Part shown: positions 1-36,594 of the stretch, in pieces | Layout: the number at the start of each line of letters is the position of its first letter | How positions within the stretch are numbered: position 1 is the stretch's first letter | NCBI GenBank assembly: GCA_003635305.1 | Contig: PYJE01000183.1 | Coordinates: 1-36,594 of the forward strand | Direction of reading: 5' to 3' | Length of the DNA: 36,594 nt | Source of the DNA: Candidatus Poribacteria bacterium | GTDB lineage: Bacteria; Poribacteria; WGA-4E; WGA-3G | Translations under genes and position numbers: made by a program | Notes under the pieces: model-generated | What the model saw: only the letters and a program-made list of their open reading frames with translations | Told to the model about the DNA's origin: nothing | Databases searched by the model: none

Positions 1-403
1 GCAGCGTAAGTTCTCCGAGCTGCGTCACCGGTGACATCAACGTCGCTGTCCACTTCTCAACGTCGACGTGCCATTCCGCGCGGCCGCCTTCGGGCATCTC
101 GGAAGCGACATAACCCGGGTCAAGGACATTCGGCGCGATGACGGTGGCAGTCCTCCCAATCTTACGGTTCGGAAGAATCCTGTCAAAGTGAACGGCTAGC
201 GTATCCCCCGGCTCCGCCGATTCAATATAGAACGGACCCGTCTGTGGGTTGCCTCCGGGCGTAACTTGCGTGTCTGTGGCATCGTAGCCGGCGTTGTCCA
301 CCGTTGTCGTGAAGACGGTATCGCCGCTCTTAATCTGCAGCACCGGCTCGTGCGCGCCGAGCGTGGTGTGATAATGTGTCGGTTGAAAATGATGAATAGC
401 CAT
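1..403 (-). CDS. Acetamidase/formamidase family protein, N-terminal part (runs off window)
   Basis: Reading the minus strand from the ATG at 403 gives an open frame to the window edge (about 134 codons, C-terminus missing), so it is absent from the ORF track. The N-terminus MAIHHFQPTHYHTTLGAHEP, followed by VLQIKSGDTVFTTTVDNAGYD and a later FYIESAEPGDTLAVHF, matches the start of the FmdA/AmdA acetamidase/formamidase family, which hydrolyses formamide or short amides to ammonia and the acid. The start is well supported by GAGGAGG at 409-415, five bases before the ATG. Substrate cannot be told from this part. It is transcribed away from the protease gene at 579. Confidence 0.8.
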   Translation of the reverse strand, partial: MAIHHFQPTHYHTTLGAHEPVLQIKSGDTVFTTTVDNAGYDATDTQVTPGGNPQTGPFYIESAEPGDTLAVHFDRILPNRKIGRTATVIAPNVLDPGYVASEMPEGGRAEWHVDVEKWTATLMSPVTQLGELTL

Positions 404-490
404 TTTAACCTCCTCGCGAAAAAACTTGAAAAATTCTCTTTTTCGTGATAAACTCAATTAAAATCGGCTGGACGCAAAATCCACACGTGC

Positions 491-540
491 CGGTAGGCGC
501 GCTTTCAAACCGCGCCTACGGGAGGCGTTCTGCGTAAAGC
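491..540. repeat. Dispersed palindromic repeat, family A, with 3' tail
   Basis: GGTAGGCGCG and CGCGCCTAC flank a CTTTCAAAC centre, an almost perfect inverted repeat, followed by a GGAGGCGTTCTGCGTAAA tail that recurs after the copy at 34533. It lies in the intergenic gap between divergent genes. Confidence 0.85.
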
Positions 541-578
541 CTGTTAACAATGAAAAATAGGAACTTGAAAGGATACCA

Positions 579-1988
579 ATGAACTTCAAACAGAGACTGA
601 TTGCGCTGTGCGTGTGGTTTATCCCGATTGCCTACGCGCACGCAGCACACAACTGGACAGAGCAGATCGCCGCCTTTAAACCGATGGTGGTTAACGTTGA
701 AACCTCCTCCGAAGTCGTCTTTGAGACAGAGACGAAAGGCACTAGTTTCGCCACCGGCTTCGTCGTTGACGCGGAACGCGGCATCATCGCGACAAATCGG
801 CATGTGACAGGCAGCAGCCCCGCCTATGTCAAAATCAATTTTCACGATGGCAGTTTCACCGAGGCGCGCATCCTCCACTACGATGCCACGCACGACTTCG
901 GGTTCTATCAAATCAATCCTGCCGAAGTTGACTTTGAACTCCAAGCCGTCAAACTTGGTGCTTGGGACAAACTCGCCCTCGGCGATGAACTTCTGCTCAT
1001 CGGCAATAACGATAAGGAGGAGTATTCCATTAAATTCGGCACGGTAGCCAACCTCAACGTCAACAAAGGCGATAGGCATTCCAGCTATATCCACACGACG
1101 TTCGACCGGACGGGCGGTTCCAGCGGCAGTCCGGTGTGGAATACGTCAGGAGAGGTAATCGCCATTCACGCGCGCGGCACGGATACCTCCAGTTTTGAAT
1201 TGCCGGTTGATTATCTCATTGATGCGCTGGAGTTCATTCGCAATGAGAAGCAGATTCAACGCGGCGAGATTGGCGTAGACCTGGAGCTTATCTCCATCGG
1301 CGAGGCGATTAAACACTTTAATTTTCCAGCGGCACTACGGAAGGAAATCGGCCCCTCCAAAGCCGGCACACCGAAGGTGATTCAGATTGAATCGATGGTC
1401 CCGCGGACAACGGGCGAGACGATGCTCCGCGCTTCTGACATTATCTATCGCATTAACGAGCAACTTATCAAGGATGCTCTCTACACGTTTGACGCTGTGC
1501 TGAATCAGCACGTTGGCAAAACGGTCAACTTGGACATCTATCGGAACGGCGAGAACCTCCGCCTTGACGTTCCTGTCGAAGACTTGGAGTTAAAAAAGGT
1601 TCGCCGATTCGTCAGGTTCGGCGGTGCGGTTTTCCATGATATTACCCCGCAACTGCGGCGGATGCTCTACCTAGAGGCAGACGGTGTCTATTTGCCGCAC
1701 GCTGTCGCCGGCAGTAGTTTCTCCCGCGTTGGCTTGCAGGAACGGAACGGTAACTCTAAAGTCGTCATTCTGAATATCAACGGCAAGCAGATTCGCAATT
1801 TAGACGACTTTATCGCGGCGTGCCAAACGATTTCCGATGGGCAGCACACCTACGTTGTCGTCCGCGATTTCAACCTGTTCGACAGTTCTCCAACGCCGAA
1901 GAGTTTGACGGTTAACCTCAAATTCGGTCCGCTGCAACAGTTTGAGTGGCATGCGGCCGCGTTGGATTGGGTGAACGTGCCGGAATAA
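579..1988 (+). CDS. HtrA/DegP-like trypsin-type serine protease with PDZ-like domains
   Basis: A 469-residue predicted periplasmic protease. Residues 1-23 form a signal peptide (hydrophobic core, cleavage probably after AHA). The trypsin-like domain covers about 35-215, with the triad visible as His75 (ATNRHVTG), Asp106 (THDFGFY) and Ser182 (GGSSGSPVW). Two PDZ-like segments follow, about 230-320 and 335-460; the first has VIQIESMVPRTTGE and RASDIIYRIN, the second is weaker. Such proteins degrade or refold damaged envelope proteins. AAAGGAT precedes the ATG by a normal distance. It appears monocistronic, converging with the outer-membrane protein gene, which ends immediately after it. Confident on family, not on client proteins. 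Confidence 0.85.
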   Translation: MNFKQRLIALCVWFIPIAYAHAAHNWTEQIAAFKPMVVNVETSSEVVFETETKGTSFATGFVVDAERGIIATNRHVTGSSPAYVKINFHDGSFTEARILHYDATHDFGFYQINPAEVDFELQAVKLGAWDKLALGDELLLIGNNDKEEYSIKFGTVANLNVNKGDRHSSYIHTTFDRTGGSSGSPVWNTSGEVIAIHARGTDTSSFELPVDYLIDALEFIRNEKQIQRGEIGVDLELISIGEAIKHFNFPAALRKEIGPSKAGTPKVIQIESMVPRTTGETMLRASDIIYRINEQLIKDALYTFDAVLNQHVGKTVNLDIYRNGENLRLDVPVEDLELKKVRRFVRFGGAVFHDITPQLRRMLYLEADGVYLPHAVAGSSFSRVGLQERNGNSKVVILNINGKQIRNLDDFIAACQTISDGQHTYVVVRDFNLFDSSPTPKSLTVNLKFGPLQQFEWHAAALDWVNVPE

Positions 1989-2840
1989 CTAAAACCGCAG
2001 TTCCGCGGAGACGAAATCCGATACGAAACGCTTCTCGAAAATTCGGGCATAGTCAATGCGGATGCCTTTCCAAGCGATACCTATCCCGGCAGTGACATCG
2101 CCGTTTGAACTGCCGAGGCGAATGGGCAAATAGGGGAACGGATGCCATGCCGCACCGAGGTAAAGTTCCGGCGTTTCTCCCTCGGTGGAGAGCGCGACAT
2201 CCATTGAAAGTTCAAAACGTGCGGGGTGAAAAACCCCGACTTCCGACAGTGTATCGTCAGCGTAGCGGTACGCTGCGCCGAGTGTTATCCAGTGAAGGCC
2301 ATATCCCTCAAGGTTCTGCAAGAGACATCCGAGTTTGAAGTCTGCGCGCGGTTTCACTAGCACGCCGATGTCATAAGCCGTCTCGTAGCCGAAAAACTGA
2401 TACACGTCCGATGGATGCCGCCGCTTGAATTTGAGGCTCGCGCCGATAGCGGTGTAAGAACCGAGTTGACACGCAACGCCGTAGTAGTTAAAATCAGGAA
2501 CACCGCTGTCAACACCGAGGGCGATTTTGTTGCCCCAGAAGAGGCCATAGCCTCGGTAACTGTAGCCGATGCCCTTCGGATCGAAGCGGTAATCGCGCCT
2601 GTCATGGAATTTATTGACACCGAAGAGTTTCACGCCTTGCCACTGAATGAGCCCGGCGGGGTTCCAAAACCCGGCGGTGGCATCGTCTGCAACGGCGGTG
2701 AAGGCGTTGCCTCTTCCCAATGCCCGCGCGCCGACGTAGAGGGGGCGCGCCGATTCAAACGGCAATTTCTCTGCACCGTGCGCGGGAACTATCAGCCATA
2801 AGAGGCACACTGCCACCGTAAAAAGAGACGCGGTTTTCAT
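1989..2840 (-). CDS. Predicted outer-membrane beta-barrel protein (PorV/TraF/UPF0164-like)
   Basis: The ORF-track frame starts at 3008, but the likely start is the ATG at 2840 (283 aa), where a signal peptide begins (MKTASLFTVAVCLLWLIVPA, cleavage near AHGA) and AGGAA lies upstream. The mature N-terminus ARPLYVGARALGRGNAF, then TAVADDATAGFWNPAGL, is the hallmark of PorV/TraF/FadL-like barrel proteins of unknown transport role. The rest is rich in alternating Gly/aromatic strands and ends in an aromatic residue (AELRF), as outer-membrane barrels do for BAM recognition. It shares its upstream region with the divergent rsmI. No substrate can be inferred. Confidence 0.7.
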   Translation of the reverse strand: MKTASLFTVAVCLLWLIVPAHGAEKLPFESARPLYVGARALGRGNAFTAVADDATAGFWNPAGLIQWQGVKLFGVNKFHDRRDYRFDPKGIGYSYRGYGLFWGNKIALGVDSGVPDFNYYGVACQLGSYTAIGASLKFKRRHPSDVYQFFGYETAYDIGVLVKPRADFKLGCLLQNLEGYGLHWITLGAAYRYADDTLSEVGVFHPARFELSMDVALSTEGETPELYLGAAWHPFPYLPIRLGSSNGDVTAGIGIAWKGIRIDYARIFEKRFVSDFVSAELRF

Positions 2841-2992
2841 ATTTTTGTCGTTCCTAGCGGTTGTTCGGCTGCTTCGTTTTAGAGACATCTGTCTTATCAA
2901 GTAGTCTTGACGTTGCCAAGGCGTGCAATTCTGGACTTGGTATGCTTGTTGGCTCCCCTTTCTTTTTAATGGATAAACGATTTTAGCACAAA

Positions 2993-3685
2993 ATGCACGA
3001 TAATTCAATTGGGACGCTTTATCTCGTCAGCACACCGCTCGGGAATTTAGAGGACATCACGCTGCGCGCCCTGCGTATCCTCAAGGAAGTTAACCTCATC
3101 GCCGCGGAGGATACGCGCAAGACACGCCGTTTGCTCACGCATTACGAGATTCAGACACCGATAACCAGTTATTTTGAAGGGAACCAGCAGACGAAGCGCG
3201 ATAAACTGTTGGCACGCTTGAAAGATGGCGAAACAATCGCGCTCGTTTCGGATGCGGGCACGCCGACTATTTCCGACCCGGGTTACCCACTCTTGCAAGG
3301 GTGCATCGCCGAAGGTATTCCCATCGTGCCGATTCCGGGTGCATCGGCGGTGATTACCGCGGCGGCGGTTTCCGGCTTGCCGTTACATAACTTTGCCTTT
3401 GAAGGCTTCCTCTCGCCAAAAGCGGGAAAACGGAAACGGCAATTAACTGAACTCAAAACCGAAAAAAGAACGTTAGTCCTGTTTGAATCACCGCATCGAC
3501 TTGTCCGTTTTCTGGAAGATCTTTTGGAAGTGATGGGTGAACGGGACATCGTCATCGCACGCGAATTGACGAAGCGGTTCGAGGAGATTAGCCGCGGCTG
3601 CGTCAGTGAAATGCTAGGAAAATTCCAGAACACCGCGCCTCGCGGCGAATTTACCATCGTGATTGCTCCAGAACGGAGGAGATAG
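2993..3685 (+). CDS. rsmI: 16S rRNA (cytidine1402-2'-O)-methyltransferase
   Basis: RsmI uses S-adenosylmethionine to 2'-O-methylate C1402 in the decoding centre of 16S rRNA. The 230-residue protein has the tetrapyrrole-methylase fold signatures in order: LYLVSTPLGNLEDIT (9-23), AAEDTRKTRRLLTHY (37-51), LVSDAGTPTISDPGYPL (84-100), PIPGASAVITAAAVSGLP, and FESPHR near 165. It is shorter than the roughly 280-residue E. coli protein, lacking most of the C-terminal extension. No Shine-Dalgarno site is visible before the ATG at 2993 (an AGCACAAA context), so the start rests on alignment. The stop is followed by a family A repeat and the dehydrogenase gene. Confidence 0.92.
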   Translation: MHDNSIGTLYLVSTPLGNLEDITLRALRILKEVNLIAAEDTRKTRRLLTHYEIQTPITSYFEGNQQTKRDKLLARLKDGETIALVSDAGTPTISDPGYPLLQGCIAEGIPIVPIPGASAVITAAAVSGLPLHNFAFEGFLSPKAGKRKRQLTELKTEKRTLVLFESPHRLVRFLEDLLEVMGERDIVIARELTKRFEEISRGCVSEMLGKFQNTAPRGEFTIVIAPERRR

Positions 3686-3713
3686 GTGGACTTACGAAGT
3701 CCGGCAGCCTCAT

Positions 3714-3740
3714 CGGTAGGCGCGGTTTTCAACCGCGCTG
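3714..3740. repeat. Dispersed palindromic repeat, family A
   Basis: CGGTAGGCGCGG then TTTTCAACCGCG; the right arm is degenerate. It lies between rsmI and the next start and is the reason the ORF track extends the dehydrogenase frame upstream. Confidence 0.75.
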
Positions 3741-3772
3741 GCAGCCGAGTAGAAGCAAATAGGAAACGAAAC

Positions 3773-4717
3773 ATGAATCTTGACGAAATTTTACACATAG
3801 CGGTTATCGGTGCCGGGCTCATGGGGCACGGCATCGCGCAGGAATTCGCAACCGCTGGCTATACCGTGCATCTGCACGACATAACCGACGAAAAACTTGC
3901 GACAGCGCGGGCGCAAATTGAGAAAAATTTGCACCTGCTCGCCGAAAATGGGATTATCACAGCGGAGAAAATCGCGCCAACGCTGCAGCGCATTCAGACT
4001 ACCACCGACTTAGCGGTGGTAACCGAAAACGCCGATTTTGTCGTAGAGGCGGTTACCGAGAATTTGCCGTTAAAACAGCAGATTTTCGCGGAACTGGACG
4101 CAATGTGCCAGCCGCACACAATTTTGGCGAGCAACACGACAGCCCTCATGCCGAGTCAAATCGGCGCGCAGGCGAAACGGCAAGATAAGATTCTTAACAC
4201 GCACTATTTTAATCCGCCGTATCTGATTCCGTTAGTGGAACTGATTCGGAGTCCCAAAACGTCCGATGAGACGGTTTCGGTGACAGCTGCACTCTTGTCG
4301 CGCGTGGGCAAAACGCCAGCGATTTTGGAGAGAGAATCTCTCGGTTTCGTCGGGCCTCGTTTGCAAGCCGCCTTAATTCGGGAGGCGATTTTCATCGTGG
4401 AGCAAGGCATTGCGAGCGCGGAAACCGTAGATATTGTCGTGCGGAATAGCTTCGGGAGGCGGCTGAGCGTCGCCGGTCCGTTTGAAGTCTTTGAGCTCGC
4501 CGGCTGGGATCTGGTGCTTGCCGCTTTTGAAGAACTCTATCGTGAGTTGAACAGTTCCACCGAAATCAATCCACTGCTCCGAGAGATGGTGGAGGCAGGC
4601 AAACTCGGTGTGAAATCCCAAGAAGGTTTCTACCAATGGGACGATGAAAACCTGCGAGCCCTGCGCGACAGGATGAACCGTGCGCTGATCCAACAGGCAA
4701 AAGCCGATTCAATTTAA
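3773..4717 (+). CDS. 3-hydroxyacyl-CoA dehydrogenase, NAD-dependent (3-hydroxybutyryl-CoA type)
   Basis: I place the start at ATG 3773 (314 aa), with AGGAAA just upstream; the track's 3686 start would translate repeat sequence. The enzyme oxidises L-3-hydroxyacyl-CoA to 3-ketoacyl-CoA with NAD. Visible features: Rossmann fingerprint AVIGAGLMGHGIAQE near the N-terminus, then ASNTTALMPSQIG, the catalytic-His block NTHYFNPPYLIPLVELI, and the C-terminal helical domain with GFVGPRLQAALIREA and a closing GVKSQEGFYQW. The last block is typical of single-domain dehydrogenases of this length. Related families (L-gulonate 3-dehydrogenase, carnitine dehydrogenase) share these motifs, so the exact substrate is open. 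Confidence 0.85.
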   Translation: MNLDEILHIAVIGAGLMGHGIAQEFATAGYTVHLHDITDEKLATARAQIEKNLHLLAENGIITAEKIAPTLQRIQTTTDLAVVTENADFVVEAVTENLPLKQQIFAELDAMCQPHTILASNTTALMPSQIGAQAKRQDKILNTHYFNPPYLIPLVELIRSPKTSDETVSVTAALLSRVGKTPAILERESLGFVGPRLQAALIREAIFIVEQGIASAETVDIVVRNSFGRRLSVAGPFEVFELAGWDLVLAAFEELYRELNSSTEINPLLREMVEAGKLGVKSQEGFYQWDDENLRALRDRMNRALIQQAKADSI

Positions 4718-4809
4718 CTTGGAACTTTTCTACATCGCGGGTGTGGAATGTTGTTAGCTACGATTTTGGGCAATGTTTACCCGTTCGCGGTAACATGGGG
4801 GATTCTCAA

Positions 4810-6204
4810 ATGGCTGACCCGAGAGAGGTATTTGACGATGCATTGTCCCATCTGGATTTCCTACAATCCGATGATTTTGAGGGGCAGTATTTCGACCGGA
4901 AAGAAGTCCGAGTTGAGACTCGGAACCAGATTAACACGTTAAAAGAGAGTATTCGGCGATGCATCTCTGCGTTCGCGAATAGCAACCGGGCAGGCGGCCT
5001 TTTGGTGCTCGGCATCGCCGACGATGGCACGCTTACCGGCACGCAGCACGTTGACGAACAAACGATGAACGGGCTCCTGCAGGCGTTGCATGATTTGGAC
5101 AATCATGCAACGGAGATGCAGGTTGTGGATGCGCCGGTTTTGGAGGGGAAGCGATTACATCTCTTCTACACGCATTGGACACAAGATGCCATCTGCGAAA
5201 CGCGCGCAGATTTCCCGCGCGCGTGGAGCCGGGTGGGAGCGCAGAGTCTCCCGCTGCGGCCGTTTTTACGCAATAGGCTACAACGGGATAAAGGGTTAAT
5301 TGATTTTGAAATGTTCTACTGCTGTCCCTACCGTGCGGAAGACTTGGATAAAGACGTGGTTGAGGAGTTTAAGGCCGCTTTCCTCGCCGAGAAAGCCGCA
5401 CAGTTTGATTATAGCACAGAGGAATTTCTCCTGAATATCGGAGCCATCATGACACATGAGGGCGGCTACGCGTTTACGAACGCGGGCTACCTCTTTTTCG
5501 CCGACTATCCGCGGCGGCGGCTACCGAGTGCATTCGTTAGAGTGCTGCGTTTTGAAGTTCCTGTCGAAGAGTGGCAAAACCGAGGGGCGACAACCTACGA
5601 TAAAGACTTTGATGGGCCTCTACCCACCCTCATTCGGAAACTGCGGACGTTTTTCAGAGATTCAGCCCTTTTCCGGACTATCATCAGGCGGAGTGATAAT
5701 GGGGGATTTATCGAAGACCCGGAATATCCGCTATTCGTGCTAGATGAGGCAGTTGTCAATGCCGCTATTCACAGAGACTATGGGGCCACCACCCCAATCC
5801 ACTATATTGCCTATAAAGATGGCTTGGTGGTGAAAAATCCTGGGAGCATTCCTCAGGATGTCCCACGGCGTTTCAGTCTTGCAGACACCCAACTCCCCTC
5901 TGTCTTGCGTAATTCGAGAATTGTTGCATGGATGCGCCTGATGAAGGATGAACGAGGGGAACCCCTAGTACGGGCCTTGAGTGAAGGCACGCGGAAAATG
6001 CGGGAAGAAATGGAGAAACTCGGCCTCCCGCCGCCTGTCTATGAAACGGATGCGGATACCACCTTAACACTCTATAACCAGTTTGAGGAACGCCTAGTTC
6101 CTCACGCGTATATTAATGCTGCGCGAGGCAAACCGCCGCAACGTCGGGGACAACTGACGAATGCCATGCGACTTATTGGGGAACGCATGGCAAGAATGGA
6201 TTAA
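4810..6204 (+). CDS. AlbA_2 (Schlafen-like) plus RecG C-terminal-like HATPase_c_4 domain protein
   Basis: The N-terminal half has the AlbA_2 pattern: a charged start (FDRKEVRVE), then IRRCISAFANSNRAGGLLVLG and IADDGTLTG. The C-terminal half resembles the ATPase-like domain attached to RecG-C-type regulators: DEAVVNAAIHRDYG, IHYIAYKDGLVVKNPGSIP. Proteins of this layout are usually annotated as putative transcriptional regulators or ATP-binding proteins; function is unproven. Of the possible starts (GTG 4741, ATG 4795, ATG 4810) I prefer 4810 (464 aa) because GGGGGAT lies seven bases before it. It is downstream of the dehydrogenase on the same strand but with no clear link to it. Confidence 0.7.
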   Translation: MADPREVFDDALSHLDFLQSDDFEGQYFDRKEVRVETRNQINTLKESIRRCISAFANSNRAGGLLVLGIADDGTLTGTQHVDEQTMNGLLQALHDLDNHATEMQVVDAPVLEGKRLHLFYTHWTQDAICETRADFPRAWSRVGAQSLPLRPFLRNRLQRDKGLIDFEMFYCCPYRAEDLDKDVVEEFKAAFLAEKAAQFDYSTEEFLLNIGAIMTHEGGYAFTNAGYLFFADYPRRRLPSAFVRVLRFEVPVEEWQNRGATTYDKDFDGPLPTLIRKLRTFFRDSALFRTIIRRSDNGGFIEDPEYPLFVLDEAVVNAAIHRDYGATTPIHYIAYKDGLVVKNPGSIPQDVPRRFSLADTQLPSVLRNSRIVAWMRLMKDERGEPLVRALSEGTRKMREEMEKLGLPPPVYETDADTTLTLYNQFEERLVPHAYINAARGKPPQRRGQLTNAMRLIGERMARMD

Positions 6205-6273
6205 CGAAGCCTGTGCCAAACGAAATCGATAGCGCGCGGTTGTCGTGTTCGGTAACGCGCGCCCTGATAAAGC

Positions 6274-6972
6274 ATGTTAAAAAAACTGCGCGAAAGTCCC
6301 AACTTTTTACGTAACCTTTTGATACTTCTCGCGGTGGCCGCCGTGCTGTTCTGGCTTGCTTTCAACCACAGAACCTTCTGGGGGTATCTGATACGGATGA
6401 GGGCCGCTTTTCAGAGCATGGAGACAGCGCGCGCGTATATTGAAAGTTTTGGTGCCTGGGGGCCTGCCATATCGGCGATGCTGATGGTTTTCCAGAGCGT
6501 CATCGCACCGCTACCGGCGTTCGTCATTACGTTCGCGAACGGCGCAATATTCGGCTTTTGGGGAGGCACACTTTTGTCGTGGAGCAGCTCCATGCTCGGT
6601 GCCGCTATCGCCTTCTATATTTCCCGCATTCTCGGGCCCAGCCGCGTCGAAAGGATGCTCGGACAACGCGCCGCTGAGAAGGCAGACCGGTTTTTTGAAA
6701 AATACGGCACCTATGCCATTCTCATTGCGCGTTTAGTCCCAGTCATCTCGTTCGATGCGGTTAGTTACGCAGCGGGATTGACGCGCATCAGGTTCATCGG
6801 ATTTTGGATAGCCACCGGGATTGGGCAGTTGCCAGCAACCCTCGTCTATTCTTATCTCGGCGAAAAGGCATCGGTGCATGTCAATTTGATGATGTGGGGT
6901 ATCGCGCTTGTAGTTGCAATTTCAATTGTCCTCTGGCTGATGAAAGCGCGAAAATCGGAAACGAATGGATAG
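6274..6972 (+). CDS. TVP38/TMEM64 family membrane protein (SNARE-associated/DedA-like)
   Basis: A 232-residue integral membrane protein with a first helix at about 14-29 and the VTT/DedA core at about 60-200. Signatures are the re-entrant stretch PLPAFVITFANGAIFGFWGG, the YISRILGPSRVERMLG region, FFEKYGTYAILIARLVP, and the following SFDAVSYAAGLTRI. Family members are linked to lipid scrambling or envelope homeostasis; the substrate here is unknown. No good Shine-Dalgarno site is visible before 6274, and the start is set by the first hydrophobic helix. Confidence 0.8.
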   Translation: MLKKLRESPNFLRNLLILLAVAAVLFWLAFNHRTFWGYLIRMRAAFQSMETARAYIESFGAWGPAISAMLMVFQSVIAPLPAFVITFANGAIFGFWGGTLLSWSSSMLGAAIAFYISRILGPSRVERMLGQRAAEKADRFFEKYGTYAILIARLVPVISFDAVSYAAGLTRIRFIGFWIATGIGQLPATLVYSYLGEKASVHVNLMMWGIALVVAISIVLWLMKARKSETNG

Positions 6973-6987
6973 CGTGCTGAAACCTCC

Positions 6988-7014
6988 CGGTAGACACGGT
7001 TTCAAACCGCGCGC
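6988..7014. repeat. Dispersed palindromic repeat, family A (degenerate)
   Basis: CGGTAGACACGG, TTTCAAA and CCGCGCGC: the centre is intact, the left arm carries two changes and the right arm has lost CTAC. It is intergenic. Confidence 0.65.
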
Positions 7015-7041
7015 ATTGGATGAAATAAAGGAGAATTCAAC

Positions 7042-8016
7042 ATGATTCGGATAGGTGTCATCGGTGTTGGGGGGATGGGCAGCTCACATTGCAACTCACT
7101 CCCGAACGTTGAGAATTGTGAATTTGTCGGTGTCGCTGACTTACGGTTGGAAGCGGCGCAAGCCATCGCGGAGAAATACGAGATTCGCGCGTTCCGCGAC
7201 TATCAGGAATTGCTAGAGATTGTCGACGGTGTCGTCGTTGCAACGCCGCCTGTAGCGCATACAGAAGTAGTCATCGCCGCGGCGCGGGCGGGTGTGCATG
7301 CGTTCTGCGAGAAACCGCTCTCCTTGACGCTCGCCGAAGCCGACGCGATGATTGACGCGGCAGACGCGGCAGGCACGCATCTGATGGTGGGACAAGTGCT
7401 ACGCTTCTATCCTGTCCACGTCCTCGGCAAACACCTCATCGATGCAGGCGAAATCGGCGACATCGTCTATATTGAGACAGATTACACGGGGCCTTACAAT
7501 GCGCCGCGCACTCGGCCCGCTAGTTGGTATGGCACCGTCGGCGGCTTGCTAGAGAACGGCATCCACAAGTCAGATTTGATTAACTGGTTCGGCGGCACTG
7601 CGCTCACCGTCGCAGCGGAGGTAGGCAGCTTCTCCGGGCATGACGATTGGGAGGACTACACCGTCTCTCTCATCCGTTACGATTCGGGTGCGGTGGGGAT
7701 TCTGCGATGGGGTGGCTTCCTCGGCGCGCGCGGCACGAACGAGACTATTATTGACGGTTCAAAGGGCTCTCTCCGTTTAGATATGCGGGAAGATATCGCC
7801 TATCTCAAGAAACTAGGAAACTCCGGCTGGGAGAAAATCGTTCCAGCCCGTTCCGGTCCGCGCGGTGTCGTTGGCGAGTTGACGCATTTTGTCGACTGCA
7901 TCCGCGATGACAAACCACCGCTCATCGATGGCAGAGGCGGCAGGCACGCGGTTGAGGTAGTATTAGCAACCTATCAATCGGCGCGGGAAAAAACGAAGGT
8001 TGCGCTGCCGATGTAG
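7042..8016 (+). CDS. Gfo/Idh/MocA family NAD(P)-dependent oxidoreductase
   Basis: A 324-residue sugar or inositol dehydrogenase-type protein. The N-terminal Rossmann domain starts MIRIGVIGVGGMGSSH and carries DGVVVATPPVAHTEV and the catalytic-Lys motif FCEKPLSLTLAEA. The C-terminal alpha/beta domain has GDIVYIETDYTGPY, GGLLENGIHKSDLINWF (the His used in proton relay in the family) and a closing helix. AAGGAGA precedes the ATG. No transporter or isomerase gene is adjacent on this strand, though a TIM-barrel isomerase lies convergently at 8531. Substrate is unknown. Confidence 0.88.
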   Translation: MIRIGVIGVGGMGSSHCNSLPNVENCEFVGVADLRLEAAQAIAEKYEIRAFRDYQELLEIVDGVVVATPPVAHTEVVIAAARAGVHAFCEKPLSLTLAEADAMIDAADAAGTHLMVGQVLRFYPVHVLGKHLIDAGEIGDIVYIETDYTGPYNAPRTRPASWYGTVGGLLENGIHKSDLINWFGGTALTVAAEVGSFSGHDDWEDYTVSLIRYDSGAVGILRWGGFLGARGTNETIIDGSKGSLRLDMREDIAYLKKLGNSGWEKIVPARSGPRGVVGELTHFVDCIRDDKPPLIDGRGGRHAVEVVLATYQSAREKTKVALPM

Positions 8017-8167
8017 TGCGCTTCATGCCAGCCATCCGCTCATGTTCTTCTTGGCACTTAACATCGTCCTGCTCTCCAGATTCGGACTGTTTCTCAAGCA
8101 TGCCAAAAACAACTGAGCCGCGCATCGCTAGTCCGTGCGGGTATAGCAGTCGTTGCGTTGATTCTCA

Positions 8168-8527
8168 TTAAAACGTAATCGTTCTGTTTGCATAATACCC
8201 CAGAAACGCCATATCCCGCAATCCTCGGAAAAGTAGGCGGCGCGCGCCGAAACGGCTCGCCGCCCACGTTTCAATATAGCGCGCCGCATCGAGAGAAGAG
8301 AGACGCGTGAAACGGCACGGCTTTAAAATAAAAAGAAGCGGACTCCACTCAAACAGAAACAGGCCGCAACGGAGCTGCACCTGCAACGCCTTCGGCAGCT
8401 GCAAGACGAACGCGTCAATTGCTTCAAGCGGTTCATCTAACGTCGCGTCGCGTGCAACACCTACCATCTCCGCGCACACGGATTTTAAAATGCGGCGTTC
8501 AGTTCGGCTAAAAAAGTAGGTTTTCAT
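8168..8527 (-). CDS. Small hypothetical protein, possibly gluconate 2-dehydrogenase subunit 3-like
   Basis: This 119-residue protein starts three bases after the stop codon of the isomerase gene upstream, so the two are probably co-translated; no separate Shine-Dalgarno site is visible. The N-terminus FSRTERRILKSVCAEMVG, then a helical middle (LEAIDAFVLQLPKALQVQLR) and the C-terminal RFTRLSSLDAARYIETWAAS and LRDMAFLGYYAN resemble the small helical subunit found next to GMC-type or gluconate/alcohol dehydrogenases. No flavoprotein partner lies next to it here, so this match is tentative. Confidence 0.55.
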   Translation of the reverse strand: MKTYFFSRTERRILKSVCAEMVGVARDATLDEPLEAIDAFVLQLPKALQVQLRCGLFLFEWSPLLFILKPCRFTRLSSLDAARYIETWAASRFGARRLLFRGLRDMAFLGYYANRTITF

Positions 8528-8530
8528 GCG

Positions 8531-9457
8531 TTAGGACAGATAGGTTTGGCAGAATTCGCGCGCTTCCCGCACCGCTCGCGCTTCGCCGTGTTGAATCTCC
8601 AACACTTTCACGACATCTGCCGGCACTTGTGCGAACACTTCATCCCAATCTAAGTCTCCCGTGCCGGGCAGATGATACGCCTCAATCCCTTGCAAGTCGT
8701 GCAGATTCACGCCGATAAGATGCGCCGCGTATGCCTCCAGCCAGGATGCTGCGCGGCACAAACCGAGGCATTCCTGCATCGCGGCGTGTGCCACATCGTG
8801 CCAATAGCGCATCGGACTGCCGTAGAACTCCTGAAAAAACAGTCCCACTTCGTCAAAATTCGGAATTTGATAATAGCGCGGGCGATTTTCAATGGCAATG
8901 TGGAGGTGCATCCGCAAGGCGCGTTCATTCAATTCGTCTAGGCTTCGGAAGACAGCGTCGCGATGCTTCGCCTGCTTCCGCTTTCGCCATTCTGTCGCCT
9001 CGGTTACCTTTTTGCTGAACGCCTCAAACTCGCGTTCACCATAATCGTAAAGGGCTTCCAGCAGATAACTTCTGTCGTAGGTATCCACTTCGCCGAGGTG
9101 TAGCACGACTATCGGCACTTCCAATTCAACGGCGAGTTCCATCGTTCGCACAGTCCGACGGATTGCTTCCTTTCGTTCATCGGTGTTAAGACTGGCGAGG
9201 TGAACCAGCTCGTGCCGCCTGCTTCCCGGCGCGCGATTCCCTGGTGTGGGTGGCTGCGATAGGTTTGGACTCGGACAGAAATTATGGATAGAACAAGGCG
9301 GCTTTTCGCGGAGAAGCGGCTTGAGCTGCTCAACCTGCTCATGCGTCAGGTGTTGGCTGAGTTCAATCGTCTCAAAACCGAGTGCCTTCAGTTCGTCAAA
9401 CAGTGCCGCGCCATCGGGTTGTTTTAAAGCGTTCCAGAGTGTTGAAATGGCTAACAT
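8531..9457 (-). CDS. Sugar phosphate isomerase/epimerase-like TIM-barrel protein (AP_endonuc_2)
   Basis: A 308-residue xylose isomerase-like barrel. Visible elements are LKALGFETIELSQHL (strand/helix 1), CSIHNFCPSP, VPIVVLHLGEVDTYDR, the long helical RSYLLEALYDYGEREFEAF, LHIAIENRPRYYQIPNFDEVG (metal-ligand Glu position), MRYWHDVAHAAM, LIGVNLHDLQG, and a terminal VVKVLEIQHGE. Members isomerise or epimerise sugars or act on inositol derivatives; the substrate is unknown. It lies four bases upstream of the small protein at 8527 and four downstream of purN, so a purN-led operon is possible. Confidence 0.8.
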   Translation of the reverse strand: MLAISTLWNALKQPDGAALFDELKALGFETIELSQHLTHEQVEQLKPLLREKPPCSIHNFCPSPNLSQPPTPGNRAPGSRRHELVHLASLNTDERKEAIRRTVRTMELAVELEVPIVVLHLGEVDTYDRSYLLEALYDYGEREFEAFSKKVTEATEWRKRKQAKHRDAVFRSLDELNERALRMHLHIAIENRPRYYQIPNFDEVGLFFQEFYGSPMRYWHDVAHAAMQECLGLCRAASWLEAYAAHLIGVNLHDLQGIEAYHLPGTGDLDWDEVFAQVPADVVKVLEIQHGEARAVREAREFCQTYLS

Positions 9458-9461
9458 GTTT

Positions 9462-10070
9462 TTAGGTGGCTGTCACAATAACTTTTCGCCCCTCAATTCT
9501 CAATTTTCCCTGCGCGTACCACTGAATCACCTGCGGATAGAGTTGATGTTCTTCAATTTGGATGCGCGCATGCAGGCTTGCTTCATCGTCCGTATCAAAC
9601 ACGGGCACCGCTGTCTGTGCGATAATCGGGCCGGAATCGACTCCTTCATCGACGAAATGCACAGTAACCCCGGTGACTTTCACCCCATACGCCAACGTAT
9701 CGGCGACAGGATGCGCGCCCGGAAAAGCGGGCAGCAGCGTTGGATGCACGTTGAGGATACGATTCCGATATTTGCGGACAAATGGCGGTTGAAACAGTCT
9801 CATAAACCCCGCGAGGACTATCAATTCCGCGCGTGCCCGCTCAATCTCTCGTGAAATTGCAGCATCAAAATCGACACGGTTCTTAAAATTCTGGGGTTTG
9901 ACAACGCGCGTTGGGATGCCAACATGTTCCGCGCGCGTGAGAGCATAAGCCCCCGTCCGGTCGCTGATAACAACAGCGATGTCGATGCCGCTGTTTGGTT
10001 CTTGATGGAGTTGCTCAATCAGGGTTTGCAGGTTAGTTCCGCTCCCTGAAACGAGGACAGCTATCTTCAT
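9462..10070 (-). CDS. purN: Phosphoribosylglycinamide formyltransferase
   Basis: PurN transfers a formyl group from 10-formyltetrahydrofolate to GAR, the third step of de novo purine synthesis. The 202-residue protein starts MKIAVLVSGSGTNLQTLIEQ (phosphate-binding loop) and has the catalytic residues Asn107 and His109 in ILNVHPTLLPAFPG and Asp145 in VDEGVDSGPII, matching the known triad of the E. coli enzyme. Length is normal. No other pur genes are in the window; it leads a tight (-) group with the isomerase and small protein. Confidence 0.93.
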   Translation of the reverse strand: MKIAVLVSGSGTNLQTLIEQLHQEPNSGIDIAVVISDRTGAYALTRAEHVGIPTRVVKPQNFKNRVDFDAAISREIERARAELIVLAGFMRLFQPPFVRKYRNRILNVHPTLLPAFPGAHPVADTLAYGVKVTGVTVHFVDEGVDSGPIIAQTAVPVFDTDDEASLHARIQIEEHQLYPQVIQWYAQGKLRIEGRKVIVTAT

Positions 10071-10136
10071 ATTTTCCTTTTTCGCAATGCGTTTGATAAG
10101 GGTTTCTGATGCAAATACGCCTTTCTCCGTAAACCT

Positions 10137-10157
10137 GTCATCGACGTTGTCGATGAC
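10137..10157. repeat. Perfect short inverted repeat (hairpin)
   Basis: GTCATCGAC, a GTT loop, then GTCGATGAC: a 9-bp perfect stem in the 181-bp gap between the VWA gene and purN. Neither side carries a clear T-tract, so it may be an operator or RNA hairpin in the purN leader rather than a terminator. Confidence 0.6.
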
Positions 10158-10251
10158 TACGTTTTCGATGTTGTTGATTCATGCTGATAAGGACTGATTT
10201 CGCAGGTTACCCATTTATGATGATTATCGGAACGGACTGTCTCTCCGGCCG

Positions 10252-12015
10252 CTACCAATACAAATTATTTGTGGTATGTCCTTCCGGAATGGGCACCCAC
10301 ACACCGCCTGTCTTCGCCGCTACCTGCTGTTGGAAATCGTCAAAAGTGCCGATGACGCTGACACGCGCATGCATTTGCTGCAAGAGTTGAATTGTCGCTG
10401 CCGCCGAGTATTTGCCCTCGGCAGGTTCATCGGTAATCAGGATGAGATGCAACTGCGCGTTCGGGCGGCGTTGCATCCGCCGCAATCCTTCTTCCACTGC
10501 ATCTAGCAACATTTCATTCTCTTGGCACGGCAATTCAGCGATTTTCCGCACTTGCCCCAGCGTCTGCGGCGGATTGAAAACGTTCACCATATTGACAGAG
10601 GCGCGCGTCCGGAACCGCACTACGCCGATTTGGTAGTCAATCAGCGCGTTATCCCAATCTTGAACGAGGAGTTCAAGCTGCTGCAAAAAGTGTGGCAGTT
10701 TGTCCTCCATGCTCTTGCTGGCATCAATAAAAAGGATAACGTCAAGTGGTGTCTGCCCACCTTGTTCGGCGGCGTGCTTTGTCAACGCGCCGCCGATTTT
10801 CCCGATGTTTGCCCATTGTGCGTTGCGCAGCGTCTGCATTTTAGAACGAACGGCCCCGGGCGAATGCGGCTTCGGTATTCCCCGCGGCTTCGGCGCGTCT
10901 TGCGGAATGCGGTGCCACTTGCCGCTTGTCTCTGCTGCTAATTTCTGATGTTCGTCGTCGCGGAGCCCAAGCACATTCACCGCGATGCCAAACTCGCGGC
11001 AGTATGCGATGGCATCGTCTACCGTCCGTTTTTTTAGACTCGTGAACGTTTCGTCGGTGACGAGAATAAAATGCCGTTTGGAAGTAGCCCGAAATCGGAG
11101 TTCCTTCACCGTCTGCACGATGGCATCCAGCGCGTTTTCATCTTGTTGCGGGGTTATCCCGCGGATGGTGCGTTTGTATTCGGCGAGACTCTTCGTCAAC
11201 TGAAACACTTTAATGATGTTTCGCTCCAAGTCTTGGTGCATCCAGAATTGCGTCAAACCGAGCGCGTAATCGATTTTGGCGGCGGTGTAGACATCAATCA
11301 TCGCCATCAAATGTTCCGCAACAGCCTTGATATTATCGCCCATGCTGCCGCTTGCATCGATGAGAAAAACGACATCAACCGGTCTGCCGTCGCTCGTTGC
11401 CACGATTTCCTGCGCGAGCCCTTTCATTAACTGACGAAATTGCGTCTGATTGACAACCGGCGGGTTTTTCGGGTTATCTTTGGAGGCGAAGACTTCTTCG
11501 TGGGCTGTCTGCGCCGTGACGTTAAGCATCGTGGAAGAACTTTTCGGCACGCGTAACACGCCGCTCCGTTTCGTCCCGTAGCTGCTGCCGCCTGTCACGC
11601 CAGTTGCCTCAGTCGTCGGCAGCTCACGCGCAACGTTCCACAGCGCACGTGAAGCAGTGCTGACATCCGGCGTTACTTCCGGTGAGACAAGCACCTGACT
11701 CAGGCGCGGCTGCGTGGTATCCACCGGGCGTGTTGACACGAGACTCGGTTGAAATCCTACCTCCGGTGCAATGGATTCCACCTTCGCGATGGAGACAGCC
11801 GCTGTATCTCGCAGCGGCTCGCGAAAAGCGGGCGCGTGCTTTTTCAGCGGCACCTTCGGTTGAAGTGGTTTGGCCACGGGTATCAACGCCGCCTCGATGC
11901 TCCCCTTTACCGGCGACAGCGGCTGATTTTGCATCAGGACGTAGAATGCTGTCACCAACAAAAATAAATGGAGACTTAGTGAGATGAACAAGGCGCGACG
12001 TGTTGCAGACTTCAT
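10252..12015 (-). CDS. Membrane-anchored protein with two von Willebrand factor A domains
   Basis: I set the start at ATG 12015 (587 aa) because the transmembrane segment (about residues 7-28, ALFISLSLHLFLLVTAFYVL) begins there; the track's 12051 adds 12 unlikely residues. A Pro/Lys/Ala-rich linker follows (KPLQPKVPLKKH), then VWA domain 1 with MIDAS DASGSMG near 220 and FILVTDE near 320, and VWA domain 2 with a degenerate DASKSMED near 431 and LILITDEPAEGK. The second domain has Lys instead of Gly in DxSxS, keeping the metal-ligand positions. The bulk is expected in the periplasm. Its position next to the sigma/anti-sigma pair suggests shared regulation. Ligand is unknown. Confidence 0.8.
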   Translation of the reverse strand: MKSATRRALFISLSLHLFLLVTAFYVLMQNQPLSPVKGSIEAALIPVAKPLQPKVPLKKHAPAFREPLRDTAAVSIAKVESIAPEVGFQPSLVSTRPVDTTQPRLSQVLVSPEVTPDVSTASRALWNVARELPTTEATGVTGGSSYGTKRSGVLRVPKSSSTMLNVTAQTAHEEVFASKDNPKNPPVVNQTQFRQLMKGLAQEIVATSDGRPVDVVFLIDASGSMGDNIKAVAEHLMAMIDVYTAAKIDYALGLTQFWMHQDLERNIIKVFQLTKSLAEYKRTIRGITPQQDENALDAIVQTVKELRFRATSKRHFILVTDETFTSLKKRTVDDAIAYCREFGIAVNVLGLRDDEHQKLAAETSGKWHRIPQDAPKPRGIPKPHSPGAVRSKMQTLRNAQWANIGKIGGALTKHAAEQGGQTPLDVILFIDASKSMEDKLPHFLQQLELLVQDWDNALIDYQIGVVRFRTRASVNMVNVFNPPQTLGQVRKIAELPCQENEMLLDAVEEGLRRMQRRPNAQLHLILITDEPAEGKYSAAATIQLLQQMHARVSVIGTFDDFQQQVAAKTGGVWVPIPEGHTTNNLYW

Positions 12016-12084
12016 GGTGGTTTCTCTTGCACATTCGCGAGGAGCAGGCACTCGCGTTACGGGAAGTAGTTCTTCCTATGAGTT

Positions 12085-12735
12085 CTATCGGAATTGAGGC
12101 ATTTTCAACGAACGTTTCGGTTGCTCGTCCCGAATTACCTCAAAAGAGATTAGTTTTTCAGCGGTATCAAGTTCCGCTTGTGCGGTGCCGGCAAACCTAT
12201 CGCCGGGCGGCGCGTAAAGCGTCACACCTACCATCGTGAAAATGGTAAAGCAGAGCGCGAACGTGCCGGCTAACCCCGGCGGGCTGTGCGCGGGGATGTT
12301 TTGCCGCGCCCATCCGAGCGAAGTCTCAACGCACCGCGCAAGACGCTTCCCGATAGCAAACAATGGTGAACGGTGTTCCCGTTGATGCTGATACATTTTC
12401 GAGGCGCGCGTCACGACACTAGCCACGAAATCATCGGATGATGGAAGAGACTCCTCCGCGCGGAGAAACTTATCCATTTGCTCCAACCGCCGCACGTGAA
12501 ACGCGCAATTCGGGCACCGTTTCAGATGCTGCCGGACGAGTAGCCGTTTCCACGCCGGCAGCTCCTTGTCAATGTAGGCTGAAAAGTGCGTGTGAAGTTC
12601 TTCGCAGTGCCTTGTCGGCGGGATTTCCCATTCCCGATGTTTGTATGTCGGCTTGCTTTGTTCAGCGACTCCCAGGCTGATAACGTTGTCTTTCCAGGCT
12701 GTCTTGACGTTGTCGAGCCTTGCATCATTTTTCAT
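12085..12735 (-). CDS. Anti-sigma factor with N-terminal zinc finger and one transmembrane helix
   Basis: A 216-residue protein. The cytosolic part carries a ZAS-type zinc-binding motif: CEELHTHFSAYIDKELP at 44-60, then His70, Cys74 and Cys77 in RQHLKRCPNC. One transmembrane helix lies at about 154-175 (GLAGTFALCFTIFTMVGVTLY), leaving a short periplasmic tail. Such proteins hold an ECF sigma factor until a signal triggers release, often by proteolysis. Its start lies 11 bases inside the 3' end of the sigma gene, so the two are translationally coupled. The N-terminal extension of about 40 residues before the finger is longer than usual. Confidence 0.85.
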   Translation of the reverse strand: MKNDARLDNVKTAWKDNVISLGVAEQSKPTYKHREWEIPPTRHCEELHTHFSAYIDKELPAWKRLLVRQHLKRCPNCAFHVRRLEQMDKFLRAEESLPSSDDFVASVVTRASKMYQHQREHRSPLFAIGKRLARCVETSLGWARQNIPAHSPPGLAGTFALCFTIFTMVGVTLYAPPGDRFAGTAQAELDTAEKLISFEVIRDEQPKRSLKMPQFR

Positions 12736-13321
12736 TGACGTTTTCCCCCAATCCTGCCTTGATGAGCAGTTTTTTCATGCGCTGTCGCGCGCGGTGCACT
12801 AACGCTTTCACCGCGCCTTCGGAGATGCCGAGAATGTCGGCCACTTCTTCATAGCGCAAATCTTGGTATGTGACAAGCGTTAACGCTAGCCGTTGATTCT
12901 CTGGAAGCTGCGCCAGTGCCTTTCGGACAATCTGCCGCCGTTCCTCTTTCTCCGCCAGCGCGTCTGGCTGATAGCGCGTATCCTGCATCATGCTTGTTTC
13001 GTGGATATCCGCGCCGTCTTCCACCAAATCTTCAAAAAAGTAGGTATTCCGCCGCGCCCGATTTCGCACCTCGTTTCGGGACAAGTTGGTAGCGATGGTA
13101 TACATCCAACTTTTGAAGGAAGCCGTTGGTTGATAGCGGCTCGCGTTTTGGAAGACGCGGAGAAACGTCTCCTGCGCCAGGTCTTCCGCACGGTGATAGT
13201 CGTTAATAAGCCGATGAATGTAGTTAATCAGCGGCTCCTGATGCCGCCGCACCAACAATTCAAACGCGCTCATATCACCCTTCCCGCTTTGCATGATCAG
13301 GTCTTCGTCTGAAACAAACAT
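12725..13321 (-). CDS. ECF (RpoE-like) sigma-70 factor
   Basis: A 198-residue extracytoplasmic-function sigma factor. Region 2 covers about 15-85 (AFELLVRRHQEPLINYIHRL, DYHRAEDLAQETFLRVFQ, FKSWMYTIATNLSRNEVR), then an acidic linker, and sigma region 4 at about 135-188 (LPENQRLALTLV, YEEVADILGISEGAVKALVHRAR). It should direct RNA polymerase to a small regulon, probably including its own operon. It overlaps the anti-sigma gene by 11 bases. No Shine-Dalgarno site is seen before the ATG; a promoter-like pair ends three bases before it. Confidence 0.93.
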   Translation of the reverse strand: MFVSDEDLIMQSGKGDMSAFELLVRRHQEPLINYIHRLINDYHRAEDLAQETFLRVFQNASRYQPTASFKSWMYTIATNLSRNEVRNRARRNTYFFEDLVEDGADIHETSMMQDTRYQPDALAEKEERRQIVRKALAQLPENQRLALTLVTYQDLRYEEVADILGISEGAVKALVHRARQRMKKLLIKAGLGENVNEK

Positions 13322-13324
13322 TTT

Positions 13325-13352
13325 TGTATCTCGCGGGATGGACGCAATTCAA
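13325..13352 (-). promoter_or_regulatory. Possible promoter of the sigma factor gene
   Basis: On the minus strand TTGAAT and GATACA are separated by 16 bases, with the -10-like element ending three bases before the ATG, so the transcript would be nearly leaderless. This is a weak match, and an ECF-type autoregulated promoter could overlap it. Confidence 0.3.
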
Positions 13353-13363
13353 GCACTTCCCAC

Positions 13364-13389
13364 CGGTAGGCGCGGTTTGAAAGCGCGTT
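13364..13389. repeat. Dispersed palindromic repeat, family A (shortened)
   Basis: CGGTAGGCGCGG, TTTGAAA, GCGCG: left arm intact, right arm shortened. It lies in the gap between the TPR gene and the sigma gene. Confidence 0.75.
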
Positions 13390-13401
13390 TTTGCGTCTGT
13401 C

Positions 13402-13929
13402 CTATTTGAGTTTGAGCCGCAAGGCAGTTTTATAGGCAGCCACTGCTTCGCGACGCTTGCCTTGGAACGTGTAAACGGCACCGAGTTCGGAATGCAGCTC
13501 GGCATGATGCGGAATAAAATGGATGGCGCGCTGATAAACCTCAATCGCCTCATCGTAGCGTTTCAGCAGGCGATAGGTAGCGGCGAGATTGAGATGCGCC
13601 GCTGCTTCCTTCGGTTCACACGCAATCGCCTTTTTGTAGGCATCAAGTGCCTGCTCATAATCACCGAGCATAAAACGCGCTAAGCCGAGATGGAAATGCG
13701 CCTCTGCAGATTCGCGGTTGTGTTGCAACACCGTCTCAAATGCCGCAATCGCTTCCGGATACTGCCGCGCTTTTAACGCCGCTGCACCCTGCTTTAAGTG
13801 CTTCGCGACAGTTTGATACGTGTGAATATCGACGCGCCCGCGTTGAACGTGGTCTGCCCGTTTCCGGCTTTCGGAGACGCTTGTCGCATCGCTTGGAGTT
13901 AGGTTGCGGTTCTCATTCGGCTTATCCAT
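13402..13929 (-). CDS. Tetratricopeptide repeat protein
   Basis: A 175-residue protein with a charged N-terminus (1-40) and about four TPR units from residue 41: LKQGAAALKARQYPEAIAAF, AHFHLGLARFMLGDYEQALD, AHLNLAATYRLLKRYDEAIE, LHSELGAVYTFQGKRREAVA. TPRs form superhelical protein-binding surfaces. No signal peptide is evident, so it is probably cytosolic. It starts one base after the stop of the SUMF1-like gene, so the two are almost certainly one operon. Partner is unknown. Confidence 0.85.
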   Translation of the reverse strand: MDKPNENRNLTPSDATSVSESRKRADHVQRGRVDIHTYQTVAKHLKQGAAALKARQYPEAIAAFETVLQHNRESAEAHFHLGLARFMLGDYEQALDAYKKAIACEPKEAAAHLNLAATYRLLKRYDEAIEVYQRAIHFIPHHAELHSELGAVYTFQGKRREAVAAYKTALRLKLK

Positions 13930-13930
13930 A

Positions 13931-14836
13931 TTACTGCCTGTTTATATCGCGCGCGATGCGGCATCCGATGACGAATTCGGCATACCCTTTGCTAAAAAAA
14001 TCGTAACTCGTGCAGGTGCTGTAGTCGTGATTGTAATACCATGCGCCGCCGCACGCAACGCGGAAATTGCCGGCATCGTCATAAGGCGTGCAGGTCCACT
14101 CCCACACATTTCCCACCATATCGTAGCAACCGAAGGAGCTCACACCGCCGAGAAAAGTGCCGACCGGGGTGGTGTCATCTGCACCGAGTTCAGCGGTATT
14201 GCATCGCGGTTTATCAATCTCATCTCCCCAGGGAAAGAGCCTATCGTCGGCACCTCGTGCGGCGTATTGCCATTCGGGAAAGGTTGGTAATCTGCCTCCG
14301 ACGTAAGTGGCATACGCCTCGGCATCTTCGCAGGTAACCCAGACGACAGGATGATCTCCCTGATTTTCGGGGTAGGTTCCCCCTGTCCAATTCTGTGGCG
14401 GTTCGCGGCCCGTGTCCACCACAAACCGCTGATATTGCGCGTTCGTGACAGGATAGACGCTCATCTCATAAGCGTCAACTTCAAGCGGCGCGCAGTCCTC
14501 GCCGATAAGCGCGGTGCCTGCGGGAATACGAACGGTTGCATCCAGCACTTGCAGTGCGGCATCGCGTACCTGTTTATCCGAATGCGCCAGCGCGTATCCC
14601 ATCGGTGAGATGAGTCCGCCGACAGGCGGTATCAAGGTTTGCGGCATCTTTTCCCAGCCGAGTTCGGTAGTTAACAAGAGCCGTGCTGCGTCGCGGAGTG
14701 CATCGTTGAAATGCCAGAGCCAATACTCTCGGAGGAGTTTCTGAAATGCCGCCGGGTCATCGCTGTCAATTAGCGCGATGCGGGTTTCCTTCAGCCGTGT
14801 GATATTGAGGATATGCTGGTTTGAACCGTTGTTCAT
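13931..14836 (-). CDS. SUMF1/FGE-fold protein (formylglycine-generating enzyme-like), probably not a true FGE
   Basis: The start is set at ATG 14836 (301 aa) because GGGGGAGC lies just before it; the track's 14914 would overlap mazF by 65 bases. The first 110 residues are a helical region of unknown function (ALRDAARLLLTTELGWEKMP). The SUMF1 domain then follows: VDAYEMSVYPVTNAQYQRFV, GDHPVVWVTCEDAEAYATYV, GRLPTFPEWQYAARGADD, FPWGDE, YDMVGNVWEWT, CGGAWYYNHDY and a closing GCRIAR. The paired active-site cysteines of true FGEs are not apparent in the GGAWYYNHDYSTC segment, so it is more likely a binding or ergothioneine/peptide-modifying relative. It is coupled to the TPR gene downstream. Confidence 0.78.
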   Translation of the reverse strand: MNNGSNQHILNITRLKETRIALIDSDDPAAFQKLLREYWLWHFNDALRDAARLLLTTELGWEKMPQTLIPPVGGLISPMGYALAHSDKQVRDAALQVLDATVRIPAGTALIGEDCAPLEVDAYEMSVYPVTNAQYQRFVVDTGREPPQNWTGGTYPENQGDHPVVWVTCEDAEAYATYVGGRLPTFPEWQYAARGADDRLFPWGDEIDKPRCNTAELGADDTTPVGTFLGGVSSFGCYDMVGNVWEWTCTPYDDAGNFRVACGGAWYYNHDYSTCTSYDFFSKGYAEFVIGCRIARDINRQ

Positions 14837-14849
14837 GCTCCCCCACGTG

Positions 14850-15209
14850 CTAGAGTTCACCCGTAATTTCCAAGAGGGTTCCAAGTTTTTGTAACACCTC
14901 TTCCATCGTTTCATCGGGCATTTCGCAGATAAATATGGCTTCCCGTTCCGGCCACGCTATGCACCGGACCTGGTCTGCGAGAATAACCCCAACTATAGGC
15001 AATCCGGTAGGGATAGGCACCTCAAAAGGGTAGCCTTTGACTCGCGTCGTGATTGGACAGATGACTGCCAGCTTCGCGTCTCGGTTGTATTCGCTTTGCG
15101 ATAGGACAAGGGCGGGACGATGGCCGGCCTGCTCAGACCCTTTGTGAGGGTTCAAGTCAATCCATACCACATCGCCTCGCCACGGAAAGTAATCGGTTGT
15201 TCCTACCAT
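14850..15209 (-). CDS. mazF: MazF/PemK-type mRNA endoribonuclease toxin
   Basis: A 119-residue toxin of the type II TA family that cleaves mRNA at specific sequences. The family signatures are WRGDVVWIDLNPHKGSEQAG, HRPALVLSQSEYN, KLAVICPITTRVKGYPFEV (catalytic Arg/Thr region) and GVILADQVRCIAW. Its ATG lies inside the last codons of the antitoxin gene (7-base overlap), the usual coupling for mazEF. The SUMF1-like gene starts 14 bases after its stop. The toxin looks intact. Confidence 0.92.
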   Translation of the reverse strand: MVGTTDYFPWRGDVVWIDLNPHKGSEQAGHRPALVLSQSEYNRDAKLAVICPITTRVKGYPFEVPIPTGLPIVGVILADQVRCIAWPEREAIFICEMPDETMEEVLQKLGTLLEITGEL

Positions 15210-15607
15210 ACCTCTTTGCCCACCGGCGGCCCGAAGTCAATCTCTTCGTGCCGGTTTTCCTCTGTGATTTGTGCCAAGAGGTCTTTGAGCGTGTAATCCG
15301 GCTTCCTGACACGGATGCGCGGTTCCTCCGTTCGAGTCCGTTTAGCAGGAGAGGGTGCTTTAACCTGTTCCGCATCCGGGGACTGCTTCAGTTCCTCTGC
15401 ACGAAAGAAATACGTCTCTTCCGGAATCTCGCGCACCGGTTGCCCTGCACACGCCACATCAACTGCGGTTTGCTCAGCGTCTTCCGATTTGGGCAGCTGC
15501 GCTAAAAGAGCTGCCAGCGTATAATCAGGTTTCCTGACACGAATACGCGGTTCTTCTGTCCGCGTGCGCTTGCCTGGAACCTTAAGATTGTTCTTTTCAG
15601 GAGTCAT
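15203..15607 (-). CDS. MazE-like antitoxin lacking the AbrB DNA-binding half, with a duplicated C-terminal motif
   Basis: The last 36 residues, RVRKPDYTLKDLLAQITEEN then RHEEIDFGPPVGKEVW, are the classic MazE C-terminal toxin-binding segment. Upstream, where MazE normally has a SpoVT/AbrB swapped-hairpin domain (about 45 residues with WGNS...RIPK), no such sequence is seen. Instead the segment KRTRTEEPRIRVRKPDYTL and LLAQ occurs twice, at about residues 13-37 and 88-112, separated by an acidic linker. At 134 aa it is far longer than usual MazE (about 80). It probably neutralises the toxin encoded at 15209; whether it can bind DNA for autoregulation is doubtful. GGAAGG lies about 13 bases before the ATG. 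Confidence 0.82.
   Translation of the reverse strand: MTPEKNNLKVPGKRTRTEEPRIRVRKPDYTLAALLAQLPKSEDAEQTAVDVACAGQPVREIPEETYFFRAEELKQSPDAEQVKAPSPAKRTRTEEPRIRVRKPDYTLKDLLAQITEENRHEEIDFGPPVGKEVW
15282..15347 (-). repeat. Intragenic direct duplication in the mazE-like gene (copy nearer the 3' end)
   Basis: Encodes KRTRTEEPRIRVRKPDYTL; partner copy at 15506-15575 in the same orientation and frame. The two share TTCCTGACACG and CGCGGTTC blocks on the plus strand with scattered, mostly synonymous, differences, so the duplication is not recent. Confidence 0.75.
15506..15575 (-). repeat. Intragenic direct duplication in the mazE-like gene (copy nearer the 5' end)
   Basis: Partner of 15282-15347. It replaces the position where the AbrB-type domain would be expected. 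Confidence 0.75.
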
Positions 15608-15722
15608 TTTTGTTGATACCCTTCCTTTCCCATAGTTGACGCAAATGCCACGAGTCGCTGCCTGTCCGCGCGGTTACAAACAAGGTAGGCGGTGCTGGTT
15701 TTGCGTCAGTCTTATATCTCTA

Positions 15723-15752
15723 ATTATAGCACAGTGCGCGTCCAAATAGCAA
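15723..15752 (-). promoter_or_regulatory. Promoter of the mazEF-like operon
   Basis: Minus strand TTGCTA, 18 bases, TATAAT, with a TGTGC extension before the -10. It lies about 115 bases upstream of the antitoxin start and is the only good sigma-70-type match in this gap. Confidence 0.6.
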
Positions 15753-15772
15753 GTTTTTTGCACGCGCGCAAT

Positions 15773-16162
15773 CTACGTCGTCAATACCCCGGTCGAAGCA
15801 TGGATTTGGACAAATTTCCATGCCCCATCAACCCTTTCCAAAACCCCTGTCATCCGCATGACAAACTCTTCGATTGGGTTTCCTTGCCACCGGAGCCGCC
15901 AGATTTGTCGCGTATAGAACCACGCCGCCTCGTTCCGCACTTGCACATCAAGGTTGAGAAAGGTGATGCTGAAATCCTCGGTGCTGGCGACATGGTTCTC
16001 ATAATACGCTGCAATTTCCGAGCCGCCTGTGAGAATCTCCCCGGCATCCGTTCCGATTTTCACGTAGTGCGAAACGGGATGCATGAGCTCGATGAGGTTT
16101 TCAGCATCTCTGGCGACGAGCGCGTCAAAATACGCTGTCACCGTATCATGCGCAGTCTTCAT
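15773..16162 (-). CDS. SnoaL/NTF2-like fold protein
   Basis: I use ATG 16162 (129 aa, MKTAHDTVTAYFDALVARDA), the first Met of the conserved fold; the track's 16195 would overlap the upstream gene by 50 bases. The pattern TVTAYFDALVARDAENLIEL, VKIGTDAGEILTGGSEIAAY and a C-terminal GAWKFVQIHAS matches small NTF2-like cone proteins (SnoaL_3/DUF4440 type), which include isomerases and hydrolases but are often of unknown role. It overlaps the haem-oxygenase-fold gene by 17 bases, so the two are coupled. It ends just before the mazEF promoter. Confidence 0.75.
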   Translation of the reverse strand: MKTAHDTVTAYFDALVARDAENLIELMHPVSHYVKIGTDAGEILTGGSEIAAYYENHVASTEDFSITFLNLDVQVRNEAAWFYTRQIWRLRWQGNPIEEFVMRMTGVLERVDGAWKFVQIHASTGVLTT

Positions 16163-16736
16163 GGTGAATGCCGGTGAGTGCGTTCCACAAGGCACCGCTC
16201 ATTTGTTCGCACGCCTGCACGACGGTGGTTTGCGCGTCCGATGGCAGCGCGCCGATGCGCGCCAGCAGTTTTTCCGCTTCGTGCTCGTTGTGCGAATGCG
16301 TCTCAAAATACGGCTCCACTTTTTCGGGAAGCCGATAGAACTGCTTCAACCCGGCGAGTTTGGATTGCGCTGTGGCGGGTTGCTGCGCCTCAAACGCGTA
16401 GAGCGCGCCCAACGCCGTTGCCGGTTCAGCAAAGAGTGCGTCTGCTGTCTGCAGCAACGCTTTCACTTGTGGAATCTGTGCTTCGGCGACGGCGGTGTCC
16501 AGTCCGTCGGCGAAGTCAGCCCACATATCGATGTGTTCTGTCTCCTCTTCGGCGGTTTCGGCATCGTTCAGCGTCTCCCATCCCTGAGGTAGGGTGGCGA
16601 TGAAGGCACCGTATTCACGCGCATAGTGCTGCAAGGATGCGACGGGCAGCTCGCCAGCACTCCACGCTTGATAGAACGGGTGGTTGAGTAAGTTGTAATC
16701 TGCGATTTTGGCATCGAGTTGTTGCTTGATATTCAT
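16146..16736 (-). CDS. Haem-oxygenase-like fold protein (TenA/PqqC/CADD-type)
   Basis: A 196-residue all-helical protein. MNIKQQLDAKIADYNLLNHP, FYQAW, LQHYAREYGAFIATLP, the acidic ETAEEETEHIDMW (about 60-72), ALGALYAFEAQQP (about 109-120) and VEPYFETHSHNEHEAE (about 140-154) follow the pattern of the PqqC/CADD group, many of which bind one or two irons and activate oxygen. Glu116, His68, His147 and Glu151 are plausible ligands, but the last His of the usual H-x3-D-x2-H set is not at its place, so metal use is uncertain. A TTGACA promoter lies upstream. Confidence 0.75.
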   Translation of the reverse strand: MNIKQQLDAKIADYNLLNHPFYQAWSAGELPVASLQHYAREYGAFIATLPQGWETLNDAETAEEETEHIDMWADFADGLDTAVAEAQIPQVKALLQTADALFAEPATALGALYAFEAQQPATAQSKLAGLKQFYRLPEKVEPYFETHSHNEHEAEKLLARIGALPSDAQTTVVQACEQMSGALWNALTGIHHEDCA

Positions 16737-16771
16737 CGAAAGTGGTTACTCCATTGTTTTTCTGTGGAATC

Positions 16772-16797
16772 ATCGGTAGGAAGAAACTTCCTTCCGC
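16772..16797. repeat. Short palindrome sharing the CGGTAGG edge of family A
   Basis: CGGTAGGAAGAAACTTCCTTCCG contains GGAAG-AAA-CTTCC. The left edge is that of family A but the arms differ, so it may be a separate minor repeat. Confidence 0.4.
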
Positions 16798-16815
16798 TAT
16801 AAAACTATGGAGGAT

Positions 16816-16845
16816 AGTTTAACACAGAAACCCAATTGATGTCAA
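16816..16845 (-). promoter_or_regulatory. Promoter of the haem-oxygenase-fold/SnoaL operon
   Basis: Minus strand TTGACA, 18-base spacer, TAAACT, about 80 bases upstream of the start at 16736. Confidence 0.6.
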
Positions 16846-16891
16846 GAAAACGCGAAAATCGATTTAAATGTCTCTGCGTCCGCGTTTTTTC

Positions 16892-16921
16892 TCTGCAATT
16901 AAACCTAAAATATGCTATAAT
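16892..16921 (+). promoter_or_regulatory. Promoter of the DUF202-MDR transcript
   Basis: An extended -10 (TGCTATAAT, TATAAT at 16916-16921) with a poor -35. It lies about 36 bases before the DUF202 start and back to back with the minus promoter at 16816. Confidence 0.55.
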
Positions 16922-16957
16922 CATTCATCATCAACCCACTTTCACAAAGGAAGAACC

Positions 16958-17281
16958 GTGCCGATGCAAGACAAACCAGCACCGTATCAAGGGCTCGAAG
17001 ACCGGCTTATTCTGCGAGACTATCTCGCCGCAGACCGGACAATTCTCGCAAACGAACGGACGTTCCTCGCTTACATCCGAACAGCACTCACGCTTTTCGT
17101 CGCAGGACTCTCCTTCGTGCATCTGAAAATCTTTAGTTCGCCTATTGTCGAAGCGATCGGCGTGATTTTCATCTTACTCGGCATCGCCACCTTTTTCGTC
17201 GGCCTTGTCAGATATAAACGGATGCAGGTACTCATCCGCGAGATTAAAAAGAAAGAACTAGGAGAAGGAAACGCATCATGA
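16958..17281 (+). CDS. DUF202/YidH family inner-membrane protein
   Basis: A small membrane protein of 107 aa. The N-terminal block LILRDYLAADRTILANERTF and LAYIRTALTLFVAGLSF is diagnostic of DUF202; two or three helices follow (VEAIGVIFILLGIATFFVGLVRY). The track starts at 16868, but AAAGGAAG at 16946-16953 best fits GTG 16958 (or ATG 16964), and the promoter at 16892-16921 lies inside the longer ORF. Its stop overlaps the next start by four bases (ATGA), so it is co-transcribed with the dehydrogenase. Function of DUF202 is unknown. Confidence 0.8.
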   Translation: MPMQDKPAPYQGLEDRLILRDYLAADRTILANERTFLAYIRTALTLFVAGLSFVHLKIFSSPIVEAIGVIFILLGIATFFVGLVRYKRMQVLIREIKKKELGEGNAS

Positions 17282-18300
17282 CAATCCGAGAAGTCGTCGT
17301 CACCGGGCAAAATCAGGTGGAACTGCAAACTGCCGAACTCACTGCGCCTGCACTGTCTGCCAACGAAGTGCTCATCGACACCGAATACACCTTCATCAGC
17401 AGCGGCACTGAACTTGCCAACTACACCGGTAGAGAGCCGAAAGTCTTCCAGAAAGGCGCGTGGTGTGCCTATCCGTGGCGTTCCGGCTACGCCAACGTCG
17501 GCATCGTGCGCGAAGTCGGCGCGGGCGTAACGCGAACCCAACCCGGTGCGCGCGTCTTTACCTATGGACGACACGCCTCCACTATCCGTTACTCTCAAGA
17601 CAGGCTTATCGCACCCGTTACGCACGCGGTAGAACCTGCCGTTGTCGCCGCATCGCGCATGGCAGGCGTTGCGATGACAGCCATCGTCGTCGCCGAAATC
17701 CCGACGAATGCCACCGTCATCGTCTTTGGAATGGGGCTCGTCGGCAACCTCGCCGCGCAAATGTTCCGGCTACACGGATGCCGCGTTATCGGCGTAGATT
17801 TGGTTGAAGAAAGACGTGCTCTCGCGCAACGGTGCGGCATAGAACACACCGTCGGCGGCACCCCTGACGAAGCGCAAGGGCAACTGCAGGAACTCACCAA
17901 CGGCGAACTCGGCCACATTACCGTCGATGCTGTCGGGCATAGCGGCGTTGTGATGCAAGCACTCCGCGCCACCGCCAGTCACGGACAACTTATTATCCTC
18001 GGTTCCCCTCGCGTCGCTGTCCACGGGAACCTGACTGAGTTGCTTTCCGACACCCACTTGCGGTGGATTACTATCCGTGGTGCGTTGGAATGGTGCGTTC
18101 CGATGTATCCGGATATTGGTAACCGCACTTCGCAGTGGAGCAAGCAGCAGACTATTTTTGACTGGATGGCGCGCGGGCAGTTGCACGTTGAACCGCTCAT
18201 CTCGCACCGTCTCGAACCCGAACAAATCAAGCGCGCCTACGACGGCCTCCTCAACGAACCGAATGTCTACACCGGAGTCGTTTTGGATTGGAATCTTTAG
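17278..18300 (+). CDS. Medium-chain dehydrogenase/reductase (zinc alcohol dehydrogenase superfamily)
   Basis: A 340-residue MDR protein. The GroES-like N-terminal part has FISSGTELANYTG, YPWRSGYANVGIVREVGAGV and RVFTYGRHAS; the Rossmann part has VIVFGMGLVGNLAAQMF and VIGVDLVEERRALAQRCG. The catalytic-zinc cysteine of classical ADHs is replaced in the SSGTE stretch, as in many MDR relatives acting on bulky substrates, so zinc dependence is uncertain. It is coupled (ATGA overlap) to the DUF202 gene. Substrate is unknown. Confidence 0.85.
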   Translation: MTIREVVVTGQNQVELQTAELTAPALSANEVLIDTEYTFISSGTELANYTGREPKVFQKGAWCAYPWRSGYANVGIVREVGAGVTRTQPGARVFTYGRHASTIRYSQDRLIAPVTHAVEPAVVAASRMAGVAMTAIVVAEIPTNATVIVFGMGLVGNLAAQMFRLHGCRVIGVDLVEERRALAQRCGIEHTVGGTPDEAQGQLQELTNGELGHITVDAVGHSGVVMQALRATASHGQLIILGSPRVAVHGNLTELLSDTHLRWITIRGALEWCVPMYPDIGNRTSQWSKQQTIFDWMARGQLHVEPLISHRLEPEQIKRAYDGLLNEPNVYTGVVLDWNL

Positions 18301-18334
18301 TCGTTATACTCAGAGGATAGGAGCGATATTTTAG

Positions 18335-19228
18335 ATGAACTGCACACATTCACAACTCCCAGCGGGGCTTCAATCCCGCCTCAGCCAGAGCCAAGTCACC
18401 GCGCTCGCCTTTTCGCCCGATGGCACCAAAATCGCCGCCGGTGGCGAGAGACGCATCTGGATTTACCGTTTGGACACCGGCACGCAATTCGCCATGCTTC
18501 CCGGACACACCGCGCGCATCCGTGCCCTCGCCTTCGCACAGGATAACCGAAGCCTAGCCAGCGGATGTGAAGATAACACGCTGTGGCTTTGGGACACTGA
18601 CACCGCCCGCGAAATCTCGCTTCTCGCCGGACACGCCGCGATGATTGATGCCAGCGCAGTAACCCCCGATGGAATGCCGATTCCTGCGTGGGACGAAGTT
18701 TTGCCCACGTTTACGGAATCCCCCGGCCGCGTTCGCTCCCTTGCGTTCGCCGCGGGGAGCATACTCGCCAGCGGTGGCACCGATGGAAAAATTCGAGTGT
18801 GGAACCTGGATACCGGCTATCGTCTCCAAACTCTCGCCGCACATGATGGGCTTGTCTTGGCCTTGGCATTTTCCGCTGACGGCAAACGCCTCGCCAGCAG
18901 CAGCTCCGATACCACCGTTCGGCTATGGGATACGGAAAGTTATGAACTCCTTGCCACACTCATTTCGCATGCTGATTCGGTGCATGCCGTGGCATTCTCA
19001 CCTGATGGCACAAACCTCGCCTCCGGTGGGAAAGACCGGCGGCTTCGGATGTGGCACCTCCCCTCGCTATCCGAACCGAGAGGTTCTGATGCCGCGCCCG
19101 AACGTGCCAACATCGCGGTGTCCAAACTCCCCGCACAGAAAAGTGCTATCCGCGCCTTAGCCTTCACCCAAGAAGGCCAACTCATGAGTGCCAACCACGA
19201 TGGAACGCTCTATTTTTGGAATGCCTAA
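18335..19228 (+). CDS. WD40 repeat beta-propeller protein
   Basis: A 297-residue protein made almost entirely of WD40 units, about six: VTALAFSPDGTKIAAGG, IRALAFAQDNRSLASGCED then NTLWLWDTD, VRSLAFAAGSILASGGTDGK then IRVWNL, VLALAFSADGKRLASSSSD then TTVRLWD, VHAVAFSPDGTNLASGGKD, and IRALAFTQEGQLMSANHDG then TLYFWN. No signal peptide is seen. Propellers are scaffolds for protein contacts; there is no clue to the partner. Sequence of a damaged WD40 unit occurs 1.2 kb downstream (20405-20560). GGAG lies about 12 bases before the ATG. Confidence 0.9.
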   Translation: MNCTHSQLPAGLQSRLSQSQVTALAFSPDGTKIAAGGERRIWIYRLDTGTQFAMLPGHTARIRALAFAQDNRSLASGCEDNTLWLWDTDTAREISLLAGHAAMIDASAVTPDGMPIPAWDEVLPTFTESPGRVRSLAFAAGSILASGGTDGKIRVWNLDTGYRLQTLAAHDGLVLALAFSADGKRLASSSSDTTVRLWDTESYELLATLISHADSVHAVAFSPDGTNLASGGKDRRLRMWHLPSLSEPRGSDAAPERANIAVSKLPAQKSAIRALAFTQEGQLMSANHDGTLYFWNA

Positions 19229-19308
19229 GTCTCTCGCGAGAGACAGGCTTCCGCGCTATGTCACAGGGCCAGGGCAGACGCAGACTGCCTACATGGCGAG
19301 GGACAGGT
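19229..19308. repeat. Two family B repeat copies, diverged
   Basis: The first (about 19229-19259) has CTCTCGCGAGAGACAGGCTT and CCGCGCTATG; the second (about 19294-19308) is a half copy, TGGCGAGGGACAGG. Both are downstream of the WD40 stop. Confidence 0.65.
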
Positions 19309-19325
19309 TTTTGTCAAGTTTTTTA

Positions 19326-19355
19326 TTGTTATTTTAAAAATAATGGTGGTATAGT
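19326..19355 (+). promoter_or_regulatory. Promoter of the SUMF1-like lipoprotein gene
   Basis: TTGTTA, 18 bases, TATAGT, with a TGG extension before the -10, in an AT-rich stretch between the family B copies and the start at 19422. Confidence 0.55.
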
Positions 19356-19421
19356 TAACGCTATTATCTACAGAGCGGGATGCGTATCGCTTCCCGTTCA
19401 ACTAAAAAAAGGAGTATTTTC

Positions 19422-20327
19422 ATGTTGAAAGATTTAGGAACTTTCGCTGTTTGTTTTTTCGCGCTGGTGCTGGCACTGGGTGGCTGTGATAGGGGGCAGG
19501 AAATGGTTGCGCCGATGGTTGCAGGTGGTGGTGATACGCCGCCGCTGCCTGTTGGGCAGCCGGAGGGGATGGTGCTGATTCCTGCTGGCACATTTCAGAT
19601 GGGCAACACCGACGCGGAGGCATACGAAAACGAACAGCCGGTGCATACTGTCCATTTGGATGCGTTCTACATGGATGAATACGAGGTGACGAACGCGCAG
19701 TTTAAGGCGTTTGTCGATGCGAATCCACAGTGGCAAACGGACAACATTGAGGACAGGTTCCACGATGGGGATTACCTTTTGCACTGGAGTGGCAATAACT
19801 ATCCCGCTGGAACAGCAGACCATCCGGTGGTTTGGGTGAGTTGGTATGCGGCGATGGCGTATGCGGAATGGGCAGGCAAGCGGCTGCCGACGGAGGCGGA
19901 GTGGGAATATGCGGCGCGCGGCGGGCTTGCGGGGAAGAAGTATCCCTGGGGAGATACCATCACCTCCGACGATGCAAACTACAATCGCAATGTCAGCGGT
20001 ACGACACCCGTTGGGCAGTATGCGGCGAATGGGTATGGGTTGTACGACATGGCGGGCAACGTGTGGGAATGGTGCCTTGATAAATACGATGCCGATTTCT
20101 ATGCTGTCTATGAGAACAGTCGGAATCCCATCGCTGGCGATGAGACTATCCAGTCGATACTTGAGAACTTCACAAGTATCCCAAACGACTCCTATCGCGT
20201 GTTACGCGGTGGTTCGTGGTTCGTCGACGCACGGGCTCTGCGTGTCACCAATCGCAACGGCTCTACGCCAACGTTCACGCACACGTACTACGGTTTTCGT
20301 TGCGCGCGGGGAACCGTGATGCGTTAG
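19422..20327 (+). CDS. SUMF1/FGE-fold lipoprotein
   Basis: The start is ATG 19422 (301 aa) with AAAAAGGAG upstream; the N-terminus is a lipoprotein signal with lipobox LGGC (Cys22). The mature protein is a SUMF1 domain: MVLIPAGTFQMGNTDAEAYE, DAFYMDEYEVTNAQFKAFVD, HPVVWVSWYAAMAYAEWAGK, RLPTEAEWEYAARGGLAGKK, YPWGDT, YDMAGNVWEWCLDKYD, RVLRGGSWFVDARALRVTNR and YYGFRCAR. The active-site cysteine pair of FGE is not present in the GGSWFVDARALRV stretch, so it probably does not make formylglycine. Envelope-anchored proteins of this fold often bind ligands. Family certain, function unknown. Confidence 0.88.
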   Translation: MLKDLGTFAVCFFALVLALGGCDRGQEMVAPMVAGGGDTPPLPVGQPEGMVLIPAGTFQMGNTDAEAYENEQPVHTVHLDAFYMDEYEVTNAQFKAFVDANPQWQTDNIEDRFHDGDYLLHWSGNNYPAGTADHPVVWVSWYAAMAYAEWAGKRLPTEAEWEYAARGGLAGKKYPWGDTITSDDANYNRNVSGTTPVGQYAANGYGLYDMAGNVWEWCLDKYDADFYAVYENSRNPIAGDETIQSILENFTSIPNDSYRVLRGGSWFVDARALRVTNRNGSTPTFTHTYYGFRCARGTVMR

Positions 20328-20378
20328 TTTTCAACGCTCTTACGCCGTAGGAACGGTTTTTGGCAGATGTGCGGTGCA

Positions 20379-20399
20379 GCGAGGGATAAGTCCTTCGCC
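20379..20399. repeat. Family B repeat, diverged
   Basis: GCGAGGGATAAGTCCTTCGCC keeps the GCGAGGG arm and the symmetric spacing. It lies between the SUMF1-like gene and the WD40 relic. Confidence 0.5.
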
Positions 20400-20404
20400 G
20401 CGCC

Positions 20405-20560
20405 TGCATTTTGACGTGTTGCTCTTCATCAGCAGCCTCACGGATGTGGCGGCGTTTGCGAGAGATAGCATGCGCGGCTGAAGATGGCACCGTCCGATTG
20501 TGGGACATCCCCGGGCGAAACTTAACAAGTCTCCCGCCGACAATCCACGGAAACCGATAA
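20405..20560 (+). pseudogene. Remnant of a WD40 repeat gene, frameshifted
   Basis: In one frame the plus strand reads LTDVAAFARDSMRG and then a stop; shifting one base restores AAEDGTVRLWDIPGRNLTSL before a stop at 20558. Joined, this is a normal WD40 unit (compare VALAFSADGKRL and DTTVRLWD in the intact gene at 18335). It has no start codon context or upstream units, and its 3' end overlaps the 3' end of the convergent transglutaminase gene. I read it as the C-terminal stub of a decayed propeller gene. Confidence 0.55.
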
Positions 20561-21553
20561 TTCATGCGTCCCACTCCCAAAAACAACCCCCTTTAGCAAC
20601 GTCACATCCGAATAATCGCGTCCCCACGCCACCGTGATATGCTGCTCCCCTGGCTCCTGATTATTCGTCGGATCGAAGTCTAACCACTCGCCGCAACTTG
20701 CCGTAGACGTGCGTTCCAAAGAGTTTCCGGAAGGGCGGCTTTGTAAATAATTTTCCGTTGGCGTGTGTGGAACGCGCGCCACATCTGGCACATACACCGA
20801 AAACCATGCATGCGACGCATCTGCACCCGCTAACCGCTCCTGTCCAAGCGGCGGCATCGTCTCAATATACCCACTCACATATCGCGCGGCTAACCCCATC
20901 GCCCGGAGACATCCAATCCCCAAATGCGCGAAATCTTGGCAGACACCCCGACGGTGTGCCAACACCTCCGCCAGCGGTGTCGCAACCGTCGTCCATCCCG
21001 GGTCGTAGGTAAAATCGGTATGGAGCCGTGCGGTTAGATCGCGGACTGCCTCTTGCAAAGTTCTCCCATGTGCAAACGATGGCGTTGCATACTCGCGAAG
21101 TTCTGGCAACCGCGTCGGAATCATGGGCGAATCCAACACATACTGCCGCGTCTCCAAAATTTCTGGATGCAGTGACGTTTGAAGCTGCTCCCGAACCGCC
21201 TCCCATGCCTCGCTTTCAGAGCTCTCTCTCGCCGCCGTGCTATGCCGCTTCACCTCCACCTGACTCGTTACCGTGACGGTAAGTGTTTGATGCGGCCGCT
21301 GAATCGCAAAATAACAGACGGTATTCCCGAAGAAATCCTCACGCTCGCGATAACTTGTCGGCTGCGGCTCAACGACAAACCGACTGCCGTGAACCTGCTG
21401 CAAATGCCCCCACGCCGACAAAACCCCACTCGGCGTGTAATGTTTATACGGATGCCTCGCAAAGTCCCTCGGTGTCAACCGCGCCTCGTTATAGGATAAA
21501 TTCGCCGTGTTGCTGTAGGTGTAGTGCGTCTTATGCGTAATTTGATAATGCAT
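20522..21553 (-). CDS. Transglutaminase-like cysteine protease/amidase family protein
   Basis: The track starts at 21643, but those 30 residues translate a family B repeat; MHYQITHKTHYTYSNTANLS at 21553 is the typical beginning of this family (343 aa). It carries an N-terminal Bact_transglu_N-type beta domain and the catalytic triad Cys205 (RRGVCQDFAH), His248 (DASHAWFSVY) and Asp294 (WLDFDPTNN). About 25 extra residues (PHTPTENYLQSR... ) lie between His and Asp, where relatives are usually shorter. It is last in the ATP-grasp/alpha-E cluster and is expected to cleave or transfer peptide bonds made by it. Confidence 0.88.
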   Translation of the reverse strand: MHYQITHKTHYTYSNTANLSYNEARLTPRDFARHPYKHYTPSGVLSAWGHLQQVHGSRFVVEPQPTSYREREDFFGNTVCYFAIQRPHQTLTVTVTSQVEVKRHSTAARESSESEAWEAVREQLQTSLHPEILETRQYVLDSPMIPTRLPELREYATPSFAHGRTLQEAVRDLTARLHTDFTYDPGWTTVATPLAEVLAHRRGVCQDFAHLGIGCLRAMGLAARYVSGYIETMPPLGQERLAGADASHAWFSVYVPDVARVPHTPTENYLQSRPSGNSLERTSTASCGEWLDFDPTNNQEPGEQHITVAWGRDYSDVTLLKGVVFGSGTHELSVSVDCRRETC

Positions 21554-21581
21554 TATCTTCGTCAACCAAATTGGCCAATTC

Positions 21582-21609
21582 GGTAGTGCGAGGGGGCTGT
21601 CTCTCGCGA
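21582..21609. repeat. Family B repeat, diverged
   Basis: GTAGTGCGAGGGGGCTGTCT then CTCGCGAA, between the fused ATP-grasp gene and the transglutaminase start at 21553. Confidence 0.65.
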
Positions 21610-21658
21610 ACTCCAATTGAAACGAAACCGCCCGGTCCTTCAAGTTCTCTACAATTCT

Positions 21659-24313
21659 CTAATTCACCGTTACCAACTGTTGCGGCCCCTGCACGTGACT
21701 AAAATAGGTTCGCGTCAACGTCTCCGAAAGTTCATGCAGCAGCTGTGCTAACCGCGCCAACAACTTCTCTAATCCCTGCCGCAGTTGCCCGGAACGTTCC
21801 GCAAGGTGCCTCGTATTTGATAGTTGCAGTTGCGTCAACGCCTCCAAAATTAGCTGCTCTTCTTCGCTGAGTCGGTACCCCAGTTTCTCCCGCGGCAGCG
21901 AGCAAATATGCTGCTGGAGCCGTTTCAATTGATAGAGTAAGGAACGCGGATTGCCCCGGTCAAGCAGCAGCAACTCCAACACCGTTGGGAAGTGCAGTTC
22001 GGCGCGATACCTTCCTCGATACGTAATCAGACTCTCCGCGGCGGCCAAAATCGCCTCCAGCAGCCGATTTTCGAGCCAATCGTCATACGCGCCGACAATG
22101 CTAGAACGGCACAGCCGAATGAGCAGGAGTGCGCGTTCAATCCGCCGCCCCATATCTAGACTCAGCCATCCTATCGTCTGCGTCATGCTTTCCGCGTTTA
22201 AACCTGTCAGTGCAGCCAGAAAAATCATCAACCTATCCAATTCTGTCTGGATATCCTGCAGGGTGTGCGCTTCCAACGCTGTGCCTTGTCCGCGGGCGTG
22301 TCCGCCCGATTGCGATGCTGTAAGTTCTCTTTCAAGCGCGGTGCATAAATTTTCAATGTTATTCATCACGCGCCAAGTATCGGTAGACCAGCGGTCTCGC
22401 ACAGCATACGCCGCGCTTACCATTGACTGAAGCGTTGAGACGAGGCTACTGCTATTTTGTGTATCCAACGTGAGAGAAAACAACTCATCGGATAACGTGG
22501 CGTTGCGCTTCTCCGTAGGCGCGGCTGTCCCCGAAAACCCGGTAACCGAGCGAAACAGATTGTGCAGATATGTCAATTCAGAGCCATCCCGTGCATCCTC
22601 TGCTAACGGACTTGTCTGCAGCGTATCCAAAATAATCCGTAGCAATCGCGCCTGTCCTTCCGCGCGTTCTGCATAACGTCCTACCCAAAACAGATTTTCC
22701 GCCGCGCGGCTTGACAACCCGCGCGAATTTCCGACGTTATCATACGCCAACGGACGTAGCCCATTCTTCGGCTGCCGCCATAAACTGACATGCGGTTCGG
22801 GTTCATCTGCTAGCACCCATGTATCCTTACTCACGCCACCGGCGCGGCTAGAGACGATTAGCGCGCCTTTCTTCGCTGCACTCCGCGTTAGTCCCCCCGG
22901 CATCACCACATATCCCTCTTGCTGTGCGAACAAGAAGCTGCGCAGCGTCGCGTGCCGCGGCTCCAACTTGCCATCAATCAACGAAGGCGTTGTGGAGAAA
23001 TGCACCTGCTCCTGTCCGACGTAAAGATGTGGTTCCGCGCAGATTTGCTTGCGCAGTGTTTCCAACTCCGCCTTGCTCATCTCTGCGCCAAACAGGGGAT
23101 AGGCAGCCATCGGTTTCCGGTGAATCGTTTTGATAACGAGGCGTTCAAGGTTCTCCAGCACATACACGCGCTCCTCTCGCTGCCCGCACCACCACGTCGC
23201 TACTGATGGCAACAGCAGTGAGCTATCAGCGGTAATGCCAAACCACTTCGCGATGCTTGGCAAAAACGGCATCAGGCCGGGGTTCTCCAAAACGCTAGTT
23301 CCTGGCGCGTTCACGACGACGACATTCCCTAGCCGAATCGCCTCCATCAACCCTGCAACGCCGAGTCGCGAGTCCTGCCGCAATTCCAGCGCATCGCAGA
23401 AGACATCGTCGACTCGCCGCAAGATAATATCGACGGGAAGCAACCTATCTAGCGATTTCAACCAGACGCGCCCATCCCACACCCTCAAATCACCGCCTTG
23501 CACCAGCGTATAGCCGAGATAACTCGCCAGATATGCATGCTCAAAATAGGTTTCGTTCAACGGGCCGGGGGTTAGCACCACCACATGTGGGTTTGCCTTC
23601 CCGTGCGGTGCCATTTCCTCCAATTCGTTCTGCATCGCACGAAAAAAGAACGAGAGCCGATGCACTCCGATATCCCCGAACAGATTCGGCATTACCCGCG
23701 CTAGGGCAGTGCGGTTCTCCAGTGCATATCCCGCGCCGGAGGGAGCCTGCGTCCGGTCGCTCAGCACCCACATCTGTCCATCTGACCCTCGTGCCAAATC
23801 GGCTGCATACAGTAGAAGCAACTTCCGGGTAGCGATACCACCAGTTTTCTCGGCGGCGATACCGTCACATTCCCGCAAAAATCCCGCGTGCGCGTACACA
23901 ACCTCCGGCGGCAGCACTCCCTCCTTGATAAGCCGACGTTCCCCATACACATCCATCAGCACGCGATTCAGCAACTCGGCGCGCTGCGTCAACCCTGTCG
24001 CAATCTTCTCCCATTCTGCCGATGAGAATATCAACGGAATCGGATCCAGTTCCCACGGCCGATGCCCCTGTTCCTCGCCATGCACGACATAGGTGACTCC
24101 GTTCTCGCGCAACAGCCGCCGCAACTCTTGATGCCGCGTCTCCATTTCCTCAAGCCCGAGGGTTTGCAATGCCGCGATAAAGGCTTGCCAATGCGCGTGG
24201 ACTTGCCCGATGCCATCGAACATCTCGTCTTCCGAGGCATCGCCCGTGCGCGATTCGGTTAACCGATAATTTTCGTCAATGACGGTGTAGTGTGTGTTAT
24301 TTGAACGTTGCAT
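21659..24313 (-). CDS. Circularly permuted ATP-grasp protein fused to an alpha-E domain
   Basis: The start is taken as ATG 24313 (884 aa); the track's 24346 begins at TTG. Residues about 60-480 are a circularly permuted ATP-grasp domain: VLPPEVVYAHAGFLRECDG, MWVLSDRTQAPSGAGYALEN, VLTPGPLNETYFEHAYLASY, VDIILRRVDDVFCDALEL, NVVVVNAPGTSVLENPGLMP, and GGLTRSAAKKGALIVSSRAG. From about 535 the helical alpha-E domain starts (SRAAENLFWVGRYAERAEGQ) and runs to the end, with LELLLLDRGNPRSLLYQLKR. ATP-grasp domains make amide bonds via acyl-phosphates; alpha-E has no known activity. The separate genes upstream carry the same two domain types unfused. Confidence 0.88.
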   Translation of the reverse strand: MQRSNNTHYTVIDENYRLTESRTGDASEDEMFDGIGQVHAHWQAFIAALQTLGLEEMETRHQELRRLLRENGVTYVVHGEEQGHRPWELDPIPLIFSSAEWEKIATGLTQRAELLNRVLMDVYGERRLIKEGVLPPEVVYAHAGFLRECDGIAAEKTGGIATRKLLLLYAADLARGSDGQMWVLSDRTQAPSGAGYALENRTALARVMPNLFGDIGVHRLSFFFRAMQNELEEMAPHGKANPHVVVLTPGPLNETYFEHAYLASYLGYTLVQGGDLRVWDGRVWLKSLDRLLPVDIILRRVDDVFCDALELRQDSRLGVAGLMEAIRLGNVVVVNAPGTSVLENPGLMPFLPSIAKWFGITADSSLLLPSVATWWCGQREERVYVLENLERLVIKTIHRKPMAAYPLFGAEMSKAELETLRKQICAEPHLYVGQEQVHFSTTPSLIDGKLEPRHATLRSFLFAQQEGYVVMPGGLTRSAAKKGALIVSSRAGGVSKDTWVLADEPEPHVSLWRQPKNGLRPLAYDNVGNSRGLSSRAAENLFWVGRYAERAEGQARLLRIILDTLQTSPLAEDARDGSELTYLHNLFRSVTGFSGTAAPTEKRNATLSDELFSLTLDTQNSSSLVSTLQSMVSAAYAVRDRWSTDTWRVMNNIENLCTALERELTASQSGGHARGQGTALEAHTLQDIQTELDRLMIFLAALTGLNAESMTQTIGWLSLDMGRRIERALLLIRLCRSSIVGAYDDWLENRLLEAILAAAESLITYRGRYRAELHFPTVLELLLLDRGNPRSLLYQLKRLQQHICSLPREKLGYRLSEEEQLILEALTQLQLSNTRHLAERSGQLRQGLEKLLARLAQLLHELSETLTRTYFSHVQGPQQLVTVN

Positions 24314-24386
24314 ATCTCTTTTTCGTCCAATTCCGTTCGTTCGCAAGCCCTCGGCGGACGGTTGCCTGCCTGACGGTACCCCAAAT

Positions 24387-25421
24387 CTACCTTAGGAGCG
24401 AGGGGGGCCTGTCCCTCGCCATCCTTTGAGTGCGGGGAAATTTCTGTAGCTGCTCGTTTTCCGTTCCTCCTTCATCCACCGGACGCAGCGCAAAAAACGT
24501 TTCATGCACATCGGCTCCAACCAGATTCAACTTCGTCTGAAACGCGTCCAAAAATTCATGCAAACCGGTTGAGAGCAACTGCTTCACCTGTGCATAAGCA
24601 AACTCCGAACGCAATTGTCCGAGCCGCTGCTCGGCCGAATTAGAGAACGTCTCCAAGGGCGTGCCAGAAATCGCGTGGAGTGACTCCTCCGCCTTTGACA
24701 GGCAATAAAGCACTGAGCGCGGAAACTCCCGGTCCAGCAACAAAAACGCTACTACCTGCGTCGGCGCGATTAATCCGTGCGTCCGCCGGTACATCTCAAA
24801 TGCACTTGCAGAATGCAACAGCGCGCCCCACTGAATATCGTCAAACGGTGTATCCACATGCCACAACGAGGGCAGCAGAATAAAGTATTTCACATCGACG
24901 ATGCGCGAAGTCTTGTCCGCACGCTCAATCAATCTGCCTAACCGACAGAAATGCCACCCTTCGCTGTGAGACATGCTGTTATCGGTTAACCCCATAAACA
25001 GTTGCGAGGCCCGTTTAATTTCGCCGAAGAACTCGTGCGGCTCTGTCATTGCCCACTCTTCTGTCGCTTCTGTCACCGTCAAATAGGCCACGTTGAGCTG
25101 CTCCCACATTTCCGATGAGATATTCTCTCGGATAGAGCGTGCATTCTCCCGCGCTGCCCGTAAACAGGAGATGATTGAATTCGGGTTCTTTTTGTCAAAT
25201 GTCAGAAACCGAATCACTGTCTCCTGTGATGCCTCGCCGTACTGTTCAGCGAACACTTCGTCGTCGCCCGTTGTCGCCACCAGCGGGTTCCACTGCGTCT
25301 GTATCCCCACCGGCAAATCCAGCATCAGATGCAGATTCACATCAACAAACCTGGCGACGTTCTCTGCACGTTCAATATAGCGGCTCATCCAATAAATCGA
25401 TTCTGCCACGCGACTCAACAT
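24387..25421 (-). CDS. Alpha-E domain protein
   Basis: Start at ATG 25421 (344 aa), where the family begins: MLSRVAESIYWMSRYIERAE; AAGGGAAAGGGA is upstream. The track's 25475 start translates a family B repeat. The protein is all helical, with ENVARFVDVNLHLMLDLPVG, FCRLGRLIERADKTSRIVDV and FLLLDREFPRSVLYCLSKAE. The last residues, MARDRPPSLLR, are encoded by a family B repeat that also sets the stop at 24387, so the normal C-terminus seems to have been replaced by repeat sequence. Role is unknown; it is always found with permuted ATP-grasp proteins. Confidence 0.87.
   Translation of the reverse strand: MLSRVAESIYWMSRYIERAENVARFVDVNLHLMLDLPVGIQTQWNPLVATTGDDEVFAEQYGEASQETVIRFLTFDKKNPNSIISCLRAARENARSIRENISSEMWEQLNVAYLTVTEATEEWAMTEPHEFFGEIKRASQLFMGLTDNSMSHSEGWHFCRLGRLIERADKTSRIVDVKYFILLPSLWHVDTPFDDIQWGALLHSASAFEMYRRTHGLIAPTQVVAFLLLDREFPRSVLYCLSKAEESLHAISGTPLETFSNSAEQRLGQLRSEFAYAQVKQLLSTGLHEFLDAFQTKLNLVGADVHETFFALRPVDEGGTENEQLQKFPRTQRMARDRPPSLLR
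24398..24420. repeat. Family B repeat encoding the C-terminus of the alpha-E gene
   Basis: GCGAGGGGGGCCTGTCCCTC then GCC; read on the minus strand it encodes MARDRPPSL just before the stop. Confidence 0.8.
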
Positions 25422-25436
25422 AGTCCCTTTCCCTTC

Positions 25437-25467
25437 CTCGTAAGGCGAGGGAAACTTGTCCCTCGCC
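25437..25467. repeat. Family B repeat (8-bp arms, altered loop)
   Basis: GGCGAGGG and CCCTCGCC with an AAACTTGT loop, between the alpha-E start and the ATP-grasp stop. Confidence 0.75.
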
Positions 25468-25508
25468 GTGCTCACTGTAAACGGGGATGTCTCTCTCCAC
25501 CGGCTTAT

Positions 25509-26963
25509 CTATGACGCGTTTGACAACACCCACGTATCCTTACTCCCGCCGCCCTGCGACGAATTCACCACCAACGAACCCTTCTTCAGCGCGACTCGTG
25601 TCAACCCACCGGGAAGGACATAAATCTCCTCACCATACAAGATAAAGGGACGCAAGTCAACGTGTCGTCCCTCAAACCGCCACTGTGCATCGTCATCGAT
25701 TAGCACAGGCACCCGTGAAAGTGCAAGCGTCGGCTGTGCGATATAGTTCCGCGGATTCGCCTGAATGCGCTGCGCGAACTCCTGTTGTTCGGCCCTTGTG
25801 GAGTGCGGTCCAATCAGCATTCCATAGCCGCCGGACTCGTTCGCCGCTTTCACAACGAGTTCGTCCAGATGCTCCAACACATACTTCCGGTCTGAGTCTT
25901 CCCAGCACATATAAGTCGGCACATTGGGGACGATAATCTCTTCGCCGAGGTAGTATTTGATAATTTTCGGCACGAAGGCGCACACCACCTTATCATCGGC
26001 GACGCAAGTGCCAGGCGCGTTCACCAAAGCGAGCCGGCCTGCTTGATAAGCCTCCATCAACCCCGGCACGCCGAGCATCGATTCCGAGCGGAACAAGTTC
26101 GGATCCAAGAAATCGTCGTTAATTCGGCGATAGAGGACATCGATGCGTTCAAATCCCTTCGTCGTCCGCATGTGCACGAACCCATCCTGCACCACCAGAT
26201 CGCGGCCCTCCACCAACGCCACGCCCATCTGCTGCGCGAGGAACGAATGTTCAAAATAGGCGGAGTTATAGACACCCGGTGTCAGCACCGCAATCTTCGG
26301 CACTTTCACCTTATCGTTGGCCAGGTATTGGAGCATGTCGAGGAGCCGGCTCGGATAATCCTCGACCGGCTCAATCTGCGACATCCCGAACAATTGCGGG
26401 AACGTCCGCTTCATCAGATTCCGATTCTCCAACACGTAGGAAACCCCGGATGGACACCCGAGGTTATCCTCTAATACATAATATTGTCCATCGCGGTCGC
26501 GCACCAAGTCAGTTCCTGTGATATGGCACCAAATGCCGCGCGGCGGATCCAAACCAATGCACGGTTCAAGATACCGATTAGACGAGAGCACCACTTCCGC
26601 CGGCACTACCCCGTCCTTCAGAATCTTCTGTTCATGATATACGTCATCAATGAACAGGTTCAGGGCATGGATGCGCTGCTTCAGCCCGCGTTCGATCCAC
26701 TCCCACTCGCTTGCATCGATGATGCGCGGCATGAGATCGAAGGGAAAAATCTTTTCAACGCCTTGTTCATCGGCATAGACATTGAACGTAATCCCCAGTT
26801 GCAACAGCGCGCGCTCCGCCGCAATCTGCCGACGCAGCAGCTCTCCAGCCGGCAGCCGTTCGATGCGCTCCATCAATATCTGCGCAGCGGGCCGCGGACT
26901 TCCATCCGGTGCAAACATCTCATCATAAAATTCATCGGTGGTGTATCCATCAAATATTGACAT
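25509..26963 (-). CDS. Circularly permuted ATP-grasp protein (type 2, stand-alone)
   Basis: Start at ATG 26963 (MSIFDGYTTDEFYDEMF, 484 aa), the canonical N-terminus; the track's 27005 is a TTG. The permuted ATP-grasp signatures are all present: YVLEDNLGCPSGVSYVLENR, VLTPGVYNSAYFEHSFLAQQ, IDVLYRRINDDFLDP, LALVNAPGTCVADDKVVCAF, YMCWEDSD, LVVKAANESGGYGMLIGPHS and a terminal GGLTRVALKKGSLVVNSSQG. It keeps the EDN motif that the fused paralogue has as SDR, in line with two subfamilies. It is predicted to ligate amino groups to carboxylates with ATP. It is first in a four-gene minus-strand cluster; the upstream gap holds two family B repeats. Confidence 0.9.
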   Translation of the reverse strand: MSIFDGYTTDEFYDEMFAPDGSPRPAAQILMERIERLPAGELLRRQIAAERALLQLGITFNVYADEQGVEKIFPFDLMPRIIDASEWEWIERGLKQRIHALNLFIDDVYHEQKILKDGVVPAEVVLSSNRYLEPCIGLDPPRGIWCHITGTDLVRDRDGQYYVLEDNLGCPSGVSYVLENRNLMKRTFPQLFGMSQIEPVEDYPSRLLDMLQYLANDKVKVPKIAVLTPGVYNSAYFEHSFLAQQMGVALVEGRDLVVQDGFVHMRTTKGFERIDVLYRRINDDFLDPNLFRSESMLGVPGLMEAYQAGRLALVNAPGTCVADDKVVCAFVPKIIKYYLGEEIIVPNVPTYMCWEDSDRKYVLEHLDELVVKAANESGGYGMLIGPHSTRAEQQEFAQRIQANPRNYIAQPTLALSRVPVLIDDDAQWRFEGRHVDLRPFILYGEEIYVLPGGLTRVALKKGSLVVNSSQGGGSKDTWVLSNAS

Positions 26964-27006
26964 TGCAGTCTGCTCTCTATTCGGAAATTTCTCTGTTCGA
27001 TTCAAT

Positions 27007-27092
27007 GCTCGCGGGCGACAGGCCCCCGCGCTACGTTACGCTGACAAGAACGTCTGCCCTTTCCGTAGTGCGAGGGCCTGTCCCTCGCCATG
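27007..27092. repeat. Two family B copies in tandem orientation
   Basis: 27007-27035 is the GCGGGCGACAGGCCCCCGC then GCTACG variant; 27063-27092 is a near-consensus copy (GCGAGGGCCTGTCCCTCGCC). They fill the gap between the PhyH 3' end and the ATP-grasp gene. Confidence 0.8.
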
Positions 27093-27132
27093 CCGCGTTC
27101 GTCAAGTAGTTTGCCACAACTTTGAAGAAATG

Positions 27133-27885
27133 TCAAACCGCGGGCAGATCTGGCGGCTTGGGCTGCGAATCAAACCCATAAATCCGATGCATCACCGGCG
27201 TAGCCCGTGCAACCACCTCAGGCTTCAAATACTGCACGAAATCAAACATCGGCTTGATAAACGAACGGCAACAGAAACAGATTAGTGCGATCCGCGCCCG
27301 GTCTGTCTTATTCGCACCTGCAGAATGCCAGACTGCACCGTTAAACAGGAATACCGAACCCTTCGGCGCGGACAGCCGAACCTCATTGGGATGATGCGTC
27401 GTCCCAGGCGGCGGTTTCACCCCTTGCCGATGAATGCCCGGGACATAGCGCGTGCCGCCATTTTCCGGCGTGAAATCGTCCAACAGCCAGAGACTATTCG
27501 CCACCACTGGAAAACTCGGCAGCGGCTCAGGCATCGTGCCAAGCACGCTATCCACGTGGTAACCTCCATCCGGCGCGCCCGGCTCAATGATATTGGAGGT
27601 AAGCGTGCTTAACGTGTAATCCTCGCCGAGCAGGTATTCAAAAAACGGCATCACCTTCGGACGAGCAACGATTCGCTCGTAAATCTCGCCTTTATTTGCC
27701 AACCAGCGAACGTGCTGCCCATACCCATTGGTATGCCGAAGTGCTGAGCCGTCCTGCCGCTCCGCTGCCGCGAGTCGCAGCAAATCGGCACGATACATCT
27801 CAATCTCCGCCGAAGAAAGCACATCAGGAATGACGATGCACCCCTGCTCATCCAATTCCCGCTTCTGCGCTTCTGTGATACCCAT
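27133..27885 (-). CDS. Phytanoyl-CoA dioxygenase (PhyH) family protein
   Basis: The start is ATG 27885 (250 aa), eight bases after GGAGGG; the track's TTG start lies upstream of that site. It is an Fe(II)/2-oxoglutarate-dependent oxygenase with double-stranded beta-helix: the HxD pair His110 and Asp112 (GGYHVDSV), the distal His187 (GAVWHSAGANKT), and Arg198 for 2-oxoglutarate (DRARIALICF). SLWLLDDFTPENGGTRYVPG is typical of the family. Substrate is unknown; such genes are abundant in sponge-associated lineages. It lies 48 bases after the DUF362 gene, so the two are probably one operon. Confidence 0.88.
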   Translation of the reverse strand: MGITEAQKRELDEQGCIVIPDVLSSAEIEMYRADLLRLAAAERQDGSALRHTNGYGQHVRWLANKGEIYERIVARPKVMPFFEYLLGEDYTLSTLTSNIIEPGAPDGGYHVDSVLGTMPEPLPSFPVVANSLWLLDDFTPENGGTRYVPGIHRQGVKPPPGTTHHPNEVRLSAPKGSVFLFNGAVWHSAGANKTDRARIALICFCCRSFIKPMFDFVQYLKPEVVARATPVMHRIYGFDSQPKPPDLPAV

Positions 27886-27933
27886 CTCGCTTCCCTCCTG
27901 CAAAGGCGGATTTTTATGGTTTCCGCCCGCGAA

Positions 27934-29151
27934 CTACGCCGCGAAATCCTTCAAACATTCCTCATACGCGCCAAACCGTTCACCCTCATGCTCTTCCGGA
28001 TCGACTAGTTTTAACCACAGCGCGCTATCTTTCTTCGCGCCGCTCAGCTGCCGACGACTTCCTAGATGCGCCGGATCCGGGCCGCTCCAGACTACCTCGC
28101 CGCCCTGCAAATAGATGAAATTCCCGCGATACCTGTCGATTAGCGATTTCTGGTTCTCCAGATAAACCAGTCCCTGCTCACACGTCGTCCGCCGCCAATT
28201 TGCGACTGTTTCCTGGCTATCCGTCTCCACCGAGTCAAATTCCGCCAACGGTGCGGTGACTTCACTCGTCCAATCGATTTCGTCCAATTCTACTGTCCCA
28301 TACCCGCGTTGCGCGGCGATGAGGATATGGTTCCGATCGCGTTTAAAGGGCGGTGTCGGCCAATCGGATTTCGGATCGTGCCCCATCAAATGCATTCCGA
28401 CGGTATCGGTTGCTATCGGATGGTCTCCTGCGACGAGCGCGTTACAGATTCTTCCTTCGCCGCCCCATTCGCGTCCCCACTGCCCCGTTAGCGCGTCGAT
28501 GATGTTGAGGCAAGGCTTCGTTATCAACGCCAGATCTGGCAGCACATAAGACAGGCGGATCAGGTGGTGATAATAACTGCGCGTTCTGCCTTCCGGCAGC
28601 AACATCGGCGGCAAGCCGAACAGATTCTTGGTGCATAAGGTAATGCCCATGAACGCATGATTTTTCATCTTGGCCACAGAGACGACAGCATCTGCATCGT
28701 CAAAACAGGCACTCAGCGTGTAGCGATCGAACATTGAACCGCCGCCGGGGACATCGTAAACCTTGAATGGCGGCAGATTCGAGTCCACAAAATCCACCCC
28801 GAATTCCTTGAGGTGATGTTCGTAGTTGAAACCGGGTGGCATCCGATGCCCGTGCGTATACGGATTCGTATCTGTAGCGACAATTTGCGCGTTCGTGTGC
28901 TCCTTTAGCAGCCGAAACACCGCGCGGCACACCGCATCGTCCACCAATTCCCGTCGTCGGCCTTCGTAATAGATAATCCGCTCGTGCGGCTTCATCATAT
29001 TCAGTTTGATGACAACCTTTTTGGCGGTTTCAATGGGTTTCCAAGCGCGTGTGAGCGGATCGGTAACTCGGCGCAGCGTTTGATAAATCTCTTCTTCTGT
29101 CGCCCGATAATCACAATGCGCCGCCCGCACCTTAAACTGTTTTTCTACCAT
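27934..29151 (-). CDS. DUF362 domain protein
   Basis: A 405-residue cytosolic protein with GAGGAGAAGGAT directly before the ATG. Recognisable DUF362 blocks are KKVVIKLNMMKPHERI, VATDTNPYTHGHRMPP, DDADAVVSVAKMKNHAFMGI, TLCTKNLFGLPPMLLPEG, CLNIIDALTGQWGREWGGEG and LVAGDHPIATDTVGMHLMGH. Many DUF362 proteins carry 4Fe-4S ferredoxin motifs; none is seen here. Function is unknown. It leads a likely operon with the PhyH gene. Confidence 0.83.
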   Translation of the reverse strand: MVEKQFKVRAAHCDYRATEEEIYQTLRRVTDPLTRAWKPIETAKKVVIKLNMMKPHERIIYYEGRRRELVDDAVCRAVFRLLKEHTNAQIVATDTNPYTHGHRMPPGFNYEHHLKEFGVDFVDSNLPPFKVYDVPGGGSMFDRYTLSACFDDADAVVSVAKMKNHAFMGITLCTKNLFGLPPMLLPEGRTRSYYHHLIRLSYVLPDLALITKPCLNIIDALTGQWGREWGGEGRICNALVAGDHPIATDTVGMHLMGHDPKSDWPTPPFKRDRNHILIAAQRGYGTVELDEIDWTSEVTAPLAEFDSVETDSQETVANWRRTTCEQGLVYLENQKSLIDRYRGNFIYLQGGEVVWSGPDPAHLGSRRQLSGAKKDSALWLKLVDPEEHEGERFGAYEECLKDFAA

Positions 29152-29173
29152 ATCCTTCTCCTCAATTCTCCGT

Positions 29174-29285
29174 CGGTAGGCGCGGTTTCAAACTGCGCCT
29201 ATCGGGTTCGTTCTATGAACTGCGCATCCGTCTCCTCAAAGAAGGCGTTCCGTTTCAAACTGCGCCTATCGGGTTCGTTCTGCTT
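29174..29285. repeat. Two family A copies, the second partial
   Basis: 29174-29213 is GGTAGGCGCGG, TTTCAAA, CTGCGCCTATC plus a GGGTTCGTTCT tail. 29241-29285 begins GAAGGCGTTCCG, lacks the left arm, and repeats TTTCAAACTGCGCCTATC and the same tail. Both carry the T in the right arm, so they form a sub-family. Confidence 0.8.
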
Positions 29286-29384
29286 CAGTTCTATTATTAA
29301 AAGGATACCATCCCTCCCGAAAAATGTCAAGAAATTTCTTTATCGCCCATCTTCGTTCCATTTTCGTGCGTCTACCCGAAAGAG

Positions 29385-29420
29385 AAAACGCCCGCGGCGC
29401 GGAGGCCAGGGCGTTTTTTG
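29385..29420 (-). terminator. Rho-independent terminator of the lipoprotein gene
   Basis: AAAACGCCC and GGGCGTTTT form a 9-bp perfect stem with a 15-base loop and T-rich sequence on either side (TTTTTT on plus, TTTTCTCTTT on minus). It is about 100 bases past the stop of the minus-strand lipoprotein gene. Confidence 0.65.
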
Positions 29421-29434
29421 ATATAATCGACGCA

Positions 29435-29462
29435 CGGCGAGGGACAGGCCCTCGCCCTACGG
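29435..29462. repeat. Family B repeat, consensus copy
   Basis: GGCGAGGGACAGGCCCTCGCC then CTACGG: the perfect palindrome with 8-bp arms. Confidence 0.85.
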
Positions 29463-29521
29463 TGAAAAGGGGCCGCGGTTTGAGAAACTCTGCCTCCCTC
29501 GATTTACGGGTGAACGTGGCG

Positions 29522-29923
29522 TTAAGTTTTCTGCCACTTCAAACGAAGCGTCGATTCATCTTCGGTAAAAGAAAAGATGAGATACGTTCCATGCCATGTG
29601 TAGGGGATAGGTTCTTCAGCCAGCCATAAATCTGTGCCATTGGCACTCCAAGTGGTGCCGGATTGGTTAACCCGATAAGACTCGCGGTACAAAAGAGTTA
29701 AAGACCAGGGGCCGCCTTTGCTACCGAGGGTAAGTTGTCCAAAGAGGTCCGGAGGACGGATAACAACCGAAGACCCTCCTTCTTCAACAATCATCTCAGT
29801 AGCCGTATACCTTCCGGTGAGTTCATCCACCGCTTCATCTTCATCGTCTCCGCCGCAGCCGATGAAGGCGACAGAGAACAACGCAACCAGCATTAACGCG
29901 AACACGCGAAAACTAGTTTTCAT
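29522..29923 (-). CDS. Small lipoprotein of unknown function
   Basis: Start at ATG 29923 (133 aa), preceded by AAAGGAGA; the track's 29944 adds seven residues. The N-terminus MKTSFRVFALMLVALFSVAF with lipobox FIGC (Cys23) marks a lipoprotein; the following GGDDEDEAVDE is an acidic tether. The rest is beta-rich (LTGRYTATEMIV, LTLGSKGGPWSLTL, WHGTYLIFSFTE), lipocalin-like in feel, as in small Gram-negative lipid-binding lipoproteins, but I cannot assign a family. Confidence 0.75.
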   Translation of the reverse strand: MKTSFRVFALMLVALFSVAFIGCGGDDEDEAVDELTGRYTATEMIVEEGGSSVVIRPPDLFGQLTLGSKGGPWSLTLLYRESYRVNQSGTTWSANGTDLWLAEEPIPYTWHGTYLIFSFTEDESTLRLKWQKT

Positions 29924-29983
29924 CAAAAATCTCCTTTCTCGCACTCTGGCGAGCAGCTAAAGAAAACAGCCGCAAAACAAATC

Positions 29984-30010
29984 CCGTAGGCGCGGTTTGA
30001 AACTGCGCAG
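29984..30010. repeat. Family A repeat
   Basis: CGTAGGCGCGG, TTTGAAA, CTGCGC; right arm incomplete. Lies upstream of the lipoprotein gene. Confidence 0.75.
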
Positions 30011-30044
30011 ACCAGAAATTGCGCATGTCTTGTGCAACAGAAAT

Positions 30045-30101
30045 GGCGAGGGACAGGCCCTCGCCCTACGGTTTATTAAAGGACAGGCCCTCGCCCTACG
30101 G
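30045..30101. repeat. Two family B copies in direct tandem
   Basis: 30045-30071 is a full copy; 30080-30101 lacks the left arm (GGACAGGCCCTCGCCCTACG). The CTA of the second copy is the reverse complement of the stop codon of the acyl-CoA synthetase gene. Confidence 0.85.
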
Positions 30102-32087
30102 GTTATTAGGGGTTTTTTGTTCACGCAGTAATCGACGCATCACCTTATTCGATGCAGTGCGCGGTAGTGCCTCCACCACTACAACCTCATCAATCCGAAA
30201 CAACGGATTCAGACGCTGACGCAATGCTGTCTGCAAAGTTTCGCGAATTTCTGGCACGGAAATCGCGCAGACCGGCACAACATATATCACCAACTGACTC
30301 GGCCCTCCATCTTTCGGCGATACCGCCACCGCCGCGGTTTCCCGAATTCCATCAACGCCGTTCAGCACTTCCTCAATTTCCGCCGAGCTCACCTTAATCC
30401 CGCTCAGATTCATCGTATCGTCAACGCGCCCATGGATGCGATAATACCCGTTTGCCAACCGTTCCAGTGCATCCCCGTGCCGGCGCAAATCCGGCTGCGG
30501 CGTTCCCGAAAAGTAGACTGCGTCATGTTCCGCGTTCACCAAGTTACTTGATAACCCTAGCGATGGCGGCAGAATAAAAACCTCGCCGTTATCCGCAAGC
30601 TGCCCTTCTTCATCGCAAAGCACAAAATCCAAACCGAGTGCGGGAGTGGTAAATGTTGAAGGCGCGGCCGGTTGCACGCGCGTTCCTGTGATATACGCGC
30701 CGCCGATTTCTGTCCCACCGCAGTATTCAATCACGGGCCGGTACTCTGCCAGCGACATCAAAAACAGCATCTCCATGGGATTAGAACACTCCCCGGTCGA
30801 ACTAAATGCGCGAATCGCGTCCCAATTCAGTCCCTGCATGCACCCACTATTTTTCCATGCGCGCACGAGCGTCGGCACCACACCGAGGAGGTTCACCTTC
30901 GCATCCTGCACGAAAATGCCGAAATCGCGTCCGGTCGGCACGCCGTCATATAGTGCTATAGTGCCCCGATTGATTAGACTTGCATAGATAAGCCAAGGTC
31001 CCATCATCCATCCAAGGTTCGTCGGCCAGGCGAGGACATCGCCGGGATGAATATCGTGATGGAGGAAAGCATCTGCGGCGCACTTAATCGGCGTGGTATG
31101 CGTCCACGGAATCGCCTTCGGTTCTCCTGTCGTTCCGGACGAAAAGAGGAGATTCGTATGCGCTTCTGGATGACACGGCACCGCCGTAAACGTCCCGCGG
31201 TCGCTCAGAAAATCCTCCCATGTCAGATCTTCCCTACCCGCTAACCGTGCTTTTGTCGCCGACATTACAATCGCCTTTGGGGCATTCGCCGCAACAACCT
31301 TCTCATATAGCGGCAGCCGTTTTCCACGGCGATAAATAGCATCCTGCGTAAAAATCGCCTTCGCCTTGCCGATGCGGAGCCGCGTCGCAATCTCTCTCGG
31401 TGCAAAACTATCGGCGATGGACACTACTGCGCACCCCGCCTTCACAATTCCCAGATAAATCGCGACAGATTCTGCATGCATGGGCATATCAACCGCCACG
31501 GCATCCCCCGGCTCCATGCCGAGTGCTACGAGTCCATTCGCAACGCGGTTCGTGAGACATTCCAATTCGCGATAAGTAATTATTTTCAGCGTCGGATCTG
31601 TTTCGCTTCGCGTGATAATCGCAACAGCATCGTCAGGCGCGCTGAAACAACTCTCAACGATGTTATAGCGGCCGCTTGTGATATTCAGGTTTCTACCCGC
31701 AATCTCCACCTTAAGGGAAGGAAGATGAACCCCCAACGTCTCAATCATCATCTCCCAAAACGCGGCGCGGTTGTCCACACTCCACGCATGAAATGCGCGA
31801 TAGGTTTCTATTCCCAACTTCTCCATCAACTGTGTAATGTTGGCTTGCGCGATATCCGTTTCAGATGGAAACCAAGCCGGTGGTGGCCCTTGCGTTTCGG
31901 CATCCCAGGCTGCATATACCGTCTCATAAAGCAGTTGATGCAGCGCGAACGGATGCTTCGGCGACAAGATATTGCGCGAGACTTCGGCCCAACATGCCGC
32001 CGCCCCCTTTTCGGCCAAAAGCGCGTTCACTGCCTTCGCTTCCTCTTCCCCGAATCCACAAGCGATGAGTTGTTTAGTTGTGAGCAT
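30096..32087 (-). CDS. Acetyl/acetoacetyl-CoA synthetase-like AMP-forming acyl-CoA ligase
   Basis: The 663-residue protein activates a carboxylate as an acyl-AMP and passes it to CoA. The ANL-superfamily motifs are TNLLFSSGTTGEPKAIPWTH (P-loop), YCGGTEIGGAYI, YRIHGRVDDTMNLSGIKVSS (hinge and Tyr/Asp) and the catalytic-Lys motif PRTASNKVMRRLL near the C-terminus. An N-terminal extension of about 140 residues resembles acetoacetyl-CoA synthetase-type proteins, so propionate, acetate or acetoacetate are possible substrates. The gene begins six bases after the cysteine desulfurase stop. The final residues KTPNNP and the TAG stop come from family B repeat sequence. Confidence 0.85.
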   Translation of the reverse strand: MLTTKQLIACGFGEEEAKAVNALLAEKGAAACWAEVSRNILSPKHPFALHQLLYETVYAAWDAETQGPPPAWFPSETDIAQANITQLMEKLGIETYRAFHAWSVDNRAAFWEMMIETLGVHLPSLKVEIAGRNLNITSGRYNIVESCFSAPDDAVAIITRSETDPTLKIITYRELECLTNRVANGLVALGMEPGDAVAVDMPMHAESVAIYLGIVKAGCAVVSIADSFAPREIATRLRIGKAKAIFTQDAIYRRGKRLPLYEKVVAANAPKAIVMSATKARLAGREDLTWEDFLSDRGTFTAVPCHPEAHTNLLFSSGTTGEPKAIPWTHTTPIKCAADAFLHHDIHPGDVLAWPTNLGWMMGPWLIYASLINRGTIALYDGVPTGRDFGIFVQDAKVNLLGVVPTLVRAWKNSGCMQGLNWDAIRAFSSTGECSNPMEMLFLMSLAEYRPVIEYCGGTEIGGAYITGTRVQPAAPSTFTTPALGLDFVLCDEEGQLADNGEVFILPPSLGLSSNLVNAEHDAVYFSGTPQPDLRRHGDALERLANGYYRIHGRVDDTMNLSGIKVSSAEIEEVLNGVDGIRETAAVAVSPKDGGPSQLVIYVVPVCAISVPEIRETLQTALRQRLNPLFRIDEVVVVEALPRTASNKVMRRLLREQKTPNNP

Positions 32088-32093
32088 GTTTTT

Positions 32094-33308
32094 TTACATT
32101 CCTCTGGACAATTCTCGCAACCGATTCACAGTCGCCACGACTTCCTCAACCACAACATCCACCTCTTCCGCCGTGTTATAACGTCCCAAACCGAAACGCA
32201 CTGCTGTTACCGCGAGTTCATGAGGCACGCCCATCGCTGTCAACACATGCGAGGGTTTGACCGATTCCGAATCGCACGCCGAACCTGTTGACACCGCCAC
32301 CTGCTTCAGCCCCGCCAACAGCGCATGGCTTTGGACACCTTCAAAACAGAGATTCAAATTGCCGGGCAGCCGCTTTTCAGGATGTCCGTTGAGATGAATA
32401 TCCGTCAACCGCGTCCGCAGTTCCTCATGCAGCCTATCCCGCAACACCCCAGTAGGAGAGATCTCCCGGTCCTGATTTCTCTTCTCCCGGTCTTGATACA
32501 ATTCACACGCTGCTCCCAAACCGACAATCCCCGCCACATTCAATGTGCCGGGCCGAACTCCCATCTCCTGTCCGCCGCCATAAAAAAGCGGTTGTAATTG
32601 TATGCGCGGATGTCGTTCATATCCGCCTGCGCGAACATAGAGCGCGCCAACCCCTTTCGGTCCATACATCTTATGCGCTGTCAGCGATGCCAAATCCACT
32701 CCCAACGTCTCCATATTCGATGGGAGTTTCCCAATTCCCTGCACCGCATCCGAGTGAAACACTACGCCGTGCTTTTGCGCGATGTCGGCAATTTCGGCAA
32801 TTGGGTTTATCGTTCCGACTTCGTTATTCGCATACATGAGGCTGATGAGCGCGGTCTTCGGTGTAATCGCCGCCGCCACATCGTCCAGATCGATCATTCC
32901 GTATGTATCCACTGGCAGATACGTCGTCTCAAACCCCTCCGCCGCCAGAGCGTGACACGTATCCAACACGGCGTGATGCTCCGCCGTGCTTGTGATAATA
33001 TGATTTTTCTCTGCTTGAGCGGTTGCAACTCCCCTGATAGCAAGGTTATCCGATTCTGTCGCGCCACTCGTAAAAATAATCTCTCCGGGGGAACAGCCGA
33101 GCAGTGTCGCGACTTGCGCGCGCGCCTTCTCCACTGCATCCTTCGCCGCTATGCCAAACGGATGCGTGCTAGCGGCATTCCCGAAATGTGTCGTTAAATA
33201 AGGCATCATCGCCGTTAGCACCTCTGGCGCAATCGGCGTTGTCGCATGGTTGTCCATGTAAATGACATCACTATTCACAAATGAAGTTTCAGAAAACAAG
33301 TAGGGCAT
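32094..33308 (-). CDS. iscS: Cysteine desulfurase (IscS/NifS type, PLP-dependent)
   Basis: Moves sulfur from L-cysteine to its active-site Cys for Fe-S cluster and thiolation use. The 404-residue protein has YMDNHATTPIAPEV at the N-terminus, the PLP-binding Lys213 (SLTAHKMYGPKGVG), VFHSDAVQGIGKLP, and the catalytic Cys345 (STGSACDSESVKPSHVL). About residues 272-285 (QDREKRNQDREIS) are a 7-residue tandem duplication not seen in usual family members. No Shine-Dalgarno site precedes 33308; alternative GTG at residue 11 is possible, as the family usually starts just before YMDNHATTP. It overlaps no iscU or other isc gene here; it leads the operon with the ligase. Confidence 0.92.
   Translation of the reverse strand: MPYLFSETSFVNSDVIYMDNHATTPIAPEVLTAMMPYLTTHFGNAASTHPFGIAAKDAVEKARAQVATLLGCSPGEIIFTSGATESDNLAIRGVATAQAEKNHIITSTAEHHAVLDTCHALAAEGFETTYLPVDTYGMIDLDDVAAAITPKTALISLMYANNEVGTINPIAEIADIAQKHGVVFHSDAVQGIGKLPSNMETLGVDLASLTAHKMYGPKGVGALYVRAGGYERHPRIQLQPLFYGGGQEMGVRPGTLNVAGIVGLGAACELYQDREKRNQDREISPTGVLRDRLHEELRTRLTDIHLNGHPEKRLPGNLNLCFEGVQSHALLAGLKQVAVSTGSACDSESVKPSHVLTAMGVPHELAVTAVRFGLGRYNTAEEVDVVVEEVVATVNRLRELSRGM
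32461..32497. repeat. 21-bp tandem duplication inside the cysteine desulfurase gene
   Basis: ATCTCCCGGTCCTGAT at 32461-32476 and TTCTCCCGGTCTTGAT at 32482-32497 repeat with period 21 (seven codons), so the frame is kept. Confidence 0.75.
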
Positions 33309-33333
33309 TTTTTGTGCTGATACCGCTTTGGCA

Positions 33334-33396
33334 CGTAGGACGGGGGGCCTGTCTCCGTGCTTGGAACACGACGAGGGACAGGCCTTCGCCCTACGA
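33334..33396. repeat. Two family B copies
   Basis: 33334-33360 is a variant (CGTAGGACGGGGGGCCTGTC), 33371-33396 is near consensus (ACGAGGGACAGGCCTTCGCC then CTACG). They fill the gap between the Gfo/Idh 3' end and the desulfurase start. Confidence 0.75.
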
Positions 33397-33457
33397 TAAG
33401 GCGCGCCGGTTGTGGTAAGGACAGATGTCGTTCATATCCGCTCCATCTGCCCGATAC

Positions 33458-34495
33458 TTACAACCGTTCCCGGAACATCGCCATCATTCCATCTGGCGGA
33501 TTGAACGGCAACTCAACCACGGTATTCGTCAACCCGCTATAATAGATCCCCAACAGCAGATTGAATTCCGCCAGCGACTGCGGCAGGTGCGTCGGATGCA
33601 CCTTGCTTTCATCGTCTAGCCACTCAAATACTGCATCGGTGAGGCCGCCTTGCGCGATGACATCCTGCGCGCCGTAACTCAGGGCTCCGCCTTCATAACC
33701 GCCTTCGGGGGTACTCCGTTCCCAACTCTCAAACCTCCAGTGAACAAACCCGTGTTGTCCGAACACACAGACCCGCTTATGCCGATTATTGCCAGTCTCA
33801 GGCAACACGCGGGGTGCCATTTCGGGCCCGAAAGCGACGGAGGCTTGCACGCCGTTCGCGTAAGTCACCAACGCTGTCGCATTCGCCGGCGATGGCTGCG
33901 CGCTATCCAACTGGCCGGCACCCGAAATCTGTCCATGCACTCTCACCGGGCGCGAGTTGTCAATGTAAGACGACACCAATTGCAACACATGCGGTGCCTG
34001 ATCTACGGGCGGATTGCGTGCGCTTGCCTCAATAAACTTAATCGCCCCGATTTTTCCCTCTGCCACATCCCGTTTCAACGCAAGGTTTTGCGGGTGGAAA
34101 TTGAGCTGCGTATTAACGACGAACTTCGTTTTTGTCCGTTGCGAAAGCTCAGCAATCTGCCGCCAATCCTCACTCTCCACTGCAATCGGTTTTTCGACGA
34201 TAGCCGCCGGCACCCCGTGTTCGGATGCCTGATTCATCAGTGGGTATCGGATGCGTTCGTTCGTTCCGCGGAGCACCGGTGCTGTCACGATATGCAACAG
34301 ATCTGGTTTCTCCTTTGTGAGCATTTCGTCAAGATCGGTGTATCGGGCATCTATTCCGAACTCATCACCGAAGCCGTTGAGCAACTCTTCATTCATATCA
34401 CAAATCGCTGTGAGTTTTCCGCCTTTGACGTGTTCGTAGGCGCGGGCGTGTCCTCTTGCACGTCCCCTGCATCCCAGAATCGCGCTTTTATACAT
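33458..34495 (-). CDS. Gfo/Idh/MocA family oxidoreductase (second paralogue)
   Basis: I use ATG 34495 (345 aa), preceded by ATAGGAGAAACCGA; the track's 34543 start is upstream of that site. The Rossmann fold begins MYKSAILGCRGRARGHARAY, where the usual GxGxxG is replaced by GCRGRA, a form seen in some family members. Then DLLHIVTAPVLRG, AIVEKPIAVESEDW (catalytic-Lys EKP), TKFVVNTQLNFHPQNL, and a beta domain with GAIKFIEASARNPPVDQAPH. Substrate is unknown. It is less similar to the 7042 gene than the shared fold would require, so it is not a recent duplicate. Confidence 0.83.
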   Translation of the reverse strand: MYKSAILGCRGRARGHARAYEHVKGGKLTAICDMNEELLNGFGDEFGIDARYTDLDEMLTKEKPDLLHIVTAPVLRGTNERIRYPLMNQASEHGVPAAIVEKPIAVESEDWRQIAELSQRTKTKFVVNTQLNFHPQNLALKRDVAEGKIGAIKFIEASARNPPVDQAPHVLQLVSSYIDNSRPVRVHGQISGAGQLDSAQPSPANATALVTYANGVQASVAFGPEMAPRVLPETGNNRHKRVCVFGQHGFVHWRFESWERSTPEGGYEGGALSYGAQDVIAQGGLTDAVFEWLDDESKVHPTHLPQSLAEFNLLLGIYYSGLTNTVVELPFNPPDGMMAMFRERL

Positions 34496-34532
34496 TCGGT
34501 TTCTCCTATCAACACAAAATTTACGTGAATCG

Positions 34533-34581
34533 TCGGTAGGCACGGTTTGAAACCGCGTCTACCGAAGGCGTTCCGCGTAGG
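34533..34581. repeat. Family A repeat with 3' tail
   Basis: CGGTAGGCACGG, TTTGAAA, CCGCGTCTACCG, then the GAAGGCGTTCCGCGTAGG tail shared with the copy at 491. Confidence 0.85.
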
Positions 34582-34662
34582 TTCTGCCATGATGATTTGC
34601 GTTGATGATACCACAGACGCAATTTTAAAGCAATAGCGAAAAATGCTTGCAGTGAAAAACTC

Positions 34663-34692
34663 TTGACATTCCCTCGCAAACTTTGCTATACT
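34663..34692 (+). promoter_or_regulatory. Promoter of the adenine methyltransferase gene
   Basis: TTGACA (34663-34668), 18 bases, TATACT (34687-34692) with a TG at -15. The expected transcription start is next to the ATG at 34702, so the mRNA should be leaderless or nearly so. Confidence 0.75.
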
Positions 34693-34701
34693 TTAATTAC
34701 C

Positions 34702-35619
34702 ATGCAAAATGCGTTAGATCAGTTTTACACCAAAAAAGAAATCGCTGCTGCCTGTTGGAAGCATTTCACTGACATCTTCGCAGTTGAAGCCCTATTTTTT
34801 ATAGAACCCTCGGCTGGCACCGGCGCGTTTTACAACCTCTTGCCGCCACAACGCAGATTGGGAATGGACATTGAACCCAAATGCGAAGGCGTAATCGCAC
34901 AAGATTTTTTTAAAGTATCGGCCGGATATAGAAATCCTCTCTTACAAACTGCGCAGAGAGATATGAGCGGATATGGAGACGCGCGCATACAAACTGCACC
35001 TAATGAGACTGCCATCATCGGCAACCCGCCGTTTGGCAAACGCGGGAAATTGGCGATAGCGTTCTTCAATCACGCCGCCTATTTGGCGGACACCGTCGCC
35101 TTCATCGTGCCGGTGAATTTCCGAAAGTGGACGGTGCATAAGCAGCTTGACTCCAGCATGCGGTTCATCAGCAAATTGGCACTGCCGAGGGAAGCGTTCC
35201 AACTAGGCAACGGCAAACCTTACGCGGTGAATACCGAATTCCAAATCTGGACCCGGGGTGAAGCGAACGCGTATCCAGACATGCGGCTCCATCAACCGTT
35301 GCCCACTTCGCACCCGGATTTCCAGATGTGGCAGTATAACAACACGGCTGCAGCACGGAAGGTCTTCCGAAATGCCTTCGATTTCGCCGTGCCGTGCCAA
35401 GGGTGGCAGGACTACTCCCGCAAGGAAACCGATGAAAAGCGGTGCGAACGGAATAAGCAATGGATATTGCTGAAGGCGAAAAATCCGAACGTCTTGGCGC
35501 GGCTCATGTGCATCAATTATGAACGCTTAGCACAGGAGTGCGCCACCGCTGTCCCCGGCTTCCGCAAAGGCGACTTAGTGCAGGCGTATGCGAAACAAAA
35601 AACGCCTCCTGGCTCATAG
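34702..35619 (+). CDS. Adenine-specific DNA methyltransferase (solitary)
   Basis: The track starts at TTG 34663, which is the -35 box; the likely start is ATG 34702 (305 aa, MQNALDQFYTKKEIAAACW). It has motif I (FIEPSAGTGAFY, about 33-44) for AdoMet and motif IV (NPPF at about 108-111, in IIGNPPFGKRGKLAIAFFN), the signature of N6-adenine or N4-cytosine methylases. About residues 74-103 hold a 15-residue tandem duplication (AGYRNPLLQTA / SGYGDARIQTA) in the DF...NPPF interval, where relatives are shorter. No restriction gene is adjacent, so it is an orphan enzyme; target sequence is unknown. Confidence 0.8.
   Translation: MQNALDQFYTKKEIAAACWKHFTDIFAVEALFFIEPSAGTGAFYNLLPPQRRLGMDIEPKCEGVIAQDFFKVSAGYRNPLLQTAQRDMSGYGDARIQTAPNETAIIGNPPFGKRGKLAIAFFNHAAYLADTVAFIVPVNFRKWTVHKQLDSSMRFISKLALPREAFQLGNGKPYAVNTEFQIWTRGEANAYPDMRLHQPLPTSHPDFQMWQYNNTAAARKVFRNAFDFAVPCQGWQDYSRKETDEKRCERNKQWILLKAKNPNVLARLMCINYERLAQECATAVPGFRKGDLVQAYAKQKTPPGS
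34923..34997 (+). repeat. 45-bp in-frame tandem duplication in the methyltransferase gene
   Basis: CGGATATAGAAATCC...ACAAACTGC at 34923-34952 and CGGATATGGAGACGC...ACAAACTGC at 34968-34997. The second copy continues GCGCGCATACAAACTGCACC, close to the family A pattern. Confidence 0.65.
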
Positions 35620-35645
35620 CGCGAAGACCTATTTGGCCATTCAGA

Positions 35646-35673
35646 ACCCGTAGCGCGAGGGCCTGTCCCTCGC
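35646..35673. repeat. Family B repeat
   Basis: CGTAGCGCGAGGGCCTGTCC then CTCGC, between the methyltransferase and the lipoprotein gene. Confidence 0.75.
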
Positions 35674-35716
35674 TAACGCTCCCTGGAACTACATTCGCTG
35701 GAAAGAGGAGGAACCG

Positions 35717-36247
35717 ATGCGACATTACCTTATCATTTTCTTATCACTCTGCGCGATTATCCTATTTTCTGGGTGCCAATCCCAGGCCCTCCGTGCCCTC
35801 ATTGAACCGCAGGAATGGACAAACTATGCCATCACGGAAGGCGTAACCTGCACAGATCCGGCGATGATAGATGGCGATGCGAAAACTAGGGGGTATGCCG
35901 ATGGCAGGTGGATTCACATCACGCTGCCGACTCGGAAGCCCATCCACCGCATCGTTATCCGCGGCACGAACATTCGGGATGCCATGGTCTATCAGAAACT
36001 CCAAGGTAATGGACAGTGGCGCGCAATTCTGCAGGTTCAGAATAACCGAGGGCCGGCAATTGAGATGCGGGCGAGTGTCGTCACGGAGGCACTCCGCGTC
36101 TATATCAGCGGCACCGCTGACGACAAGCAAGGCGCACGAAGATTTTCCGAACGTCACAATGCGATGGTGCGGCCAATCCAACTCGGCAGAGCCTATGCCC
36201 ACGAAATTGAGGTTTACGGGTTCGCTTCAAAAGAAGAGCAACCCTGA
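35717..36247 (+). CDS. Lipoprotein with possible discoidin-like (F5/8C) carbohydrate-binding fold
   Basis: A 176-residue lipoprotein with GAGGAGGAACCG before the ATG and lipobox LFSGC (Cys20). The mature part suggests a galactose-binding-like sandwich: DGDAKTRGYADGRWIHITLP, IHRIVIRGTNIRDAMVYQKL, QGNGQWRAILQVQNNRGPAI, LRVYISG and AHEIEVYGF, resembling discoidin domains that hold sugars on the cell surface. The match is by pattern only. No partner gene is obvious. Confidence 0.72.
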   Translation: MRHYLIIFLSLCAIILFSGCQSQALRALIEPQEWTNYAITEGVTCTDPAMIDGDAKTRGYADGRWIHITLPTRKPIHRIVIRGTNIRDAMVYQKLQGNGQWRAILQVQNNRGPAIEMRASVVTEALRVYISGTADDKQGARRFSERHNAMVRPIQLGRAYAHEIEVYGFASKEEQP

Positions 36248-36255
36248 AACCCACA

Positions 36256-36288
36256 CCGGTAGGCGCGCGTTGGAAGCGCGCTCATCGA
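36256..36288. repeat. Family A repeat, diverged
   Basis: CGGTAGGCGCGCG, TTGGAAG, CGCGCTCATC: the centre has changed but the arms and edges remain. Lies after the lipoprotein stop. Confidence 0.6.
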
Positions 36289-36378
36289 CAAAATGCCGAG
36301 AATCACTGATACGCAATTAACCTTTGTAGTTCGGGTTGCTTGCCACCGACAGGCCAAACGGCTCAAGATCGGACGCTC

Positions 36379-36410
36379 TTGAACTACTGATTAAATGAAT
36401 TTGGTATAAC
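36379..36410 (+). promoter_or_regulatory. Possible promoter of the MBL-fold gene
   Basis: TTGAAC, 20 bases, then TATAAC preceded by TGG; the -10-like element ends four bases before the ATG. The long spacer makes it weak. Confidence 0.35.
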
Positions 36411-36414
36411 ACAC

Positions 36415-36594
36415 ATGAAACGCTTGATTTTTGAAGACATATACACCTGGTCGGTCTTCAGCGAAGAACGACAGATCGACTTTAACGGACATCTGTGGGT
36501 GCGGCAGGAAGGAAACATCCTCATCGATCCGGTCCCAATGAGCAGTTCCGACGAAGCGCAGCTCGCTGAACTCGGCGGCGCGAAGTGGATTGTT
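36415..36594 (+). CDS. MBL-fold metallohydrolase-like protein, N-terminal part (runs off window)
   Basis: An open frame of 60 codons starts at ATG 36415 and continues past the window end, so it is absent from the ORF track. MKRLIFEDIYTWSVFSEERQ, FNGHLWVRQEGNILIDPVPM and DEAQLAELGGAKWIV match the N-terminal strands of a family of metallo-beta-lactamase-fold hydrolases (GNxLIDP is the typical second strand); the metal-binding HxHxDH motif lies beyond the window. No Shine-Dalgarno site is visible. Confidence 0.65.
   Translation, partial: MKRLIFEDIYTWSVFSEERQIDFNGHLWVRQEGNILIDPVPMSSSDEAQLAELGGAKWIV

Follow-up and report, generated by a model that had tools for sequence, protein, structure and literature searches.

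Organization and distribution of the locus

The window analysed here, a 36,594-nucleotide stretch of DNA from Candidatus Poribacteria, encodes on its reverse strand three consecutive genes, namely a stress-type ECF sigma factor of 198 aa (12725..13321), a class I zinc-binding anti-sigma factor of 216 aa (12085..12735), and a 587-aa protein (counted from its ATG) with two VWA domains and a TonB/TolA-type membrane anchor (10252..12015). The sigma factor was assigned from Pfam matches to Sigma70_r2 (4e-18) and r4_2 (5e-17), both above cut-off, and from orthologues that adjoin an anti-sigma gene; the anti-sigma factor from a zf-HC2 match (3.9e-9), alignments and an AlphaFold2 model; and the third protein from Pfam VWA, AlphaFold2 and its orthologues. 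With sigma regions 2 and 4 on one side and an adjacent HxxxCxxC ZAS protein on the other, the first two genes have the make-up of an ECF/class I anti-sigma pair. As the original prediction had stated, the pair overlaps by 11 bases (12725-12735) and is separated from the VWA gene by 69 bases, a gap which follows from placing the VWA start at ATG 12015, the candidate favoured over GTG 12051 by orthologue comparison.

Each of the 54 retrieved loci with sufficient contig showed the same order and strand (sigma, anti-sigma, VWA); spacing was tabulated for 53 of these. Upstream of the trio lie, also on the reverse strand, genes for a TPR protein (13402..13929), which falls outside the core, and an FGE-sulfatase domain protein (13931..14914); both are conserved neighbours in family f1 only. 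In the host family the wider block comprises FGE, TPR, the trio, PurN and AP_endonuc_2. The trio also occurs in one f3 and one f8 genome, where flanking genes differ, and since these loci lack the FGE, TPR, PurN and AP_endonuc_2 flanks, the trio itself is the unit. Retention of order and strand in 54/54 loci, including the two other-family loci with unrelated flanks, further indicates linkage beyond chance. The view of the three genes as one module is thus upheld, the VWA gene adjoining the pair in every one of these relatives rather than in none, and the trio represents a real conserved module of sponge-type Poribacteria. A phylum search recovered a full-length VWA orthologue (about 46-82% identity) from almost all genomes of the host family, the exceptions being incomplete genomes. 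All named relatives belong to Candidatus Poribacteria, and a contig scan based on two short peptide patterns only found none outside this group. In the set of papers searched, we found no description of an ECF/anti-sigma/VWA trio or of a TonB-VWA fusion.

In seven loci (L059, L062, L075, L077, L078, L058 and L066) the VWA gene is tandemly duplicated after the anti-sigma gene, giving arrays of 2 to 5 whole or partial copies, of which some have a single VWA domain and in which intact N-termini retain the SxxxH motif described below. Elsewhere in the window, two overlapping ORFs (together 14850-15607, reverse strand) suggest, by eye, a toxin-antitoxin pair in which part of the antitoxin is duplicated: one, of 119 aa, begins like MazF/PemK (WRGDVVWIDLNPHKGSEQAGHRPALVLS), and the other, of 134 aa, contains the stretch KRTRTEEPRIRVRKPDYT twice. 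A further cluster on the reverse strand (20522-27005) presumably encodes a transglutaminase-like protein and several large circularly permuted ATP-grasp/alpha-E-like proteins.

A TonB/TolA-type membrane anchor on the VWA protein

The original description of a single-pass protein with two VWA domains agrees with Pfam, which matches VWA in two stretches (E=3e-20), and with AlphaFold2, which predicts one N-terminal transmembrane (TM) helix at residues 4-29 (11929..12006), disorder at residues 32-188, and two VWA folds. The linker (residues 31-188; 11452..11925) is variable, has pLDDT values below 50 over 32-121 and 123-188, and is rich in Pro and Lys near the membrane, with 14 Pro within the 90 residues 31-120. 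In VWA1 (residues ~190-373; 10897..11448) the MIDAS residues D220-x-S222-x-S224 and D321 are invariant, as are D431-x-S433-x-S435 and D529 in VWA2 (residues ~386-583; 10267..10860). The full MIDAS (DxSxS, Thr, Asp) is complete in VWA1 of most orthologues, and the MIDAS Thr of VWA2 is not conserved across them. Only VWA-type domains exceed the Pfam cut-off, and a TonB_C or TolA_C head is absent.

The most informative feature of this protein is one that the original prediction had overlooked, namely its TonB/TolA-type membrane anchor. Among 21 orthologues, A8, S12 and H16 are the only invariant residues within the first 124, and once distant paralogues are added, invariance within the N-terminal 70 residues is confined to the S12 and H16 columns. 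The resulting SxxxH motif occurs in the N-terminal TM helix of 70 of 74 VWA homologues, the four exceptions comprising two truncated sequences, one with a mis-set start (in which the motif is actually there) and one signal-peptide paralogue. By comparison, one of 84 control N-terminal TM proteins, drawn from 400 kb of a congener, possesses the motif, and this one is another VWA protein. Fourteen VWA homologues display a complete or near-complete SHLS, which in TM helices is the published contact of TonB/TolA to ExbB/TolQ, with Ser-x3-His as its core (PMC12215075). Genuine TonBs of the same phylum are laid out alike, their first motif position being Ser or Ala. Furthermore, when the complete NCBIfam set (18,950 models) was searched, the TolA model matched, far below its curated cut-off in every case, 9 of 16 VWA N-termini vs 0 of 16 controls (Fisher p=0.0004, a value that overstates independence because the 16 N-termini are related to each other). 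The best of these matches has E=0.0013, and the window's own VWA N-terminus aligns in register with the model start. A Pfam scan of the VWA N-termini returned no TonB/TolA family, such that only the full-length NCBIfam TolA model detects them.

In TonB, the D-box, a proline-flanked strand in which hydrophobic and polar residues alternate, binds the ExbD dimer (PMC10907165). The strand following the TM helix of the trio VWA protein conforms to this pattern in 2 of 70 sequences under a strict definition and in 41 of 70 under a looser core definition; as judged from these patterns, its ExbD-binding box appears degenerate. Textbook boxes directly after the TM helix are found in SxxxH paralogues (for example EIQVELFSELP and VVSVEFINEKELPKPRR). 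Poribacteria have a wider family of VWA proteins with the SxxxH anchor that are encoded away from the sigma/anti-sigma pair (L094:10198-12390, L102:7032-8147, L103:6258-7808, L160-L172, and G027:C2 ~366340-367369), and several of these have a clear D-box.

These features bear on whether the protein might simply be a conventional adhesin-like VWA protein held in the membrane, its gene no more than a target of the sigma factor and its SxxxH a chance property of the TM helix. Some VWA proteins are adhesins, and the best solved Foldseek match is the tandem VWA of mussel PTMP1, with collagen VI also among the best PDB matches; however, the invariance and rarity of SxxxH, the enrichment of TolA model matches and the identical type of anchor in many paralogues make this explanation unlikely. 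By its anatomy the VWA protein instead looks like an energy transducer, although it is not a member of the TonB or TolA families, as their defining C-terminal head is absent.

Motor genes and a proposed role of the module

Consistent with the components that such a transducer would need, the window's own genome encodes an ExbB/TolQ-type protein adjoining two ExbD/TolR-type proteins, and ExbD, TonB_C proteins and TonB-dependent receptors were identified in every genome tested. No ExbB or ExbD gene was seen beside the trio. Membership of the VWA protein in a Tol-Pal system was considered and rejected, as TolB (TolB_N) was not found in the six genomes searched. At one locus (L104:6305-8371), ExbB is extended at its N-terminus by a segment judged by eye to be carboxypeptidase-regulatory-like; two ExbD genes come next, with no adjacent tonB.

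The functions that we propose for the trio proteins are all read from their sequences, whereas the gene order, its conservation, the SxxxH motif, the arrangement of domains and the existence of motor genes were observed directly. We consider it fairly probable that the module pairs sigma/anti-sigma regulation with an envelope effector powered by the proton motor, namely the VWA protein acting as a TonB/TolA-like energy transducer. The SxxxH helix would dock on an ExbB/TolQ-type stator and the flexible linker would reach into the periplasm, where the two VWA domains may substitute for the usual TonB_C/TolA_C head. Force transmitted in this manner might then act on a periplasmic or outer-membrane partner gripped by the VWA head, probably via a metal bound at the MIDAS of VWA1.

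The VWA gene would most likely be co-transcribed with the sigma and anti-sigma genes. Between the anti-sigma and VWA genes neither a promoter nor a terminator rose above chance in the window, which gives no sign of the separate VWA promoter considered in the original prediction. An ECF-type promoter upstream of the sigma gene, through which the sigma factor might regulate itself, was likewise not seen in simple scans; such autoregulation is common among ECF/anti-sigma pairs but does not define them. Upstream of the sigma gene, two f3 genomes share an identically placed sigma-70-like promoter, TTGATR-N17-TATAAT, a likeness to fecIR, which is reported to be transcribed by sigma-70 (PMC9249621).

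A D-box-like periplasmic tail on the anti-sigma factor

The anti-sigma factor comprises a ZAS domain (residues ~41-93, with H70-x3-C74-x2-C77), a TM helix (~153-173) and a tail of about 40 residues (174-216; 12088..12216, reverse strand), which alignment identified as its most conserved periplasmic part and which AlphaFold2 predicts to be unstructured. Residues 196-202 of the tail read ISFEVIR, followed by PKR, position 202 being R or Q among orthologues; F198, E199, V200, I201, P206, K207 and R208 are kept in 51-54 of the 54 anti-sigma orthologues. As a sequence pattern, this segment equals the published D-box of TonB. The strict pattern was found in 42/54 anti-sigma tails vs 5/83 control tails, and the core pattern in 53/54 vs 28/83. 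In sister families, residues are changed and the alternation is kept (ISVTVIS, IQVDLVS, VQVDLIQ and VEFEIVS), with ISVTVIS nearly identical to the E. coli D-box ISVTMVT.

These observations raise the possibility that the anti-sigma factor is itself a client of ExbD, such that sigma activity would report on the Ton motor, either its state or its occupancy, and the VWA transducer would be a competing client, an output, or both. This would be an added claim, compatible with the transducer role proposed above. Beyond the conservation and pattern counts of the tail, it is favoured by a position-specific scoring matrix (PSSM) built from the boxes of the VWA paralogues, by which 7 of 8 sister-family tails had only 0-3 of 82 controls scoring above them. 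A PSSM built from TonB boxes, however, was negative for the trio anti-sigma tails, and the window's own tail is unremarkable, with 15 to 67 of 82 controls scoring higher depending on the training set. The pattern counts must also be read in light of the orthologues not being independent and of short beta-strand motifs being common, and the anti-sigma TM helix lacks SxxxH. The hypothetical reading of the Ton motor by the sigma factor thus has good statistical support in sister families and weak support in the window's own family, and we regard an ExbD-bound anti-sigma factor as possible rather than probable. The fuller scheme, in which an ECF pathway reads the Ton motor directly through an ExbD-bound D-box on its anti-sigma factor while a linked TonB/TolA-anchored VWA protein competes for, or is driven by, the same motor, is proposed slightly more tentatively and seems less likely than not.

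The phylogenetic distribution of the pair bears on the tail's partner. Among the other families, f2-f5 include at least six genomes (L288-L293) whose orthologous sigma/anti-sigma pair lacks an adjacent VWA gene, and in six such genomes the tail strand is conserved. The VWA protein is therefore not a necessary partner of the tail, and its role as an obligatory one was rejected; persistence of the tail in such genomes is also in keeping with ExbD as its target. The original prediction holds in part: the module stands as a conserved unit, the VWA protein is not an obligatory sensor, and its suggested sensing of an envelope state governed by the sigma factor stays conjectural. A more specific form of that idea, which posits direct binding between the VWA domains and the anti-sigma tail, the former as co-sensor or stabiliser, would fit the tight genetic linkage, the MIDAS in VWA1 and the nearly invariant acidic E199 of the tail, but retention of the strand where no VWA gene adjoins the pair renders it quite improbable.

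Comparison with known systems

The sigma/anti-sigma pair resembles the RsrA/ChrR types of class I (ZAS) anti-sigma/ECF pairs in its zf-HC2 zinc motif and overlapping genes, and differs in the additional conserved, short D-box-like tail; NCBIfam RsrA and ChrR models matched only below cut-off. With FecI-FecR-FecA it shares an ECF sigma factor, a single-pass anti-sigma factor and a possible tie to Ton-type energisation, whereas here the anti-sigma factor consists of zf-HC2 and a short tail, with no FecR domain found, and the locus contains no TonB-dependent receptor: none with a signalling domain was detected near the trio, the scanned neighbours being FGE, TPR, PurN, AP_endonuc_2 and an unmatched ORF.

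Bat/MoxR-VWA systems likewise present a periplasmic VWA domain anchored in the membrane; here, in contrast, a scan of eight proteins at and near the locus identified no MoxR ATPase or Bat partner. Association with a proton-driven motor is known for CglB of Myxococcus, and a MIDAS-bearing VWA domain linked to such a motor would be the feature in common. CglB is a surface lipoprotein, whereas in the Poribacterial protein the VWA domains are fused to the transducer-type anchor itself. In Myxococcus, CglB serves as a VWA adhesin of gliding motility (PMC12282271).

The closest parallels are with the TonB/TolA transducers, which have in common with the VWA protein a single N-terminal TM helix with SxxxH (SHLS), a flexible Pro-containing linker, a periplasmic head, and ExbB/ExbD encoded in the genome. 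Here the head consists of two VWA domains in place of TonB_C or TolA_C, and the gene adjoins an ECF sigma/anti-sigma pair. Known transducers of this type power outer-membrane transport or integrity via few head domains; if our interpretation is true, an integrin-like VWA pair as head would broaden the range of targets on which the ExbB/ExbD motor can exert force, in a group of bacteria with many genomes from sponges. Should the anti-sigma factor also bind ExbD, the module would provide a direct transcriptional readout of the state of the Ton motor.
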